64,000 nt of DNA from Mesorhizobium sp. AR02 (GTDB lineage Bacteria; Pseudomonadota; Alphaproteobacteria; Rhizobiales; Rhizobiaceae), in assembly GCF_024746835.1 (NCBI RefSeq), contig NZ_CP080531.1, positions 1,178,001 to 1,242,000 on the forward strand. Reading direction: 5' to 3'. Shown one piece after another: positions 1 through 64,000 of this stretch. The notes under the pieces are model-generated. The model ran no database searches and had not been told where the DNA came from. It was given only the letters and a program-made list of their open reading frames with translations. Positions within the stretch are counted from its first letter, which is position 1. The number at the start of each line of letters is the position of its first letter. The translations under genes were made by a program, and so were the position numbers.

Positions 1-1086
1 GGGGGCGGCGCGCACCAGCGTCGCATGGCCGCCGCCATGTTTGCGCAACAGCCCGCGCAGCAAAGCAGCCTCCGGGTCGCCCCCTTCCATGCGCAACCAC
101 ACCAGCCCGCCCTGCCAGTCGTAGAAGGCACTGACGGCGGCCTGCATGCGCAAGGTCAGAAGCATCTGATGCGCCTGAGAGGGTGCCATCGACACGCGCC
201 AGACCGGTTTCTCGGTGCCGTCGGCGAACGGCCTGATATCGCGCACGTCGCGCCAGATCAGTTGCGAGGCCTCGCCGGCAATCTCCTCCAGCGGCCCGGC
301 CTTGCCGAGCAGCGTCTTCAGCGCGGCGATGCGGTAGGCAACGGACGGACCAAAACCTTCGACACGCAGCAGCGTGGCGGCTTCACTGCCGAGCACGCCA
401 TCAGCGACGCGCGCGGCAATGCGCTCCGGCAGATGGGCAGCACTCGACACTTCCGCGCTGGAGCCGAGCGCCAAGGCCATGGCACTTGCAGCGACATCGT
501 CGAGCAGTCCACGGATGGCGAGCGTGACTTCAGTCTCGGCGGCGGGCAGCACCTTGAAGGTGACGTCAGTGAAAACGGCCAATGTGCCCCAGCTGTTTGC
601 CATCAGCTTCGACATGTCATAGCCAGTGACGTTCTTGACCACGCGGCCACCTGACTTGAAGGCCTCGCCGCGGCCGGACACGACATTGATGCCGAGGATA
701 TGATCGCGCGCCGCACCCGCCTTCAGCCGGCGCGGACCGGAGAGGTTCGCGGCGAGCACGCCGCCGATGGTGCCTTTACCGGGCTCGCCACCGAACAGCG
801 GGCCGTAGTCCATCGGCTCGAAGGCCAGTTGCTGGCCGTTCTCCGCCAGCAGCGTCTCGATCTCGGCCAGTGGCGTGCCAGCCTTTGCCGAAAGCACCAG
901 TTCGGAGGGTTCGTAAAGCGTGACGCCGGTGAGTTTCGACAAATCAAGCGTGTGCTCCGTCTGCAGCGGACGGCCAACGCCACGCTTGGAGCCGTGACCA
1001 AGGATTTCGATCGGCGTCTCTTCCACCACCGCCCACGTAACGGAGGACAGGACTTCGTCTGACGTGGTCGGGGTGAACGTCGTCAA
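1..1086 (-). CDS. glcE: Glycolate oxidase subunit GlcE, FAD-binding (partial, runs off left edge)
   Basis: The reverse strand reads as an FAD_binding_4-type protein whose C-terminus lies beyond base 1. Visible signs are a glycine-rich FAD-binding stretch (GGVLAANLSGPRRL) followed by AARDHILG and by GRVVKNVTGYDMSKL, both typical of GlcE. GlcE works with GlcD and the iron-sulfur subunit GlcF to oxidise glycolate to glyoxylate and pass electrons to the respiratory chain. I place the start at a TTG at 1086, which overlaps the TGA of the upstream ASCH-like gene by three bases (TTGA). This suggests translational coupling in a glcD-(insert)-ASCH-glcE order. glcF would be expected just outside the window. 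The family call is secure; the start codon is inferred. Confidence 0.9.
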   Translation of the reverse strand, partial: MTTFTPTTSDEVLSSVTWAVVEETPIEILGHGSKRGVGRPLQTEHTLDLSKLTGVTLYEPSELVLSAKAGTPLAEIETLLAENGQQLAFEPMDYGPLFGGEPGKGTIGGVLAANLSGPRRLKAGAARDHILGINVVSGRGEAFKSGGRVVKNVTGYDMSKLMANSWGTLAVFTDVTFKVLPAAETEVTLAIRGLLDDVAASAMALALGSSAEVSSAAHLPERIAARVADGVLGSEAATLLRVEGFGPSVAYRIAALKTLLGKAGPLEEIAGEASQLIWRDVRDIRPFADGTEKPVWRVSMAPSQAHQMLLTLRMQAAVSAFYDWQGGLVWLRMEGGDPEAALLRGLLRKHGGGHATLVRAAP

Positions 1087-1679
1087 AGCCTGTGCTCCCT
1101 GAGTTTTTCGAGCACGGCTTCGCCTCTCGGCGACAGCCGGTAACCGATCTCGAGGCTCTCGGTGAGGCCGAGTTCCTTGAGCTTGCGGACATCCTGCTTG
1201 AACTTCAGCGTTTCAACATTGGCCATCGCAGCCAGATCAGCCGCACGTATTTCCGGATGGGCACCAATCGTGCGCAGGATCGACGAGAAGTAGCCGGGCG
1301 CGGTCTTGTCCCACCGGGCAAACCTTGCGGTCAGGACATGCCAATCCGTATCGGAAAGCGTGGCGTCGCCACGCAAGGCGACGCGTTCGTCGGGCTCGAT
1401 GCCTTTGAGTTCGATGCGATAGACTGGTGTGCCGTCATCGGCTCCAAGCATCTCCCGAAGGGCTCCGAGTGTCGGAAAGCCAGCCGCGCTCGCGTCGCTC
1501 TCGGTCAATGCGGACATGTCCACGATCGCGATGCCGCCGATCTGCACGACACCCGACGCCGTCCTCTCCCGCCCACCAGCCTTGACCGTCGGCCGCTTCC
1601 AGCGGCGAAAGGCGAGCGTCACTTCCTTGCGCGCGATCTTGTCCAGCGAGGATTGTTTGAACAGCAACTCAGACCCCAC
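1083..1679 (-). CDS. ASCH/PUA-like domain protein within the glc operon
   Basis: This 198-residue protein has an N-terminal segment (LFKQSSLDKIARKEVTLAFRR, then a glycine-rich turn and VVQIGGIAIVD) that resembles ASCH/PUA-like folds, which often bind RNA. The C-terminal third (from about residue 125) looks helical and winged-helix-like (IRAADLAAMANVETLKF, LGLTESLEIGYRLSPRG). The start is GTG at 1679 with no strong ribosome binding site; an internal TTG or CTG about five codons later is possible. The gene lies between glcD and glcE on the same strand and overlaps the glcE start. Its role in glycolate metabolism is unknown. The ASCH assignment comes from pattern resemblance and is moderate. Confidence 0.6.
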   Translation of the reverse strand: MGSELLFKQSSLDKIARKEVTLAFRRWKRPTVKAGGRERTASGVVQIGGIAIVDMSALTESDASAAGFPTLGALREMLGADDGTPVYRIELKGIEPDERVALRGDATLSDTDWHVLTARFARWDKTAPGYFSSILRTIGAHPEIRAADLAAMANVETLKFKQDVRKLKELGLTESLEIGYRLSPRGEAVLEKLREHRL

Positions 1680-1702
1680 TGGCGCTAAGGGCTTCAGGAC
1701 CT

Positions 1703-1768
1703 GGGTTCCTCGCCCCCGCGAAGCGGGGGAGAGGTGGCTCGGGCGAAGCCCGAGACGGAGCGGGGGCC
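1703..1768. repeat. Left 66-bp inverted repeat flanking the DUF559 gene
   Basis: This element matches the reverse complement of 2203-2268 at 64 of 66 positions. It holds two small hairpins, each with a GAA loop: a CCCCCGC/GCGGGGG stem (1713-1729) and a CTCGGGC/GCCCGAG stem (1738-1754), joined by a short linker. The structure is like a REP/BIME double hairpin. It ends one base before the DUF559 stop codon (1770-1772). Confidence 0.9.
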
Positions 1769-1769
1769 A

Positions 1770-2285
1770 TCATAGAGCGCCACCTCCGAACTTCTTGGCT
1801 GCGAAAACGAACCTCAGATCTGTGGTGACCACGTCTTCTGCCAATCGTCCCTCAAGTGCCGCAAGAATGGTTTCGCAGACACTCCGGGGGCTCCTGAGAA
1901 CATCGACGTTCCAGAAGCGCAGCACTGAAAACCCCTCGCCGCGCATGAACTCATCGCGTCGCCTGTCATAGGAGCTCACGGCGTGCTGACTTCCATCCAG
2001 TTCGACGACCAGCTTTTCGCTGCGACAGGCAAAGTCTGCGAAATACGAGCCAATCGGCATTTGCCGAACGAATTTGTAGCCGCCCAGCCTTTTGGCCTTC
2101 AGCTCACTCCAGAGGGTTGCCTCAGCCTGATTGTCCCCGAGGCGAAGTACGCGAGCGCGGGCGATCTTTTCGGGCGAGCGGCGGCTTGGCACGTCGGCCG
2201 CAGGCCCCCTCTCCGTCTCGGGCTTCGCCCGAGCCACCTCTCCCCCGCTTTGCGGGGGCGAGGAACCCCCGTTCTGATAAGCCAT
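1770..2285 (-). CDS. DUF559 (Vsr/restriction-endonuclease-like) protein between inverted repeats
   Basis: From about residue 48 onward this 171-residue protein is a DUF559 domain: AEATLWSELKAKRLGGYKF, then FVRQMPIGSYFADFAC, the LVVELDGSQH core, a YDRRRDEF helix and VLRFWNVDVL. The family belongs to the PD-(D/E)xK nuclease superfamily related to Vsr. The acidic residues in ADFAC and ELDGSQH and the Q/H after them fit a nuclease active site. The first 45 or so residues are low complexity because they are encoded by the right inverted repeat, so true translation could begin later. The ATG at 2283-2285 is three bases after the glcD stop, which places the gene as an insert in the glycolate operon. 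Activity is unproven. Confidence 0.85.
   Translation of the reverse strand: MAYQNGGSSPPQSGGEVARAKPETERGPAADVPSRRSPEKIARARVLRLGDNQAEATLWSELKAKRLGGYKFVRQMPIGSYFADFACRSEKLVVELDGSQHAVSSYDRRRDEFMRGEGFSVLRFWNVDVLRSPRSVCETILAALEGRLAEDVVTTDLRFVFAAKKFGGGAL
2203..2268. repeat. Right 66-bp inverted repeat overlapping the DUF559 5' end
   Basis: This is the inverted partner of 1703-1768, with 64 of 66 positions identical. It carries the same two hairpins with CCCCCGC and CTCGGGC arms. It is translated as part of the DUF559 reading frame (residues about 6-28), where it gives a Pro/Gly/Glu-rich leader. Confidence 0.9.
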
Positions 2286-2288
2286 CCC

Positions 2289-3785
2289 TCAAAACCTCGG
2301 AATGTCGGGAAACGCCACCTGCCCCCGGTGCACGTGCATGCGCCCAAGCTCCACGCAGCGGCGCAGCTGCGGGAACACCTTTCCCGGGTTGAGCAGGTGG
2401 TTGGGATCGAAGGCGCATTTGACCCGCATCTGCTGGTCGAGATCGACCTGATTGAACATTTCCGGCATCAGGTCGCGCTTCTCGACCCCAACCCCGTGTT
2501 CGCCTGTCAGCACGCCGCCGACCTTGACGCAGAGCCGCAAAATGTCGGCGCCAAAACTTTCGGCCTTGTCGAGCTCGCCCGGCACATTGGCATCATAGAG
2601 GATCAGCGGGTGCAGATTGCCGTCGCCGGCGTGAAAGACATTGGCGACGCCGAGCCCGTATTTCTCCGACAACTCGCGCATGCCGGCGAGCACCCGCGGC
2701 AATTCCTTGCGCGGGATGGTTCCGTCCATGCAGTAATAATCGGGCGAGATACGACCGACGGCGGGAAACGCCGCCTTGCGCCCGGCCCAGAAGGTCAGCC
2801 GCTCTAGCTCGGACTGCGAGATGCGGCAGGTGGTCGAGCCGTTGCGGATGGCGATCGCCTCGACCGCGGTGATGAGATGATCGACCTCGACGCTCGGCCC
2901 GTCGAGTTCGACGATCAGCAAAGCCTCGACGTCCAGGGGATAGCCGGCGTGGACAAAATCCTCCGCCGCGTGGATCGCCGGCCGGTCCATCATTTCCATG
3001 CCGCCTGGGATGATGCCGGCGCCGATGATGTCGGCGACACACTGGCCGCCCTGCTCGCTGGTCGGAAAGCCGATCAGCAGAGCACGCGCCGTCTCCGGCT
3101 TCTTCAGGATGCGGACCGTGACCTCGGTGACGACGCCGAGCAGGCCTTCGGAACCAGTCATGACGCCGAGCAGGTCGTAGCCTTCGGCATCGAGATGGCT
3201 GCCGCCGAGCCGCACCACCTCGCCATTCATCAGCACCATCTCGATGCCGAGCACATTGTTGGCGGTGAGGCCGTATTTCAGGCAGTGCACGCCGCCGGAG
3301 TTTTCCGCCACGTTGCCGCCGATCGAGCAGGCAATCTGGGAGGATGGATCGGGGGCGTAATAAAAACCCTCCTGTTCGACGGCGGTGGTGATGCCGAGAT
3401 TGGTGACGCCCGGCTGGGCGACGACGATACGATTGGGGAAATCGATCGTGAGAATGCGGTTGAAGCGGCTCATCACCAGCAGAACCGCGTCCTCGAGCGG
3501 CAGCGCGCCGCCCGATAGCGAGGTGCCGGAACCGCGCGGCACGACGCGGATGTTGCGGTCGTTGCAGTATTTCAGCACGCGGGAGACCTGCGCCACGGTT
3601 TCGGGCAACACGACGACCAGCGGCAATTGCCGATAGGCGGTCAGCCCATCGCTCTCGAAGGCGCGCATCTGATTGGTCGCGTCGACCACGCCCTCGCCCG
3701 GTACGATGATGCGCATGTCGGCGACAATCTCGTCACGCCGGCGCATCGTGGCGTCGTCTGGTTTCGGCATGGCCAGGCCGGACAT
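2289..3785 (-). CDS. glcD: Glycolate oxidase subunit GlcD (FAD-linked)
   Basis: This 498-residue protein is full length for GlcD. The FAD_binding_4 domain spans roughly residues 50-200 (VVPRGSGTSLSGGALP, then CSIGGNVAENSGG). The FAD-oxidase C-terminal domain ends with the family motif GEHGVGVEKRDLMP and the tail DPNHLLNPGKVFP. It is the catalytic flavoprotein subunit of glycolate dehydrogenase (glycolate to glyoxylate). The frame stays open upstream, but MSGLAMPKPDD at 3785 is preferred because GTGAGG lies just before it and because homologous proteins start there. A TTTGACCAGT-like operator candidate lies about 20 bases upstream. A D-lactate dehydrogenase activity is the main alternative, but glcE downstream supports glycolate oxidase. 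Confidence 0.92.
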   Translation of the reverse strand: MSGLAMPKPDDATMRRRDEIVADMRIIVPGEGVVDATNQMRAFESDGLTAYRQLPLVVVLPETVAQVSRVLKYCNDRNIRVVPRGSGTSLSGGALPLEDAVLLVMSRFNRILTIDFPNRIVVAQPGVTNLGITTAVEQEGFYYAPDPSSQIACSIGGNVAENSGGVHCLKYGLTANNVLGIEMVLMNGEVVRLGGSHLDAEGYDLLGVMTGSEGLLGVVTEVTVRILKKPETARALLIGFPTSEQGGQCVADIIGAGIIPGGMEMMDRPAIHAAEDFVHAGYPLDVEALLIVELDGPSVEVDHLITAVEAIAIRNGSTTCRISQSELERLTFWAGRKAAFPAVGRISPDYYCMDGTIPRKELPRVLAGMRELSEKYGLGVANVFHAGDGNLHPLILYDANVPGELDKAESFGADILRLCVKVGGVLTGEHGVGVEKRDLMPEMFNQVDLDQQMRVKCAFDPNHLLNPGKVFPQLRRCVELGRMHVHRGQVAFPDIPRF

Positions 3786-3805
3786 CAGCAGCCTCACTTT
3801 GCTTG

Positions 3806-3815
3806 ACTGGTCAAA
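3806..3815. promoter_or_regulatory. Candidate GntR (FadR-type) operator upstream of glcD
   Basis: The 10-mer ACTGGTCAAA lies 20-30 bases before the glcD start. Its reverse complement, TTTGACCAGT, recurs exactly at 5381-5390 upstream of the GntR regulator. TGGTC/GACCA half-sites are common in operators of FadR/LldR-type regulators. Binding is inferred. Confidence 0.5.
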
Positions 3816-3910
3816 ATCTTTTACCAGCGAAGCGCGCCAGTTGCAAATGCTGCGGTGGCGGGAGGCTCCCGCGTCAAGCCGAAACAAGCTTCCGCAGCGG
3901 CAATCTGCCG

Positions 3911-5233
3911 CTATTCCCCCGGGTGCTTCGCCGGCTCGGAATGCATCCGGCGCACACGGCGCACGCCCCACCAGACCAGCAGGATGGCGACCGGCACCGA
4001 AGCGGCGGTGACCATCTCGGGCGCGAAAGCATGCCCGAAGATCGAGGCTCCCTTGGCGACATAACCGATGAGGCCGACGACGTAGTAGGAGACGGCGGCG
4101 ACCGAGAGGCCCTCGACGGTCTGCTGCAGGCGCAGTTGCAGGCGGGCGCGGTTGTTCATCGAGGCGAGCAAGTCACGGTTCTGCTTCTCGACCTCGACAT
4201 CGACCCAGGTGCGCAGCAGTGTCGTGGCGCGGGTCAGTTTGCGCGACAGATTGGCCTGACGTTCCTCGACCGAGCGGCAGGTGCGCATGGCCGGGGCGAC
4301 ACGACGCTGCAAAAAACCGCCCCAAGTGTCGTAGCCGGGCACGGCCTCTTCCTCGAGCGCTTCCAGCCGCTCGACGACGATGCCGTCATAGGCACGGCTG
4401 GCGCCGAAGCGGTAGAGGCTGGAAGCAGCGTCGGCTTCCAGTTCGGCGGCGAGCTCGGTCAGGTCGGCCAGCAGCGTCTGGCTGTCACGGGTCTCGGCGA
4501 CCTTCATTTCCCGCGTGGTCTGGGCCAGCCTGTCCTCGATGCGGCGGGCGCGGCCGGACAAGGTCAGGGCCAGCGGCAGGCCAAGCATGGCCAGCGTGCG
4601 GTAGGTTTCGATGTCGATCAGCCGCTGCGACAGCGCCCCGGTGCGCGCCGGCGTCAGGCCGCGATCGAGCACCAGTATGCGGGTCATGCCGTCGCCGTCC
4701 TGGCGAAAATCAGTGACGATGGCCGCATTGCCGCGCTCGACCAGCGAGTAGCACAGGCTGGTCGGGTCGAAGGCCGCGATCAGCCGCTCGCTCGCCTGTG
4801 TCCATTTGCGGATTTCGAGTCGGATGCCGGAGATGACGGTGCCCGGCGGCGAAAAGCCGTTGCCGAACGGCATATCCTCCTGCGTCCTGCCGCTTTCGGA
4901 AAGCGGCCCTTCCCACAGATAGGTCGAGAATTCCGTATGCCGCTCCCAGCGCAGCGAGCCCTTGCCCCATTTCATGGCATGATGGCGGGCCTGGCGATCG
5001 GGTGCGGCGATACCGAGACGCCGCGACAGTTCGGAGAGCACGGCGTGGTCGACGCCGGAGCCGCCTTCGGTCATGAAGGCGAGTTGCACCAGGACGCGCG
5101 GCTTTTCGATCAGCGGATGCGGCCTGGCATGGACCTCGCCCAGCGCGCCGGGCCGGCCCTCATGCGCGGGAAACCCCATGACGCTGCCCTTGGCGCGCGG
5201 CTGGAACTCGAGATTGGACGGGTCGTCTGACAC
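3911..5233 (-). CDS. DUF3422 family membrane-anchored protein
   Basis: This 440-residue protein carries the hallmark RWERHTEFSTYLWEG near residue 95 and ends with two hydrophobic segments (VSYYVVGLIGYVAKGA and VPVAILLVWWGVRRV), as in DUF3422 (COG4949) predicted membrane-anchored proteins. A long helical middle part contains probable coiled-coil stretches. The start is GTG at 5233 (VSDDPSNLEF), preceded by GGGGGA; the longer open frame runs back into the regulatory region of the divergent gntR. Function is unknown for the family. It lies between glcD and the regulator and may or may not share their control. Confidence 0.85.
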   Translation of the reverse strand: MSDDPSNLEFQPRAKGSVMGFPAHEGRPGALGEVHARPHPLIEKPRVLVQLAFMTEGGSGVDHAVLSELSRRLGIAAPDRQARHHAMKWGKGSLRWERHTEFSTYLWEGPLSESGRTQEDMPFGNGFSPPGTVISGIRLEIRKWTQASERLIAAFDPTSLCYSLVERGNAAIVTDFRQDGDGMTRILVLDRGLTPARTGALSQRLIDIETYRTLAMLGLPLALTLSGRARRIEDRLAQTTREMKVAETRDSQTLLADLTELAAELEADAASSLYRFGASRAYDGIVVERLEALEEEAVPGYDTWGGFLQRRVAPAMRTCRSVEERQANLSRKLTRATTLLRTWVDVEVEKQNRDLLASMNNRARLQLRLQQTVEGLSVAAVSYYVVGLIGYVAKGASIFGHAFAPEMVTAASVPVAILLVWWGVRRVRRMHSEPAKHPGE

Positions 5234-5380
5234 GGCTTGTCCCCCGGGTTTCCTTAGAACCCTCTTGCGTTCGCGTCCCTCTAGGGCCAATCGCCTGACG
5301 ACGCAAACAGCAAAGTTTAGCTGAAGATGATACAGCACTGAGCGGCGAAACCGACCGGTCTCGACCAATTGGATAAATAA

Positions 5381-5390
5381 TTTGACCAGT
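5381..5390. promoter_or_regulatory. Candidate autoregulatory operator upstream of the GntR gene
   Basis: TTTGACCAGT is identical to the reverse complement of the site before glcD (3806-3815). A second related sequence, TCGACCAATTGG, lies 20 bases upstream (5361-5372). The placement about 55 bases before the preferred start fits autoregulation by the FadR-type protein. Confidence 0.45.
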
Positions 5391-5444
5391 TGGCGACGCA
5401 GGCTTTATCCTGCGCGGCACCGGTTCAATTCCCAGGCACACCTG

Positions 5445-6248
5445 TTGAGCGACATTTTTTCCAGGATCGAGCATTCGCGCACCGCCGACGAGGTGGTGCA
5501 GCAGATCGAGAGCCTCATCCTCGAAGGCGTGCTGCGCACCGGTGACCGGCTGCCGGGCGAGCGCGAGCTTGCACGCCAGTTCGACGTGTCGCGGCCGATC
5601 CTGCGCGATGCGCTGAAGGCGCTGGAAGGCCGCGGGCTGCTGACGACCAAGGCCGGCGGCGGCACGCATGTCGCCGACATTATCGGCCAGTTGTTCACCA
5701 AGCCAGTGGCGGACCTGATCTCGATGCATCGCAAGGCGGTGACCGACTATCTGGAATACCGCCGCGAGATCGAAGGCATAGCCGCCGAATATGCGGCGCG
5801 GCGCGCCACCCCGGAGGACCTTGCGCTGCTCGACCGCATCATGGCGCGCATGGACGATGCGCACCGCACCGGCGATTTCGACGACGAAGCCGAGATCGAT
5901 GTCGAGTTTCATCAAGCGATCTGCGAATGCGCGCACAACATCCTGCTGCTGCACACGCTACGCTCCTGCTACCGTCTGCTGTCCGAAGGCGTGTTCCAGA
6001 ACCGGCTCTTGGTGTTCACCGTGCCCGGCGCGCGCGAGGCGCTGCTGGCGCAGCACAAGGCAATCCACGCCGCGGTCAAGGCCGGCGATCCGGCCGGCGC
6101 CCGGCAGGCAGCCATGGACCATATGATCTATGTCGAGCGGTCGATGGCCGAAGCCGAGCGCAGCGGCGACTGGCAACGCGTGTCGCGGCTGAGGTTGCGC
6201 CAGCGTTCGGAAGCCGGCGACACCGAACCAGCACGCAGACGCTCCTAG
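5445..6248 (+). CDS. GntR/FadR-family transcriptional regulator (LldR/GlcC-like)
   Basis: This 267-residue regulator has an N-terminal winged helix (EVVQQIESLILEGVLRTGD, LPGERELARQFDVSRPILR, LEGRGLLTTKAGGGTHV) and an all-helical FCD domain with metal/ligand residues (EIDVEFHQAICECAHN, LAQHKAIHAAVKAGD). FCD-type FadR proteins usually sense 2-hydroxy acids, pyruvate or sugar acids. The frame is open to a TTG at 5382, but that codon lies inside the candidate operator, so the TTG at 5445 (SDIFSRIEHSR) is preferred. It sits between glcD and lldD and probably controls glycolate and/or lactate oxidation. Which target it regulates is inferred from position and the shared 10-mer. Confidence 0.88.
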   Translation: MSDIFSRIEHSRTADEVVQQIESLILEGVLRTGDRLPGERELARQFDVSRPILRDALKALEGRGLLTTKAGGGTHVADIIGQLFTKPVADLISMHRKAVTDYLEYRREIEGIAAEYAARRATPEDLALLDRIMARMDDAHRTGDFDDEAEIDVEFHQAICECAHNILLLHTLRSCYRLLSEGVFQNRLLVFTVPGAREALLAQHKAIHAAVKAGDPAGARQAAMDHMIYVERSMAEAERSGDWQRVSRLRLRQRSEAGDTEPARRRS

Positions 6249-6297
6249 AGCCGGATGATTTCAGGTCGAATCAACCTGAAATCTGAATCCGGCTCTA
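6246..6297. repeat. Palindromic intergenic repeat (AGAGCCGGAT type)
   Basis: The arms TAGAGCCGGAT and ATCCGGCTCTA close a long imperfect hairpin with an inner TTTCAGGT/ACCTGAAA stem. It begins at the gntR stop codon, so it may also act as the 3' hairpin of that transcript. It resembles the short palindromic elements scattered through rhizobial genomes. Confidence 0.75.
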
Positions 6298-6308
6298 AAT
6301 CAAAGGAA

Positions 6309-6361
6309 TAGAGCATGATGTCATCCGAAAACCGCTTCACACTTTTCGGCATCATGCTCTA
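6309..6361. repeat. Palindromic intergenic repeat (AGAGCATGAT type)
   Basis: TAGAGCATGATG and CATCATGCTCTA form the outer arms, with an inner CCGAAAA/TTTTCGG stem. It lies immediately after the first palindrome and just before lldD. The inner part (CATGAT plus CCGAAAA) is similar to the hairpins at 11688-11736 and 14705-14742, so it appears to belong to the same family. Confidence 0.75.
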
Positions 6362-6387
6362 GTCAATTCGATCAAGCAGGGACCATC

Positions 6388-7524
6388 ATGAGCGACATTC
6401 TCACCATCGCAGACCTCAAGGATCTCGCGCGCCGGCGCGTGCCCAAGATGTTCTTCGACTATGCCGATTCCGGCGCCTGGACCGAGAGCACCTACCGGGC
6501 GAACGAGGAAGACTTCCAGAAGATCAAGTTCCGCCAGCGCGTGCTGGTCGACATGAGCAACCGCTCGCTGGAATCGACCATGATCGGCCAGAAAGTGTCG
6601 ATGCCGGTGGCGCTGGCACCGACCGGCCTGACCGGCATGCAGCATGCCGATGGCGAGATGCTGGCGGCGCAGGCGGCCGAGGAATTCGGCGTGCCTTTCA
6701 CCCTGTCGACGATGAGCATCTGCTCGATCGAGGACGTCGCCTCGGTGACGAAGAAACCGTTCTGGTTCCAGCTCTATGTGCTACGCGACAAGGATTTCGT
6801 GCTCGGTCTGATCGACCGCGCCAAGGCGGCGAAATGCTCGGCGCTGGTGCTGACGCTCGACCTGCAGATCCTCGGCCAACGCCACAAGGACGTGCGCAAC
6901 GGGCTTTCGGCGCCGCCCAAGATGACGCTGGCCAACATCATCGACCTGGCCAGCAAGCCGCGCTGGTGCCTGGGTATCGCCGGCACCAAGCGCCGCACCT
7001 TCCGCAACATCGTCGGCCACGCCAAGGGCGTCGGCGACGTCTCTTCGCTGTCGTCCTGGACAAACGAGCAGTTCGATCCACAGCTGTCGTGGAAGGATGT
7101 CGCCTGGATCAAGGAGCGCTGGGGCGGCAAGCTGATCCTGAAAGGCATCCTCGACAAGGAGGATGCGCTGATGGCGGCCAAGACCGGCGCCGACGCGATC
7201 GTGGTTTCCAACCATGGCGGGCGCCAGCTCGATGGCGCGTCGTCCTCGATCATGGCGCTGGAAGAGATTGCGGACGCGGTCGGCGACAAGATCGAAGTGC
7301 ACATGGACGGCGGCATCCGCTCCGGCCAGGACGTGCTGAAGGCGCTCTGCCTTGGCGCCAAGGGCACCTATATCGGCCGGCCGTTTCTTTACGGCCTGGG
7401 CGCGCTCGGCAAGGAAGGGGTTACCAAAGCGTTGGAAATCATCCGCAAGGAGATGGACATCACGCTGGCGCTGTGCGGAAAGCGTCTGGTCACCGACATG
7501 GGCAAGGACCAGCTCCGCCGCTAG
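6388..7524 (+). CDS. lldD: FMN-dependent L-lactate dehydrogenase / alpha-hydroxy-acid oxidase
   Basis: The 378-residue length and sequence match LldD. It has the FMN-binding alpha/beta barrel with ALAPTGLTGM (about residue 75), the LDLQILGQRHKD loop (158-168) and the active-site motif SNHGGRQLDGA with catalytic His276 and substrate-binding Arg279. The phosphate-binding end is DGGIRSGQDVLKAL and IGRPFLYGL. It oxidises L-lactate to pyruvate and feeds electrons to quinones at the inner face of the membrane. The gene follows the FadR-type regulator by about 140 bases filled with two palindromic repeats. A different 2-hydroxy-acid substrate, such as glycolate or mandelate, cannot be excluded. Confidence 0.9.
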   Translation: MSDILTIADLKDLARRRVPKMFFDYADSGAWTESTYRANEEDFQKIKFRQRVLVDMSNRSLESTMIGQKVSMPVALAPTGLTGMQHADGEMLAAQAAEEFGVPFTLSTMSICSIEDVASVTKKPFWFQLYVLRDKDFVLGLIDRAKAAKCSALVLTLDLQILGQRHKDVRNGLSAPPKMTLANIIDLASKPRWCLGIAGTKRRTFRNIVGHAKGVGDVSSLSSWTNEQFDPQLSWKDVAWIKERWGGKLILKGILDKEDALMAAKTGADAIVVSNHGGRQLDGASSSIMALEEIADAVGDKIEVHMDGGIRSGQDVLKALCLGAKGTYIGRPFLYGLGALGKEGVTKALEIIRKEMDITLALCGKRLVTDMGKDQLRR

Positions 7525-7561
7525 TGTCCCGTGACAGCCTGACCACGGAGACCACGAGGCG

Positions 7562-8329
7562 TTGGCGGAACCCGGCATCCATTTTCTCGACGCGCACGGG
7601 CCGGAGGGTGTGCGTCTTTACGCAATCGGCGACGTGCATGGCCGGCTCGACCTGCTGGCCGCCATGCACCAGCGGATCGAGAGCGAACTGGAGTGGAAAC
7701 CGGTTCGCGACTGGCGGGTGATCCACCTCGGCGACTATGTCGATCGCGGGCCGGACTCCAAGGGGGTCATCGATTTTCTGATCGCGGCGCGAGAACGCGA
7801 TCCCCGCCATCTGATGCTCGCCGGCAACCACGACATCGGCTTTCTCGACTTTCTGGGAACCCCTGACCCGGAAGGGCTTTTCATGCGCTATGGCGGCGTC
7901 CAGACGGCGCTGTCCTATGGCGTGTCCCTCACCGCCGACGCCAGCTGGTTCGGCAAGATGGAGACGATGAGACGGGGACATCAGGCCCTGCTCGAGGCAA
8001 TGCCATCAGGCCATGTCGACTTCCTGCGATCGCTGCCGTTCTCGGTGACGTCAGGCGATTTCTTCTTCTGCCATGCCGGCATCAGGCCAGGCATTCCGCT
8101 GGACAAGCAGAACCCGCAGGACCTGATCTGGATCCGCGACGTTTTCCACGATCACACCGGCCTGTTCCCGAAGATCGTGGTGCATGGCCACACACCCGTC
8201 CCCGAGGCGGAAGTGATGGCCAATCGCGTCAATGTCGACACGCTTGCCTGGCAATCAGGCATGCTGACCGCGCTCGTCGTGGACGGAGCCGACAAACGCA
8301 TCCTGGAAATATCTATAAAGGAAGCTTGA
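7562..8329 (+). CDS. Calcineurin-like metallophosphatase (PP2A-type serine/threonine phosphatase family)
   Basis: This 255-residue protein has the complete metallophosphatase motif set: GDVHGR (23-28), GDYVDRGPDS (57-66), GNHD (88-91), a CHAG histidine near residue 180 and HGHTP near residue 210. These bind a bimetal centre that hydrolyses phosphoesters. The family includes PrpA/ApaH-like enzymes, so the substrate may be a phosphoprotein or a small molecule. The TTG start follows CACGAGG at good spacing. It lies 37 bases after lldD on the same strand, but a functional link is not evident. Confidence 0.88.
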   Translation: MAEPGIHFLDAHGPEGVRLYAIGDVHGRLDLLAAMHQRIESELEWKPVRDWRVIHLGDYVDRGPDSKGVIDFLIAARERDPRHLMLAGNHDIGFLDFLGTPDPEGLFMRYGGVQTALSYGVSLTADASWFGKMETMRRGHQALLEAMPSGHVDFLRSLPFSVTSGDFFFCHAGIRPGIPLDKQNPQDLIWIRDVFHDHTGLFPKIVVHGHTPVPEAEVMANRVNVDTLAWQSGMLTALVVDGADKRILEISIKEA

Positions 8330-8369
8330 GCCCAGCCGCGCCGCAGGATGCGTCGCGAGCGAGCCGGCT

Positions 8370-8510
8370 TTAGCGAAGCGAGGCGGTGACGCCGTAGCCG
8401 TCGACGGCGTTGTGGTTGTTGGCGGCATCGGCGGAATAAATGCCGAGACCGCACAGCACGATGGCGGACAACATGGCAAAGGACAGAAGCGCTGCTTTCA
8501 CGGACGTCAT
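8370..8510 (-). CDS. Small secreted protein (46 aa) with signal peptide
   Basis: A short reverse-strand frame starts with ATG at 8508-8510 and ends with TAA at 8370-8372. The peptide begins MTSVKAALLSFAMLSAIV, a typical signal sequence with a charged start and hydrophobic core. It continues LCGLGIYSADAANNHN with a likely AxA-type cleavage near SADAA, leaving a mature part of about 17-20 residues (NNHNAVDGYGVTASLR). AACAAGAG precedes the start. I do not recognise a family. Support is the signal peptide architecture only. Confidence 0.55.
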   Translation of the reverse strand: MTSVKAALLSFAMLSAIVLCGLGIYSADAANNHNAVDGYGVTASLR

Positions 8511-8790
8511 CTCTTGTTGAGCTTCCTGCATCTGTGCACCAGGCGGTTACCAATGCGTTGAAACGGAGAATTCGCTTCAAAGTTTCGACGATTTCGCGCT
8601 TCTAAGCGCGTTCTGTATCGGCGGTGTGTCGCACGGGTCACACAAAAGGTTCATCCCGGTTGCACAGCCAATGCAGAGCGCGCGCCTTCTAGGATGGCGG
8701 GCGGACACAAGCCAAGGATGAAAGGGGTTTTCCCCAACCGGTTTCACGGTTGCGTGCCAATTATGTCACGCGGAGCGCGAGGGCAGGCTC

Positions 8791-9489
8791 TTAGATCGTG
8801 GCCACCCAGGCGCGGGCTATGGCCAGGCCGGCGGCATCGGCATCGGGACCGTTGCGGGCCATTTCGCCATCGAGCTTGCCGGCCCAGTCGGGATGCCGCG
8901 CGGCGATGGTTGGCGCGAAGGAGGTGCTCCAGTCCTTCACCATCGGCCGGTCGGCCTCGAAATGGAACTGGAAGCCGTAGACGGCGCGACCGACGCGAAA
9001 CGCCTGGTTTTCGGCAACGTCATTGCCGGCCAGCCGCACGGCGTTTTGCGGCAGCACGAACGTGTCGTCGTGCCACTGGAAGATCGGAAACTTTTCCGGC
9101 AGAGCGCCCAGCACCGGATCGGCCTTGGCGTCCGGCGTCAGCGACACGCCGCGCCAGCCGAATTCATTGGCGCCGCCGATGCGGTTCTCACCGCCGAAGG
9201 CGCGGGCGACAAGCTGGCTGCCGAGGCAGATGCCGAGCACGGCGCGGTCCTTGCCGGCGAAATCGCGGGTCAGTTCGAGCAGCGCCGGGAAATAGGGATA
9301 TTCATCGTCGGCCAGCGCATTCTGGCCACCGCCGAGCACCACCATGGCATCGTGACCGGCCGCGTCCTCCGGCAGCGGATCGCCCTTGTAGGGGAGGCGC
9401 ACATCGAGATCGGCCCCCGCTTCCGCAAGTGCGGCACCAACCTGGCCGAGGCCGGTATTGTCGTAGTTCTGGACCACCAGCACCCGCAT
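8791..9489 (-). CDS. Class I glutamine amidotransferase-like protein
   Basis: This 232-residue protein is a stand-alone GATase1 domain. The nucleophile elbow is GICLGSQLVARAFGG with Cys88, and the His/Glu of the triad are His176 and Glu178 in FQFHFE. The oxyanion region is VLGGGQNA near residue 53. Such proteins (GuaA-N-like, COG0518) hydrolyse glutamine or gamma-glutamyl amides. Without a synthetase partner next door, a gamma-glutamyl hydrolase role is possible but unproven. The start MRVLVVQNYD at 9489 is chosen because the domain begins there. Confidence 0.85.
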   Translation of the reverse strand: MRVLVVQNYDNTGLGQVGAALAEAGADLDVRLPYKGDPLPEDAAGHDAMVVLGGGQNALADDEYPYFPALLELTRDFAGKDRAVLGICLGSQLVARAFGGENRIGGANEFGWRGVSLTPDAKADPVLGALPEKFPIFQWHDDTFVLPQNAVRLAGNDVAENQAFRVGRAVYGFQFHFEADRPMVKDWSTSFAPTIAARHPDWAGKLDGEMARNGPDADAAGLAIARAWVATI

Positions 9490-9577
9490 CGCAAAACCCT
9501 GCTGACATGAAAATGACGGGACGAGCGATATCATGCCGTCCGTATCGCAGCCAAGAAGCGTGTTCGGAGAGAAAGCT

Positions 9578-10213
9578 ATGCCACTGCAGAACCGGGTCGA
9601 TCCGTTCGGCGCCATCCACGCCGTGCCCGAGCGCGGGCTGTTCACCGGCAATCGCGGCATCATCCACGATCCCGAGACCAAGACACTGCTCAGGAAACGC
9701 TGGGCCCTTCAGGCCTGGATCATCTGCGTGTGCCAATTCCGCGATGTGCGGCGCGAGCCGATGGGTCGCAACAGGCCGGGAGGCAAGGCTGGTTGGACCG
9801 AGCTTTTCTTCCTCGACGAGGTGACGGCATTGGCAGCAGGCCACCGCCCCTGCTTCTTTTGCCAGCGCGAGCGGGCCAAGGATTTTGTCGGCCGCTTCGG
9901 CGAAGCCTTCGCCATTGTCGAGCCGCGCGCGCCGCAGGTCGACAAAAAACTGCACAAGGAGCGGCTGGCTTCCGGTGGGCAGACAGTCAAGCTCGATAGC
10001 GCGTCGCTAGCGACCCTGCCGGACGGCACGATGATCGCGGCCGGCAGCAGGCCCTACGCGCTGCGTGACGGTGCGGCCCTACCCTGGAGTTTCGGTGGTT
10101 ATGGGCCAGCGATCGGTCTCGATGCGCACGAGCTTGCCGATCCGTTCATGATCACGCCGCCGACGAGCGTGGCCGTGCTTGGCGCCGGGTACCGACCGGC
10201 CTGGGCGGACTGA
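9578..10213 (+). CDS. Conserved hypothetical protein with CxxC motif
   Basis: This 211-residue soluble protein starts at ATG 9578 after GGAGAGAAAG. It has conserved-looking blocks: NRVDPFGAIHAVPERG, FTGNRGIIHD, an internal WTELFFLDEVTALAAGHRPC, the CxxC pair in PCFFCQRERA and IDKK-like basic stretches. I recall similar proteins annotated only as hypothetical in alphaproteobacteria. The CFFC pair beside the His could bind a metal, but no fold is recognisable. It is convergent with the GFA-domain gene. Confidence 0.7.
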   Translation: MPLQNRVDPFGAIHAVPERGLFTGNRGIIHDPETKTLLRKRWALQAWIICVCQFRDVRREPMGRNRPGGKAGWTELFFLDEVTALAAGHRPCFFCQRERAKDFVGRFGEAFAIVEPRAPQVDKKLHKERLASGGQTVKLDSASLATLPDGTMIAAGSRPYALRDGAALPWSFGGYGPAIGLDAHELADPFMITPPTSVAVLGAGYRPAWAD

Positions 10214-10222
10214 CCAGCGGCG

Positions 10223-10618
10223 CTACTTCAATTCCGATTGTGGAACAATGGGCACCGCCGGCAAGTCGTAGTAGTCGCCCGCGGATTCCGGATACAATTG
10301 GCTTTCCATTTTCAGGCCGGTCTTGCCGTCTATGGTCCCCGCCCAGACAGAAATGAACGGGCTGCCAAACCGGCGCCAGAACAGATTTCCACCACATACG
10401 GAGCAGAAGCCGCGCTCGGCATGTTCGGACGATCTGAACCAGCGCAGCGTATCGCCGGTGATGGTCGCCTGCTTCTGTTCAACCTGCGTGGCCGCTCCAA
10501 AATGGCCGGTTGCCTTTCTGCACTGATTGCAATGGCAAGCAACGATCGGACGCAGTTCACCGGTCAACTCATAGCTGACGGCACCGCACAGACAGCCGCC
10601 TCGTGTAATCCTGTCCAA
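10223..10618 (-). CDS. GFA-family (glutathione-dependent formaldehyde-activating enzyme-like) protein
   Basis: The 131-residue protein shows the complete GFA zinc pattern: [11 protein letters not shown] (Cys9, Cys11), [12 protein letters not shown] (Cys28, Cys30, Cys33) and [11 protein letters not shown] (Cys72, Cys75). Proteins of this fold are annotated as glutathione-dependent formaldehyde-activating enzymes, but most have unknown substrates. The start is a TTG at 10618 behind a perfect GGAGG; the open frame upstream is long but lacks family similarity. It is divergent from rsmE. Confidence 0.87.
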
Positions 10619-10768
10619 CCCACGCCTCCAGACCGCGTTATCCTGCACTCCAGACTGCGCGATGGAGCAACAGACCTGCATCGGTATTCCGACAGCGCCA
10701 TGTCGTCTTTGCCGCGCAGCCCGCATGCGTGGCTTGACGCCGGCGGCCGGCTCGCCCATTCCTCGGCC

Positions 10769-11503
10769 ATGCGCGCCAATTACAAGATGCAACGCCTGTT
10801 CGTGCCTGACGACCTCGGGCCGGATGTCGAGTTCGATGCCGACCAGCAGCAGAGCCATTATCTGATGCATGTGCTGCGGCTTGGCGAAGGTGCCGAGATC
10901 CTGCTGTTCAATGGCCGCGACGGCGAATGGTCGGCGGCCATCGCGGCGAAGTCGAAGAAAGCGGTCAAACTCAGGGTTCTGGCATCGCAGCGGCCGCAGC
11001 CGCCCCTGCCCGACCTCATCTATTGTTTCGCGCCGCTGAAGCAAGGCCGGCTCGACTATCTCGTGCAGAAGGCGGTCGAGATGGGCGCCGGCATCCTGCA
11101 GCCGGTCATCACCCAGCACACGCAAGTGGCCAAGCCGTCCATCGATCGACTGCGTTCCAATGTCGTCGAGGCCGCCGAACAATGCGGCATCCTGGCGGTG
11201 CCGGAGGTGCGCGAGGCGGAAAAGTTCGAACGCCTGCTGACCGGCTGGGACAAGGAACGGCGGCTGATTTTCTGCGACGAGGACGCCTCGACCAACAATC
11301 CGTTGACCGCGCTGCAGGCGGTAAAGGAGAAGAAGCTCGGGCTGCTGGTTGGGCCGGAGGGCGGCTTTTCCGACGACGAGCGCAAGATGCTGCGCGCCCT
11401 GCCCTTCGTCACCGCCATTCCGCTCGGACCACGCATCCTGCGCGCCGACACGGCGGCCGTTGCGGCACTTGCGGTGATCCAGGCAACTGTCGGAGACTGG
11501 TAA
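10769..11503 (+). CDS. rsmE: 16S rRNA (uracil-1498-N3)-methyltransferase RsmE
   Basis: This 244-residue protein matches RsmE. The PUA-like N-terminus is [10 protein letters not shown] and [20 protein letters not shown]. The SPOUT methyltransferase domain ends in the knotted motifs [13 protein letters not shown] and [17 protein letters not shown]. It methylates U1498 of 16S rRNA with S-adenosylmethionine. In many alphaproteobacteria rsmE lies next to gshA, as here, which supports the call. The start at ATG 10769 ([11 protein letters not shown]) is chosen because homologues begin just before MQRLF. Confidence 0.93.
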
Positions 11504-11631
11504 GACTTGATTTCTTGCAAGAGGCCGCCCGGATCGTGGCCTTCAATTCCTCTTGACCTGTGGCTCAGGATTTTTCGCTTGATCGGCTGCTGACATTTCG
11601 TCCATTTACCGCCGGCGGTCGCCCGACCGCC

Positions 11632-11736
11632 CTACAGCGCCGCGCGTCCTTTCGGACGCGCAAAGGACGCTGTAGGACTTTGATTGGGCACATGATCCTT
11701 TCCGAAAATCGAAAGTCGATTTTCGGGGTCATGTGC
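11632..11736. repeat. Composite palindromic repeat (CTACAGCG type), copy A
   Basis: Two hairpins lie side by side. The first (11632-11675) has CTACAGCG/CGCTGTAG arms around a GCGCGTCC/GGACGCGC core. The second (11688-11736) has GCACATGATCC/GGTCATGTGC arms with an inner CGAAAATCGA/TCGATTTTCG stem. The same composite unit occurs in inverted orientation at 14705-14799. Confidence 0.8.
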
Positions 11737-11749
11737 GGAGGGCTGAACC

Positions 11750-13123
11750 ATGGCGCGCGACACTACCGATTTCCGGCCAATTGAAGACTTTGACGAACTC
11801 GTCGAACACCTGGCCGAAGGCAACAAACCGCGCGACAAATGGCGCATCGGCACCGAGCACGAGAAATTCCCCTTCTATGTCGATGGCAATGCGCCTGTGC
11901 CCTATGGCGGCGAGCGCGGCATCCGCGCCATCCTCGAAGGCATGCAGTCGAAGCTCGGCTGGGATCCGATCATGGATGACGGCCGCATCATCGGCCTGGT
12001 CGAGCCGACCGGCCAGGGCGCGATCTCGCTCGAGCCCGGCGGCCAGTTCGAGCTGTCCGGCGCGCCGCTGGAGACGATCCATCAGACCTGCCGCGAGGGC
12101 AATGCGCATCTGGCGCAGGTGCGCGAGATCGCCGAGCCGATGGGCATCCGCTTCCTCGGCCTCGGCGGCAGCCCGAAATGGTCGCTGGCCGAGACGCCGA
12201 AAATGCCGAAGTCGCGCTATGAGATCATGACACGCTACATGCCCAAGGTCGGCACCAAGGGCCTCGACATGATGTACCGCACCTGCACGATCCAGGTGAA
12301 CCTCGACTTCGAGAGCGAGGCCGACATGCGCCGCAAGATGCAGGTGTCGCTGAAGCTGCAGCCGCTGTCGACGGCGCTGTTCGCCAACTCGCCCTTCACC
12401 GAGAGCCGGCCAAACGGTTTGCAAAGCTGGCGCGGCGACATCTGGCGCGACACCGACAACCAGCGCTCCGGCCTGCTCGAATTCTGCTTCTCGCCCGATT
12501 TCGGCTTCGCCGACTATGTCGAATGGGCGCTCGACGTGCCGATGTATTTCGTCATCCGCGACGGCCACTATCACGACATGACGCATATCACCTTCCGCCA
12601 GTTCATGGCCGGTGCCGCGCGCAATGAAGTGCCGGACGGGCTGCCGACCATGGGCGACTGGGCGAACCACCTGTCAACGCTGTTCCCCGACGTGCGGCTG
12701 AAGCGGTTTCTGGAAATGCGCGGTGCCGACGGCGGCCCGTGGCGGCGCATCTGCGCGCTGCCGGCCTTCTGGGTCGGCCTGCTCTACGACGAGGCGGCGC
12801 TCGACGCGGCCGAGGCGTTGACCGCGAGCTGGACCTACAAGGAAGTGCTGGCCATGCGCAACGCCGTGCCGGAACTCGGCATTGGCGCGCCCTTCCGCAA
12901 CACCACGCTGCGCGAGATTGCACGCGACGTCATGGCCATTTCGCGCACGGGGCTGAAGAACCGCGGCAAGAAGAACCGCGACGGCTACGACGAAACCTCG
13001 TTCCTCAACACTTTGGACGAAGTGGTTGCGCGCGGCACGACCAGCGCCGAGGAGATGCTTTCGGCCTACCACACGCGCTGGGGCGGCTCGATCGAGCCGG
13101 TGTTCATGGAATACGCCTATTAA
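11750..13123 (+). CDS. gshA: Glutamate--cysteine ligase
   Basis: This 457-residue enzyme is the plant/alphaproteobacterial type of gamma-glutamylcysteine synthetase. It has KWRIGTEHEKFPF near residue 30, QGAISLEPGGQFELSG near residue 90, and CTIQVNLDFESE near residue 180. It catalyses the ATP-dependent joining of glutamate and cysteine, the first step of glutathione synthesis in the cytoplasm. The reading frame is intact, with tail GGSIEPVFMEYAY. It follows rsmE with a composite palindromic repeat in the gap. The ATG at 11750 comes after GCGGAGGGCTGAACC. Confidence 0.95.
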   Translation: MARDTTDFRPIEDFDELVEHLAEGNKPRDKWRIGTEHEKFPFYVDGNAPVPYGGERGIRAILEGMQSKLGWDPIMDDGRIIGLVEPTGQGAISLEPGGQFELSGAPLETIHQTCREGNAHLAQVREIAEPMGIRFLGLGGSPKWSLAETPKMPKSRYEIMTRYMPKVGTKGLDMMYRTCTIQVNLDFESEADMRRKMQVSLKLQPLSTALFANSPFTESRPNGLQSWRGDIWRDTDNQRSGLLEFCFSPDFGFADYVEWALDVPMYFVIRDGHYHDMTHITFRQFMAGAARNEVPDGLPTMGDWANHLSTLFPDVRLKRFLEMRGADGGPWRRICALPAFWVGLLYDEAALDAAEALTASWTYKEVLAMRNAVPELGIGAPFRNTTLREIARDVMAISRTGLKNRGKKNRDGYDETSFLNTLDEVVARGTTSAEEMLSAYHTRWGGSIEPVFMEYAY

Positions 13124-13200
13124 CCCAGCGGCAAAAGCCGCTTCAATCAGGCATCGAAACGAATTAGGCTCTCCGCCAGGATTTCCCGGAGGAGAAGCCG

Positions 13201-14220
13201 ATGCCTACCTTGTTCGACATGCTGACGCAGGCCCAGAACGGCAACGGCATGCAGGCGCTTGCCCAACAATATGGGCTTTCGATGCAGCAGACACAGGCGG
13301 CGGTGGCAGCACTGCTGCCGGCCTTTTCACAGGGGTTGCAGCGCAACACCGCCGATCCTTACGGGCTCGGCGCCTTCATGACGGCGATGGCAAGCGGCCA
13401 GCACGCCAAATATTTCGAGGACGCGACCCGGGCCTTCTCGCCGCAAGGCGTCGATGAAGGCAACGGCATTCTCGGGCATCTGTTCGGTTCCAAGGACCTG
13501 TCGCGTGCCGTCGCCAGCCAGGCGGCGCAAGCGAGCGGCGTCAGCCAGCAGATCCTGCAGCAGATGCTGCCCGCGATCGCCTCCATGGTGATGGGCGGAC
13601 TGTTCAAGCAGACGACAAGTCAGATGCAGGCCGCCGGCGGTTTTGGCGGCGGCAACAATCCGCTGGGCGAGATCATCGAGCAGATGATGCGGCAAGGCGG
13701 CGGCATGCAGGCCCCGGCTCCGCAACAGCGCCAGGCGCCGCAACCCCCGATGGACAACCCACTCGGCAAGGTCTTGCAGGACATGTTCGGCGACGGCACA
13801 CCGCAACCACAAAGCCAGCCGCAGCCGGCACCCAATCCCTATGGCGATAATCCGTTGGGGAAGGTGCTGCAGGACATGTTCGGTGGCGGCACGCCACAGC
13901 CGCAAGGCCGGGCGCAGCCGCAACCCCAGCAGACGCAGAGCCCCTATGGCGACAATCCGCTTGGGAAAATCTTCGAAGAGATGCTGCGTGGGGGCGGTGG
14001 CTTCGGCCTACCGGGTGGGCAGCCCGCTCCGCAACAACCACAGGCACCGCAGCAGCGCCAGGCTCCGCAGCCGCAGGCCAATCCGAGCGGCAGGCCGAGG
14101 AACCCGTTCGACGATTTGTTCGGCAAGATGTTCGAGACCGGCGCCCAGCAGCGTGACGACTACCAGAAGGGCGTGGAAACGATCTTCGACCAGTTCAAGC
14201 GGGACATGGACCGGCGGTAG
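13201..14220 (+). CDS. DUF937 domain protein with Gln/Pro-rich repeated tail
   Basis: Residues 1-150 form a DUF937-like helical domain (MPTLFDMLTQAQNG, ALAQQYGLSMQQTQAAVAAL). The rest is low complexity (Q, P, G) with five variants of the unit NPLGKVLQDMFG at about residues 153, 186, 217, 252 and 301. Two of these are near-identical copies with PQPQ linkers. The GC-rich repeats could vary in number between strains. The start at ATG 13201 follows CCGGAGGAGAAGCCG. The function of the family is not known. It is downstream of gshA by 77 bases and could share its transcript. Confidence 0.85.
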   Translation: MPTLFDMLTQAQNGNGMQALAQQYGLSMQQTQAAVAALLPAFSQGLQRNTADPYGLGAFMTAMASGQHAKYFEDATRAFSPQGVDEGNGILGHLFGSKDLSRAVASQAAQASGVSQQILQQMLPAIASMVMGGLFKQTTSQMQAAGGFGGGNNPLGEIIEQMMRQGGGMQAPAPQQRQAPQPPMDNPLGKVLQDMFGDGTPQPQSQPQPAPNPYGDNPLGKVLQDMFGGGTPQPQGRAQPQPQQTQSPYGDNPLGKIFEEMLRGGGGFGLPGGQPAPQQPQAPQQRQAPQPQANPSGRPRNPFDDLFGKMFETGAQQRDDYQKGVETIFDQFKRDMDRR

Positions 14221-14251
14221 GCGCCAAGTCTACGGCCATACTGAGCAAGCC

Positions 14252-14286
14252 AGAAAAGAAAAGCCCGGTCCTTGGGAGGACCGGGC
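14252..14286 (-). terminator. Rho-independent terminator for the DUF1127 gene
   Basis: Read on the minus strand, a stem with GCCCGGTCC/GGACCGGGC arms is followed by TTTTCTTTTCT. It lies about 105 bases beyond the DUF1127 stop, so it ends that transcript. In the plus direction there is no T tract. Confidence 0.75.
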
Positions 14287-14391
14287 AGCGTGCAGGCAGG
14301 CCGGCGGGGAACCGGCAGGGAGTGGGGAGCCTGCATAATCCTTGGTCGCGTCGAACCCTGAAAAGGTTCAGCAGGACCGAAATTCAGACGA

Positions 14392-14682
14392 TCAGGCCAC
14401 CTTGCGGGCGATGTCCTCGACCGTTTCCACGCGATCGCTGGCGATTTCGCGCAGGATGGCCGTCGGGTCGCGGCCGAACGGCACGTCGATGGCGACATGC
14501 AGGTCGGCGCGCGTCAGGCCGATATCGGCGAGCTCGGCATCCGACATCTCGCCAAGGCGGTAGAAGGCGCGGCGATTTTTCCAGGCGCGGTAGAAATTGA
14601 AGACCGTATTGGCCACGCGCATCGCAACGGCCGGACGCGAGGTGATGCGCGAGGTCTCGGTGGCGAAATCGATCGTGGTCAT
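14392..14682 (-). CDS. DUF1127 domain protein (YjiS-like)
   Basis: The 96-residue protein contains the arginine-rich DUF1127 core FYRAWKNRRAFYRLGEMSD followed by ELADIGLTRADL, near residues 29-61. Short DUF1127 proteins in rhizobia and Agrobacterium have been linked to RNA metabolism and phosphate or stress responses. This one is at the longer end because it has an extra C-terminal helix (AILREIASDRVETVEDIAR). A good GAAGGAGACC site precedes the ATG. It is divergent from a LysR regulator that may control it. Confidence 0.88.
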   Translation of the reverse strand: MTTIDFATETSRITSRPAVAMRVANTVFNFYRAWKNRRAFYRLGEMSDAELADIGLTRADLHVAIDVPFGRDPTAILREIASDRVETVEDIARKVA

Positions 14683-14704
14683 TGTCGGTCTCCTTCAGAC
14701 TGCC

Positions 14705-14799
14705 GCATGACCCCGAACCGTAGGTTCGGAAAAGGATCATGCGCAAAATCAAAGTGCTACAGCGTCCTTTGCGCGTCCAAAGGACGCGCGGCGCTGTAG
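14705..14799. repeat. Composite palindromic repeat (CTACAGCG type), copy B
   Basis: This is the inverted counterpart of 11632-11736. A GCATGACC/GGATCATGC hairpin with inner CCGAACC/GGTTCGG (14705-14742) is followed by a CTACAGCG/CGCTGTAG hairpin with the GCGCGTCC core (14757-14799). It lies in the upstream region of the DUF1127 gene. Confidence 0.8.
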
Positions 14800-14956
14800 G
14801 GCGGACGAAACCAGCCAAGCGGCGCCGATAACAGCGGCCGCTCCGGTCCCAATTCACATGCCTTCATGTGGACAATGCCAATTTGCCATCGACCGATTGA
14901 TTAATCCAACGAATGTTTCTAATCTTTAGCATCAACATCAATGATGGATTGGACCG

Positions 14957-15913
14957 ATGAAAGCGCCGCTCGATCTCGATCAGTTGCAAACCTTCATCTC
15001 GATCGCCGATACCGGCAGCTTCACGCGGGCTGCCGAAGAAGTGCACCGCACCCAGTCGGCGGTGTCGATGCAGATGCGCCGGCTGGAGGAGCGCATCGGC
15101 AAGCCGCTGTTCGAGAAGGAGGGGCGCACCAACAAATTGACGGAGGAAGGCGACAAGCTGCTCTCCTACGCAAGGCGGCTGCTCTATCTCAACCGCGAGA
15201 CGCTCGCCGCCTTCGACGACCAGCGGCTTGAAGGCACGATCCGCATCGGCACGCCGGACGACTATGCCGACCGCTTCCTGCCGGAGATCATGGCACGCTT
15301 CACGCGCTCCAATCCCCGTGTCGAACTGACCGTCATCTGCGAGCCGACGCCAGGGCTGGTCGAACACATCAAGCGCGGCAATCTCGACCTGGCGCTGGTG
15401 ACGCACAATGATGTGCGCGGCCAATCGGAAGTGGTGCGGCGCGAGCCGCTGCTGTGGGTCAGTTCGGCCAACCACGCGACACATGAACAGGTGACGCTGC
15501 CGATGGCCTTTGGCCGGCCCAACTGCATCTGGCGGCGCGCCGCCGTCGATGTGCTGGACCAGCAGAACCGCGACTATCGTATCCTGTTCACCAGTTTCTC
15601 GGCGACCGTCATCACCGCCGCCGTGCTTTCGGGCCTGGCGATCTCGGTGCTGCCGGAATGCGCGCTCAGGCCCGGCATGCGGGTGCTGGGCGAGGCCGAC
15701 GGCTTCGGCGCCCTGCCCGACTGCCGCATCGGCATCATGCGCGGCCAGACGTCGCGGCCGGAGATTGTCGATGCGCTTGCCCGCCACATCTCGGAAAGCC
15801 TGGACAACATCTCGGTGCCGCTCGGCGAGGAGACGGGATCATTCGACTTCGCGGCCCTCGCCTTCGCCAAGATGAAGCGGACCAGGCCGAACCAGATCCT
15901 GCCGGGCTGGTAG
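14957..15913 (+). CDS. LysR-family transcriptional regulator
   Basis: This 318-residue protein has the LysR helix-turn-helix at residues 7-65 (LQTFISIADTGSFTRAAEE, RTQSAVSMQMRRLEERIG) and a periplasmic-binding-like effector domain (IRIGTPDDYADRFLPEIM). The sequence resembles LrhA/PecT-type regulators. Cysteines occur at 128, 190, 235 and 256, but no redox role can be claimed. A GATTAATC palindrome at 14899-14906, about 50 bases before the start, could belong to its binding site in the intergenic region shared with DUF1127. The ligand is unknown. Confidence 0.88.
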   Translation: MKAPLDLDQLQTFISIADTGSFTRAAEEVHRTQSAVSMQMRRLEERIGKPLFEKEGRTNKLTEEGDKLLSYARRLLYLNRETLAAFDDQRLEGTIRIGTPDDYADRFLPEIMARFTRSNPRVELTVICEPTPGLVEHIKRGNLDLALVTHNDVRGQSEVVRREPLLWVSSANHATHEQVTLPMAFGRPNCIWRRAAVDVLDQQNRDYRILFTSFSATVITAAVLSGLAISVLPECALRPGMRVLGEADGFGALPDCRIGIMRGQTSRPEIVDALARHISESLDNISVPLGEETGSFDFAALAFAKMKRTRPNQILPGW

Positions 15914-15919
15914 GAAGAA

Positions 15920-18130
15920 TTACGCGCGCATCGACGCTGGTCCGCTCTGAATGGGCGACAGGCCCGGCAAGAGCAGCAACTGGGCAGGCTCGAGCGGCGG
16001 CGCGAGCAGATAACCCTGCATCTGATGACAGCCCATGCCGACGAGCAGCGCCTTTTGCTCCTCGGTCTCGACGCCCTCCGCGGTGACTTCGACATCGAGC
16101 GCTATCGCCAGATCGATTAACGCCTTGACGATCGCGGCGGAGCTGGAGTCTTGGTCGAGAAGGCGCACGAAGGAACGGTCGATCTTGAGCTTGTCGATGA
16201 GATGACGGCGCAGGTAATTCAACGATGAATAGCCGGTGCCGAAATCATCGAGCACCACGCCAACGCCCGATCGGCGCAAGGCTTCCAGAACCATCCTGGT
16301 CGTATCGTTATTTTCCAGAAGCACGCTTTCGGTGATCTCGAGCTGCAATCGCGCCGGCGGCAGGCCGGTCTCGGCGAGGATCGACGCGACCTGCTCGGCA
16401 AAACCTGCGTCGCGCAGTTGCAGCGGTGAGACGTTGACGGCCACCCACGGCAATTGCGTGCTGGATGCGAAGCGGCAGGCCTCGCGCAGCACCCATTGGC
16501 CAAGCTCGCCGATCATGACGCGTTCCTCGGCAATGGCGATGAACTGTTGCGGCGGCAGGGCGCCATGAATCTCATGCGCCCAGCGGATCAGCCCTTCTGC
16601 CCCGACGATCGCCCGGCCATCGGCGGCGAAGATCGGCTGATAGGCCAGCTTGATCTCGGTCCCGCCACGGAGGGCGCGGCGGAGCGCGTTCTCGACCTTG
16701 CGCTTGCGCAACAACAGGTCGTCCATGTCACCGGCGAAGACCTGATAGCGGCCGCGGCCATTCTTCTTGGCTTCGTAGAGTGCAATATCGGCCTTGCGCA
16801 GCAGATCGTCGGCATCGACTTTTGGACCCGACGCCAAGGCTATGCCGATGCTGGCGCTGACGAAGACCTGGTCATCCATCAGCCGGAAAGGCTCCTGCAA
16901 TTTCCGCAGCAGCCGTTCCGAAATGTCCTCAGCTACCCTGGTCTCGCGAATATCGACCAGGATGATCGCGAACTCGTCGCCGCCGACCCGCGCCACCGTA
17001 TCGATTTCGCGGATCGTCCTCTGAAGCCTGGCCGCTGTCTGGCGCACGAGTTCGTCGCCGGCGGGATGACCGAGCGTATCGTTGACATGTTTGAACCGAT
17101 CGATGTCGAGATAGAGCAGCGCCGTCCTTGCCGTATCGCGCCCGGTCGTGAGTAAAGCCCGTCGCAGCCTATCCTCGAAAAGCGCCCGGTTGGGGAGCCC
17201 CGTCAGCGTATCATGAAAAGCGAGATACTGTGCGTCCGCCTGACTTGTCTGCAGCGCCAACGATGTCCGTCGCAGGCGGCGCAAGAGAAAAGCCAGCGCA
17301 CCTGCGGCAAGCAGCATGCCTGCGATCAATGCCGGGCCGGCCTTGCGTATCAGTGTCAAACCCGGGCGCTCCTGATCCCAGCCGATATAGCCGAGAATGA
17401 CACCGCGCGAATCCATCAGCGGAATGGCAGCCGAGCCGACCGATTGCGACAAAGGCAGCAGGTGGGCGCCGTCGAGCAGGTATTTTTCAGCAATCTTGCC
17501 GATGACGGTGGCGTTGATGAACTCCACCGAGACATGCAGATATTCGCTTCCCGGGGCCTGGGTGACCCGATCCGAACTCGGCACCAGCGGCATGACACTG
17601 AGAATGGCCGGTTTCCCGTCAAGCGACACAAGGTCCTCGGCGATCATTTTGATCGGGCCGCCGGATGTACTCTCCTTCGGCGGTTGGGCGATCAGCCGGC
17701 GCAGCTTTTCGATGGTCGGCAACAAAGCCGGCTCATCCGCACCATAAACGGAAGCCGGCACCACCTTGCCTTCCTGCATGGCGTGGATTGGACGGCTGGC
17801 GTCATCCAGCACGTAGACACGGTTGTGCCCATAGTAGGAATACATCCAGACGCTGAGGTTTTCGGCCATCCAGGCCTGGTTGCCTGATTTGGCATTGGTG
17901 ACGGAATCGTCCCAGACCGAGACACTTTCCTGTTCGCGCTCGACGGCGGCGATCTGGTCCTGCAAGCCGTTGGCGAAGAAGATTTTTTGGCGCTCAAGCG
18001 AAACGCGGTCGGCCTGCATTGCGGCGTAGAAGCCGAAGCCTACGACCATAACCAGCGCAAAAGCGGCAAGCGCCAGCACGGTCAGCGTGACCTGATACGT
18101 CAATGGGCTGCGATGTGCGCGTGCGCTCAT
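15920..18130 (-). CDS. Membrane GGDEF/EAL protein with CHASE4-like sensor domain
   Basis: This 736-residue protein starts at ATG 18130 with a transmembrane helix (VTLTVLALAAFALVMVVGF). An extracytoplasmic CHASE4-like domain (VWDDSVTNAKSGN, VYVLDDASRPI) follows, then a second membrane helix (AGPALIAGMLLAAGALAFLL). The GGDEF domain has an intact VGGDEFAI, and an REID I-site lies five residues before it. The EAL domain keeps NVSPLQL, ITESVLL, DDFGTGYSSL, KIDRSF and EGVETEEQ. Its signature reads EGLIR instead of EALLR, so the ExLxR pattern is kept. It probably makes and/or degrades cyclic di-GMP in response to a periplasmic cue. Confidence 0.92.
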   Translation of the reverse strand: MSARAHRSPLTYQVTLTVLALAAFALVMVVGFGFYAAMQADRVSLERQKIFFANGLQDQIAAVEREQESVSVWDDSVTNAKSGNQAWMAENLSVWMYSYYGHNRVYVLDDASRPIHAMQEGKVVPASVYGADEPALLPTIEKLRRLIAQPPKESTSGGPIKMIAEDLVSLDGKPAILSVMPLVPSSDRVTQAPGSEYLHVSVEFINATVIGKIAEKYLLDGAHLLPLSQSVGSAAIPLMDSRGVILGYIGWDQERPGLTLIRKAGPALIAGMLLAAGALAFLLRRLRRTSLALQTSQADAQYLAFHDTLTGLPNRALFEDRLRRALLTTGRDTARTALLYLDIDRFKHVNDTLGHPAGDELVRQTAARLQRTIREIDTVARVGGDEFAIILVDIRETRVAEDISERLLRKLQEPFRLMDDQVFVSASIGIALASGPKVDADDLLRKADIALYEAKKNGRGRYQVFAGDMDDLLLRKRKVENALRRALRGGTEIKLAYQPIFAADGRAIVGAEGLIRWAHEIHGALPPQQFIAIAEERVMIGELGQWVLREACRFASSTQLPWVAVNVSPLQLRDAGFAEQVASILAETGLPPARLQLEITESVLLENNDTTRMVLEALRRSGVGVVLDDFGTGYSSLNYLRRHLIDKLKIDRSFVRLLDQDSSSAAIVKALIDLAIALDVEVTAEGVETEEQKALLVGMGCHQMQGYLLAPPLEPAQLLLLPGLSPIQSGPASMRA

Positions 18131-18248
18131 GCGTCCTTGGCCAGCTTCGTTGGGCGCAGTCAACCAAACCAGCCTTAAGATCGCGTTATAACATTTGCGC
18201 AGGCACTGGCGCCTTGACGCGGGAGCCCAACCGGCCCCCAATCGGCCG

Positions 18249-19814
18249 ATGAGTGAAGCAGCATCCGAATCACGCACCAACGCCACCGAATACACGGTGA
18301 GCGAGATCTCCGGCGCGCTGAAGCGCACGGTCGAGGACGTTTTCGGCAATGTGCGGGTGCGCGGCGAAATCTCCGGCTATCGCGGCCCGCATTCCTCCGG
18401 CCATGCCTATTTCGCGCTGAAGGACGACCGCGCCCGGCTCGACGCCGTGGTGTGGAAAGGCACGATGAGCCGGCTGAAATTCCGCCCCGAGGAAGGGATG
18501 GAGGTGATCGCCACCGGCAAGCTCACCACCTATCCCGGCAAATCCAACTACCAGATCGTCATCGACAATCTGGAGCCTGCCGGCGCCGGGGCGCTGATGG
18601 CGCTGCTGGAAGAGCGCAAGCGCCGGCTGCAGGCGGAAGGGCTTTTCGATGCCGGCCGCAAACGCCGGTTGCCCTTCATGCCGCGCGTCATCGGCGTCGT
18701 CACCTCGCCGACAGGGTCCGTCATCCGCGACATCATCCACCGCATCAAGGACCGCTTTCCGCTGCATGTGCTGGTCTGGCCGGTGCGCGTGCAGGGCGAG
18801 ACATCAGGCGTGGAAGTGACCAACGCCGTCACCGGCTTCAACGCGCTGGCATGGGATGGTTCCATCCAGCGCCCCGATCTCTTGATCGTGGCGCGCGGCG
18901 GCGGCAGCCTCGAGGACCTCTGGGGCTTCAACGACGAGGCGTTGGCCCGCGCCGTTGCGGCCTCCGGCATTCCGGTGATCTCGGCGGTCGGCCACGAGAC
19001 CGACTGGACGCTGATCGATCTTGTCGCCGATGTGCGGGCGCCGACACCGACGGGCGCCGCCGAAATCGCCGTGCCGGTGAAGGCTGACCTCGAAGCGACG
19101 CTGGCCAGCCTTGGCGCGCGGCTCAAGGCCGCGGTGCTGCGTAATTTCGAACGCAAGCGGCAGGCCGCCCGCGCGGCGGCGCGCGCGCTGCCCTCGCCCG
19201 ATCAATTGCTGGCGCTGCCGCGCCGGCGCCTCGACGAGGCGACATCCAGGCTCGGGCGCGGCCTGTCCGTCAGCGTCGATCGCAAGCGGGCACGTCTCCA
19301 GGGCCAAAGGCTGACGCCGGCCACGCTGTCGCGGCGCATGAACGAGGCGCGCACGCTGACCGGCCGCGACCTCGCCCGCGCGCAGGCAGCGTTCTTTGCC
19401 ATCGTGCGCGAACGGCGCGCGCGCTTTGCGCGCACCGCAACGCGGCTCTCGCCGGCACCGATCGCACGCCGGCAGAAACTGCAGGCCGACACATTGGCGG
19501 CGCTCGCCAGGCGGCAGGATCGGGTCATCTCGCTGCGGCTCGAGCGCCTGCGCGGCCAGTTGAGCCAGGCCGAACGCCTGCTGACCACGCTGTCGCACAA
19601 GGCCGTCCTGGCGCGCGGCTTTGCGCTGGTGAAGGATGCCGATGGCGCCGTCATCAAGCAGGCGGCTGACGTGGCATCGGGGATGGCGCTCTCGCTGGAG
19701 TTCGCCGACGGCACGGCGGATGCGGTGGCAACCAGCGGTGCGGCGCGGCCGAAGCCGGTTGCGAGGCCTGCGACCAAGACCAAGGAACCCGGCAATCAGG
19801 GATCGTTGTTCTGA
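18249..19814 (+). CDS. xseA: Exodeoxyribonuclease VII large subunit
   Basis: The 521-residue protein has the OB-fold N-terminus ([38 protein letters not shown]), the catalytic domain ([55 protein letters not shown]-type motif) and the long coiled-coil arm. It degrades single-stranded DNA with XseB. The ATG at 18249 is preferred; upstream codons show no similarity. The P1 peptidase start follows its stop by two bases, so the two are probably cotranscribed. Confidence 0.94.
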
Positions 19815-19816
19815 CC

Positions 19817-20953
19817 ATGACCGACAATCCGCACCATCTGGCCACGCCCAGCGGCAAGCCGCGCGCGCGAAGCTTCGGCATCGGCTTCGACGGGACGCCC
19901 GGGCCGTTCAACGCCATCACCGACGTGCCCGGCGTCGCGGTCGGCTATGCGACGCTGATTTCAGGTGACGGGCCGCTCGTCGTCGGCAAGGGACCGGTGC
20001 GCACCGGTGTCACCGCGATCCTGCCCAGGCCGCGCGCAGATCTCGCCACGCCGGTCTTCGCCGGCGTTTTCAGCCAGAACGGCAATGGCGAGCTGACCGG
20101 CTCGCATATCATCGAGGAAACCGGCGCTTTCAACTTCCCGATCACCATCACCAACACGCATTCCTGCGGTGTTTCGCGTGACGGCACGTTGCGCTGGATG
20201 CACCAGGTGCTGCCGGCCGCGCTCGACAGCGCCTGGGGCCTGCCGGTGGCGGCGGAGACCTATGACGGCTTCCTCAACGACATCAATGGCCATCATTTGA
20301 CCTTTGAGCACGTGGCCCAGGCGCTTGACGGTGCCGCTAGCGGTGCGATCGAGGAAGGCAGCGTCGGCGGCGGCACCGGCATGATCACCTTCGGCTTCAA
20401 GGCCGGCTCGGGCACGGCGTCACGCATCGTCGGGTGGCAGGGAAATTCCTACGCGGTCGGCGCCTTCGTGCAGTCGAATTTCGGCAAGCGGCGCAATTTT
20501 ACGCTTCGCGGCCTGCGTGCCGGGTCCGAACTCGCGGAGCCGGCGATCCGCGAAGGCACGCCACGCGCCGAAAAGGGCTCGATCATCGCCGTCATCGCCA
20601 CCGACGCGCCATTCCTGCCGCACCAGATGAACCGGCTGGCCCGCCGCGTGCCGCTCGGCGTCGCCATGACCGGCGGCTTCGGCTACCACAGCTCGGGCGA
20701 CATCTTTCTCGCCTTCTCGACAGCCAATCCTGCCGCCGCACTGGCGCCGTCGGGCCGGCTCGCCAATGCCGATTTCATCCCGGACACCGACATCGATCCG
20801 TTTTTCGATGCCGTGATCCAGGCGGTGGAGGAATCGATCCTCAACGCCCTGGTCGCCAATGACGATATGACCGGGCGCGACGGCAATTTCGTGCCGGCGC
20901 TGCTGAAGACTTGGCTGAAAGAAAAGTTCGGGCTGAAAGAAAAGTTCGGCTGA
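19817..20953 (+). CDS. P1 (DmpA/BapA) family aminopeptidase
   Basis: This 378-residue protein matches the self-cleaving DmpA family (L-aminopeptidase/D-Ala-esterase or beta-peptidyl aminopeptidase). Motifs include FNAITDVPGVAVGYATL, ITNTHSCGVSRDG, EGSVGGGTGMITFGFKAG and VGAFVQSNFG. The predicted autocleavage site is Gly254-Ser255 in EKGSIIAVIATDAPFLPHQ, which would make Ser255 the N-terminal nucleophile. No signal peptide is seen, so it is probably cytoplasmic. The C-terminus ends in a duplicated LKEKFG unit caused by a tandem DNA duplication. It follows xseA by two bases. Confidence 0.9.
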   Translation: MTDNPHHLATPSGKPRARSFGIGFDGTPGPFNAITDVPGVAVGYATLISGDGPLVVGKGPVRTGVTAILPRPRADLATPVFAGVFSQNGNGELTGSHIIEETGAFNFPITITNTHSCGVSRDGTLRWMHQVLPAALDSAWGLPVAAETYDGFLNDINGHHLTFEHVAQALDGAASGAIEEGSVGGGTGMITFGFKAGSGTASRIVGWQGNSYAVGAFVQSNFGKRRNFTLRGLRAGSELAEPAIREGTPRAEKGSIIAVIATDAPFLPHQMNRLARRVPLGVAMTGGFGYHSSGDIFLAFSTANPAAALAPSGRLANADFIPDTDIDPFFDAVIQAVEESILNALVANDDMTGRDGNFVPALLKTWLKEKFGLKEKFG

Positions 20954-20962
20954 GACGAAAAC

Positions 20963-20986
20963 GCGGGCCGAAGGGCCCGCGCGTTT
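20963..20986 (+). terminator. Hairpin terminator after the P1 peptidase
   Basis: A strong CGCGGGCC/GGCCCGCG stem with a short GAAG loop starts ten bases after the stop and is followed by a short T run (CGTTTC). The T tract is weak, so termination may be partial. Confidence 0.6.
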
Positions 20987-21007
20987 CAGACAGGATCGTC
21001 CCTAAAA

Positions 21008-21259
21008 TTATTCCACGGCCTTGCTGGAGGCCTGCTGGTGCTCGTCGGCCTCGGCGGCTTCCTCGAGCCGGGAAGCGATGAGTTCCTGGATATCACCGAC
21101 TTCTTCCTGGATGTCCTCCAGCGGGATGCCGACCTCCGCCGCCTTGGCGGCGCATTCCCTGGCCAATGTCTCGGCCTGCTTGTCGATCCTGGCCTGGGAC
21201 TGGCAATGGACCTTTTCGCCGATCCATCCCCGCAAGAACTCGATCGCGTGTTCACTCAT
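21008..21259 (-). CDS. DUF768 family protein
   Basis: This 83-residue acidic helical protein starts MSEHAIEFLRGWIGEKV and continues with ETLARECAAKAAEVGIPLED and DIQELIASRLEEA. The arrangement (FL..W start, AxxxGI turn, E-rich helix) fits DUF768, a small family found mostly in Mesorhizobium. The ATG at 21259 follows AGGGAACAGCAGT. No function is known. It is convergent with the P1 peptidase gene. Confidence 0.75.
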   Translation of the reverse strand: MSEHAIEFLRGWIGEKVHCQSQARIDKQAETLARECAAKAAEVGIPLEDIQEEVGDIQELIASRLEEAAEADEHQQASSKAVE

Positions 21260-21657
21260 ACTGCTGTTCCCTGGCGGCAAAGCCGGTTGGTAATCATAAA
21301 CGTCGGCATCCCGCAAAGGATGCATTCTCCCATTCCAGCCGAGTCGCGGCCAGCCGGCAAGTCAATGCCGTCCAGGGTCCACAGAGCTGAAGGAAATCGA
21401 GGGGTGAAGAACATTTTCTGATTCTGAAGGACTGTACCGTTGGCGGGATCTGGCCCGCTCCAAGCAATTGCTTCTACCTTTTGCGGCTTTCAGTCCGTTT
21501 CTTAATCTCAATGGCTGTCGCTACAGCCGCCTTTTGACGTTTCGCTTCTAGGCGCGAGCCAGCGAAGCCGCCGCTATATAGTGACATCCTCATGCAATGT
21601 CGACTCCTCTCAACCGTGCCCACAGGACGCACCAAAGTCGGACCCCTGCGCACCCCG
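21260..21657. other. Gene-poor intergenic region (about 400 bp)
   Basis: No convincing gene was found. A short basic open frame on the minus strand (21474-21590, MRMSLYSGGFAGSRLEAKRQ start, Lys/Arg-rich end) lacks a ribosome binding site that I trust. The stretch includes TGGCGGGATCTGGCCCGCTCC near 21440, which forms only a weak hairpin. It probably carries the promoter of the DUF768 gene at its left end. Confidence 0.4.
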
Positions 21658-22347
21658 TCAGAAGGTCTCGACCCAGGGCCTGAGCTCCATTTCCCAGGTC
21701 CAGGCGCTGCGGTGCTGGCGATGGATGGAAAGATAGGCCTCGGCGATCGCGTCCGGAGACAGCCGGCGATCCTGCGGCTCGGACTCCTGGCCGGCCGCAA
21801 CCGAGGCAATCGCGCCGTCTATGATGAAATGCGCGACGTGGATGTTCTTCGGCGCCAGTTCGCGGGCCATGGACTGCGCCAGCCCGCGCAAGCCGAATTT
21901 AGGCATCGCAAAACCGGCCGAGCCGGCGAACCCTTTGATGCTTGCCGTCGCCCCGGTGAAGAGGATCGAACCCGAGCCTTGCGCCACCAGCCGTCGGGCC
22001 GCCTGCTGGCCGACCAGGAACCCGCCATAGGCGCCAACCAGCAAAGCCTGCCGGACCGCCTCGGGATCGAGCTCCACTATCGGTCCGCGAGCGCGTCCGC
22101 TGGCGTTGAAAACCACCAGCGAGAGCGGACCGGCCTTGTCGGCGACATCGAACAGGTGCTCGACCGATGCGGCATCGGAGACATCCGTTGCCACGGCCTG
22201 CGCACCGGTCTCAGCCTGCAAGGCACCGAGTTTCTCGATGTTGCGGGCGGCCAGAATGACGCTGAACCCTTCCTTCGCGAGAAGGCGCGCCAGCGAGGCG
22301 CTCAGGCCGGAGCCGGCACCGGCGATGACGGCGACATTGGATGTCAT
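21658..22347 (-). CDS. SDR-family protein with Phe in place of the catalytic Tyr
   Basis: This 229-residue Rossmann protein has the cofactor loop IAGAGSGLSASLARLL (residues 8-23) and NASGR at 81-85. In the catalytic region Ser136 (TGATAS) and Lys150 are present, but the tyrosine of YxxxK is Phe146 (FAMPK). A subfamily of SDR proteins with this FxxxK signature and the same LRPWxE-like ending is familiar to me, so the change is probably ancestral and not a fresh mutation. Classical dehydrogenase activity may be absent or altered. The ATG at 22347 follows AAGGAGAAGTCTC. Confidence 0.85.
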   Translation of the reverse strand: MTSNVAVIAGAGSGLSASLARLLAKEGFSVILAARNIEKLGALQAETGAQAVATDVSDAASVEHLFDVADKAGPLSLVVFNASGRARGPIVELDPEAVRQALLVGAYGGFLVGQQAARRLVAQGSGSILFTGATASIKGFAGSAGFAMPKFGLRGLAQSMARELAPKNIHVAHFIIDGAIASVAAGQESEPQDRRLSPDAIAEAYLSIHRQHRSAWTWEMELRPWVETF

Positions 22348-22444
22348 GAGACTTCTCCTTCTTTCCACGGGACTGCGGTCGATGGCTGGCGAATGAGCTG
22401 TATTGAAACTTGCCGGATCAGCACGGCGACGGCAACGCGCAAGC

Positions 22445-22478
22445 CAAGAAAAAGGCCGGGCGCGAAGACGGCCCGGCC
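22445..22478 (-). terminator. Rho-independent terminator for the 2OG-oxygenase gene
   Basis: On the minus strand a GGCCGGGC/GCCCGGCC stem (22454-22478) is followed by TTTTTCTTGG. It is about 165 bases beyond the stop codon at 22643. A-rich flanks on the other side make it weakly bidirectional. Confidence 0.7.
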
Positions 22479-22642
22479 AAAAAGAAGGTCATAACCTTCA
22501 GAGGGGAACACCGCTCGGCGAAATGGGAGGAAAACACCGAACGGATTTTTCTCTTTTGGACCGATTCTCGGCCAGATACGACGAACGATTTTCTAAAAAT
22601 CGGCCAGGATGGCAAAAATCCTGTCCTTTCTTGGCCCAAGGC

Positions 22643-23662
22643 TCAGCCAACCCGGCTTTCCCCCTCGAGCAGATCCGCATAATGGCGCCGCGCGACGTCG
22701 GGATGCGAGCGCAGCCGGCTTTTCAGCACATTGGTTCCGACATCGCGAAACAGCGGATTGTCCGGATCGCTGGCGGGTCCGCGCGCCTGCGCAGCCAATT
22801 CCTCGGAAAGGCCAAGCAGCGGTATCGTCGCATCGAGCCTGGCGCTGAAGAAGAACGGCACCGAAATGCGCTCGACGCCGGCGGGCGGCGTCACGACACG
22901 ATGCACGGTTGCGCGCAAATAGCCGTTGGAGGCCAGTTCGAGCAATTCGCCGATGTTGACGACGAGCGTGCCGGGAATGGGATCTACATCGACCCAGGTT
23001 CCATCATAGTCGACCTGCAGCCCCTTATTGTCATCCTGGAGCAGCAGCGTCAGGAACCCGCCATCCTTGTGCGCGCCGACACCCTGGTCGCCGCCAGTCG
23101 CATCGCGCCCGGGGTAGCGCACGATCTTCATGCGATGGTTGGGCTCGCTGCTGTAGATCGGGTCGAAAGCATCCTCGGGCTGATCGAGCGACAGCGCGAA
23201 GGCCTTCAGCAGCCGGATCGCCACGGCCGTCACCTTGCCCTGCCATGCAAGCAGCGCCGGCTTGAGATCCGGCAGCGCTGCGGGCCACTGGTTCGGTCCC
23301 TGCAGCCGCGTCCAGGCGGGAATTCCCGGCCCTTGTGCTATGGGCTGGCGCTCGACGCCGATGTCGAGCTGTTCGCGCCAGTCCTCCCTGCCCTTGGTCA
23401 GTTCACCGCCGGCGCGCGTGTAGCCGCGGAACTGCGAGGACTTGACCATCTCGATCGCCAGCTTGTCGGCCTCAGGCAAGGCAAAGAACTGGCGCGACGC
23501 GGTGAGCACCTCGCTGATCTCCGCCCAGGAGATGCCATGTCCGGCGAGATAGAAAAAGCCGATGTCGCGCGAAGCGGAACGCAAGTCCGCCAGAAATGTC
23601 CGGCGTGCCGACGCGCCTTGCTCAAGACGGCTCAGATCGAGCACAGGTACTATTCTGGGCAT
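22643..23662 (-). CDS. Isopenicillin-N-synthase-family 2-oxoglutarate/Fe(II) oxygenase
   Basis: The 339-residue protein has the DIOX_N part (RDIGFFYLAGHGIS) and the double-stranded beta-helix core. The iron ligands are His198, Asp200 (GAHKDGGFLTLL) and His254 (ATVHRVV). The 2-oxoglutarate-binding pair is Arg265 and Ser267 (RISVPFFF). Family members hydroxylate or oxidise small molecules; the substrate is unknown. The start at ATG 23662 follows AAAGGAGCCTGAT. It lies 250 bases beyond the end of the ocd pseudogene on the same strand, so it may be a separate unit. Confidence 0.88.
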   Translation of the reverse strand: MPRIVPVLDLSRLEQGASARRTFLADLRSASRDIGFFYLAGHGISWAEISEVLTASRQFFALPEADKLAIEMVKSSQFRGYTRAGGELTKGREDWREQLDIGVERQPIAQGPGIPAWTRLQGPNQWPAALPDLKPALLAWQGKVTAVAIRLLKAFALSLDQPEDAFDPIYSSEPNHRMKIVRYPGRDATGGDQGVGAHKDGGFLTLLLQDDNKGLQVDYDGTWVDVDPIPGTLVVNIGELLELASNGYLRATVHRVVTPPAGVERISVPFFFSARLDATIPLLGLSEELAAQARGPASDPDNPLFRDVGTNVLKSRLRSHPDVARRHYADLLEGESRVG

Positions 23663-23912
23663 ATCAGGCTCCTTTCCTGGCGCGTTCAGGGCGTTGCTTG
23701 AAATCTCCGCCCGGAAAACCCAGCCGATTGAACATGCAGGCACTTTTTCGCGGCCGAAGCCGCCATCGACGCGCGCAAGTCTCATCGACTTCAGATTGCC
23801 GGGAAAGAAACGATCAGCCTTTCGTTGCGGCCGTGACGAACAATTTTTCCATTCGCACTGGCAAGCGGATGATGATCGCGATCAGACCGGCGCTGGGCGC
23901 GCCCAATCACCC

Positions 23913-24958
23913 TCAACCCGGCTGGGCCGCCCTCAACAGCATGCCGAAGAGGTCGCGCGGCTCGTCGGGGTCGGCCAGCATGTCGAGTTCTTGATAGAGG
24001 CCCGTCGACTTCAATTGATGCCTGACATAGCGCAACGCCGAAAAGTCCTCGATGGCGAAGCCGACGGAATCGAACAGCGTGATCTGCGCGGCATCGCGCC
24101 TCCCCTGCACGGCGCCTGATATGACCTGCCACAACTCAGTGACCTCGTGATCCGGCGCAAGCTGCTGGATCTCGCCCTCGATGCTGCTCTGCGGCGGATA
24201 TTCGACGAAAATGTCGGAACGCAGCAGGATGTCGCGGTGTAGCTCTGTCTTGCCCGGGCAGTCGCCGCCGACGGCGTTGATGTGGACGCCGGAGCCGACC
24301 ATGTTGTCGGTCAGGATGGTGGCATACTGCTTGTCGGCGGTGACGGTGGTGATGATGTCGGCGCCTTCGACCGCCTCCTGCGCGGTGGTGCAGGCGGTCA
24401 TATCGAAGCCGAGGCCAGTGAGATTGCGGATGCATTTTGCGTGGCTGAGCGATCGATGTCGTAAAGGCGCAGCCTGTCGACGCCGAGCAGCGCCTTGAAG
24501 GCCAGCGCCTGGAACTCGGCCTGGGCGCCATTGCCGATCAGCGCCATGCTGCGGGAGCCGGCCGGCGCCAAGTGCTTTGCGGCGAGAGCCGACATCGCCG
24601 CCGTGCGCAGCGCGGTCAGGATGGTCATCTCGGACAGCAATACGGGATAGCCATTGTGGACATCGGCCAGCATGCCGAAGGCAGTCACCGTCTGACGGCC
24701 CTCGCGCATGTTCTTGGGATGGCCGTTGACATATTTGAAGCCGTAGACCTCGCCGTCGCTGGTCGGCATCAGCTCGATGACGCCCTCCGCGCTGTGCGAG
24801 GCGACGCGCGGCGTCTTGTCGAACAACTGCCAGCGGCGGAAGTCGTCCTCGATATAGAAGGCAAGTTCGACGAGGAAGCGCTCGACGCCGATCTTCAGCA
24901 CCAGCTTCATCATATGGTCGACGCTGACGAACGGCACGATGTTGAGGTTGGGGATCAT
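23913..24958 (-). pseudogene. Ornithine cyclodeaminase homologue, frameshifted
   Basis: The first frame (24958 to about 24440) reads as an OCD/mu-crystallin protein: VASHSAEGVIELMPTSDGE, GFKYVNGHPKNM and the Rossmann motif ALIGNGAQAEFQALAF. Similarity then jumps to another frame that begins inside 24401 and runs to 23913 (DIITTVTADKQYATILTDNM, GVHINAVGGDCPGKTEL). The break lies at the run of four T at 24435-24438 (AAAA on the coding strand); one extra A would restore CAAAAATGC and a protein of about 348 residues, the normal family length. It is the last gene of the DAO-liv-paiB operon. It is either a real one-base deletion or a sequencing error in a short homopolymer. OCD turns ornithine into proline and ammonia; relatives act on other amino acids. 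Confidence 0.85.
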
Positions 24959-24982
24959 TTTGCGTCCTTGCCGGCGCGCCGG

Positions 24983-25612
24983 TCAGTCCTGGCGGTGCGC
25001 GTTGTGGGCTTTCATCATCGTCGCCAGCGCCGGGTCTTTTTCCTCCAGAGCGCCGATCGCGCCGGCCGTGTCGTAGAGGCGCTCATCCTGCCCCATCTTG
25101 AACTTGGCCTCGAGCCGCTCGATCGGCATGTCGAAGCCGATGATGCCGGGTATGCGCCGCTCCATGCCGCCGGGGCCGAGTTCGCGCATGCGCCAGCGGT
25201 CGTCGCGATCCTTTTCCAGGACATCGACCAGTCGCAGCAAATGCCGGGCGGTGCCGTGGTCGTCGAGTGGCACGGGGTGCCCATGGCAATGCACCACGGC
25301 AAAATTCCAGGTCGGCGCGCTGTCGCGCACCGGGTTGCGTGGATACCAGGACGGCGAGATGTAGCCGTGCGGACCCTGGAAGATGGCAACCGTCTCCCTG
25401 CCCTGCGCAATCAGGGCGCTGTGCGGATTGGCCCTCGCCAAGTGCGAAACCAGCGTGCCGTTTGCGCCGCGCGTGCGATCAAGCACGAACGGCAGATGCG
25501 AGACGACGAGCCCCTGCGGCCCCGATGTTACCACCGTGGCGAAGGCGGCCGCATCGATCAGGCCGAACACGTCGTCGCGCGACAAAGGCGCGAATTCCGG
25601 CTTGCTGTACAT
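24983..25612 (-). CDS. PaiB-like FMN-binding protein
   Basis: The 209-residue protein matches the PaiB family (FMN-binding split-barrel). It starts MYSKPEFAPLSRDDVFGLID and carries VSHLPFVLDR, HLARANPH, AIFQGPHGYISPSWYP and the WNFAVVHCHG segment. In Bacillus subtilis PaiB is encoded with the polyamine acetyltransferase PaiA and affects sporulation and protease genes; its role in proteobacteria is unclear. Here it is in an operon with an amino-acid ABC transporter and flavin oxidoreductase, four bases after livH. That hints at amine metabolism but does not prove it. Confidence 0.88.
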   Translation of the reverse strand: MYSKPEFAPLSRDDVFGLIDAAAFATVVTSGPQGLVVSHLPFVLDRTRGANGTLVSHLARANPHSALIAQGRETVAIFQGPHGYISPSWYPRNPVRDSAPTWNFAVVHCHGHPVPLDDHGTARHLLRLVDVLEKDRDDRWRMRELGPGGMERRIPGIIGFDMPIERLEAKFKMGQDERLYDTAGAIGALEEKDPALATMMKAHNAHRQD

Positions 25613-25616
25613 GAGA

Positions 25617-26498
25617 TCAACTACGCTGCACGCGCACCGCCGGGATCAGGCCTTGCGGGCGCAGCAGCAGCACGGCGATGACGCCCGACAGCACGATGGC
25701 ATCGCGATAGGGCGCGATCGCCGCCGGCAACGTCGCCTGCAGCAGCACCTCGATGATGCCGAGCAGGAAGCCGCCGGCGACAGCACCTGGCAGGCTGCCC
25801 AGCCCGCCGACGACGGCGGCGATGAAGGCCTTCAGTACCGGCGTAAAACCCATCAGCGGGTCGACGGAGGCACGCTGCGCCACCCACAGCATGGCAGCCA
25901 GCCCGGCGAGCAGGCCGGAAAGCAGGAAGGCTGTGGCGATGATGCGGCTGGCCGGAATGCCCATCAGGCGCACGACATCGAAATCCTCGGCCGCGGCGCG
26001 CATCGCCGTGCCGGTCACCGAGCGGCGCAGGAAGACTTCCAGCGCAATCAGCGCCAGCGCCGAGACGACGATGGAAATGCTCGGACCAACGCCGATGGTG
26101 AAATCGCCGAAGGAGAAAGCGCCGGTCATCCAGCCAGGCATGGCGACGGCCTGCGGCCGGGCCGAGATGCCGTTCTGGAAGACGACCTTGAGCAGGCTGG
26201 ACACTGCGAAACTGGTCAGCAGAAGACTGGTGACGCTGGCGCCGCGCATCGGCCGGAAGGCGATGCGCTCCATGACGACGGCGGCAAGCGCGCCGCAGGA
26301 CACGGCGACAAGCACGGCCACCGGAAAGGGCAAGCCGAGCACCAGCGAGGCCAGAAGCGCATAGCCCGACAGCGTCATCAGCTCGCCATGGGCGAAGTTG
26401 ATGAGACCGACAATGGAAAAGACGATCGCCAGGCCGAGCGCCAGCAGCGCATAGACGCCACCGAGGCTGACCGCATTGATGATCTGCTGCGCGATCAT
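25617..26498 (-). CDS. livH: Branched-chain-type amino acid ABC transporter permease LivH
   Basis: The 293-residue hydrophobic protein has the LivH signature from the first helices (GGVYALLALGLAIVFSIVGL, INFAHGELMTLSGY) to VVGGLGSLPGAVAGGFLLG. It is the inner-membrane channel subunit of an ABC importer of the Liv/Urt type. The frame could start at a TTG at 26507, but ATG 26498 (MIAQQIINAVS) behind GGGAGCTTGAGAAGC is more likely. It follows livF and precedes the paiB-like gene. Confidence 0.92.
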   Translation of the reverse strand: MIAQQIINAVSLGGVYALLALGLAIVFSIVGLINFAHGELMTLSGYALLASLVLGLPFPVAVLVAVSCGALAAVVMERIAFRPMRGASVTSLLLTSFAVSSLLKVVFQNGISARPQAVAMPGWMTGAFSFGDFTIGVGPSISIVVSALALIALEVFLRRSVTGTAMRAAAEDFDVVRLMGIPASRIIATAFLLSGLLAGLAAMLWVAQRASVDPLMGFTPVLKAFIAAVVGGLGSLPGAVAGGFLLGIIEVLLQATLPAAIAPYRDAIVLSGVIAVLLLRPQGLIPAVRVQRS

Positions 26499-26503
26499 GC
26501 TTC

Positions 26504-27208
<705 letters not shown>

Positions 27209-27212
27209 GACG

Positions 27213-28379
27213 TCACGGTGCCGGAACGTCGGTGGCGTCGGGGATCAGCGTCTCGACATGCTTGCCCTCACCGCCATCGTAGCGCATCAGCGCCACGGGC
27301 CGCAGCGGCATGCGGTTGGTGCCGGCATAGGTGATCTTGCCGGTGATGCCTTCGAAATCCTTGAGGTTGGCGATGGCGTCGCGAACCGCCTTGGGATCGT
27401 CGGAGCCGGCGGTCTTCACCGCCTGATCGAGAATCAGGCCGATCTCGTAGCCGTTGACCTCATAGGTCGATTCCGGGGCGTGGCCGGCATATTTGGTGAA
27501 GGCGGCGTTGAAGGCCTCGAGCTTGCTGCCTGGCTCGGCATAGCCGGCGGCGGTGTAGACGACGCCGTCGACCAGCTTGCCCAGGGCCTTGATGGTCGGC
27601 GTGCCGATGGCATCGGCGCCGTAGACCGGGATGGTGACGCCGGCGCCGCGCAATTGCTGGATGAAGGCGGGGAAGTCCGGCTCATAGGCCGCCGTCATGA
27701 TCAGGTCCGGCTTGTCGGCCAGGCCCTTGATGTTGGTGATCTCGGCGGAGAAGTCCGGCTGGCCCATGCTGAAGGTACCGCGGCCGACGACGGCGCCGCC
27801 CTTCTTCTCGAACACCTTGCCGAAATATTCCGGCAGGTTGGCGGTGTAGGTGGAATCCGGCGAGGTCAGCAGGAACACCTTCTTCTTGCCTTCGGAAACT
27901 GCGAAATCAGCAACCGCCGTCGCCTGCACATTGTCGGCCGGATAGGTGCCGAACATGACGTCGCCGACCGCGCCTGTCAGCACGGGAGCGGAACCGCACA
28001 GCGTCAGTGTCGGAATGCCGAGCGGCTGGGTGAGCTGGCCGGCGGAAATCGAGGGATCGGCATCGCACGGCGTGATCATGATCTTGGCGCCGGCATCGAT
28101 CAGTTCCTGGGCGACGGTGGCGGTCTGCGCGGTGTCGGAGCGCGTGTCCTTGATCAGCAGCTTGACGGTGTATTTGCCGCCGAGCCCACCCTTGGCGTTG
28201 AGCTCGTCGAGCGACATGCGCAGGCCGGCAAGGGCCGGCTGGTCGTAGGGAGCAAGGCCGCCGGTCTGCGCGGTCGCCGCGCCGATGATGATCTCCTCGG
28301 CACTCGCCGTCGAAATGGCGGCGATGCCGAACACCGCCGCGCACAAAGCGGCGCGATGGAGGCGATAGAGGCTTGGCAT
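27213..28379 (-). CDS. Periplasmic amino-acid-type substrate-binding protein (Peripla_BP_6)
   Basis: The 388-residue protein has a Sec signal peptide (LCAAVFGIAAISTASA, cleavage before EEIIIG near residue 28). A LivJ-like fold follows: GAATAQTGGLAPYDQPALAG, LIKDTRSDTAQTATVAQELI and VFLLTSPDSTYTANL. It delivers substrate to the LivH/LivM/LivF/LivG importer. The ligand is not predictable; many Liv-type proteins bind amides, ureas or aromatic amino acids. Its position just after the fused livMG gene and before livF is unusual but consistent with one operon. Confidence 0.9.
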   Translation of the reverse strand: MPSLYRLHRAALCAAVFGIAAISTASAEEIIIGAATAQTGGLAPYDQPALAGLRMSLDELNAKGGLGGKYTVKLLIKDTRSDTAQTATVAQELIDAGAKIMITPCDADPSISAGQLTQPLGIPTLTLCGSAPVLTGAVGDVMFGTYPADNVQATAVADFAVSEGKKKVFLLTSPDSTYTANLPEYFGKVFEKKGGAVVGRGTFSMGQPDFSAEITNIKGLADKPDLIMTAAYEPDFPAFIQQLRGAGVTIPVYGADAIGTPTIKALGKLVDGVVYTAAGYAEPGSKLEAFNAAFTKYAGHAPESTYEVNGYEIGLILDQAVKTAGSDDPKAVRDAIANLKDFEGITGKITYAGTNRMPLRPVALMRYDGGEGKHVETLIPDATDVPAP

Positions 28380-28427
28380 GTCGGTTCTCCTTCGGGATTT
28401 GTTATCGTTGGCTGTTGTCGTTGCGGT

Positions 28428-30281
28428 CTATGCGGTCTGGCTTTCAGCGGTCTTGGCGCGGGCCGTGCGGCTGCCGAGATAGGCGGCGATGACGGCAGGG
28501 TTCTTCTGGACATCGGCCGGCGTGCCGTCGGCGATGACGCGGCCATGATCGATGACGACGATGCGCTCGCACAGATTCATCACCAGCCGCATGTCATGCT
28601 CGATCAGCACCACGCCGATGCGGCGCTCGGCGCGCACCGCCGACAGGATGGAGACGAGCTCGGCGGTCTCGACGGCGTTCATGCCGGCGGCCGGCTCGTC
28701 GAGCAGCAGGAAGCGCGGCTTCAACGCCAGGGCGCGGGCTACTTCCAGCCGGCGACGCTGGCCGTAAGCGAGCCTGGCAGCAGGCTGATCGGCAAATTTC
28801 TCCAGCCCCATGCGGGACAGCTCGCGCATTGCCGCGGCCTCGGCGTGGCCGAGATCAGGTTCGATCTGGCGGGCAGCGACGACGACGTTTTCCAGAACGG
28901 TCATATGCGGGAAGACGCGAATGTTCTGGAAGGTGCGGGCGATGCCCGACCGGGCAAAGCGGAAGGCCGAGGCCTGCCGCACCGCGCCGCCGACGGATAC
29001 GGTTCCGGCACTTGGCTTGATATCACCGGCCAGCATGTTGAGCAGCGTCGTCTTGCCGGCGCCATTGGGACCGATGATGCCGGTGATGCTGTCGGTCTCG
29101 AAGCTCAAGCTGACATCATCGACAGCAACGACACCTGCATAGCGGCGCGACAGATGGTCGGCCACCAGCCGGTCGGCGCCAACCTGCTGCGGCGCCGCCG
29201 CCGAAGCCGTCACCGCTTGGCGTCCGGGTCGGCGCAGAAGGTTGAGCTCGCGCTCGCCGAAAAGACCGGTCGGACGCCGCCAGATGACCAGGATCATGGC
29301 GATGGCCAGCACGCCCTGGGTCAGGCCGAACAGGACAGGCAGATGCACGCCAAGCACTTCGCCGCCGCCTTCGAAGCGGCGCACCACCTCGATCACCACG
29401 ATGGTGACGATGACGCCGGCGAAGGCGCCGAGCGAGGAGGTCATGCCGCCGACGATCAGCATGGCGAGCATGGTGAAGCCGAGATCGAAATAGAAATCGC
29501 GCGGCGAAAACGCGCCAAGGAACTGTGCCATCATGGCGCCGGCGGCCATGGCGGCGACCACGCCCGCCACCCAGGCGACGAGCCGCGCCGTGCGCTGGTC
29601 GACGCCAACCGCGGCGGCGCCACGCTCGTCATTGGCGGCGGCGCGGGTGGCGAGGCCGAAGGAGGTTTCGCGGAACAGCCTTGCCGCTATCAGCGCCACG
29701 GAGGCGATCGCCGCGGCGGTCCACAGCCCGACCTCACGCGGCACGCCATAGAAAGGCTGGCTGCCACGGGTGATCTCACGGCCGGCGACCAGCAGCGTGT
29801 AGACGATGATCAGCATGGCGAGCGTGGCGATCGAGGCGCTCGACCCGGTCAGCCTGAGCAGCGGCATGCCGGTCAACAGGCCAATGACAACGGCCAGAAC
29901 CAGGACGACAGCCAGCGCCGCGAAGAAGGAGAGTTGATATCCGGCAAGGAAATCCGGCAGGTCACGCAACGCCGTGCGCTGCAGCGCGCTGGGCATGGTG
30001 AGGATGCCGGTGGCGTAGGCGCCAAGGCCGACAAAGGCGGCCTGGCCGAAAGAGACGATGCCGCTGTTGCCGGAGAAAATCTGCAGGCCAAGCACGGCCG
30101 TCAGCATGATCGCCGCATAGGTGACGACGCGCTGCATGGCGGCGCCACCGAAAATGAAGGTGGCAAGTGCCACCAGCAGCAGCACCGCCACCATGCACAA
30201 GGCGTCGGCCGTGGCGTTGCGAAACGCGGCCGGCATGAGACCGCGTGGCTTGCTCTCGCTCATCGTCATCGACGCCATCAC
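28428..30281 (-). CDS. Fused LivM permease - LivG ATPase of an amino-acid-type ABC importer
   Basis: This 617-residue protein joins two normally separate subunits. Residues about 25-340 are a LivM permease with 8-9 membrane helices (LQIFSGNSGIVSFGQAAFVG). Residues about 372-600 are LivG, with Walker A GPNGAGKTT (404-412), signature LAYGQRRRLEVARAL and Walker B FLLLDEPAAGMNAVE. A roughly 30-residue Ala/Arg-rich linker separates them. The start is a GTG at 30281 that overlaps the stop of the oxidoreductase gene (GTGA); the next codon is ATG. No internal stop or second start is evident, so the fusion is genuine in this sequence. LivM-LivG fusions exist in other bacteria. Confidence 0.92.
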   Translation of the reverse strand: MMASMTMSESKPRGLMPAAFRNATADALCMVAVLLLVALATFIFGGAAMQRVVTYAAIMLTAVLGLQIFSGNSGIVSFGQAAFVGLGAYATGILTMPSALQRTALRDLPDFLAGYQLSFFAALAVVLVLAVVIGLLTGMPLLRLTGSSASIATLAMLIIVYTLLVAGREITRGSQPFYGVPREVGLWTAAAIASVALIAARLFRETSFGLATRAAANDERGAAAVGVDQRTARLVAWVAGVVAAMAAGAMMAQFLGAFSPRDFYFDLGFTMLAMLIVGGMTSSLGAFAGVIVTIVVIEVVRRFEGGGEVLGVHLPVLFGLTQGVLAIAMILVIWRRPTGLFGERELNLLRRPGRQAVTASAAAPQQVGADRLVADHLSRRYAGVVAVDDVSLSFETDSITGIIGPNGAGKTTLLNMLAGDIKPSAGTVSVGGAVRQASAFRFARSGIARTFQNIRVFPHMTVLENVVVAARQIEPDLGHAEAAAMRELSRMGLEKFADQPAARLAYGQRRRLEVARALALKPRFLLLDEPAAGMNAVETAELVSILSAVRAERRIGVVLIEHDMRLVMNLCERIVVIDHGRVIADGTPADVQKNPAVIAAYLGSRTARAKTAESQTA

Positions 30282-31444
30282 GCGGCCTTGAAGCGGCTGG
30301 GCGAGAACGGCGCCAGGATCGGCTGGGCGCCCTCGGTGACCAGTTTCGCGATTGCCTCGCCGACGGCTGGCCCGGTCTTGAATCCGTGGCCGGAAGACCC
30401 TGCCGAAACGACCAGCCCTTCGACGCCTGATATGGCGCCGATGACGGGCAGATCGTCGGGGCTCATGTCATAGAGCCCGGCATAGCCCGGCCGGATGCCG
30501 AGCTCGGCCATGGCCGGCACGCGGGTGGCGAAGGTCTCCAGGATCTCAACCGATTCTTGCTCTTCGACACCTTCCATGTAGCTGTCAGGGTTCTCGACGA
30601 AACGCGGCCGGCCGGCATGTTCGTGGCGCAGGCCGGTGCCGCCGCCGGCCCAGGTGCCGGCCAGGATGACGCCGTCATTGTCGGGCCGCGCGTAGTTGCA
30701 GGAAATGTCGTCGCACCAGGCGAACGGCATCACATGCCTAGCCTGCCCGGCAGCATCGAGCACGGCCATCGGATGGCGCTCGACATGCAGCGGCAGATCC
30801 AAACCGATCGTCGCCAGCAAGCGGCGAGTCCACGGCCCGGCGGCAAGAACAACCGTATCGGCTTCCAGCACCGTTCCATCAGCCAGGGTGACGCCGGTGA
30901 TGCGGTCGCCCTGCCGCCGCAGGCTTTCGACAAGCGTGTTCTGCAGGATCTTGGCGCCGTTCGCGCGGGCGGCGCGAGCGATGGCGTTGGTGGCGCCGAA
31001 CGCATCGGCATAGCCATATTCGGGTTCCCACAACGCCAGTGCGACATTGTCCAGCGCAAAACCAGGTGCTGCATCGGCGAAGGCCTGCGGCGACAAGGTC
31101 TCGATGCGTGCACCCTCGCCGCGGATGCGTTCGGCCGCCGCCTTCCAGCCCGCCTCATTGTCGTTGCCGCAGACCCACATCATGCCGATCTCGGTGACAA
31201 AGGAGCCTTCGCCCGCGATCTCCGGCAGCGACACCAAGATCTCGCGGCCACGGATGGAAAGCTGCGACAGTTCCGGCATCAGGTAGAAGGCATGCAGCAG
31301 CGCCGACGACTTGCCGGACGGGCCGCCAGCGGGATGGGTCTGCTCGACCAGCGTGACATTCACACCGGCCTTGGCCAGATGATAGGCGGTGCTCGATCCG
31401 ACAATTCCAGCACCGACGACGATGACGTCGCTTCCGTTTCGCAT
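30278..31444 (-). CDS. DAO-family FAD-dependent oxidoreductase (PuuB/sarcosine-oxidase-like)
   Basis: The 388-residue flavoprotein has the dinucleotide-binding motif VVGAGIVGSSTAYHLAKAG (9-27) and a DAO-fold end (GYAGLYDMSPDDLPVIGAI, VVSAGSSGHGFKTGPAVGE). Such enzymes oxidise amines or amino acids (glycine, sarcosine, gamma-glutamylputrescine, D-amino acids) to imines, with electrons going to oxygen or a quinone. It is the first gene of the minus-strand transport operon and is divergent from the RpiR regulator. Together with the glutamine-synthetase-like gene it suggests a PuuA/PuuB-like pair. Confidence 0.88.
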   Translation of the reverse strand: MRNGSDVIVVGAGIVGSSTAYHLAKAGVNVTLVEQTHPAGGPSGKSSALLHAFYLMPELSQLSIRGREILVSLPEIAGEGSFVTEIGMMWVCGNDNEAGWKAAAERIRGEGARIETLSPQAFADAAPGFALDNVALALWEPEYGYADAFGATNAIARAARANGAKILQNTLVESLRRQGDRITGVTLADGTVLEADTVVLAAGPWTRRLLATIGLDLPLHVERHPMAVLDAAGQARHVMPFAWCDDISCNYARPDNDGVILAGTWAGGGTGLRHEHAGRPRFVENPDSYMEGVEEQESVEILETFATRVPAMAELGIRPGYAGLYDMSPDDLPVIGAISGVEGLVVSAGSSGHGFKTGPAVGEAIAKLVTEGAQPILAPFSPSRFKAA

Positions 31445-31589
31445 GGCTGTTCCCCACAGTCTCTTGGCTGCTTTCCGACAAGGTAAGGCCAGCGAACGCG
31501 CAATGTCAATGTCTCTTCATTGTTGACCACGATTTAAATCTCTGTAATAAACTCCACAAAACAAGAGACCATGGATTTCGGGGAGGCCA

Positions 31590-32528
31590 ATGGCGATACG
31601 CGATGTTCTGATGCGCGGAGATCTGGCGCTGACGCCGTCGGAAGAGAAGATCGTCCGGCTGCTGTTGACGGACTATCCGACCTCCGGCCTCGGTACCGCC
31701 TCGTCGCTCGCCCGGCGGGCCGGCGTCAGCGATCCGACCGTGGTCAGGCTGGTCGTCAAGCTCGGCTATGAAGGCTTTCCGGATTTCCAGGCAAAGCTGC
31801 TGGCCGAGGTCGAGGCCCGGCTGCATTCGCCGCTGTTGATGATGGAAGCAAAGCGGCAAGCCGGCTCCAGCGACAGCGCCGTGCTTGCCTATCTCGATTC
31901 CGTCACCGCGGCGCTGCAGAAAGCCACGGCCGCGACGCCGGTCCAGACCTACGAGCGGGCCGCCCGCCTTTTGATGGAGGCCAAGGGCGAGATCGTGCTG
32001 GTCGGCGGCCGGTTCAGCCGCCACATCGCCGGCATGCTGGCCGGCTATCTCGGGCAGTTCCGCTCCGGGGTCCGCGATCTTGGCGTGCTTTCTCCACAAG
32101 CATTCGACACGCTGGCCGACCTCGGCCGCCGCGACGTGCTCGTCGTCTTCGACTATCGCCGCTACCAGCTCGACGTCATGGCCTATGCAAGCCAGGCGGC
32201 GGCGCTCGATGTGCGCATCCTGCTTTTCACCGACCAATGGCTGTCGCCGATATCAGATCTCGCCGAAGTCACCATCGTCAGCCCGCTCGAGGTCGCCTCG
32301 CCCTACGACACGCTGGCGCCGGCGATCGCCCAGATGGAGGCGCTTACCGCCCACATCGTTTCGACGCTGGGTGACGACGCCCGGGCTCGCATCGAGAGGA
32401 TCGAGAAAGTGCGGCACGCCAATGCGGTGACGCTCGACAGCGATCCGCAAGCGAACGGCGCGCGCCAGACAGCTGGACCACGCAAGACACCTGGACCCAA
32501 ATCAGCAAAGCAGGACGACCAAGCATGA
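31590..32528 (+). CDS. MurR/RpiR-family transcriptional regulator
   Basis: The 312-residue protein has an N-terminal HTH_6 domain (LALTPSEEKIVRLLL, SLARRAGVSDPTVVRLVVKL) and a SIS domain (EIVLVGGRFSRHIAGMLAG, DVLVVFDYRRYQLD). SIS domains usually bind phosphosugars, but RpiR proteins also control amino-acid catabolism. The C-terminal 30 residues are low complexity (Pro/Lys/Gln). ATG 31590 follows GGGGAGGCC. It lies between the two divergent operons and probably controls both. The next gene overlaps its end by four bases. Confidence 0.9.
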   Translation: MAIRDVLMRGDLALTPSEEKIVRLLLTDYPTSGLGTASSLARRAGVSDPTVVRLVVKLGYEGFPDFQAKLLAEVEARLHSPLLMMEAKRQAGSSDSAVLAYLDSVTAALQKATAATPVQTYERAARLLMEAKGEIVLVGGRFSRHIAGMLAGYLGQFRSGVRDLGVLSPQAFDTLADLGRRDVLVVFDYRRYQLDVMAYASQAAALDVRILLFTDQWLSPISDLAEVTIVSPLEVASPYDTLAPAIAQMEALTAHIVSTLGDDARARIERIEKVRHANAVTLDSDPQANGARQTAGPRKTPGPKSAKQDDQA

Positions 32529-33187
32529 CCCAAGCCTTATCCAAACAGGCCTTACCCAAGCGAGACGAAGCCTTCCGTGCCGGCGAGACGGCGCTGCTGC
32601 TCGTCGACATGCAGCGCATCTGGCTGGAACCGGGCGCCGATCCCTCGCATCCGGAGCGCGGCCCCGACCATTATTTCTACCGGAAGACATCCTCGCAGAC
32701 GATCCCCAACCAGGAGCGGCTGCTGGCGGCGGCGCGGGCCAATGGCGTCGAAGTGCTGCACACCATCATCCAGAGCCTGACCGAAGACGGCCGCGACCGC
32801 TCGCTCGACCACAAGCTGACGCCGATCCATGTCGCGCCGAGCCTCCCCGAGGGCCTGCCGGTTGCATCGCTGGCGCCGGTCGGCGACGAGATCATGCTGC
32901 CGAAAACCTCGTCCGGCATCTTCAACTCGACCAATGTCGACTATCTCCTGAAGAACCTCGGCATCCGCTACCTCGTCGTGGTCGGCGTGCTCACCGACCA
33001 GTGCGTCGACATGACGGTGCGCGACGGCGCCGACCGCGGCTACCTCGTCACCTGTGTCGCGGACGCCTGCGCGACCATCACCCAGGAGCGCCACGACATC
33101 GCGCTGAAGGCCTTCGGCGGCTATTGCTGGGTCGCCGACACCGACACCGTCGTCGACCGTTTCAACGCTCTGGGAAAAACTGCATGA
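32525..33187 (+). CDS. Isochorismatase-family cysteine hydrolase
   Basis: This 220-residue protein has the catalytic triad of the family: Asp28 (LLLVDMQ), Lys127 (MLPKTSSG) and Cys160 (LTDQCVDMT). The cis-peptide GVLTDQC region is intact. Members hydrolyse amides such as nicotinamide, N-carbamoyl amines or ureidoacrylate. The gene overlaps the regulator stop and the next start by four bases each (ATGA), so it is translated in a tight operon. A carbamoyl- or formyl-amide substrate is a reasonable guess from the neighbourhood. Confidence 0.88.
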   Translation: MTQALSKQALPKRDEAFRAGETALLLVDMQRIWLEPGADPSHPERGPDHYFYRKTSSQTIPNQERLLAAARANGVEVLHTIIQSLTEDGRDRSLDHKLTPIHVAPSLPEGLPVASLAPVGDEIMLPKTSSGIFNSTNVDYLLKNLGIRYLVVVGVLTDQCVDMTVRDGADRGYLVTCVADACATITQERHDIALKAFGGYCWVADTDTVVDRFNALGKTA

Positions 33188-34506
33188 CATCGACCGTCGA
33201 GCCTCTCGTTGCCGTCGTCACCACGGATCTCTCCGCCGTCACGCGGGGCCGCTTCGTTGTCGAAAGCAGATTGCAGAAGACCGCCACGACCGGTGTCGGC
33301 TGGCTGCAGGCCAATCTGTCGATGACGCCGTTCAATTCGATCGTCGTTCCCAATCCCTGGGGCTCGTCGGGCGATCTGCGGCTGATCCCCGATCTCAAGG
33401 CACGCTTCCGCACCGAGCGGACCGGATCGGCGACGCCCTTCGACATGGTGGCCGGCGACATTGTCGAGCTCGACGGCAGCCCCTGGCTTGGCTGCACGCG
33501 GACCATGCTCAGGGATGCGCTGGCGGAGCTGAAGGCCGCAACTGGGCTCTCCGTCATCGCCGCCTTCGAGCATGAGTTCCACATTGCCGGCGGCAGTTTC
33601 GCGCCGGCGCATTCGATGTCCTTCGCCGCGCTGCGCCGCACCGATCCGTTCGCTCCCAATTTGATGGCGGCGCTGGAGGAAGCGGGCGTCGGACCCGAAG
33701 TGGTCATCGCCGAATTCGGCGACGAGCAGTTCGAAGTGACGCACGAGCCGGCCGACGCACTGACGGCGGCCGACCGCGCCGTCGCCATCCGCGAGATCAC
33801 GCGCGAAGTGGCGCGCAATGCCGGCTGGCGCGCGAGCTTCGCGCCCAAGATTGCGCCGAATGCCGTCGGCAACGGCGTGCACATCCATTTCAGCTTCGTT
33901 GACGAAGCCGGCAAGCCGGTAACCTACGATGCGGCGCAGCCCGGCGGCCTGTCCGCCAAGGCCGGCGCCTTCTGTGCCGGCGTGTTGCGCCACCTTCCGG
34001 CGATCACCGCCATGACGGCGTCGAGCGTCTCGTCCTTCTACCGGCTGAAGCCGCACAGCTGGAGCTCGTCCTACACCTGGCTCGCCGACCGCGATCGCGA
34101 AGCATCCTTGCGCATCTGTCCGACGGTGACGATCGGCGGGCGCGATCCGGCACGGCAATACAATGTCGAGTACCGGGCGGCCGACGCCACCGGCAACCCC
34201 TATCTGTCGCTGGCGGCGATCATCCGCGCCGGGCTTGAAGGGCTGAAGGCGGACCTGCCATCACCGCCGCTGGTCACCGGCGACCCGACACTGATGAGCG
34301 ATACGGAACGGGCAAAGCTCGGTCTGGTGCGGTTGCCGGAGACGCTGCCGGCGGCGCTGGACGCGCTTCTGGCCGACAAGACCGTGACGGGATGGTTCGC
34401 GCCAATCTTCATCGAGACCTTTGTCGGGCTGAAGCGACATGAGGCCGAGCGTCTGGCTGGCCTCGATCCCGCTGCCATCTGCGATCTCTACCGGACGCTT
34501 TATTGA
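33184..34506 (+). CDS. Glutamine-synthetase-family ligase (gamma-glutamylamine synthetase-like)
   Basis: The 440-residue protein has the glutamine synthetase catalytic domain. Visible motifs are FEHEFHI (metal-binding), AEFGDEQFEVTHEP, NGVHIHFSF, SLRICPTVTIGG and NVEYRAADATGNPYLSLAAI. The motifs differ from GlnA in the way seen in GlnA3/PuuA-type ligases that join glutamate to amines. The N-terminal beta-grasp part (about residues 1-100) is divergent. ATG 33184 overlaps the previous stop (ATGA). The cluster suggests it activates an amine by gamma-glutamylation; the amine is unknown. Confidence 0.85.
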   Translation: MTSTVEPLVAVVTTDLSAVTRGRFVVESRLQKTATTGVGWLQANLSMTPFNSIVVPNPWGSSGDLRLIPDLKARFRTERTGSATPFDMVAGDIVELDGSPWLGCTRTMLRDALAELKAATGLSVIAAFEHEFHIAGGSFAPAHSMSFAALRRTDPFAPNLMAALEEAGVGPEVVIAEFGDEQFEVTHEPADALTAADRAVAIREITREVARNAGWRASFAPKIAPNAVGNGVHIHFSFVDEAGKPVTYDAAQPGGLSAKAGAFCAGVLRHLPAITAMTASSVSSFYRLKPHSWSSSYTWLADRDREASLRICPTVTIGGRDPARQYNVEYRAADATGNPYLSLAAIIRAGLEGLKADLPSPPLVTGDPTLMSDTERAKLGLVRLPETLPAALDALLADKTVTGWFAPIFIETFVGLKRHEAERLAGLDPAAICDLYRTLY

Positions 34507-35288
34507 TGACTTTGCAGACTGAAAAAGACTTGTTCCCTCAAAAAGACTGGCCCGACGCCGTCGAGGTTCTCAACGAGCACGGCCGTAGCGACATTGTCCT
34601 GTTGTGCGAGCACGCGTCCAATCACATGCCGGCGCAGTATCGGCAGCTCGGGCTCGATCCCAGTCATCTGCAACGCCACATTGCCTGGGATATCGGCGCC
34701 GCGGAGGTGACGCGGCTCTTGTCAGCGCGGCTCGATGCAGTGGCCTTCCTCAGCGGCTATTCACGGCTGCTGATCGACCTCAACCGGCCACTGGGCACCC
34801 CGGGCAGCATCCCGGTTCTGTCGGAAGACACCGACATTCCCGGCAATGTCGGCATCGATACGGCGGAACGGGACCGGCGCGCGGAAATCATGTTTTCACC
34901 GTTCCATGAGCGGGTCGCCGCGCATCTCGACCACCGGATAGCCGAAGGCAGGCCGACGCGGATCGTGACGATCCATTCCTTCACGCCGGTCTTCCTGGGT
35001 GTCGCCAGGCCATGGCATGCCGGCGTGCTGCATGCGCATGCGGCCGATCTTGCCGAAGCGATCCTTTCGGGCCTGCGCACGGATACGGCACTCAATGTCG
35101 CGGTCAACGTACCCTATGTGATCAGCCGCGACGCCGATTACGCCGTGCCCATTCATGGCGATGATCGCGGCATCCCCGCTGTCCTGATCGAGATCCGGCA
35201 GGACCTTCTGTCGACAAGGTCTGGCATCGAGGAATGGGCGGATCGGCTGGCGGCAGCGCTGCCGGCGCAGACGGAAACGGTCTCATGA
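34506..35288 (+). CDS. N-formylglutamate amidohydrolase family protein
   Basis: This 260-residue protein (from ATG 34506, which shares one base with the previous stop) shows the family features: VLLCEHASNHMPAQY (zinc-ligand His), HIAWDIGAAEVTRLLSARL, YSRLLIDLNRPLGTP and TIHSFTPVF. The family hydrolyses N-formylglutamate to formate and glutamate in histidine breakdown, but many members have other amide substrates. No histidine-utilisation genes are nearby, so a different acyl-glutamate or gamma-glutamyl amide is likely here. It overlaps the aminotransferase start. Confidence 0.87.
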   Translation: MTLQTEKDLFPQKDWPDAVEVLNEHGRSDIVLLCEHASNHMPAQYRQLGLDPSHLQRHIAWDIGAAEVTRLLSARLDAVAFLSGYSRLLIDLNRPLGTPGSIPVLSEDTDIPGNVGIDTAERDRRAEIMFSPFHERVAAHLDHRIAEGRPTRIVTIHSFTPVFLGVARPWHAGVLHAHAADLAEAILSGLRTDTALNVAVNVPYVISRDADYAVPIHGDDRGIPAVLIEIRQDLLSTRSGIEEWADRLAAALPAQTETVS

Positions 35289-36601
35289 GCAATCTCAGCC
35301 TGCGCGAGCGCGATGCCGTGACCATCGCGCAGATCGGCAAGCTGCGCTTCTCGCCACTCAGCGTCGTCGGGGGCAAGGGCAACCGACTGATCGAGGAAGG
35401 CGGCCGCTCGCTGCTCGACCTGTCGGGATCGGCCGGCCCGGCAGTGCTTGGCTACGGTCATCCGGCCATCGTCGAGGCGGTCGAGGCCTCGGTCCGCAAC
35501 ATGGCAGGCGCCAGCCTGCTGCTCTACCCGAACGAGCCTGCGGTCTCGCTGGCCGAACGGCTGCTCGCCGTCACGCCGGGGGAAGGCGAGCGGCGCGTCT
35601 GGTTTGGCCATTCCGGGTCGGATGCCAATGATTGCGCGGTGCGCGTGCTGCAGGCGGCCACCGGCCGCTCGCGCTTCATCTCCTTCATCGGCTCCTATCA
35701 TGGTAACCTTTCCGGCTCGATGGGCATCAGCGGCCACACCGCCATGACGCACACGCTGCCGCGACCGGGCGTGCTGTTGCTGCCCTACCCCGATCCGTAC
35801 CGCCCGAATTTCAGCGGCGAGGAGGTGCTGGCCCTGCTCGACTACCAGTTCGAGACCACCTGCCCGCCGCACCAGGTCGCGGCCGTGTTCATCGAGCCGC
35901 TGATGTCGGATGGCGGGCTGATCGTGCCGCCGCCAGGGTTTCTCAAAGCGCTGCAGGAGCGCTGCCGCAAACACGGCATCAAGATCGTCGTCGACGAGGT
36001 CAAGGTCGGGCTCGCGCGCAGCGGCCTGATGCACTGCTTCCAGCATGAAGGGCTGACGCCGGACCTCGTCGTCTTCGGCAAGGGTATCGGCGGCGGGCTG
36101 CCGCTGTCGGCCGTGGTCGGACCGAAGGCAATCATGGACCATGCGCCGGCCTTCGCCTTGCAGACCACCGCCGGCAATCCGGTGGCGACATCGGCCGGCA
36201 ACGCGGTGCTGAAGACGATCGAGAGCGAAGGCCTGGTCGAACGCTCGGCGCGGATCGGCAAATTGTTCTCCAACGCACTGCGGACACTCGGTGAAAAACA
36301 CGAGATCATCGGCGATGTGCGCGGGCGCGGGCTCGCGATCGGCGTCGACCTGGTCAAGGACCGCGCGACGCGCGAGCCAGTGCCTGCCACGACGACGGCC
36401 AAGATCATCTATCGCGGCGATGAACTGGGCGCGGCCTTCACCTATGTCGGACTGAAGGCCAATGTGCTCGAATTCATGCCGCCGCTGACGCTGACCGAAG
36501 ACGAAGTGGCCGAGGGCGTGGCGATCGTCGACCAGGCCATCGCAGACGTGAGTGCCGGCAAGGTGTCGGATGCGGATGTGGCGTCGTACATGATGTGGTG
36601 A
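35285..36601 (+). CDS. Class III PLP-dependent aminotransferase
   Basis: The 438-residue protein has the ornithine/GABA-type aminotransferase pattern: WFGHSGSDANDCAVR (107-121), ISFIGSYHGN, IKIVVDEVKVGLARSG with Asp237, and the PLP lysine Lys266 in VVFGKGIGGGLP. It transfers an omega-amino group, for example from GABA or ornithine or a beta-amino acid, to a keto acid. ATG 35285 overlaps the previous stop (ATGA). As last gene of the operon it fits the PuuE position in a Puu-like pathway. Confidence 0.9.
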   Translation: MSNLSLRERDAVTIAQIGKLRFSPLSVVGGKGNRLIEEGGRSLLDLSGSAGPAVLGYGHPAIVEAVEASVRNMAGASLLLYPNEPAVSLAERLLAVTPGEGERRVWFGHSGSDANDCAVRVLQAATGRSRFISFIGSYHGNLSGSMGISGHTAMTHTLPRPGVLLLPYPDPYRPNFSGEEVLALLDYQFETTCPPHQVAAVFIEPLMSDGGLIVPPPGFLKALQERCRKHGIKIVVDEVKVGLARSGLMHCFQHEGLTPDLVVFGKGIGGGLPLSAVVGPKAIMDHAPAFALQTTAGNPVATSAGNAVLKTIESEGLVERSARIGKLFSNALRTLGEKHEIIGDVRGRGLAIGVDLVKDRATREPVPATTTAKIIYRGDELGAAFTYVGLKANVLEFMPPLTLTEDEVAEGVAIVDQAIADVSAGKVSDADVASYMMW

Positions 36602-36668
36602 AGGAGAAACGCGCGCTCCATCAATTTGCTACGGCGGATCGGTCCCGTCTCTCGAAGCATACGCGAAA

Positions 36669-36700
36669 GCCCGCGCCTCTGGCGGAGGCGCGGGCTTCTT
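36669..36700. terminator. Bidirectional terminator between convergent operons
   Basis: The hairpin GCCCGCGCCTC/GAGGCGCGGGC with a four-base-like loop (36669-36695) is followed by TTCTT on the plus strand and has AAA on the other side. It lies between the aminotransferase (plus) and the BBE oxidoreductase (minus). Confidence 0.7.
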
Positions 36701-36720
36701 GTCACTGCCACGCGGGCGGC

Positions 36721-38160
36721 TCAGGCGGCGCGCTGGCTTTGTTTCGGTCGCAAATTCTGGTTCATGCGGAACAGGTTCAACGGGTCATAGCGCTGCTTGA
36801 TCTCCAGAAGCCGCTGGTAATTGCCGCCATAGGCCGCTTCGACCCGGTCGACCTCGTCCTCAGGCATGAAGTTCACATAGGCCGTGCCGGCAGCATAGGG
36901 TTTGGCCGCCTCATAGAGGCTGCGCGCCCAACCGATGCAGGCCCTGTCCATTGCCGGTTCGCGCCAGCGGGCATGGACATTCATGACGAAGTGCGAGCTG
37001 CGTTGCGGAAACGCCGTTGCGTTCTGCGCCACACGGCCCGCCGCACCGCCGACATGGCCAATGAATATCTCGCATTCCGGACCAGGAAGCTCACGTATCG
37101 CTTCGGTGAGGATCTCGGCCGCCCTGTTGGAAAGCTCGGTCAAGTCATGGCTCTTCCAGTAGTTGCGGGCGCCGGGGGCGAGCAATGGGTCGAATGCCTG
37201 CTGCCAGCTGGTGAACGGGTTGGGGCCGACGACATCGGCAATCGGCGAGCCGATGGCGCGAAGCTTCTTCGTCGCCTTTTCACCTGCCTGGAGATCACCG
37301 CAATAGCACATGGCCAGCACCAGAACATCCTTGCCATGCCACTCGGCCGGCAGGAAGGGCAGCGGCGGCGCTTGCCGCATGACCACCCAGCAGGTCAGTT
37401 CGTCGGGCGCCGTTTCGAGCGCCTTGCGATACTCCCTCAGCACCTTCTCGGCATCGGCGAAAGGGTGGACGACAAGGCCCGACAGAACCTGCGGACCCAC
37501 CTGGTGGAGCTGAAACTCGAATGCCGTGACAATGCCGAAATTGCCGCCGCCGCCACGCAGCGCCCAGAACAGGTCCGGATTTTCCGTCTCGCTGGCGCGC
37601 AGCAACTTGCCGTCGGCGGTGACCACATCGGCGGAGACAAGATTGTCGATGGTCAGGCCGAATTTGCGGGTGATCCAGCCAAAGCCACCGCCCAGGGTCA
37701 GGCCTGATATACCGGTGGTCGAATTGATGCCTGTCGGCACCGCCAGCCCAAAGGCCTGCGTTTCGCGGTCGACATCGGCGAGCGTAGCGCCAGGTCCGAC
37801 CCATGCCCGCCGTGCAACGGGATCGACCCGCACCGACTTCATCGGCGACAGATCGATCATCAGACCGCCATCGCAGACGGCGCTGCCGGCGATGTTATGG
37901 CCGCCGCCGCGCACGGAGACGAGAAGCCTGTTTTCTCGGGCGAAATTCACGGCACGGATGACGTCGGAGGCGCCGACGCAACACATAATCAGCCCCGGCC
38001 GTCGGTCGACCGTGGCATTCCAGATGGTGCGGGCTTCGTTGTAGGCAGCGTCTCCCTCCTGAAGCAGTGTCCCGCGCAATTGTGCGGAAAGCCCTTCGAT
38101 GGTTGCGGCGTCGATTGTCGTCTTGCCGCGATCAAGCGTGGTGAGGCTCATGGTGTTCAT
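36721..38160 (-). CDS. FAD-binding oxidoreductase with berberine-bridge C-terminal domain
   Basis: This 479-residue protein is of the 6-hydroxynicotine-oxidase/BBE type. It has the FAD_binding_4 motif SVRGGGHNIAG with His88 as the expected 8-alpha-histidyl FAD attachment, GLTLGGGFGWITRKFGL, and the BBE tail NYQRLLEIKQRYDPLNLFRMN. ATG 38160 follows CGGGAGGAAACC. It is divergent from the CMD/ECF41 pair; oxidoreductases are among the known partners of ECF41 sigma factors. The substrate is unknown. Confidence 0.9.
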   Translation of the reverse strand: MNTMSLTTLDRGKTTIDAATIEGLSAQLRGTLLQEGDAAYNEARTIWNATVDRRPGLIMCCVGASDVIRAVNFARENRLLVSVRGGGHNIAGSAVCDGGLMIDLSPMKSVRVDPVARRAWVGPGATLADVDRETQAFGLAVPTGINSTTGISGLTLGGGFGWITRKFGLTIDNLVSADVVTADGKLLRASETENPDLFWALRGGGGNFGIVTAFEFQLHQVGPQVLSGLVVHPFADAEKVLREYRKALETAPDELTCWVVMRQAPPLPFLPAEWHGKDVLVLAMCYCGDLQAGEKATKKLRAIGSPIADVVGPNPFTSWQQAFDPLLAPGARNYWKSHDLTELSNRAAEILTEAIRELPGPECEIFIGHVGGAAGRVAQNATAFPQRSSHFVMNVHARWREPAMDRACIGWARSLYEAAKPYAAGTAYVNFMPEDEVDRVEAAYGGNYQRLLEIKQRYDPLNLFRMNQNLRPKQSQRAA

Positions 38161-38383
38161 GGTTTCCTCCCGATTTGCTTTTGAGCCGTTCTCCTTCAAA
38201 CGCCTTTGACTCTGCTCTTATATTAGACATCGCGCAAGTTATGCAGGCTTTGAGCCAGATGGCGGGCCGCCGCTTGGTGGGCATCAACGGTGCCGAACCG
38301 TCGAAGGTGACTTGGCCGACGCCGCGAAGCAGGCTGGAGCAGCTGACGGGAACGGCGCATGGCGGACAAAAGCCTGGCGTGGA

Positions 38384-38410
38384 TGTCACACCAGCATTTC
38401 CTCACTCGTC
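38384..38410 (+). promoter_or_regulatory. Candidate ECF41-type promoter
   Basis: TGTCACA (38384-38390), a spacer of exactly 16 bases, and CGTC (38407-38410) match the published ECF41 consensus. It lies about 30 bases before the CMD gene start and upstream of the sigma gene, so it would give autoregulation. Confidence 0.75.
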
Positions 38411-38442
38411 ATGGGATCGGCACCAACAGAAGGAAGCCAACC

Positions 38443-38919
38443 ATGACCGCAAAAATCGATCTCTTCGCCGCCGCCCCTTCGCTGATGAAGAACTGGCAGC
38501 GCTCCTCGATCGAGCTCTCCGCCGCCGCCAGCCTCGAGTACAGCCTCACCGAACTGGTGAAGCTGCGTGCCTCGCAGATCAATGGCTGTGCCAACTGCAT
38601 CAATCTCCACGCCACCGAGGCGCGCGAGAACGGTGAGACCGAGCAGCGCATCTACCTTTTGCCGGCCTGGCGAGAGGCGCCGTGCTACAGCGACCGCGAA
38701 CGCGCGGCACTCAACTGGACAGAGGCCTTGACCCGCCTGTCGGAAGGTGCTGGCCATGCGAGCGCCTATGAAGAGCTGAAGGCTCATTTCACCGAGGAGG
38801 AGCAGATCAAGCTCACCTTGACGATCAACATCATCAACGCTTGGAACCGCATCGCTGTCGGTTTCGGCGTGTATGCCGACCCGGCTGCCGTGAAGGCCGC
38901 TCGGGCGGCGGCAGCCTGA
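38443..38919 (+). CDS. Carboxymuconolactone decarboxylase/AhpD-family protein
   Basis: The 158-residue protein contains the AhpD-like active-site motif NGCANCINLH (Cys49, Cys52, His56), preceded by LTELVKLRASQI, and ends with a helical part. The family has peroxidase-like members. ATG 38443 follows AGAAGGAAGCCAACC. It shares one base with the next start (TGATG) and lies next to an ECF41 sigma factor, the usual genomic partner of CMD proteins. It is the likely main target of that sigma factor. Confidence 0.92.
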   Translation: MTAKIDLFAAAPSLMKNWQRSSIELSAAASLEYSLTELVKLRASQINGCANCINLHATEARENGETEQRIYLLPAWREAPCYSDRERAALNWTEALTRLSEGAGHASAYEELKAHFTEEEQIKLTLTINIINAWNRIAVGFGVYADPAAVKAARAAAA

Positions 38920-39776
38920 TGACGAGCCCGGCGCCCGGCGATGCCGCAGCGGGCTTCGGCCCGCTACGCCCGAAGCTCATGCGCGTCGCCTACCGCATGC
39001 TGGGTTCGGTGTCGGACGCCGAGGATGCCGTGCAGGAGGCCTTCATCCGCTGGATGAAGGCCGATCGCAGCGCGGTGCGCGAACCCGAGGCCTTCCTGCG
39101 CCGTACAGTGACGCGGCTGTGCCTCGACCAGCTCAAATCCGCGCGACACAAACGAGAGACCTATGTCGGCCCCTGGCTTCCCGATCCCGTGGTGGAAGAG
39201 GATGCGGTGGAAGACGTCACCTTGCCGCTGATGCTGGCGCTGGAACGCCTGTCTCCGCTCGAGCGGGCCGCCTTTCTGCTGCACGATGTGTTCGGCCTGG
39301 GATTTGACGAGGTCGCGGCCGCCATCGATCGCGATCCGGCGGCCTGCCGCCAGCTGGCGGCGCGGGCACGCGGCCATGTCCGCGAGGCACGGCCCCGCTT
39401 TGCGGTAGAAAGGCAACACGGCCTCGAACTCGCCGAGGCGTTCTTCACGGCGTCGCGCAGCGGCGATATGAAGGCGCTTGGCGCCATGCTGAGCGCCGAT
39501 GTCATCGCCCACGCCGACGGCGGCGGCAAGCGTCCGGCGGCCACCGAACCGGCTCTGGGCTTCGATGCCGTGATGGCGCAGTACGAGCGCGTGGCGGCCT
39601 GGTTGCGCACGCACGGCTCGAAACTTGTCCGCGTCGGTTTCATCAACGGACTGCCGGGGTTCGTCACCCTGGAAGCCGACGGCGAACTCCAGACCACCGC
39701 ACTCGACATCGAGGACGGGAAGATCGCGGCGATCTATGTGGTGCGCAACCCCGACAAGCTCAGGCACCTGCACTAA
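38919..39776 (+). CDS. ECF41-type RNA polymerase sigma factor with SnoaL-like C-terminal domain
   Basis: This 285-residue protein has sigma region 2 (YRMLGSVSDAEDAVQEAFIRW, residues 25-45) and region 4 (LSPLERAAFLLHDVFG). The group markers are WLPDP in the linker (86-90, usual WLPEP) and DGGGK in the C-terminal SnoaL-like extension (200-204). No anti-sigma factor gene is adjacent; in ECF41 proteins the C-terminal extension itself controls activity. It is translationally coupled to the CMD gene. Confidence 0.92.
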   Translation: MTSPAPGDAAAGFGPLRPKLMRVAYRMLGSVSDAEDAVQEAFIRWMKADRSAVREPEAFLRRTVTRLCLDQLKSARHKRETYVGPWLPDPVVEEDAVEDVTLPLMLALERLSPLERAAFLLHDVFGLGFDEVAAAIDRDPAACRQLAARARGHVREARPRFAVERQHGLELAEAFFTASRSGDMKALGAMLSADVIAHADGGGKRPAATEPALGFDAVMAQYERVAAWLRTHGSKLVRVGFINGLPGFVTLEADGELQTTALDIEDGKIAAIYVVRNPDKLRHLH

Positions 39777-39934
39777 GATATGTTGATGTTCAGGTGATGC
39801 CGGCCTGCAAACGGCGGCTTTCTGCGCTTCCGGTGCTCACGGACCCGAATGTCCGCTCCGCTCCGGTTCTCGAAAGCCACCATTTTCGGCTCGGCCTGAC
39901 CTGAATCTCAACACACCTTAGGCACCAAATTCAA

Positions 39935-41119
39935 TCAGGCCAGTCCGAACTGCTCCACGGCGCGCATGATGCCGCGCAGTTCGGCGAGGCCTTTCAGCCG
40001 GCCGATCAGCGAGTAGCCGGGATTGATCTTCTTCTTGCCGATATCGTCGGCGAGCACGTGGCCATGGTCCGGCCGCATCGGGATGCGCCAGTCGGCACGG
40101 CCCTCTTTGCGGCGCCGCGCCTCCTCCTGCATCAGAGCGAGGATGACATGCGCCATGTCGGTGCCGCCCTCGAGATGCTCGGCTTCGTAGAACGAGCCGT
40201 CCTCCTCGATGGTGATGTTGCGCAAATGAACGAAATGGATGCGGCCGGCGAATTCCTTGACCATGGCGACAATGTCGTTGTCGGCGCGGGTGCCGTAGGA
40301 GCCGGTGCAGAAGGTCAGGCCATTGGCCGGGCTGTCGACGGCGTTGAGGATGAAACGCGCATCCTCAGCGATCGAAACGACGCGCGGCAAGCCATAGAGC
40401 GAAAAGGGCGGGTCGTCGGGATGGATGCACATGCGCACCCCTTCCTCTTGCGCCACCGGGATAATCTCGCGCAGGAACCAGGCGAGGTTGTTGCGCAACT
40501 CCTTCGGCCCGATCCCGTCATACTCGGCCAAAGCCTCGCGGAAACTGTCGCGGTCATACTTGCGCTCGGTTGCCGGCAGGCCGGCAATGAGATTGCGCTC
40601 GATCTGGTCGATCTGCTCCGCTGTCAGCGCCTTCAGCCGCTTCTCGGCCTCGGCGATCCGCGCCGGCGTATAGCTGGCCGCGCCATTCTTGCGCTGCAGC
40701 ACGAACAGATCGTAGGCGGCAAAGTCGATGGCATCGAAGCGCAAGGCGTAGCCGGTTGTCGGCAGGCGATACATGAGGTCGGTGCGCGTCCAGTCCACCA
40801 CCGGCATGAAATTGTAGCAGATCGTCTTGATGCCGGCCCGGGCGAGCGTCCTGATGCTGTCGCGATAGTAGCCGGCATAGCGCTCGCGTTCGGGCGCGCC
40901 GATCTTGAAGGAATTGTGGACCGGGATGCTCTCGACGACAGACCATGTCAGGCCGGCGGCCTCGATGATCCGCTTGCGTTCGAGCACATCGGCTTCGGGC
41001 CAGGCCCGGCCATCGTAGATGTGGTGAAGTGCTGAAACCACGCCGGTGGCGCCAGCTTGTCTGACATGATCGAGTGTCACCGGATCATCCGGACCATACC
41101 AGCGCCAGCACTGTTCCAT
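39935..41119 (-). CDS. uxuA: Mannonate dehydratase
   Basis: The 394-residue protein is a classic Uxu[20 protein letters not shown] start, [45 protein letters not shown] and [11 protein letters not shown]. It dehydrates D-mannonate to 2-keto-3-deoxygluconate in glucuronate breakdown. ATG 41119 follows AAAGGAAAGTGGCA. It is divergent from an SDR gene that probably supplies mannonate from fructuronate, and the gap holds a palindromic operator candidate. Confidence 0.95.
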
Positions 41120-41156
41120 TGCCACTTTCCTTTTTGCAAGAGACCGGCAACCTATT

Positions 41157-41180
41157 GTTTGACGACGATGAGTGTCAAAC
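41157..41180. promoter_or_regulatory. Palindromic operator candidate between uxuA and the SDR gene
   Basis: GTTTGAC-N10-GTCAAAC is a perfect 7-bp inverted repeat in the 103-base divergent region. A dimeric regulator (GntR or LacI type) of glucuronate catabolism is a reasonable binder, but no such gene is in the neighbourhood. Confidence 0.5.
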
Positions 41181-41222
41181 TCAGAACCAGATTTTTCGAT
41201 AGCGCATGAAGGAGCTCCCGCG

Positions 41223-42008
41223 ATGAAGGATTTCGACGGCAAGGTGGCATTGGTGACGGGGACGACCGGCATCGCGCTCGCCACCGCAAGACGGCTGGCG
41301 CAGGGGGGAGCTGCGATCATCGCCTGCGGCATCGACCGGGCCGCCAATGCCGCCATGCAGGACAGCCTTGCCAAGGCCGGAGCGGACGCGCTGGTGCAAA
41401 CGGTTGACGTCTCCGTTTCCGATCAGGTGCGCGATGCGGTCGCGGCCGGCGTCGCGAAATTCGGCGGCATCGACGTCATCGTCAATTCGGTAGCGGTCCA
41501 TCCCTACGGAACCGCGACAACGACCGATTGGGAAACCTGGAACCGGGCGATGACGGTCAATGTCGGCTCGATCTACCTGACCGCCCATTTCGGCATCCCG
41601 GAAATGATCAAGCGCGGCGGCGGCGCCATCGTCAACGTCGCTTCGGTGCAAGGTTTTGCCTGCCAGCAGAACGTCGCCGCTTATGCCACGACCAAGGGCG
41701 CCATCCACACGCTGACCCGCTCGCTGGCGCTCGACTACGCGGCATCAGGCATAAGGGTGAATTCGGTCAGCCCGGGCTCGATCCGCACGCCCATCCTCGA
41801 AAAGGCCGCGCGTGGCGACAATGGCAGCGATGCCGATGTCGAAGAGGCCTACAGGCGCTTCGGCGCGGCGCATCCGCTTGGCCGCATCGGCGAGCCGGAG
41901 GAAGTGGCGGAGCTCATCGCTTTCCTGTGCTCGTCCAAGGCCGGCTTCTGCACCGGCGCCGACTACAAGATCGATGGCGGCCTGACCGCCGGCATCGGCG
42001 TGAAGTAG
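41223..42008 (+). CDS. SDR-family oxidoreductase (probable fructuronate/mannonate-type reductase)
   Basis: The 261-residue classical SDR has the cofactor motif [16 protein letters not shown] (residues 11-26), catalytic Ser141, Tyr154 and Lys158 (YATTK) and the GADYKIDGG end. The glycine pattern TGTTGIA lacks one canonical Gly, but similar forms are active. ATG 41223 follows GAAGGAGCTCCCGCG. Because it is divergent from uxuA, it may replace UxuB (fructuronate to mannonate) or act on another uronate intermediate. The substrate is inferred from context only. Confidence 0.85.
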
Positions 42009-42049
42009 ACGTGTGACGATCGGCATGGCCTTCACCGCCGGCACGATGC

Positions 42050-42664
42050 TCAGGGGTTTTGGGAGCGCAGTGTCCGCAAGGTTATCGAATAGCGGTGTTC
42101 GGCAAGCGGCGGGATGCTGTGCTCCCATTCGGTCCGTGAAGACCCGGTCATGAGATAGGCCGACCTTGGCTCGACGATGATGGTCCGGCGCTCCCATTTG
42201 TCGCCGCTCTTTCGCCGCAGCCGAAAGCCGCAAGGCGCCAGCAGCGAAACGCCGGCGACGTCCTCGAAATGCGGCTTGTCGCGATGCCAGCCGATACCGG
42301 CGCCAGGCCGGTATTCATTGATCAGCACCTGCGCGAAGGCCTCGGCTGGCCGGCGCGCAAAGGCCGCGACCTTCTCGCGCACAGGCAGCAGGAAATCAGG
42401 GATCGGCGCCGCCTCGACGACTTCACGCCGGTCATAATCGTAGCGCAGGCCAAACCCGACGACGCGCCGGTTTGCCAGATGGCCATGGAAATCGAACGCC
42501 TCGAACGGCAATCCTTCGAGATGCCGGGCGAGCTCTGCTTCTTCCTGCGGCGTGATCAATCCGGGTTGGTAGGCGAAACCTTCGGGCAACTCCTCAGCAT
42601 CGCCAAAGAGATCGTGCTGGAATGCCAGAGCGGGGCCGGTGACTTTCGATTTGAGCGGCGACAT
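42050..42664 (-). CDS. alkB: Alpha-ketoglutarate-dependent dioxygenase AlkB
   Basis: This 204-residue protein has the AlkB set: His127 and Asp129 (WHRDKP), His182 (EHSIPP) as iron ligands, and Arg191 and Arg197 (RYSITLRTLR) for 2-oxoglutarate and substrate. The nucleotide-recognition lid is at residues about 50-75. It removes alkyl groups from N1-adenine and N3-cytosine in damaged DNA or RNA. ATG 42664 is chosen; the frame extends ten codons further without similarity. Confidence 0.92.
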   Translation of the reverse strand: MSPLKSKVTGPALAFQHDLFGDAEELPEGFAYQPGLITPQEEAELARHLEGLPFEAFDFHGHLANRRVVGFGLRYDYDRREVVEAAPIPDFLLPVREKVAAFARRPAEAFAQVLINEYRPGAGIGWHRDKPHFEDVAGVSLLAPCGFRLRRKSGDKWERRTIIVEPRSAYLMTGSSRTEWEHSIPPLAEHRYSITLRTLRSQNP

Positions 42665-42800
42665 CCCGCCTAGATGGTGAGGGCCGGACCACAAGGCAAT
42701 ACGGAGCCACGCTTGGTGCGCGACAGATAGTGCGCTGGGTAACGGCAGGGAACCGGACCATGGCTGGCGGATTTATCTGGCTGAGCAGTCAGGTGCCAGC

Positions 42801-43001
42801 ATGCCATCGACCGCGATCCGAAACACCCAATACGATCCCGCGACCAGAACGCTCTCCGTCTGGTTCGTGCCGAGCGGCCATCGCTATGACTATGCGGACG
42901 TTGCCCCGGCAACCTATGCGGCTTTCAAGAAGGCTGCCTCGAAAGGCCGCTTCTTCAATGAGTTCATCCGCGATCGCTACAGCTACCGTCGCGTGGCATG
43001 A
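42801..43001 (+). CDS. KTSC domain protein
   Basis: The 66-residue protein is essentially one KTSC domain (MPSTAIRNTQYDPATRTLSV, YDYADVAPATYAAFKKA, SKGRFFNEFIRDRYSYRRV). KTSC domains occur alone or fused to nucleic-acid enzymes, including lysyl-tRNA-synthetase-like proteins. The spelling SKG for the signature K-T-S-C region is within normal variation. It is convergent with DUF763 downstream. Its role is unknown. Confidence 0.85.
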   Translation: MPSTAIRNTQYDPATRTLSVWFVPSGHRYDYADVAPATYAAFKKAASKGRFFNEFIRDRYSYRRVA

Positions 43002-43022
43002 TGCGGAAGCAGGGTCAGCCCG

Positions 43023-44348
43023 TCACGCCTTCTTGTTGAGCTCCGCGGGCGCCTTGTCCGGCGCCGGTTCCCAACCAAAGACGCTGCGGCCGCCAAGCAG
43101 ATGCGACTGGTCGAATTCGCCGGCGACAATTTCCTTCAGGCTGGGGCCAGTCACATATCGCTCGACCTGTCGCGACTGGTCGTCAAGCCGCTTCAAGGCG
43201 CCGATTTCCTCTTCGCGGCCAAGCCTGGCCTTCTGCACGGCGGACTTCAGCACGCCGATCGTCTCGTCATAGACCTTGAGTGGAACAGGAAACGGATGCC
43301 TGTCCTTGCCGCCATGGGCGAGTGAGAAACGGCCGGGATCGGAAAAACGGCACGGCGCGCCATGCACCACTTCAGCAACGAGGGCCAATGCGCGCACGGT
43401 GCGCGCGCCCACGCCGGGAACCAGCAGAAGCTCGGAAAAGTCCGCCGGGCCACGCTCCGCGGCCGCCGCCATGTTTCCATGCAGGCGACGCATTATGACA
43501 TCGCTTTCGCGAACATCGTGGTGCGCCGGCATGACCAGATGCGGCAGCAGCGGCTGCTCCGGAGCCAATGCGGCGCCTGGCTCCAGGGCAGCGAACTCCC
43601 GCAGGATGCGGTCCGGGCCGAGGTCCTGAAGCAAGTCCAGCTGTCCCTGGCGCGAGGCCTCGGCGCGGCGGTCGGTCAGGTTGACGATCTCGCCCTGGTT
43701 GGCACCCTCGATGGCGGCATGCGGCTGATCGACGAAACTCTTCAAACCCTCAGACAGCCAATGGTAGCGGCGTGCCACCTTGCTGTCGCCGTTCATGCCT
43801 TGCTGCACCACCACCCAGTCGCCGTCGTCGGTGACGATGAAGCCATGCAGATAGAGGTCGAAGCCATCCTGAACGGCGGCGCTGTCGACCTTGGCGACAA
43901 GCCGGCTGACGGTTGCCAGGTGCGCTCCGTCGAAGCCGATGCGCTCGCCGATGGCGGCCAGTTCATGCGGGGTTTTTCGCGAATGCGCGCCACGGCCGCC
44001 GCAGACATGAATGCCGAGTTCGCCCGACAGCGGCGTCAGACCGCGTTTCAGGGCGCCAACGACGCTGGTGGTGATGCCAGACGAGTGCCAGTCCATGCCC
44101 ATGACGGCGCCGAAGGACTGGAACCAGAACGGATGCGCCAGGCGCCGCAGCAGCTCGTTGCGGCCATAGTGATGGATGATCGCCTCGCACATGACGGCGC
44201 CAAGACGCGTCATGCGGTCGCCCAGCCATTTCGGCACGCGTCCGCCGTGAAGTGGAAGATCAGCACTGCCCGATCGTTGCGCCAAGTCCGTTGCCTGTTC
44301 CGATGCCTGTCCGGACAGATAAGTATCCCAGACCGCGCAGGGAAGCAT
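43023..44348 (-). CDS. DUF763 domain protein with helix-hairpin-helix motif
   Basis: The 441-residue protein matches DUF763: ADLPLHGGRVPKWLGDRM, LAHPFWFQSFGAVMGMDWHS, ITTSVVGALKRGL and VVQQGMN near residue 180. A helix-hairpin-helix-like stretch (LLLVPGVGARTVRALALVAE) near residue 315 suggests DNA binding. The start at ATG 44348 has GGGAG at good spacing; a TTG at 44285 nearer the domain is the alternative. Function is unknown, although the family sits next to DNA-processing genes in some archaea and bacteria. It follows actR by 37 bases. Confidence 0.87.
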   Translation of the reverse strand: MLPCAVWDTYLSGQASEQATDLAQRSGSADLPLHGGRVPKWLGDRMTRLGAVMCEAIIHHYGRNELLRRLAHPFWFQSFGAVMGMDWHSSGITTSVVGALKRGLTPLSGELGIHVCGGRGAHSRKTPHELAAIGERIGFDGAHLATVSRLVAKVDSAAVQDGFDLYLHGFIVTDDGDWVVVQQGMNGDSKVARRYHWLSEGLKSFVDQPHAAIEGANQGEIVNLTDRRAEASRQGQLDLLQDLGPDRILREFAALEPGAALAPEQPLLPHLVMPAHHDVRESDVIMRRLHGNMAAAAERGPADFSELLLVPGVGARTVRALALVAEVVHGAPCRFSDPGRFSLAHGGKDRHPFPVPLKVYDETIGVLKSAVQKARLGREEEIGALKRLDDQSRQVERYVTGPSLKEIVAGEFDQSHLLGGRSVFGWEPAPDKAPAELNKKA

Positions 44349-44385
44349 TGAATACTCCCGCTCAGTGGTCGGCGCAGCGCTCCCG

Positions 44386-44922
44386 CTATCTCACCACGCG
44401 TTTCTCGAGCTTGCGGGCCAAAGTGCGCCGGTGCAGGCCAAGCCGGCGCGCGGTTTCGGAGATGTTGAAGCCGGTCTCGACGAGCGTTTCGTGGATGCGT
44501 TCCCATTCGAGGTTCTTGATCGACGTGGGACGGCTGCTCAGCGAGACGGAAACATCGCCCTCGGCCCGGCCGAAAGCGGCTTCGATGTCATCGGTGTTGG
44601 CGGGCTTGGCCAGATAGTGACATGCACCGAGTTTGATCGCCTCGACCGCCGTGGCGATGCTGGCAAAGCCGGTCAGCACGACGATCCTCATCGAAGCATC
44701 GCGGGCGCTGAGTAGTTTGACGCATTCCAGCCCGGAGCCGCCGGCGCCAAGCTTAAGATCGACGACGGCGTATGCCGGAACCGCTGTTTCGAGGGCGCGA
44801 GCCAACTCTTCCCTGCCGTGGCAGACCACAACGTCGTAGTCGCGCTTTTCGAAGGAGCGTTTCAGCGTCTTCGCGAAGGTGGCGTCGTCCTCGACGATAA
44901 ACAGGGATCGATCAGGTCTCAT
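44386..44922 (-). CDS. actR: Redox response regulator ActR/RegA
   Basis: The 178-residue regulator has a receiver domain with acidic pocket EDD (11-13), phospho-acceptor Asp55 (AYAVVDLKLG) and Lys near 104. A Fis-type HTH ends the protein (NISETARRLGLHRRTLARKLE). It pairs with ActS and controls respiration, redox and nitrogen genes in rhizobia. ATG 44922 (MRPDRSLFIV), preceded by GATGGAGATGATC, is preferred over two upstream ATGs. The gene overlaps the actS end. Confidence 0.93.
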   Translation of the reverse strand: MRPDRSLFIVEDDATFAKTLKRSFEKRDYDVVVCHGREELARALETAVPAYAVVDLKLGAGGSGLECVKLLSARDASMRIVVLTGFASIATAVEAIKLGACHYLAKPANTDDIEAAFGRAEGDVSVSLSSRPTSIKNLEWERIHETLVETGFNISETARRLGLHRRTLARKLEKRVVR

Positions 44923-46261
44923 GATCATCTCCATCGGTCAGTGCCGCCAGCGGCAGCGAGAGCGTAACACAGGCCCCCTGCTCCATGTTGCGCGCCGAAA
45001 AGTCGCCTCCCAGCTTTCGAACCACGTTGACGACGAGGAACAGGCCAAGGCCACCGCCCGGCCGTCCCTTGCTCGACATATAGGGCTGGCCGAGTGCCGC
45101 CAGAATAGCCTCGTCAAAACCCGGCCCGCGGTCGTGCACGGCAATCACCAGTGTCTCGCCCTGCCGCTCGGCAGTGACGCCGACCCAGTCGGGCGATGCT
45201 TCCTGGGCGTTGTCGAATACGTTGAAGATGACCTGCTTCAGCGCCGTGTCGGAGACGATCTGCTCGTCGGGTTCGAAATCGTTCTTGTACTCCAGAGTGA
45301 GCGGCTGGCGGCTGCCGCGCCACTCCTGGACCAGATCGTCGATGAAATGGCGGATGCTGGTGCGGATCGTGCCTTCGCCCCGCGCCTGCCCCGAAGACAT
45401 GAGGATGCCCGACACGATGCTTTTGCAGCGCTCGATCTGCGCCTGCATTTCGGAGACGTCCCCGGCCAACTCGCGGTTGCGGGTGACGCTGCGCGTCTGG
45501 CGCCAGTCGGAGAGGATGACGGAGATGGTCGAAAGCGGCGTGCCCAGTTCATGCGCGGCACCCGAGGCGAGCAGGCCCATGCGCACGATGTGGTCCTCCT
45601 CGGCCGAGTGTTGGCGCAGATCGGCGAGATAGGCGTCGCGCTCGCGCAGATTGCGGTTGATGCGCGTCATGAAGATGACGATCAGGCCCGCCGCCAGCAC
45701 GAAGCATATGAACATGCCCCTGATATGCAGGGCCAGCAGGTCGCTGCCGCCGTGATGCGGGATCGCGATCGGCTGGAACTGGAAGGTGAGGAAAACGAAG
45801 CAGGCGGAAGCCGCCGCCACCAAGATCCAGGTGGACCAGGGTGTCAGCAGCGCGGCGCCAAGCGTGATCTGCAGCAGATAGAGCGACACGAACGGGTTCG
45901 AGGCACCGCCGCTCAGGTAAAGCTGCGTCGTCAGCGCCGCCATGTCGAAGATGAGCGCGACAAACAGCTGCGCGTTGCTGATCGGGCGCCGGCCGCGCGA
46001 CGCGAGCAGGCTGAAGATGTTCAACCCGACCAGGAAAAGCACCACGCCGGCCATCTCCGCCAGCGGCAGCGGGATGTCGAACCAGTATTCCGTCGTCAGA
46101 ATGGTGAGCACCTGACCGGCCACCGCCAGCCAACGCAGTTGGATGAGCAGGAGCAGGTTTTTCCTGTTCGCCGCGTCGGGATCCGAGACCGTGCCGCCGT
46201 TGCCGGCAAGGGATACCGCGAAGGATTTGTCGTTGCGAAGCGTTTGTGTCGGAGCGCTCAT
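44912..46261 (-). CDS. actS: Redox-sensing histidine kinase ActS/RegB
   Basis: The 449-residue kinase has six membrane helices in residues about 35-200, including the quinone-binding heptad GGASNPF (118-124). The dimerisation/phospho-acceptor box has His237 (GAAHELGTPLS). Cys279 (ERCKSIVSG) matches the redox-active cysteine of RegB. ATP-binding motifs are NVFDNAQEASP and GGGLGLFLV. It senses the redox state of the ubiquinone pool and phosphorylates ActR. Its ATG overlaps the surf1 stop (ATGA), tying it to the quinol oxidase operon. Confidence 0.94.
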   Translation of the reverse strand: MSAPTQTLRNDKSFAVSLAGNGGTVSDPDAANRKNLLLLIQLRWLAVAGQVLTILTTEYWFDIPLPLAEMAGVVLFLVGLNIFSLLASRGRRPISNAQLFVALIFDMAALTTQLYLSGGASNPFVSLYLLQITLGAALLTPWSTWILVAAASACFVFLTFQFQPIAIPHHGGSDLLALHIRGMFICFVLAAGLIVIFMTRINRNLRERDAYLADLRQHSAEEDHIVRMGLLASGAAHELGTPLSTISVILSDWRQTRSVTRNRELAGDVSEMQAQIERCKSIVSGILMSSGQARGEGTIRTSIRHFIDDLVQEWRGSRQPLTLEYKNDFEPDEQIVSDTALKQVIFNVFDNAQEASPDWVGVTAERQGETLVIAVHDRGPGFDEAILAALGQPYMSSKGRPGGGLGLFLVVNVVRKLGGDFSARNMEQGACVTLSLPLAALTDGDDHET

Positions 46262-47070
46262 CTTGCTGGTCCTCGCCGCCAGCGGCGGCCGATGATCGGC
46301 GCGGCCAGGGCTGCGGCGAGCATCGCAGCGAGCGTGAACCAGGTCAAAGCATAGACAAGGTGGCTGTTGCGGAAAGTCACGACGGTCAAACCACCGCGCG
46401 GCCAGTCGCCGGATGCTTCCGCATCGACGAAATAGGGGGCGACGTCCGTCTGGCCGTGCGTGGTGGCGATTGCCGCGACGTCCCGCGAATACCAGCGATT
46501 GCCCGCGGCATCGTTGTTGCGCAGGAAGCCGCCGCCGGGCTCGCTCATGCGCAACAGCCCGTCAACGACGGTCGACGAAGCGAAGCCGCCCCTCTCTTGT
46601 TCGAACTCGGCCTTGCGCTCCAGGGGGATGAAGCCGCGATTGACCAGCACGACAAAGCCACGGTCGGTTCGCATCGGCGTCAGCACCCAATAGCCGCCGC
46701 CAAGCTCCGTCACCGCCTGCACCAGCGTGTTCTCGCCGCCCAGAAATCGACCCGCCAATCGCACATGGCTGTACTCGTAACCGGCGGCGGTCATGCCGGC
46801 CCAGTTCTCCCGGCCGGGCGCATCGGCAACCGGAGCGTGGATGCGCTGGTCGACGCGGGCGATCAGGTCGAGCTTCCAGACCCGCCTTTCCAGCTGCCAT
46901 ATGCCAAGCCCGAGAAACACCAGCACGCCGAGGAGCCCGAGCAGTGCGAGGAAAAGCCGCGACGCGGGCGATCTGCCGGCGTCCTTTCGTGGCGCGGCAT
47001 GCAAGCTGATGCCGGCCTGCCCGATCCGTGCCTTGACAGTGGTCCCCTCCGCGCCCGGCGCCGGGCTCAT
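46258..47070 (-). CDS. SURF1 family assembly protein
   Basis: The 270-residue protein has two terminal membrane helices (LFLALLGLLGVLVFLGLGIW and LVYALTWFTLAAMLAAALAA) that bracket a periplasmic domain with the SURF1 marks VLVNRGFIPLERK and RNNDAAGNRWYSRDV. SURF1 helps insert heme a or o into terminal oxidases. Its ATG overlaps the cyoD stop. In this position it probably serves the bo-type oxidase encoded upstream. Confidence 0.92.
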   Translation of the reverse strand: MSPAPGAEGTTVKARIGQAGISLHAAPRKDAGRSPASRLFLALLGLLGVLVFLGLGIWQLERRVWKLDLIARVDQRIHAPVADAPGRENWAGMTAAGYEYSHVRLAGRFLGGENTLVQAVTELGGGYWVLTPMRTDRGFVVLVNRGFIPLERKAEFEQERGGFASSTVVDGLLRMSEPGGGFLRNNDAAGNRWYSRDVAAIATTHGQTDVAPYFVDAEASGDWPRGGLTVVTFRNSHLVYALTWFTLAAMLAAALAAPIIGRRWRRGPAR

Positions 47071-47444
47071 GGCATCTCGCGCATGTCGTGCAGCCCCGGC
47101 ATCATGTTGGCGTTGAGGTGGTACATCACCCAGAGCGAACCGGTCAGCACGATGACGACCAGGATCAGCGTGAAGATCAGGGCCAGCATCGACCAGCCGC
47201 CCTCGGAAGCGGTGTTCATATGCAGGAAGAAGACCATGTGGACGACGATCTGCACCACCGCGAAGGCCATGATGACGATGGCCGTGACCTGCTTGTTGTC
47301 GATGGCGCCGCTCATGACCAGCCAGAACGGGATGGCGGTCAGGATCACCGACAAGATGAAGCCGATCAGATAGCCCCTGAACGATCCGTGCGCGGCTCCA
47401 CCATGGGCGTGGCCGTGATCGGCAGCGTGATCATGAGTGCTCAT
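47067..47444 (-). CDS. cyoD: Cytochrome o ubiquinol oxidase subunit IV
   Basis: The 125-residue protein has a His-rich N-terminus (MSTHDHAADHGHAHGGAAHG) and three membrane helices (LIGFILSVILTAIPFWLVM, VTAIVIMAFAVVQIVVHMV, LIFTLILVVIVLTGSLWVM), the layout of CyoD. It supports assembly of the copper-heme centre of subunit I. The start at ATG 47444 overlaps the cyoC stop (ATGA). Confidence 0.93.
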   Translation of the reverse strand: MSTHDHAADHGHAHGGAAHGSFRGYLIGFILSVILTAIPFWLVMSGAIDNKQVTAIVIMAFAVVQIVVHMVFFLHMNTASEGGWSMLALIFTLILVVIVLTGSLWVMYHLNANMMPGLHDMREMP

Positions 47445-48067
47445 CGCAACATCCCCATCAGGTAGACGAAGGTGAAGACGCCGATCCAGACGACGTCGAG
47501 GAAATGCCAGAACATGCTGAGGCACATCAGCCGGCGGCGGTTGGCCTCGGTGAGGCCGAACCTGGCGACCTGCGTCATCAGCGTCACCAGCCAGACGATG
47601 CCGAAGGTGACATGCAGGCCATGCGTGCCGACCAGGGTGAAGAAGGACGACAGGAAGGCGCTGCGCTGCGGCGTGGCGCCTTCATGGATCATGTGTGAGA
47701 ACTCGTAGAGTTCGATCGACAGGAAGGCCAGGCCGAACAGGCCGGTCACCGCTAGCCAGGCTTGCGTCGCAGCGACCCGACCCTTGTCCATGGTCAGCAT
47801 GGCAAAGCCATAGGTGATCGAGGAGAGGAGCAGCATGGTGGTGTTGACCGCCACCAGGTCGAGGTCGAACAGGTCCTTCGGCGCCGGCCCCGCCGCGTAG
47901 TTGCCGCCGAGCACGCCATAGGCCGCGAACAGCATGGCGAAGATCAGGCAGTCGCTCATCAGATAGAGCCAGAAGCCAAGCATGGTGCTGCTGCCTTCGG
48001 CGTGCGCATGCTCTTCTTCCAGGTGGAAGACCGGTTCGGTGCCGGCCGTGGTTGCTATCGAAGCCAT
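47441..48067 (-). CDS. cyoC: Cytochrome o ubiquinol oxidase subunit III
   Basis: The 208-residue protein has the five-helix subunit III pattern: GFWLYLMSDCLIFAMLFAAY, LLLSSITYGFAMLTM, ELYEFSHMIHEG, FFTLVGTHGLHVTFG and SMFWHFLDVVWIGVFTFVY. It stabilises the oxidase complex. A TTG two codons upstream exists, but ATG 48067 after GGGCTAGGGTTTGAGC is preferred. It begins nine bases after the cyoB stop. Confidence 0.93.
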   Translation of the reverse strand: MASIATTAGTEPVFHLEEEHAHAEGSSTMLGFWLYLMSDCLIFAMLFAAYGVLGGNYAAGPAPKDLFDLDLVAVNTTMLLLSSITYGFAMLTMDKGRVAATQAWLAVTGLFGLAFLSIELYEFSHMIHEGATPQRSAFLSSFFTLVGTHGLHVTFGIVWLVTLMTQVARFGLTEANRRRLMCLSMFWHFLDVVWIGVFTFVYLMGMLR

Positions 48068-48076
48068 GCTCAAACC

Positions 48077-50074
48077 CTAGCCCTGGGCGGCGAGGAGCGT
48101 CGTCCTCGCCGCCTCCGTCTGCGTGACCTCAACAGCCGGAATGCGGAAGTCGCGGTGATAGTTGAAAGTGTGGCCGATCGCGGTGGCGATGAGGCAGACG
48201 AAGCTCAGCGCCGCCAGCCACCAGATGTACCAGATCAGGCCGAAGCCGAGCGCCACGCTGAAGGCCGCCAGGATGACGCCGGTGCCGGTGTTGTTGGGCA
48301 TATGGATCGGCTTGAAGCCGGAGAGCGGCCTGACGTAGCCGGCCTTCTTCATGTCCCACCAGGCGTCGTTGTCGCGCACGACAGGCGTGAAGGCGAAATT
48401 GTAGGCGGGCGGCGGCGAGGAGGTCGACCATTCGAGCGTACGGCCGTCCCAGGGATCGCCGGTCGGATCGGTCAGAGCCTCGCGCTTGCGGATGGAGACG
48501 AAGATCTGGATCAGGAAGGCGGCGATGCCGCAAGCGATCAGCACCGCGCCGAAGGCGGCGATGACGAACCATATCTGCAGCGAAGGGTCGTCGAAGACAC
48601 GCATGCGGCGCGTCACGCCCATCAGACCGAGGATGTAGAGCGGCATGAAGGCGAACCAGAAGCCGACCACCCAGCACCAGAACGACACCTTGCCCCAGAA
48701 CGGATCGAGCTTGAAGCCGAAGGCCTTGGGCCACCAGTAGGCAATGCCGGCAAACAGGCCGAACAGCACACCGCCGATGATGACGTTGTGGAAGTGCGCG
48801 ATCAGGAACAGGCTGTTGTGCAGCACGAAATCCGCGGGCGGCACGGCAAGCAGCACGCCGGTCATGCCGCCGACGGTGAAGGTGAGCATGAAGGCCATCG
48901 TCCACATCATCGGCAGCTCGAAGCGGATACGGCCGCGATACATCGTGAACAGCCAGTTGAAGATCTTCGCTCCCGTCGGGATCGAGATGATCATCGTGGT
49001 GATGCCGAAGAAGGAATTGACGCTGGCGCCGGAACCCATGGTGAAGAAGTGGTGCAGCCAGACGAGGTACGACAGGATGGTGATGACCACCGTGGCGTAG
49101 ACCATCGAGGTGTAGCCGAACAGGCGCTTGCCGGAAAAGGTCGAGGTGACCTCGGAAAAGACGCCGAACAGCGGCAGGATGAGGATGTAGACCTCAGGGT
49201 GACCCCATATCCAGATGAGGTTCACATACATCATCGGGTTGCCGCCGAAATCGTTGGTGAAGAAGTTGGTGCCGACATAGCGGTCGAGCGCCAGCAGCGA
49301 GAGCACCGCCGTCAGCACCGGGAAGGACGCCACGATCAGCACGTTGGTGCAAAGCGACGTCCAGGTGAAGACGGGCATGCGCATCATCGTCATGCCGGGC
49401 GCGCGCATCTTGATGATGGTGCAGATCAGGTTGATGCCGGACAGCGTTGTGCCGACACCCGCCACCTGCAGCGCCCAGATGTAATAGTCGACGCCGACGT
49501 CGGGACTGTAGCCGATGCCGGAGAGCGGCGGATAGGCGAGCCAGCCGGTGCGGGCGAATTCGCCGACGAACAGCGATGCCATGACCAGGATGGCGCCGCC
49601 GACCGTCATCCAGAAGCTGAAATTGTTGAGGAATGGGAACGAGACGTCACGCGCGCCGATCTGCAGCGGCACGACGAAGTTCATCAGCCCGGTGACGAAG
49701 GGCATCGCCACGAAGAAGATCATGATCACGCCGTGCGCCGTGAAGATCTGGTCGTAGTGATGCGAATTGAGGTAGCCCTCGGAACCATTGAAGGCGATGG
49801 CCTGCTGCAGGCGCATCATGATGGCGTCGGAGAAGCCGCGCAGCAGCATGACCAGGCCGAGCACCATGTACATGATGCCGATCTTCTTGTGGTCAACGCT
49901 GGTGAACCACTCACGCCAGAGATAGGTCCAGAGCTTGAAATAGGTGATGACGCCAAGAAGGGCGATGCCGCCGAGCGCCACCGCAGCGAAGGTGGCGACG
50001 ACGATCGGCTCGTGCAGCGGCAGCGAGTCTAAGGTGAGACGGCCGAAGATGAATTTGGTCAGCGTATCGGGCAT
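48077..50074 (-). CDS. cyoB: Cytochrome o ubiquinol oxidase subunit I
   Basis: The 665-residue protein has the full heme-copper oxidase core: [39 protein letters not shown] (CuB and cross-linked Tyr region), [10 protein letters not shown] (CuB His pair) and [12 protein letters not shown] with heme His residues. It couples ubiquinol oxidation and oxygen reduction to proton pumping. The length matches E. coli CyoB. It lies between cyoA and cyoC with short spacers. Confidence 0.96.
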
Positions 50075-50084
50075 CTTCTGTCTC

Positions 50085-51266
50085 TCACAATTCGCGCCGC
50101 AGCAGGCCGAGCGACGGCGTATCCGCCTCGGCGCGACGGCTCTCGGTGCCTGGCCTCAGCAGCCCCGCCCCGCGCAGCGGGGAAAGATTCCTGGCCGGCC
50201 AATCCGTCGGCGTGGCATCGCTGGCCGCGCGCGTCGCCGCGGCCGCCTCCTCCGCTGTGCAGATGCTGGCGACATAGGACGGTTCGTTGCCGAACACCGC
50301 GCCGCGCCGGGCGAGCTTGTCGTATTGCAGCGGCAGCGTGTTGCGCACACCCGCAAGACCGAGGCCGCCCTTGGCGTCGATCGACATCATCTCGTTCATG
50401 CACATCTTGCCGCGCTCGACGCACAGATTGAGGATGGCGCCATAGAGGTCGGGATCGACGGAGGCATAGTGGCGGACCGGCTCGTTCTCGCTCGGCTTTT
50501 CAAGCTCGAGATAGCTGTCGCGGTCGAGCGCCGCAGACGCGGTCCTGGTCTGCGCCACCCATTGCTCGAAAGCCTGGTCGGACAGGCCGTGGAAGGCGAA
50601 GCGCATCCCGGAGAAGCCGGCGCCGCTGTAATTGGCCGAGAAGCCGCTATAGGTGCCCGGGCGATTGATGACGGCGTGCAGCTTCGTCTCCATCGCAGGC
50701 ATGGCATAGATCTGCCCGGCAAGAGCTGGAATGTAGAAGGAATTCATCACCGCCGACGAGGTGATGCGGAAGTCGATCGGCTGGTTCACCGGCGCCGCCA
50801 GTTCGTTGACGGAGGCGATGCCGTAGTCCGGATAGATGAAGAGCCATTTCCAGTCGAGCGCCACGACCTCGACCCGCAGCGGCTTGTGCAGCTCCGTGAC
50901 CGGCTGGCCGGGCTCGATCCGGTCGATCCGGCGATAGGGGTCGAGCAGATGCGTGCCAAGCCAGGTCAAGGCGCCAAGGCAGATGATGATGAGCAAAGGG
51001 GCCGCCCAGATCACCAGTTCCAGTTTGGTCGAATGATCCCAGTCCGGCGCATAGGTCGCCGAGGCATTGGATTGCCGGTAGCGCCAGGCGAAGAAGACGG
51101 TCAACGCCATGACCGGCACGATGATGATCAGCATCAGAAGGGTCGAGACCACGAGCAGGTCGCGCTGCTGGGCCGCGACATCGCCGGCGGGCGCGAGCAC
51201 GACCAGATCGCAGCCGCTGAGCAGCCCGGCCAGGGGAAACAGAAGCAAGGCTCCAAATCGTTTCAT
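50085..51266 (-). CDS. cyoA: Cytochrome o ubiquinol oxidase subunit II (lipoprotein)
   Basis: The 393-residue protein starts with a lipoprotein signal ([14 protein letters not shown], lipid-modified Cys19) and two membrane helices. A periplasmic cupredoxin-like domain follows ([58 protein letters not shown]). The CuA ligands of cytochrome c oxidase are absent, as expected for quinol oxidases. The C-terminal tail of about 60 residues is Ala/Arg-rich. ATG 51266 follows GAGGGCAGCGTTTG. It is the first gene of the operon. Confidence 0.95.
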
Positions 51267-51353
51267 CAAACGCTGCCCTCGATGGACCGCGGCAACCGTT
51301 AATGTTGCAGTGCGGTATCGATCCAAGGGCTACTGCTCGCGGCGCTGCGGTAA

Positions 51354-51374
51354 CATTGGACAATTTGTCCAATG
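51354..51374. promoter_or_regulatory. 21-bp perfect palindrome in the cyoA/MHS divergent region
   Basis: CATTGGACAA-T-TTGTCCAATG has two perfect 10-base arms around one base. Two smaller palindromes follow: TGTGCA-G-TGCACA (51400-51412) and TGGGG-AAT-CCCCA (51423-51435). Their position between cyoA and the transporter start suggests regulatory sites for one or both genes. Confidence 0.55.
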
Positions 51375-51481
51375 CCCAGCTGGCATGGCTTTGGCGCAGT
51401 GTGCAGTGCACAATGGAACCTTTGGGGAATCCCCAGAATTGGGTCCCGGACACTTCATTCCACGCGGTGGCGACGGATAAG

Positions 51482-52804
51482 ATGGCACAGACTTCGACTG
51501 CCGAAACGAACAGCGAGCTGATCGGCTCGCATCATGGCCAGGTCAGCGCCGGCGATATCGCGGTCGGCGTGATCGTCGGCAGGACGTCGGAATTCTTCGA
51601 CTTCTTCGTCTATGCGATCGCGTCCGTCATCGTGTTCCCCAAGCTCATATTTCCGACGCACGATCCGCTCGTCGGAACACTCTATTCGTTCTCCATCTTC
51701 GCGCTGGCCTTCGTCGCGCGCCCTTTCGGCTCCGTGCTGTTCATGGCCGTCGATCGCGCCTATGGCCGCGGCGCGAAACTGACGATCGCGCTGTTCCTGC
51801 TCGGCACGTCGACCGTCGCCATCGCGTTTCTGCCGGCCTATGGCGACATCGGTGCGGTCGCGATCTGGCTTTTGGCGCTTGCCCGCATCGGACAGGGGCT
51901 GGCGCTCGGCGGAACATGGGACGGACTGCCCTCGCTGCTGGCGCTGAATGCACCTGAGAATCGGCGCGGCTTCTATGCCATGATCCCGCAATTGGGCGCG
52001 CCGATCGGCCTCATCGTGGCCAGCGCACTCTTTGCCTTCTTCGTCGCCAATCTGTCGGCCGACGACTTCCTTGCCTGGGGCTGGCGCTATCCCTTCTTCG
52101 TCGCCTTCGCGATCAACGTCGTGGCGCTGTTCGCCAGGCTGCGCATTGTCGTCACGCCCGAATTCTCGAAATTGTACGAGAGCGGAGACCTGCAGCCGAC
52201 GCGCATCAGGGACACGATCCGGGCCGAGGGCCACAACGTCGTCGTCGGCGCCTTCGCACCACTGGCGAGTTTTGCCCTGTTCCATATGGTGACGGTGTTT
52301 CCGCTCTCCTGGGTGTTTCTGTTCACCAATGAGGGGCCGGCACGCTTCCTGGCGATCGAGGCAGTGAGCGCGCTGTTCGGCATTGCGGCCATCGTCGCAT
52401 CGGGGCCACTGGCCGATCGCGTCGGGCGCCGTGCGCTGCTCGGCGGTTCGGCGATCGCCATCGCCACGTTCAGCGGCTTTGCTCCGCAGCTTCTGGATGG
52501 CGGCACCGTCGGCGAGGCACTGTTCATGGTGCTGGGCTTCATCCTGCTGGGGCTGAGCTTCGGGCAATCATCGGGCGTCGTCGCCTCGAGCTTTTCCCGC
52601 CAGCATCGCTATACCGGCTCAGCGATCACCTCGGATCTGGCCTGGATGTTCGGTGCCGGCTTCGCGCCACTCGCCGCCCTGCTCCTGGCCGGCAATTTCG
52701 GCCTCATCGCCGCCGGCGCCTATCTGCTGTCGGGCGCTGCCTGCACATTGCTTGCGCTGTGGATCGACGGGCGCCGTCCGGCGGCGGACCGTCAGCCCGA
52801 CTGA
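51482..52804 (+). CDS. MHS-type major facilitator superfamily transporter
   Basis: The 440-residue protein has 12 hydrophobic segments and the metabolite:H+ symporter markers: GRTSEFFDFFVYAIASVIVF at the start, ARPFGSVLFMAVDRAYGRGAK loop, RIGQGLALGGTWDG and SGPLADRVGRRALLGG. Substrates of the group are organic acids, betaines and osmolytes. ATG 51482 is preferred because the domain starts shortly after it. It is divergent from cyoA and shares a palindrome-rich promoter region. Confidence 0.9.
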   Translation: MAQTSTAETNSELIGSHHGQVSAGDIAVGVIVGRTSEFFDFFVYAIASVIVFPKLIFPTHDPLVGTLYSFSIFALAFVARPFGSVLFMAVDRAYGRGAKLTIALFLLGTSTVAIAFLPAYGDIGAVAIWLLALARIGQGLALGGTWDGLPSLLALNAPENRRGFYAMIPQLGAPIGLIVASALFAFFVANLSADDFLAWGWRYPFFVAFAINVVALFARLRIVVTPEFSKLYESGDLQPTRIRDTIRAEGHNVVVGAFAPLASFALFHMVTVFPLSWVFLFTNEGPARFLAIEAVSALFGIAAIVASGPLADRVGRRALLGGSAIAIATFSGFAPQLLDGGTVGEALFMVLGFILLGLSFGQSSGVVASSFSRQHRYTGSAITSDLAWMFGAGFAPLAALLLAGNFGLIAAGAYLLSGAACTLLALWIDGRRPAADRQPD

Positions 52805-52998
52805 TCTGCCAGTTCGCGACTACGGGTGGTGCGGCCGACGGCACGGGCGACCTGGGCCGCATTGCTATGCTCGCCTGCCTGCCTCATGCGGCATTCGTAT
52901 TTTCCCTGGCAGCCCAAAAATGGAATGCAGCACCCCGCCGGCCAACCGGCCAGCGGCTAATATCAGACATTATCCCGCGACCATGCAGGAAGCACATA

Positions 52999-53178
52999 AT
53001 GTCCGCGCAAGCCGCCAATGTCGTCAGTCTGGATGCCTTCCGGCATGCCCGCAACGCACAGCATTCGACGCGTCCGCCGGAGGCACCCTTCATGATGCCC
53101 AGCGTGGCTCCAGTCGCCTGGGTGCCGGTCTGGTTCATGCCGGTCTATTGGGTCGGTGCACCGTCGACGCTGAATTGA
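52999..53178 (+). CDS. Small protein (59 aa) upstream of an XRE regulator
   Basis: The protein starts MSAQAANVVSLDAFRHARNA and ends with an aromatic, proline-rich part (VAPVAWVPVWFMPVYWVG). An AGGAAG site sits before ATG 52999. The stop is seven bases before the GTG of the XRE-cupin gene, which fits one transcript. I do not recognise a family. The VVSLDAFRxAR type start occurs in other rhizobial small proteins in my memory, but the function is not known. Confidence 0.6.
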   Translation: MSAQAANVVSLDAFRHARNAQHSTRPPEAPFMMPSVAPVAWVPVWFMPVYWVGAPSTLN

Positions 53179-53185
53179 CATCGCC

Positions 53186-53806
53186 GTGGCGGACGCCTTC
53201 TCGAATGTCATCGAACTTGCCGACAGCGGGGACGTCGCCAGCGAACTGCCGCAGATTCTTGGACGCAACCTGCGCAGGCTGAGAACACGACAAGGCCATT
53301 CGCTTGAACGGTTGGCGAAACTGTCGGGCGTCAGCCGCGCCATGCTGGGCCAGATCGAGACCGGCAGAAGCGCTCCCAGCATCAGCCTGCTGTGGAAGAT
53401 CACGACGGCTTTGGGCGTTCCCTTCGCAACATTGCTCGACAGTCAAAAGGTGCAAGGAACCCTGGTCCTGCGCCGCCAGCATGCGAAAATCCTGACGTCG
53501 GTCGACGGCAAGTTCACATCGCGGGCCTTGTTTCCTTTCGACGCGGAACGGAAGGTCGAGTTCTACGAGTTGCGCTTTGCGGCCGGACACACCGAAAACG
53601 CCGAGGCGCATGCTGCGGGCACGATCGAGAACATCATCCTGGCGAAAGGCCAGCTCGAAATCCAGGCGGGCCAGGAAGCCGCCCATCTGCTTTCCGAAGG
53701 AGACGCCATCCTGTTCGAAGCCGATGTGCCGCACAGCTACAGGAACCCCGGCGACAGCGAGGCCATCGCCTATCTCGTCATGACTTATGTAGAGGCTGTC
53801 GGCTGA
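53186..53806 (+). CDS. XRE-family regulator with C-terminal cupin
   Basis: The 206-residue protein has an HTH_3 domain (NLRRLRTRQGHSLERLAKLS, SRAMLGQIETGRSAPS, residues 28-70) and a cupin_2 domain (AEAHAAGTIENIILAKGQLE, LLSEGDAILFEADVPHSYRN). Such regulators usually control small-molecule catabolism or amino-acid transport and may sense the ligand in the cupin. The start is GTG 53186. It follows the 59-aa gene and is convergent with the Met-rich gene. Confidence 0.9.
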   Translation: MADAFSNVIELADSGDVASELPQILGRNLRRLRTRQGHSLERLAKLSGVSRAMLGQIETGRSAPSISLLWKITTALGVPFATLLDSQKVQGTLVLRRQHAKILTSVDGKFTSRALFPFDAERKVEFYELRFAAGHTENAEAHAAGTIENIILAKGQLEIQAGQEAAHLLSEGDAILFEADVPHSYRNPGDSEAIAYLVMTYVEAVG

Positions 53807-53809
53807 ACG

Positions 53810-53835
53810 AAAAAAGGGGCCGGCTAGCCGACCCC
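53810..53835 (-). terminator. Rho-independent terminator for the Met-rich gene
   Basis: On the minus strand a GGGGTCGGC/GCCGGCCCC hairpin (one mismatch) is followed by TTTTTTCG. It lies 25 bases after the stop codon at 53860. The plus-strand XRE gene ends just before it, but there is no plus-side T tract. Confidence 0.75.
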
Positions 53836-53859
53836 CTCTAAAAAACAAAGCGGCAGCGC

Positions 53860-54195
53860 TCAGGCCATCGAGCCCATCATCATCATGCCGCCGCACATCA
53901 TCATCATCGGCATGCCGGCGCCGTTCATGGCCATCATGCGCTTGCAGCATTCCATGAACATGTCCTTCGAGGCGTCGCTCATCGGGGTCATTTCGCAGAC
54001 CATGCCGGTGGCGGTCATCTTGCAGGTCATCATGCACATCATCGCAGGCATCATGCCCTGCATCGGCATTGCGCCCATCATCATCGGGTTCATCGGCATG
54101 CCGCCCATCATCGGCATCATTCCACCCATCATCGGGTTCATCGGCATCATGTTGTTCATCATCGGCATCGGCTGCATCTGCATTGCGGGATTCAT
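53860..54195 (-). CDS. Extremely methionine-rich, cysteine-containing small protein
   Basis: This 111-residue protein contains about 47 methionines by hand count and six cysteines. Residues 1-50 are Met/Pro/Asn/Gly repeats of the type MNPMMGGMMPMMGG. The second half has a less repetitive Cys/Met part: MMCMMTCKMTATGMVCEMTP, then DMFMECCKRMMAMN and MMMMCGGMMMM. Met- and Cys-rich clusters suit soft metal binding such as Cu(I). No signal peptide is obvious, so it may be cytoplasmic. ATG 54195 follows ACGGAGCAGATC, and a strong terminator follows, so it is a monocistronic gene. I know no characterised homologue. Confidence 0.85.
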   Translation of the reverse strand: MNPAMQMQPMPMMNNMMPMNPMMGGMMPMMGGMPMNPMMMGAMPMQGMMPAMMCMMTCKMTATGMVCEMTPMSDASKDMFMECCKRMMAMNGAGMPMMMMCGGMMMMGSMA

Positions 54196-54496
54196 GATCT
54201 GCTCCGTCTGGTTGAGAGACGTCCCGCAGCGGCAGGCCGTCGATGGCGGAGCTCTACGCCGCGAAATCGCGCTTCGACAACATCAATTCCAGGCCGCCCG
54301 TCGCTTTCCTCCGCTACAACGGAGGAAATGTCCGTCGCATTGGAAAAACGCCCTTCAGCCGACCTTCCCCATGCTCAATATGCCTTCCAAGTGAGCATCG
54401 ATTACCCGGATTCGCTGCAGAATTGGTACGACATTTTGTCAAAGGAGGCCGCCGTAGAAGCCGCCTCATGACACCTGACTCGCTTGCGCGACGCAG
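54196..54496. other. Intergenic region (about 300 bp) with no recognised gene
   Basis: It carries the promoter and ribosome binding site of the Met-rich gene at its left end. A CCTCCGCTACAACGGAGG hairpin lies near 54311-54328. A short open frame on the plus strand (from 54243) has no recognisable similarity and runs antisense into the reductase gene. Confidence 0.4.
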
Positions 54497-55516
54497 TTAT
54501 TGCGCAACCCGCACGATGAGCTTGCCGAAGTTCTTGCCGTCGAGAAGGCCGAGGAAGGCTTGTGGCGCATTCTCCAGGCCATCCACGATATCTTCCCTGT
54601 AGCGGACCTGCCCGGACGCGATCCACCCGGCCATCTCGCCATAGAAGGCCGGGCGCTGGTCGACAAATTCGCGCTGGATGAAGCCCCTTATCGTCAGGCT
54701 GCGGTGGAGCACTTGCTGCATCAGCGTCGGCAGCCGGTCGGTGCCGGAAGTCGCGATGGTGTTGTATTGCGCGATCAACCCGCAGACCGGCACACGCGCG
54801 AACTCGTTCAGCAGGGGAAACACCGCATCCCAGACAGCACCGCCGACATTCTCGAAATAGACGTCGATACCATCCGGGCAGGCAGCCTTTAACTGCTCGG
54901 CGAAATCGTCGGCCCGGTGATCGACGACCGCGTCGAAGCCGAGCTCCTGCCGCACGAAGGCGCATTTGTCTGCACCGCCTGCGATGCCAACGGCGCGCGC
55001 GCCCTTGATGCGAGCGATCTGGCCGACGGCCGAGCCCACCGCGCCGCTGGCCGCTGCCACGACCACCGTCTCGCCAGCCTTTGGCTGTCCGATCGTCAGC
55101 AGGCCGGCATAGGCGGTGAAGCCCGGCATGCCGAGCACGCCAAGCGCGGTCGTAACCAGCGCGGCCGCGGGATCGAGCTTGCGCAACCCGACACCGTCGG
55201 ACAGGGCAAAGCTCTGCCATCCCGAGTGGGACAGCACGATATCGCCTTCAGCGAAATCGGCATGGCGGGATCTGACGACACGCGCGACGGTGCCGCCTTC
55301 CATCACGCCGTCGATCTCGACCGGCTTGGCATAGGATCTGGCGGCGTTCATGCGGCCGCGCATATAGGGATCAAGCGACAGATAGAGGATCTGGAGCAGC
55401 AATTCGCCCTCGCCCGGCTCGGCGATCCCGACGGACTCGATGCGGAAGTCGCCTGGCTTTGGCCGGCCTTGCGGTCGTGCCGCCAGCACGATGCGAGTGT
55501 TCGTCTCAGTCGACAT
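54497..55516 (-). CDS. NADP-dependent MDR-family oxidoreductase (CurA/leukotriene B4 dehydrogenase-like)
   Basis: The 339-residue zinc-free reductase has the family sequence: LSLDPYMRGRM (residues 46-56), GGTVARVVRSRHADF, the cofactor motif AASGAVGSAVGQIARIKGA and VDVYFENVGGAVWD-like DVYFENVGG. It reduces alpha/beta-unsaturated ketones or aldehydes with NADPH. ATG 55516 follows AAGGGAGCACCCA. It lies 131 bases after the formamidase-type gene on the same strand, and could be its own unit. Confidence 0.93.
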   Translation of the reverse strand: MSTETNTRIVLAARPQGRPKPGDFRIESVGIAEPGEGELLLQILYLSLDPYMRGRMNAARSYAKPVEIDGVMEGGTVARVVRSRHADFAEGDIVLSHSGWQSFALSDGVGLRKLDPAAALVTTALGVLGMPGFTAYAGLLTIGQPKAGETVVVAAASGAVGSAVGQIARIKGARAVGIAGGADKCAFVRQELGFDAVVDHRADDFAEQLKAACPDGIDVYFENVGGAVWDAVFPLLNEFARVPVCGLIAQYNTIATSGTDRLPTLMQQVLHRSLTIRGFIQREFVDQRPAFYGEMAGWIASGQVRYREDIVDGLENAPQAFLGLLDGKNFGKLIVRVAQ

Positions 55517-55647
55517 TGGGTGCTCCCTTCAAGCGACGTTCTATGCGAAGAACCGATGGTCGCTATCAGGCCGAGATTCTCGCGCGACGTCGATCCCTTA
55601 TACCGTCGTCTGAATATGCCGCGCCACTGGGACGCCCTGAACTGGAC

Positions 55648-56571
55648 TCAGGGCAAAGCGCTCCTTGGAATCGAGCAAAGGACGCTGAACGACGGATTGA
55701 CCAGGTTTCCGATGCGCAATTTGCAGCATTGGCTGACAAGCTGGTGCGCGTCCATCAGATCCAGTTTTGCCCGCCGCGCGACCCACCGGACAAGGCCCGA
55801 CGCGGCGATCCGGACGGCGTCGTCGACGGGCCGTGCGCAGCCGATGACGCCGATGTGGCTCTCGGTTTCCAGCCTCGGCCAATCGAACCCGTCTTCGGGC
55901 GCAAGCCGGTCGATCGACAATGTCGTGTTGAAGGCGCCTTCGATCGCGGTGCCCGCGATCTCGCCGTCGCCCTGCGCATAGTGTCCGTCGCCGATATAGA
56001 CATGCCCGCCATCGACATTGGCCCTGATGTAGAGCGTGGCGCCGGGGCCGAGATCCGGAATGTCTAGATTGCCGCCGAAGTCACCCGGGACGACGCCGAG
56101 GCGGACTTCGCCATGCGCCGGCGCCACCCCCAGAGTGCCATGAAATGGCCGGAAAGGAACTTGCAGCCGCGCCCCGGAACGCGTCGGCGTCACAAGCGAG
56201 GCCCGATCGGCGTCCAAGGTCCAGATCCAGACGCGCTCGTCCTGCGGCTGCTGGAGGTTCGGATTGACGCGCGTGCCCGAGAGCAGGCCGAAATCGGGCG
56301 AGATCGTCGCGACGCCCCAGTCGCGGGCGGGCTCCAGCGCGATCAGGCGGATGGCGAGAATGTCTCCGGCGACAACGCCGTCGACGGCAATCGGCCCGGT
56401 CAGCGGATTGACCTTCGGGTACGGCGCAACCTCACGCGGCCGGCCATTGACATCGGTCAGCCTGCCGGAAAAGCAGTCCTCGGTGAAAACGGTGAAGACC
56501 TCCCCGGCACGTACGGTCCTGCGGGGCGCATGGCCGCCGAAATGAAACACGAAATCATCTTCTTGCTGCAT
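55648..56571 (-). CDS. Acetamidase/formamidase family amidohydrolase
   Basis: The 307-residue protein matches the FmdA/AmdA family: EVFTVFTEDCFSGRL, VDGVVAGDILAIRLIALEP, FHGTLGVAP, VPGDFGGNLDIPDLGPGATL, NVDGGHVYIGDGHYAQGDGE and ITNL-type end. The Glu, Asp and His residues of these motifs form the zinc site that hydrolyses formamide or acetamide. Either ATG 56571 (after AAGGCGG) or ATG 56592 is possible; I prefer 56571. It lies 26 bases after a nucleoside-type ABC permease gene, so it may release ammonia from an imported amide. Confidence 0.9.
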   Translation of the reverse strand: MQQEDDFVFHFGGHAPRRTVRAGEVFTVFTEDCFSGRLTDVNGRPREVAPYPKVNPLTGPIAVDGVVAGDILAIRLIALEPARDWGVATISPDFGLLSGTRVNPNLQQPQDERVWIWTLDADRASLVTPTRSGARLQVPFRPFHGTLGVAPAHGEVRLGVVPGDFGGNLDIPDLGPGATLYIRANVDGGHVYIGDGHYAQGDGEIAGTAIEGAFNTTLSIDRLAPEDGFDWPRLETESHIGVIGCARPVDDAVRIAASGLVRWVARRAKLDLMDAHQLVSQCCKLRIGNLVNPSFSVLCSIPRSALP

Positions 56572-56597
56572 GGGTTGGCCGCCTTGCGTCATGGTGG

Positions 56598-57551
56598 TCA
56601 AAGGTTTGAACGTTGCGGATCGGATGACCCGCTCGCCGGCGCTGGTTCGAGAATCCTGGCCGGCCGGTTGCGCAGGTGAAGCCGCCAGCGCGCGAATGTC
56701 AGCCCGAGAATGGCCGCGAGATAAGGCAACATCAGGACGAACTGCGAGGGGATGGCGAGCGCCTGAAGGCGGTCGCCCAACGCTCCGAAGAAGCCGAACA
56801 GCACCGCCGCTGCAGCCGTTGTCCAGGGCAAGCCGCCACTGAACAGCGTCGCGGCAAGGCCGATGAAACCACGGCCGCTGGTCATCTCCGGGAGGAAGAA
56901 GTGCAGCTTGTCCATCGAGATCTGCGCGCCGGCGAGACCTGCCAGGAGGCCGCTGATGGCAAGCGCCAGCGCCTTCATGCGCGCAACATCGATACCGGCG
57001 GAGCGCGCCGCATGCTCGTCTTCGCCCGCGGCGCGCAAATAGGAGCCGATCGGCGTCTTGTAGAGGAAGACAAAACAGGCCGGCACAGCCAGGAACGCCA
57101 GGACAACGATGACGCTCTGCCCCTCCAGCGCCGGACCGAGCAGCGGCACGAGGGCAAGCGCACCGGCCGGAATGTGCCAGAGATCGGGGAAGGTGATCGG
57201 ACGCAAGCCACCCGGGCTTCTGTAGAACCATTCCAGCGCAAACAGACTGCCACCGGCGGCCAGAAGGTTGATGCCGAGACCGGCAACGATGAAATCCGCG
57301 GAAAACCGCAAGGTCATCAGCGCCAGAAGCTGCGACATCAGGATCGACGCAACCAGCGCGCACAAAAGCGCAAGTGCAGCACTTCCGGATGCGTTGCCGA
57401 CGGCAATGGCGGTGAACGCGGCCACCAGCATCATCCCCTCCACGGCAACGTTGAGGATGTTGGCGCGCAGCGTGATCATCGCTGCCAGGGCCGCCAGCAC
57501 GATCGGCGAGGATTGTTCGAGCCCCGAGGCGAGAAACGAGATGTATGCCAT
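56598..57551 (-). CDS. Nucleoside/simple-sugar-type ABC permease (second permease)
   Basis: The 317-residue protein has 8-9 membrane helices and the marks of the NupQ/YufQ type: VLAALAAMITLRANILNVAV, VEGMMLVAAFTAIAVG, GRGFIGLAATLFSGGLPW. It is usually partnered with a NupP-type permease, a two-domain ATPase and a BMP-family lipoprotein. It begins four bases after the first permease gene. The gene looks intact. Confidence 0.9.
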   Translation of the reverse strand: MAYISFLASGLEQSSPIVLAALAAMITLRANILNVAVEGMMLVAAFTAIAVGNASGSAALALLCALVASILMSQLLALMTLRFSADFIVAGLGINLLAAGGSLFALEWFYRSPGGLRPITFPDLWHIPAGALALVPLLGPALEGQSVIVVLAFLAVPACFVFLYKTPIGSYLRAAGEDEHAARSAGIDVARMKALALAISGLLAGLAGAQISMDKLHFFLPEMTSGRGFIGLAATLFSGGLPWTTAAAAVLFGFFGALGDRLQALAIPSQFVLMLPYLAAILGLTFARWRLHLRNRPARILEPAPASGSSDPQRSNL

Positions 57552-57555
57552 CGGC

Positions 57556-58581
57556 CTAGCCCCGCGCCCGGGCGTTGAGCCGCGCCGTCATCAAGAGCAC
57601 GAGAAGGCCCGTGAGGAGATTGACCAGCGAACGCGGCACGTCGGTGGAGATCTGCATGTAGGCGGCGCCGTTGATGATCATGGCATAGAACAAGGCCGTC
57701 GCCAGCGCGCCGATCGGGTGGATGCGCGCCAGCAAGGCGCATGTGAGGCCGACCAGCCCGTAGTTGGGGGAGAAATTCTGTTCGAAACGATGGCCGATCC
57801 CCAGCACGTAGAGCGTACCCGCCAAACCGCCGAACCCGCCGGCCAGCAGCATGGCCATGACAATGCGCCTGTCTGCGGGAACGCCGATGGTCCTGGCAAA
57901 GCGCAGATTGGTGCCGGATGCACGCAGCTGCGCGCCCCATTCCGTCCTGAACAGCGCCACCCAACTCACCACCGACAGCAAGGCCGCGACGATGATGCCG
58001 CTGGTGGCGCCCGGCACGCCGGGAAACGCCGGCAGCCATATCTTTTGCGGCAGCAACGCGCTGACGGCGCCGTAGCTGGTCGGATCGCGGATCACCTGAT
58101 TGGCGAGATAGGACGTGAACAACAGCACAATGATGTTCAACATCAGCGTCGTGACGACCTCGTCGACGGCAAGCCTGACCTTGAGGACCGCGGGTATCCA
58201 GCCGAGCAACGCGCCGGCCAGGATGCCCCCCACGACCACGAGCGGAAAGAGCACCACCGCCGGAAGGCCGGAAAGGGAGACGCCGATTACGGTCGCCGTG
58301 ATGGCACCGGCATAGAGCTGGCCCTCGCCGCCGACATTGAAGACGCCGGCTCGGAACGAAAAGATCACGCCGAGCGCGATCAGCGTCAATGGCGTTGCGC
58401 GATTGAGGAACAGGGCGAAATTGCCGAGTGAATCGAAATTGGCCAAAAGCAGGTCTCGATACGCGCGAACCGGTTCGTCGGTGATAGCGGCAACCAGCAC
58501 GAAGCCAATGGCGAGCGTCAGCGCAATCGCGGCGACCGGCGCGCGGATGGCCTTCAGCAGGTCGATGACAGTGCTGCGCAT
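57556..58581 (-). CDS. Nucleoside/simple-sugar-type ABC permease (first permease)
   Basis: The 341-residue protein has the NupP/YufP layout: AIALTLAIGFVLVAAITDEP, NRATPLTLIALGVIFSFRAG, FNVGGEGQLYAGAI, WIPAVLKVRLAVDEVVTTLML and LRASGTNLRFARTIGVP. ATG 58581 shares one base with the ATPase stop (TGATG). Only the ATPase remnant precedes it, so its promoter and the substrate-binding gene are lost in this sequence. Confidence 0.9.
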   Translation of the reverse strand: MRSTVIDLLKAIRAPVAAIALTLAIGFVLVAAITDEPVRAYRDLLLANFDSLGNFALFLNRATPLTLIALGVIFSFRAGVFNVGGEGQLYAGAITATVIGVSLSGLPAVVLFPLVVVGGILAGALLGWIPAVLKVRLAVDEVVTTLMLNIIVLLFTSYLANQVIRDPTSYGAVSALLPQKIWLPAFPGVPGATSGIIVAALLSVVSWVALFRTEWGAQLRASGTNLRFARTIGVPADRRIVMAMLLAGGFGGLAGTLYVLGIGHRFEQNFSPNYGLVGLTCALLARIHPIGALATALFYAMIINGAAYMQISTDVPRSLVNLLTGLLVLLMTARLNARARG

Positions 58582-59500
58582 CAGTTGACCGCCCCGAGCG
58601 AACCGTTCATCAGCGCACCGACCGTCACTTCATCGGCATCGCCGCGCTCGAGGACGCGCAAGAGCTTGCCTGAATACATCACGCCGATCCTGTCGGAGAG
58701 CGCGAATATCTCGGACAGTTCGGACGATATCAGCAGCACGGCGCGGCCGCGATCGGCGGCCGCCATGATGCGCTCGTAGATGAATTCGGCAGCGCCGATG
58801 TCGAGGCCCCGCGTCGGCTGGCTGACCACCAGAAGCGTGGGATCGCGGTTCAACTCCCGTGCGATGACGACCTTTTGCATGTTGCCACCCGAAAGGCTGC
58901 CGACCGGCGTCGACGGCTGCGCGCCACGAATGTCGAATTCCGCGATCTTGCCTGCCGCGAACGCGTCGACCCTGTCGGTGCGCACCAGTCCGTGCCTGAT
59001 CAGGCCGGCAAGGCTGTAATTGGTCGCGGCCAGATTCTCGCCGACGCTCATGGTGACGCTGAGGCCGCGATCGAGGCGGTCCTCCGGGACGAAGCCGAGG
59101 CCGGCTTGCTGGCGGCCCGGCACGTCGACCGTGGTGACGTCCCGGCCGTCGAATTCGATCGATCCGGCCTGGATATCGGTGAACCCGGCGATGACTTCGG
59201 ACAGCTCGGTTTGCCCGTTGCCGTCAACGCCGGCGATGCCGACGATCTCGCCGGCGCGGACCTCGAGTGAAATGTCGTCCAGCAGCCGCCTGCCGGCGGC
59301 ATTGGCCACGGCGACATGGCGAAGCCGGAGCTTGGTGGCGCCGAAGGCGCGTTTGCGCGACTGACCAGCGCGGCCGACAAGAAAAACATCGCGGCCGACC
59401 ATGTCGCGGGCGATGTCGGCCTCGCTGACGTCGCGCGTCAGATGCGTCGCTATGGTTTTGCCGTGCCGCAGCACCGTCACCCTGTCCGACACCGCCATCT
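58581..59500 (-). pseudogene. Nucleoside-type ABC transporter ATPase, 5'-truncated
   Basis: The remaining part of about 305 residues holds the end of the first nucleotide-binding domain (DRVTVLRHGKTIATHL) and the complete second one. That part includes a degenerate Walker A (GIAGVDGNGQTELSEVI), LGFVPEDRLDRG, signature LSGGNMQKVVIARELN and VVSQPTRGLDIGA. Full-length members have about 510 residues with two domains, so the first 200 or so are missing. Similarity stops near 59,490-59,505, where it meets the SDR remnant on the other strand. The upstream frame stays open but encodes antisense of the SDR. The transporter is probably inactive. Confidence 0.9.
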
Positions 59501-59937
59501 TCGACAAGGTGATCACCGTCAACGCACGCGGCGCGCTGCTGGTCACCAAATATGCGACGCGGCAGATGGTGGCGATCGGCAAGGGCGGCGCGATCGTCAA
59601 CGTCTCCAGCCAGGCGGCGCTGGTCGCGCTCGACGGCCACATCTCCTATGGATCCTCCAAGGCGGCGTTGGAAAACATCACCCGCTGCTCGGCGCTGGAG
59701 CTCGGCAAATACAACATCCGCGTCAACAGCGTGAACCCGACCGTGGTGATGACGCCGATCTCGTCCGGCCATTGGAGCCAGCCGCATGTCGCCGAGCCGT
59801 TCCTGAAACAGATGCCGCTCGGCCGCTGGGCGACGGAGGATGAAGTCGCCGGGCCGATCGTGTTCCTGCTCAGTGATGCGGCCTCGATGATCACAGGCAT
59901 CCACCTTCCCATCGACGGCGGCTACACCTGCCGATGA
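59490..59937 (+). pseudogene. SDR-family dehydrogenase, 5'-truncated (polyol/xylulose reductase-like)
   Basis: The surviving C-terminal portion of about 145 residues starts around IFDKVITVNARGALLVTK. It contains the catalytic SDR signatures IVNVSSQAALVALDGHISYG with YGSSK, ENITRCSALELGKYNIRVNS and the typical end MITGIHLPIDGGYTCR. The N-terminal Rossmann half, including the TGxxxGxG cofactor loop, is absent, so the product cannot be active. It lies 28 bases from the FrcA-like gene, convergent with it. It may once have served the sugar or polyol pathway of the adjacent ABC/kinase operon. Confidence 0.88.
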
Positions 59938-59965
59938 GGCTTAGGCCAGGGATACGTGTTGCTTT

Positions 59966-60787
59966 CTAACCGGCTTGAAGTCCTGCCGCCTCTTCGACTT
60001 TCGCCGCGCCGGTCATGATGGCGACGACGTCGGCCATGGTGTGGGTTTTCGGACTGACCACGGCCGCGCGTCGGCCGAGGCGCATAATGTGGATACGGTC
60101 GGCGATTTCGAAGACGTTCGGCATGTTGTGGCTGATCAGGACCACGGGCAGTCCGCGCTGCCGGATTGCCCGGATCAGGTCGAGGACCTGTCCCGTTTCC
60201 CGCACGCCGAGCGCTGCCGTCGGCTCATCCATGATCGCGAGCTTCTTGGCGAACAATGCGGCTCTGGCGACCGCGACGCCCTGACGCTGGCCGCCTGACA
60301 AGGATTCGACCGCGGAGCCGATCGACGGCAGGCGGAATTTCAGTTCCGCCATGCTGCGCTCCGCCTCCGCGCGCATACCCTTCTTGTCGAGCATGCGCAG
60401 GACATTGCCGAGAAAGCCGGGGCGGCGGCGTTCCCGGCCCAGGAACAGATTGCTGGCGATATCGAGCGCCGCCGCAACGGCGAGATCCTGATAGACCGTC
60501 TCGATGCCCAGCTTGCGTGCCTCCAGCGGCCCCTTGAAATGAACGGGTTGGCCGTCCAGCAGGATTTCGCCGCTGTCGGGGATGAGCGCGCCGGTCAATG
60601 CCTTGATCAGCGAACTCTTGCCAGCGCCGTTATCGCCGACCACCGCCAGGATTTCGCCGGCGCGCAGTTCGAAATCGACACCGTCGAGGGCGGTGACGTG
60701 GCCGTAGCGTTTGACCAAGTTGCGCGCTTCGAGGATGACACTACCTGGGGCGGTCACCACCGGCACTCCGGATGCAGCAGCCACCAT
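59966..60787 (-). CDS. Sugar ABC transporter ATPase, single-domain (FrcA-like)
   Basis: The 273-residue ATPase has Walker A VGDNGAGKSS (50-59), LGIETVYQDLAVAAALDIAS, signature ESLSGGQRQGVAVARA and Walker B LAIMDEPTAALGVRE. It is a single-domain protein like FrcA of the rhizobial fructose importer, unlike the two-domain RbsA type. ATG 60787 after GGGGGAGGCGGTG shares one base with the permease stop. The last residues are Glu/Ala-rich. Confidence 0.92.
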   Translation of the reverse strand: MVAAASGVPVVTAPGSVILEARNLVKRYGHVTALDGVDFELRAGEILAVVGDNGAGKSSLIKALTGALIPDSGEILLDGQPVHFKGPLEARKLGIETVYQDLAVAAALDIASNLFLGRERRRPGFLGNVLRMLDKKGMRAEAERSMAELKFRLPSIGSAVESLSGGQRQGVAVARAALFAKKLAIMDEPTAALGVRETGQVLDLIRAIRQRGLPVVLISHNMPNVFEIADRIHIMRLGRRAAVVSPKTHTMADVVAIMTGAAKVEEAAGLQAG

Positions 60788-61773
60788 CACCGCCTCCCCC
60801 TGGTCAACTGGTCGAGCGCGACCGCCACGATCACCAGAATGCCAGTGATCAGATCCTGCCAGAGCGGATCGATGCCCGCGAGCGTCAGCCCGTTGCGCAG
60901 CACGCCGACGATCAGCGCACCGATCAGCGTGCCGATCAGTCCGCCCCGGCCGCCGAAGAGGCTGGTGCCGCCGATGACGACGGCGGTGATGGAATCGAGA
61001 TTGGCGGTCTGCAAGGCATTGGGGTCGGCATTGGGGATTCGGCCCAGCGCCAGCCAGGCCGCGATCCCATAGATGAACGCCGCAAGGACGTAGACCGAGA
61101 GCAGGAGCCGTCCGACCGGAATGCCGACAAGCCGGGCGGCTTCGGGATTGTTGCCGACCGCGTAGACATGCCGTCCCCATTGGGTCTGGTTGAGCAGGAA
61201 CCAGACCAGTCCATAGAGGAGGAGCATGATGATGACGCCGTAGGTCAGGATGAAACCGTTCAGGCGAATGGTGCTTCCGGTCCAACCGAGAAATGCGTCG
61301 GTGACGGGAAATGCGCCGCCTGCCGAAATCAGCCTGAGCGCGGCGGTGATGATGCCCAATATGCCGAGGGTGACGATGAAGGGCGGCAGGCGCAGGCCGC
61401 TGATCAGGCTTCCCGCCGCGACACCGGCCGCCGTGCAGGCAAGAACGGCCAGGGCCATGGCCAAGACGGGGTCATAGCCGCTGTTCGCCAGCTTCCCGGC
61501 AAGAATGGTGCCCAGTACGCATATCGCGCCGACCGCTAGGTCAATGCCGGCGGTCAGGATGATCAAGGTCTGGCCAATGGCCAAGGTGCCGATGATCACC
61601 GTCTGCTGCAGAATGATCGACAGATTCTGGGTGGCGAGAAAACGCGGATTGGTCAGCGAAAAGATCACGCCGAAAGCCAGCAGCACCAGCAGCGGACCCA
61701 CCGACGGCGTGCCGATGAACTTCTTGGCAATGCTGGACGTCCTGCCGAAAGAAAGTGCCAATGACGAATTCAT
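60787..61773 (-). CDS. Sugar ABC transporter permease (FrcC/RbsC-like)
   Basis: The 328-residue membrane protein has the RbsC-family pattern: GTLAIGQTLIILTAGIDLAV, GLRLPPFIVTLGILGI, YAVGNNPEAARLVGIPV and SITAVVIGGTSLFGGRGG. It forms the channel of the importer. ATG 61773 follows CCAGAGGGCACTT. A long stem-loop lies between it and the substrate-binding gene. Confidence 0.93.
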   Translation of the reverse strand: MNSSLALSFGRTSSIAKKFIGTPSVGPLLVLLAFGVIFSLTNPRFLATQNLSIILQQTVIIGTLAIGQTLIILTAGIDLAVGAICVLGTILAGKLANSGYDPVLAMALAVLACTAAGVAAGSLISGLRLPPFIVTLGILGIITAALRLISAGGAFPVTDAFLGWTGSTIRLNGFILTYGVIIMLLLYGLVWFLLNQTQWGRHVYAVGNNPEAARLVGIPVGRLLLSVYVLAAFIYGIAAWLALGRIPNADPNALQTANLDSITAVVIGGTSLFGGRGGLIGTLIGALIVGVLRNGLTLAGIDPLWQDLITGILVIVAVALDQLTRGRR

Positions 61774-61831
61774 AAGTGCCCTCTGGAACAGTCGCCTCGT
61801 TCCCGGCCTCAAGGGTCGGGCCGGAAACGAA

Positions 61832-61887
61832 CGGGACCATGCCGCTACAGATACCGCCTTGTCGACGGCCTGTCCGGCATGGTCCCG
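61832..61887. repeat. Intercistronic stem-loop with 13-bp arms
   Basis: CGGGACCATGCCG (61832-61844) and CGGCATGGTCCCG (61875-61887) are perfect inverted arms with a 30-base loop. It lies 20 bases after the stop of the substrate-binding gene, where such structures often stabilise the upstream part of the mRNA or reduce downstream expression. No T tract follows on the minus strand. Confidence 0.7.
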
Positions 61888-61905
61888 CCGGGAGGGTTCT
61901 TAAAA

Positions 61906-62922
61906 TCAGTCGCCCCAGCAGTTCTTGAGGCCCCATTCGGTATCCTTGGAATCTATCCCTGCGATCGGCTTGTCGGTGATCAGGAACGAACCGGTATTGA
62001 CGAACCCGCTCGGCTTCTTGCCGCTGGCCGCATACTCCACGACAGCGTCGACGCCATTGGCCGCCATCTTGTAGGGAAATTGCATGACGGTGGCGGCGAT
62101 CTGGCCGGCCTTGACGTTGCGAACGCCGGCGCAGCCACCGTCGATCGAGGTCAGCATGACATCGCCTTCCTTGCCGAAGGATTTCAAGGCCGCGTAGGCG
62201 CCGGCGGCGGCCGGCTCGTTGATGGTGTAGACTGCGTTGATGTCGCCGTTCTTGGAGAGCAGGTTCTCCATGCCGACCTGGCCCTTGTCCTGCGCTCCAT
62301 TGGTGATGGCCGAGCCGGCAATGGCCGGATCGCCTTCGGTAAGCCCGAAGCCCTTCAGATATCCATTGTGCCGGAACGTATCGACCGTGCCGCCAGGCGT
62401 TCCATCGAGCATCGCCAGCACCGGCTTCTTGTTGCCAAGTGCCTTGCGCGCATAGGCGCCCTGCTGCACGCCGGCCTCGAAATTATCCGTGGCGAAGGTG
62501 GCGTCGACGGCATCGGCGGGATCGGTCGCCGTATCGAGCGCGATCACCAGGACCCCTGCATCGCGCGCCTTCTTGATGATACCCAGCATGCCGGTCGAGT
62601 TGTTCGGCGTCACCAATATGCCTTTGGCGCCGGCGCTGATCAGATCCTCGATCGCAGTGACCTGGCCTTCATTGTCACCGTCGAACTTGCCGGCACGGGC
62701 GATCAGCTTGACGCCCTTGGCCTTGGCCTCCTCTTCGGCGGCCTGACGCATTTTGACGAAGAACGGATTGACCTCCGTCTTGGTGACGAGGCCGACGATG
62801 ACTTCCTCGGCCGAGGCATGGCCGGTCACCGCAAAGGCGGTTCCGAAGAGCACAAGGCCCGCGGCGGCTGATTTGACGATGGCTCCGGACCTGGCGCCGA
62901 TTGAAATATGCAAAATGGACAT
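61906..62922 (-). CDS. Sugar ABC transporter substrate-binding protein (FrcB-like)
   Basis: The 338-residue periplasmic protein has a signal peptide (KSAAAGLVLFGTAFAVTGHA, cleavage before SAEEVIVG) and the ribose/fructose binding-protein fold: EVNPFFVKMRQAAEEEA, AGKFDGDNEGQVTAIEDLIS, ALDTATDPADAVDATFATD and ITNGAQDKGQVGMENLL. The closest recognisable type is FrcB of rhizobia. Because a ribulokinase-like gene lies upstream, the sugar may be a pentose or pentitol. ATG 62922 follows CGGGAGGAGTTC. Confidence 0.92.
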   Translation of the reverse strand: MSILHISIGARSGAIVKSAAAGLVLFGTAFAVTGHASAEEVIVGLVTKTEVNPFFVKMRQAAEEEAKAKGVKLIARAGKFDGDNEGQVTAIEDLISAGAKGILVTPNNSTGMLGIIKKARDAGVLVIALDTATDPADAVDATFATDNFEAGVQQGAYARKALGNKKPVLAMLDGTPGGTVDTFRHNGYLKGFGLTEGDPAIAGSAITNGAQDKGQVGMENLLSKNGDINAVYTINEPAAAGAYAALKSFGKEGDVMLTSIDGGCAGVRNVKAGQIAATVMQFPYKMAANGVDAVVEYAASGKKPSGFVNTGSFLITDKPIAGIDSKDTEWGLKNCWGD

Positions 62923-63005
62923 GAACTCCTCCCGAGTTGTTGAACCTTTCTCCTCAAAGGCTCAGCGATTAACGCATAAGTTTTGCATACGGTCAAACAT
63001 TATGT

Positions 63006-63039
63006 AGGTAATTATGTATGTTTTTATACATAATTACCT
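63006..63039. promoter_or_regulatory. 34-bp AT-rich perfect palindrome, operator candidate of the sugar operon
   Basis: Arms AGGTAATTATGTAT and ATACATAATTACCT are perfect inverted copies around GTTTTT. The site lies between the kinase gene and the substrate-binding gene. Downstream on the minus strand a promoter-like TTGACC, 17 bases and GTTAAT follow, with GCATAAGTTTTGCATAC overlapping. This fits a repressor binding site for an internal promoter. Confidence 0.6.
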
Positions 63040-63081
63040 GGGCAAGGCGGCAGACGCCCACAAGGCCCGCAATCGCCTTGC

Positions 63082-64000
63082 TCAGGCGACCGATTTCGTT
63101 TCCTCCCCCGGCTGGTCGAGCAGCGGCGACGCTGCCGTGTTCAGATCGTGCATGGCGTTGCGCACGGTCCGATTGCCGCTGAGCTCCCGATAATTCCTGT
63201 AGAGAAGGCGGTAGGCGGCGGCGCTTTCCGGGCGAGGCTGGTAGGGCGTGAAGGTGCGTGCGCCGAACCGGGCCGTGCCTTCGGCGAAGCCGCTCACCAG
63301 TTCCGCCGCGACCGCGCCATGAACCGCCGCGCCGACAGCCGTTGCATGGGTAATGCTTGGAACCTCCACGACGCGGCCCAGCACGTCGGCCATGATCTGC
63401 ACCAGCAATGGATTGTTCTGGGCCAGACCGCTGGTCAGGATGATGCGGTCGATGGCAAAATCGCCGGCCTCGAACAGGTCGACCACCGTGCGCGCGCCGA
63501 AACACAGCGACTCGATCAGGGCGCGATAGATGCCGACGCCGGTGGTTTCGGTGGTGAGGCCGAGAAGCAGGCCGCTGAGGTTTGAATCCGCAAGCGGCAC
63601 GCGGTTGCCGTTCCACCAGTCGAGCGCCACGAGATGGTTGGCGCCGGGTTCGAGTTCGGCTGCCTCGCGGTTGTAGATGCGGAAACTTTCCGCCTCGTCG
63701 GCACCACGCGGAAAAGCCTTCACGAACCAGGCGAGCGTGTCGCCGAACCCGGCCTGCCCGGCCTCGTAGCACCAGAGATCACGAACCGATCCATCCTTGG
63801 CCACGCCTTCGATGCCGGGCGGCAAAGGGCGGAACTGCTGGCTCAAAAACAGATAGACAGCCGAAGTTCCGAGCGCGCCGACGAGACAGCCGGACGACAC
63901 GGCGCCAACCGCGGGCAGCACGACGTGGGAATCGATGACCGCCACCGCAACGATCGCGCGGCCGCTGATGCCGGTGCGCGTGCGCCATGCCTCCGACAGG
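63082..64000 (-). CDS. FGGY carbohydrate kinase, L-ribulokinase-like (partial, runs off right edge)
   Basis: The visible C-terminal part of about 305 residues matches the ribulokinase (AraB) type of FGGY kinase: VIDSHVVLPAVGAVSSG, GALGTSAVYLFL, LWCYEAGQAGFGDTLAWFV, HLVALDWWNGNRVPLAD, LIESLCFGARTVVD and GLAQNNPLLVQIMADVLGR. It phosphorylates a ketopentose or pentitol with ATP. The N-terminal half lies beyond base 64000, and no start is visible. It is the first visible gene of the sugar transport cluster. Confidence 0.88.
   Translation of the reverse strand, partial: LSEAWRTRTGISGRAIVAVAVIDSHVVLPAVGAVSSGCLVGALGTSAVYLFLSQQFRPLPPGIEGVAKDGSVRDLWCYEAGQAGFGDTLAWFVKAFPRGADEAESFRIYNREAAELEPGANHLVALDWWNGNRVPLADSNLSGLLLGLTTETTGVGIYRALIESLCFGARTVVDLFEAGDFAIDRIILTSGLAQNNPLLVQIMADVLGRVVEVPSITHATAVGAAVHGAVAAELVSGFAEGTARFGARTFTPYQPRPESAAAYRLLYRNYRELSGNRTVRNAMHDLNTAASPLLDQPGEETKSVA

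Follow-up and report, generated by a model that had tools for sequence, protein, structure and literature searches.

This locus raises the question of how a single nuclease gene came to lie between two nearly identical inverted repeats in the middle of an operon, and of whether the product of such a gene could be what moves the segment that these repeats enclose. In the following, the window is the whole 64-kb stretch of DNA that was analysed, and the unit is the nuclease gene together with its two flanking repeats, its arms.

One gene between two predicted triplex motifs

A sequence-only reading had described the unit as a DUF559 gene between near-perfect inverted repeats, and this description held up in detail. 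When 2203-2268 is reverse-complemented, 64 of its 66 letters match 1703-1768, and the gene in between (1770..2285, minus strand, 171 aa), encoding a YcjD/Vsr-like PD-(D/E)XK nuclease, matches PF04480 with 119.2 bits at a cut-off of 20.6. In a repeat search of the window the arms reach 1694-1768 and 2203-2277 (75 nt, 93% inverted match), the longest inverted pair within the window's first 12 kb. In gene orientation, 2203..2277 (minus strand) is the 5' arm and 1694..1768 (plus strand) is its inverted copy, the 3' arm. The stop codon lies 1 nt from one arm, as had been noted. At the other end the first codons had been placed inside the repeat; the ATG (2285-2283) in fact lies just outside that arm, and the codons that follow do run through it.

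Each arm had been taken to consist of two hairpins. These are present, and the arm holds more than that. In the 5' arm, an outer hairpin (CCCCCGC..GCGGGGG) and the linker GAGGTGG are followed by an inner hairpin (CTCGGGC..GCCCGAG) and by a mirror-image third strand on the inner side, GGAGAGGGGG. By reading, the stem strand GGGGGAGAGG mirrors the inner segment GGAGAGGGGG without a mismatch in the 5' arm and with one differing letter in the 3' arm. Because of this mirror relation, both arms are recognised as intrastrand triplex motifs (TMs), at 2205-2263 on the minus strand in the 5' arm and at 1708-1766 on the plus strand in the 3' arm, by a motif finder that asks for an 8-nt all-purine stem, a hairpin and a mirror third strand, at most one mismatch being allowed in each. 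These were the only two motifs that the finder saw in the 64-kb window. A hairpin stem and a mirror-image purine third strand are present in both arms, and folding into a triplex is predicted from this layout.

As a control, 300 random 315-nt intervals of the window were examined, and in none of them was a flanking inverted repeat of at least 36 bits found (highest score 35.6). The unit has terminal inverted repeats around a gene, as an insertion sequence would; no Pfam transposase match was found in it, and DUF559 is its sole gene.

Regarding the neighbours, the unit had been placed between glcD and an ASCH-like gene. Upstream there is indeed a glcD-type FAD-linked oxidase gene (2289..3971, minus strand, PF02913 and PF01565); the name 'ASCH-like' for the downstream operon gene (1083..1679, minus strand) was not upheld, with neither a Pfam nor an NCBIfam match. 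The open frame of this downstream gene starts here at an upstream GTG, and the start seen in relatives with an empty site, ATG CTG TT., is not kept in the window genome. The gene is present in 7 of 61 genomes of the genus, in one of them as a short fragment. Two short leftovers separate the unit from its neighbours: 2278..2288, between the glcD stop and the 5' arm, which contains the ATG used by DUF559, and 1680..1693, between the 3' arm and the downstream gene.

The unit as an insertion

An interruption of the glc operon implies that relatives should have an empty site, and this was found: in G061, G078 and G079 glcD is directly followed by the downstream gene. The unit is complete at this site in the window genome and in G021, and in G014 one arm is left without the gene, together with a different repeat pair. 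In G078, a related unit with a DUF559 protein 63% identical was placed, by reading, between the downstream gene and the gene after it; the two insertions, at the glc site and at this second site, lie one gene apart in the same operon. Two Deinococcus plasmids (L296, L297), from two species, carry related units at different places in one hpa operon, with 79% identity over 421 nt, and in D. proteolyticus the hpa site of NW-56 is uninterrupted. The unit is an insertion between neighbouring genes.

A gene-less pair of the window repeat family, which we will refer to as the d-repeat, lies between two genes in the window genome and in G011. From a comparison of 18 loci, 7 of which were uninformative (other sequence or no right flank), the pair is absent in six relatives, with a gap of 18-45 nt between the two genes. 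Apparent remnants were seen in G019 and G003, and another repeat family is found instead in G015.

The junctions were also searched for a target-site duplication. Positions 2278..2288 bear a weak resemblance to the beginning of the downstream gene and are possibly an old target duplication; 165 of 5000 shuffles score as high as the window genome does, and for the counterpart in G021 the score was reached by 758 of 5000 shuffles. The G021 and G014 counterparts of 1680..1693 resemble the 3' end of glcD (169 and 69 of 5000 shuffles, respectively), and the segment of the window itself has no such resemblance (2621 of 5000). A duplication is suggestive in G014 and G021, not in the window genome; none is clear at the glc site, none was seen by eye in the Deinococcus units, and we do not claim one. 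As a separate observation, about 400 nt of unrelated sequence lie between glcD and the downstream gene in G005 (L155), and this junction seems to receive inserts often.

Gene-less copies in the genome and the genus

That the repeat would be dispersed was borne out. It occurs at no fewer than 67 places, in 39 clusters on one contig of the unit's own genome, a count that is a lower bound (left arm as query, 76 candidates of which 40 were scored), and one cluster, that of the window, has a DUF559 gene. Two or more copies are found in 27 clusters, namely the window unit, 25 inverted pairs and one group of three. The spacing between the window arms is 424 nt and the gaps in the other multi-copy clusters are 3-109 nt. 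By eye, the inverted pairs can be sorted into groups whose spacers are alike, which is what copying of units would produce.

Four DUF559 genes were found in this genome. Three have inverted arms, each of a different sequence, and at the fourth an inverted pair is confined to the 5' side. In the genus, the median number of d-repeats per genome was 19.5 in the 8 genomes with a d-type gene against 2.0 in the 32 without one (p 0.002). The repeat is also abundant in some genomes without a d-type gene (26 copies in G016, 26 in G034 and 21 in G031). A strict pairing of repeat and gene in the genus was considered and not retained; the pairing is partial only, with many orphan repeats.

At L048 (C2:4718297), L050 (C2:4803212), L016 (near C2:5011317) and L056 (C2:5319824) the d-arms are cut or bordered by a recurring junction, ..atgtgtgcattccgtag / ctacggaatgcacacat.., as though the outer hairpin were a target for another element. 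A common insert of about 38 nt, ..ccggggcgagccacgggtctcgcccgtccttcgga.., lies between the outer hairpin and the rest of the arm at L047 (near C2:4622780) and L058 (near C2:5415725).

Triplex motifs beside DUF559 genes

In a sample from the genus and the order (89 loci and 4 of the own genome, mostly picked by score from a longer match list, and omitting some loci near contig ends as well as most of other families), an inverted-repeat pair of at least 36 bits encloses the gene at 69 of 95 distinct DUF559 loci (97 rows minus 2 duplicates, L090 repeating L065), against 0 of 300 control intervals. By eye, eight or more repeat families share one design: an outer hairpin with a CTCCC..GGGAG core, then a linker such as GGTGG and, further inwards and often after a second hairpin, a stretch rich in G, for example GGATGAGGGG. 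The second stem strand of every family mirrors this inner stretch exactly or nearly so, which is the layout of an intrastrand triplex.

A phylum-level search gave 108 genomes with a match, from which 27 new best-scoring loci and the E. coli locus L157 were examined. Over 123 loci, a motif was found within 250 nt of the DUF559 domain in 118, on both sides in 68, and motif density was 0.91 per 150 nt beside the gene versus 0.012-0.058 beyond 300 nt. At four of the five motif-less loci (L064, L081, L149, L167), inverted repeats scoring at least 36 bits are nevertheless present. The all-G repeats of cyanobacteria (L298, L299, L301) were missed because the finder accepts only purine stems that contain an A.

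Similar values were obtained in public genomes. Among the best 80 of 575 confirmed and named DUF559 loci, all collected via one conserved peptide pattern, 76 had a motif no more than 250 nt away, 61 of them on either side of the domain and 15 on a single side, and 52 had inverted repeats of at least 36 bits; two of the four loci without a motif, L229 and L231, have strong inverted repeats. The density was 1.18 motifs per 150 nt beside the gene versus 0.007-0.047 beyond 300 nt. Going by their titles, these 80 loci come from about nine phylum-level groups, with Pseudomonadota, Desulfobacterota-type, Nitrospirota, Chloroflexota, Planctomycetota, Melainabacteria/Gastranaerophilales, Kapabacteria, Rokuibacteriota and Methylomirabilis among the names; some of the labels may be wrong because many of the assemblies are MAGs. 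The total of 80 includes loci labelled Legionella and Neisseria gonorrhoeae, which were kept out of the folded alignment. Motifs were found in 7 of 160 shuffled 310-nt flanks versus 135 of 160 observed ones, and in the motif-neighbourhood control 0 of 1000 intervals were positive. Plasmids show the arrangement as well: seven of ten plasmid loci have a motif within 250 nt, namely those of Sinorhizobium, Azospirillum and Deinococcus and one of four in cyanobacteria, the other three of which carry G-only repeats that are invisible to the finder.

The Vsr family (PF03852) served as a comparison. At the best loci of 299 Pseudomonadota genomes, 1 of 30 had a motif nearby and 0 of 30 had flanking inverted repeats; these positions are approximate, one domain position being assumed for all 30 loci and three loci being short. 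The arms of one DUF559 locus are more alike than the arms of different loci (0 of 5000 permutations). Co-divergence of protein and arms across phyla was weak (rho 0.17, 2 of 2000 permutations) and is not put forward, and the orientation of the motif relative to the gene varies between lineages. A chance juxtaposition of a nuclease gene with two copies of an abundant repeat could draw on the abundance of this repeat in its own genome; the arrangement recurs across phyla, however, and with 0 of 300 and 0 of 1000 control intervals positive we regard this explanation as practically negligible.

Some loci depart from the simple unit. L065 (1507-1806 and 2592-2891) and L097 (1507-1806 and 2582-2881) are tandem double units, in which two successive DUF559 genes each have their own inverted arms. 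At L292, on pSymB of S. meliloti, the gene lies between inverted arms of 114 nt that are 96% alike (1852-1965 and 2428-2541), each of them longer than one motif.

Sorted by site, the 95 DUF559 genes from the genus and the order form 22 groups, many of which are common to several species; the gene therefore seems to be mostly vertically inherited. One group of 20 (L001 with L073-L079, L082, L083, L089, L093, L095, L096, L098, L100, L105, L108, L109 and L119), found in many species, has no flanking inverted repeats of 36 bits and is possibly a domesticated copy.

Co-occurrence across genomes and in E. coli

To describe co-occurrence at the level of whole genomes, a strict motif pattern was used, which misses several repeat families, that of the window included. 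Among 299 Pseudomonadota genomes, a strong DUF559 match (E up to 1e-10) was present in 44 of the 53 with at least three pattern matches versus 36 of the 246 others (odds ratio 28, p 7e-22). Counts were corrected for kinship to the genus level only, where they are 25 of 32 versus 23 of 121 with genus lists compiled by hand. The relation has exceptions on both sides. Fewer than three pattern matches were found in 36 of the 80 genomes with strong DUF559. Conversely, a strong DUF559 match is missing from 9 of the 53 pattern-rich genomes and from 4 of the 38 that have ten or more matches, two of these four being assemblies 69 and 87% complete. A reversed control pattern gave none in the genome rows of the scan. 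In the same test Vsr reached an odds ratio of 3.1 and Y1 transposases one of 0.7 (27 of 53 motif-rich genomes versus 147 of 246 others).

The values for Y1 transposases bear on the possibility that these are ordinary REPs, mobilised by a RAYT (Y1 HUH) transposase, which would follow the same logic with palindromes in inverted pairs. Against it, PF01797 has no match in the own genome (G000) and is absent from 7 of the 8 other genus members sampled, G349 having two, and GTAG on either strand occurs in 18 of 138 arms and, by reading, in neither window arm. As no Y1 transposase was found in the own genome, this explanation is very improbable, unless a highly diverged enzyme of this kind exists.

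A related explanation would make DUF559 a passenger that was repeatedly caught between triplex pairs moved by another enzyme. It would agree with the 38 of 39 d-repeat clusters of the own genome that have no DUF559 gene and with the orphan repeats in genomes without a matching gene. However, a passenger would hardly be the same nuclease family in about nine phylum-level groups, inverted arms flank 0 of 30 genes of the sister family Vsr, and Y1 transposases are neither found in the own genome nor associated with motif-rich genomes. We thus consider a passenger role improbable.

In the case of E. coli, K-12 has a DUF559 gene, ycjD. By reading, a Box C element lies about 165 nt past the 3' end of ycjD and a degenerate one overlaps that end; the former, whose loop is 5 nt long, was also found by the motif finder, and a search of the ycjD region with a fixed Box C pattern that has a 4-nt loop gave 0 matches. 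The gene is present in 3365 of 5426 complete E. coli genomes. From 60 rows drawn evenly out of 5420 records, one plasmid row was left out and 59 chromosomes remained. BLAST with a Box C-bearing query gave 16-32 places (median 23) in the 37 chromosomes with ycjD and 4-21 (median 6) in the 22 without it, numbers that include the query locus itself and a comparison that follows lineages, so that the strains are not independent. Seven chromosomes without ycjD, two of them labelled O157:H7, had 14-17 places and three more had 11, 17 and 21, which indicates that Box C repeats can occur without the gene. The available text of Holder et al. 2015 (PMC4666352) gives 29 TM motifs for strain 55989 and one for IHE3034, and ycjD is described, in the accessible part of PMC12817139, as conserved in phylogroups A, B1 and C and as occupying the place of eefRABCD in other strains. 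PF04480 was unmatched in the E. coli of the control set, possibly a strain without ycjD.

The DUF559 protein

Four residues of the window protein, E94, D96, H100 and D106, show no variation in two alignments that include it, one of 16 and one of 40 sequences. In six of seven comparisons dN/dS was 0.025-0.104, with one undefined; dS was saturated in most of them and unsaturated solely for G021 (0.104). From these values the gene appears to be under purifying selection. An AlphaFold2 model has a mean pLDDT of 77, with values above 90 over most of residues 51-140. Its best PDB match is 3hrl, a DUF559 relative by sequence, followed by 3r3p_B, the catalytic domain of I-Bth0305I (E 5.6e-4, TM-score 0.76 by target); 1vsr (Vsr) is at rank 9 (E 0.06), with mitoribosomal chains ranking between 3r3p and 1vsr. 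The modelled fold is Vsr-like, as in the EDxHD homing endonucleases.

According to the accessible parts of earlier papers, YcjD was linked to Vsr in 2005 (PMC1189080) and one DUF559 gene was assigned to the EDxHD homing family (PMC9403480). In Caulobacter, the DNA damage response of a methyltransferase mutant depends on the DUF559 protein VsrA, according to the available text of PMC12907096; at least one member of the family therefore seems to damage DNA in the cell. A role as a defence-system nuclease was considered and set aside, with PADLOC giving best E values of just 0.013 and 0.023.

The protein also brings up a further explanation, namely that DUF559 is a host nuclease for the maintenance or repair of triplex-forming repeats, or is regulated by them, and that the repeats spread otherwise. 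Several observations would fit: DUF559 sites are often common to species and the gene shows purifying selection, the predicted fold is related to Vsr, VsrA is discussed as a mismatch-repair nuclease in the accessible part of PMC12907096, and 15 of the best 80 loci have a motif on one side only. A maintenance nuclease would not, however, account for a whole unit that is present or absent between adjacent genes, nor for related units that occupy two sites in the same operon, as seen in two lineages; motifs lie on both sides at 61 of the best 80 loci, the arms of one locus match each other, and the repeats are scarce where the DUF559 family is absent. We therefore rate this explanation as rather unlikely.

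A proposed mechanism

Our preferred reading is that the window holds one gene-bearing copy of a small mobile element and that DUF559 mobilises the segments bounded by triplex motifs, which we consider probable. The idea of a small mobile cassette came from the sequence-only reading. Insertion, dispersal and paired gene-less copies support it, and movement by the unit's own enzyme is the part that we infer. The association of DUF559 with triplex motifs, the insertion, the gene-less pairs with their insertion polymorphism and the genome-level co-occurrence are observations, and the neighbourhood and co-occurrence facts stand whichever mechanism holds. The mobilising role of DUF559, its action on a folded motif and the chemistry would belong to the following model. 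DUF559, a Vsr-like nuclease, would recognise the folded motif, a hairpin with its mirror-image third strand, and would nick or cut the DNA there, and repair or replication might then copy the motif-bounded segment to a new place. The enzyme would seldom act on its own gene, in cis; short motif pairs without a gene would be its more frequent targets, in trans, and these would become the dispersed repeats (the Box C/PIT/TM repeats in other bacteria).

Most relatives examined adjoin such repeats, so that the DUF559 family may spread triplex repeats more generally. With somewhat less confidence, we lean towards the broader reading that DUF559 proteins are the missing mobilising enzymes of triplex-forming repeats throughout bacteria, Box C/PIT/TM and relatives, with DUF559 lineages keeping their own repeat families; this would be a new class of transposable element, with a Vsr-like nuclease as its enzyme and an end that folds into a triplex. 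According to the available text of PMC4666352, one form of TM has 3610 occurrences in 262 proteobacterial genomes, and remnants of mobility genes around TM sites were never found by its authors. In the literature searched, which held little subscription material and cannot prove absence, no published link of DUF559 to triplex, palindromic or inverted repeats was found. DUF559, a domain of unknown function, gains a candidate function, and the origin of the repeats becomes testable in E. coli K-12, where ycjD and Box C are both present.

Comparison with known systems

Insertion sequences and MITEs combine a gene between terminal inverted repeats with short gene-less derivatives and insertion polymorphism. 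DUF559 units resemble them in their terminal inverted repeats, gene-less short copies and insertion polymorphism. Unlike insertion sequences, they have no known transposase class and no clear target duplication, and their gene sites are mostly common to species.

In RAYT systems a mostly vertical enzyme gene is accompanied by many non-autonomous repeats, and the DUF559 pattern resembles this. The RAYT-like logic that had been proposed fits, with few gene copies, many gene-less pairs and gene sites that are often common to species. The likeness to REP/REPIN-RAYT systems, as given in the available text of Di Nocera et al. 2013 (PMC3733652), is that of an enzyme gene flanked by palindromes together with dispersed non-autonomous inverted pairs; the enzyme here, in contrast, is a Vsr-like nuclease and not a Y1 HUH transposase, and unlike a REP the window repeat is a triplex motif without the GTAG tag. 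The same source describes CGTC-tagged REPs with a stem of 8-9 bp whose first pairs are A/T. Membership in this group was rejected: by reading, the stems of the window are G/C only, and the described stem was not found by eye. The letters CGTC occur in 71 of 138 arms. The comparison suggests a second, independent way to run a REP-like repeat system.

With I-Bth0305I and the EDxHD homing endonucleases, which spread their own reading frames according to the accessible part of PMC3943268, the DUF559 proteins share a predicted fold. Unlike them, the DUF559 unit is bounded by inverted triplex motifs and has gene-less copies, and no intron or intein was seen.

A close likeness exists to the Box C/PIT/TM class. 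The repeats had been called REP-like palindromes, a name we would replace, as their letters point to triplex motifs of this class and not to classical REPs. TM_ECO, in the available text of PMC4666352, has a C-rich stem, a G-rich stem and a mirror-image G-rich third strand, with some inverted pairs and variability between strains, all of which are shared here; by eye, the motifs of L212, L220, L241 and L250 fit its pattern. The window arms do not match TM_ECO in its strict form, CCCTCNCCC N3-6 GGGNGAGGG N3 GGGNGAGGG, since their second loop of about 20 nt holds an extra hairpin and falls outside the strict 3-nt loop. That text reports no mobility gene near the TM_ECO sites, whereas here a candidate gene was found.
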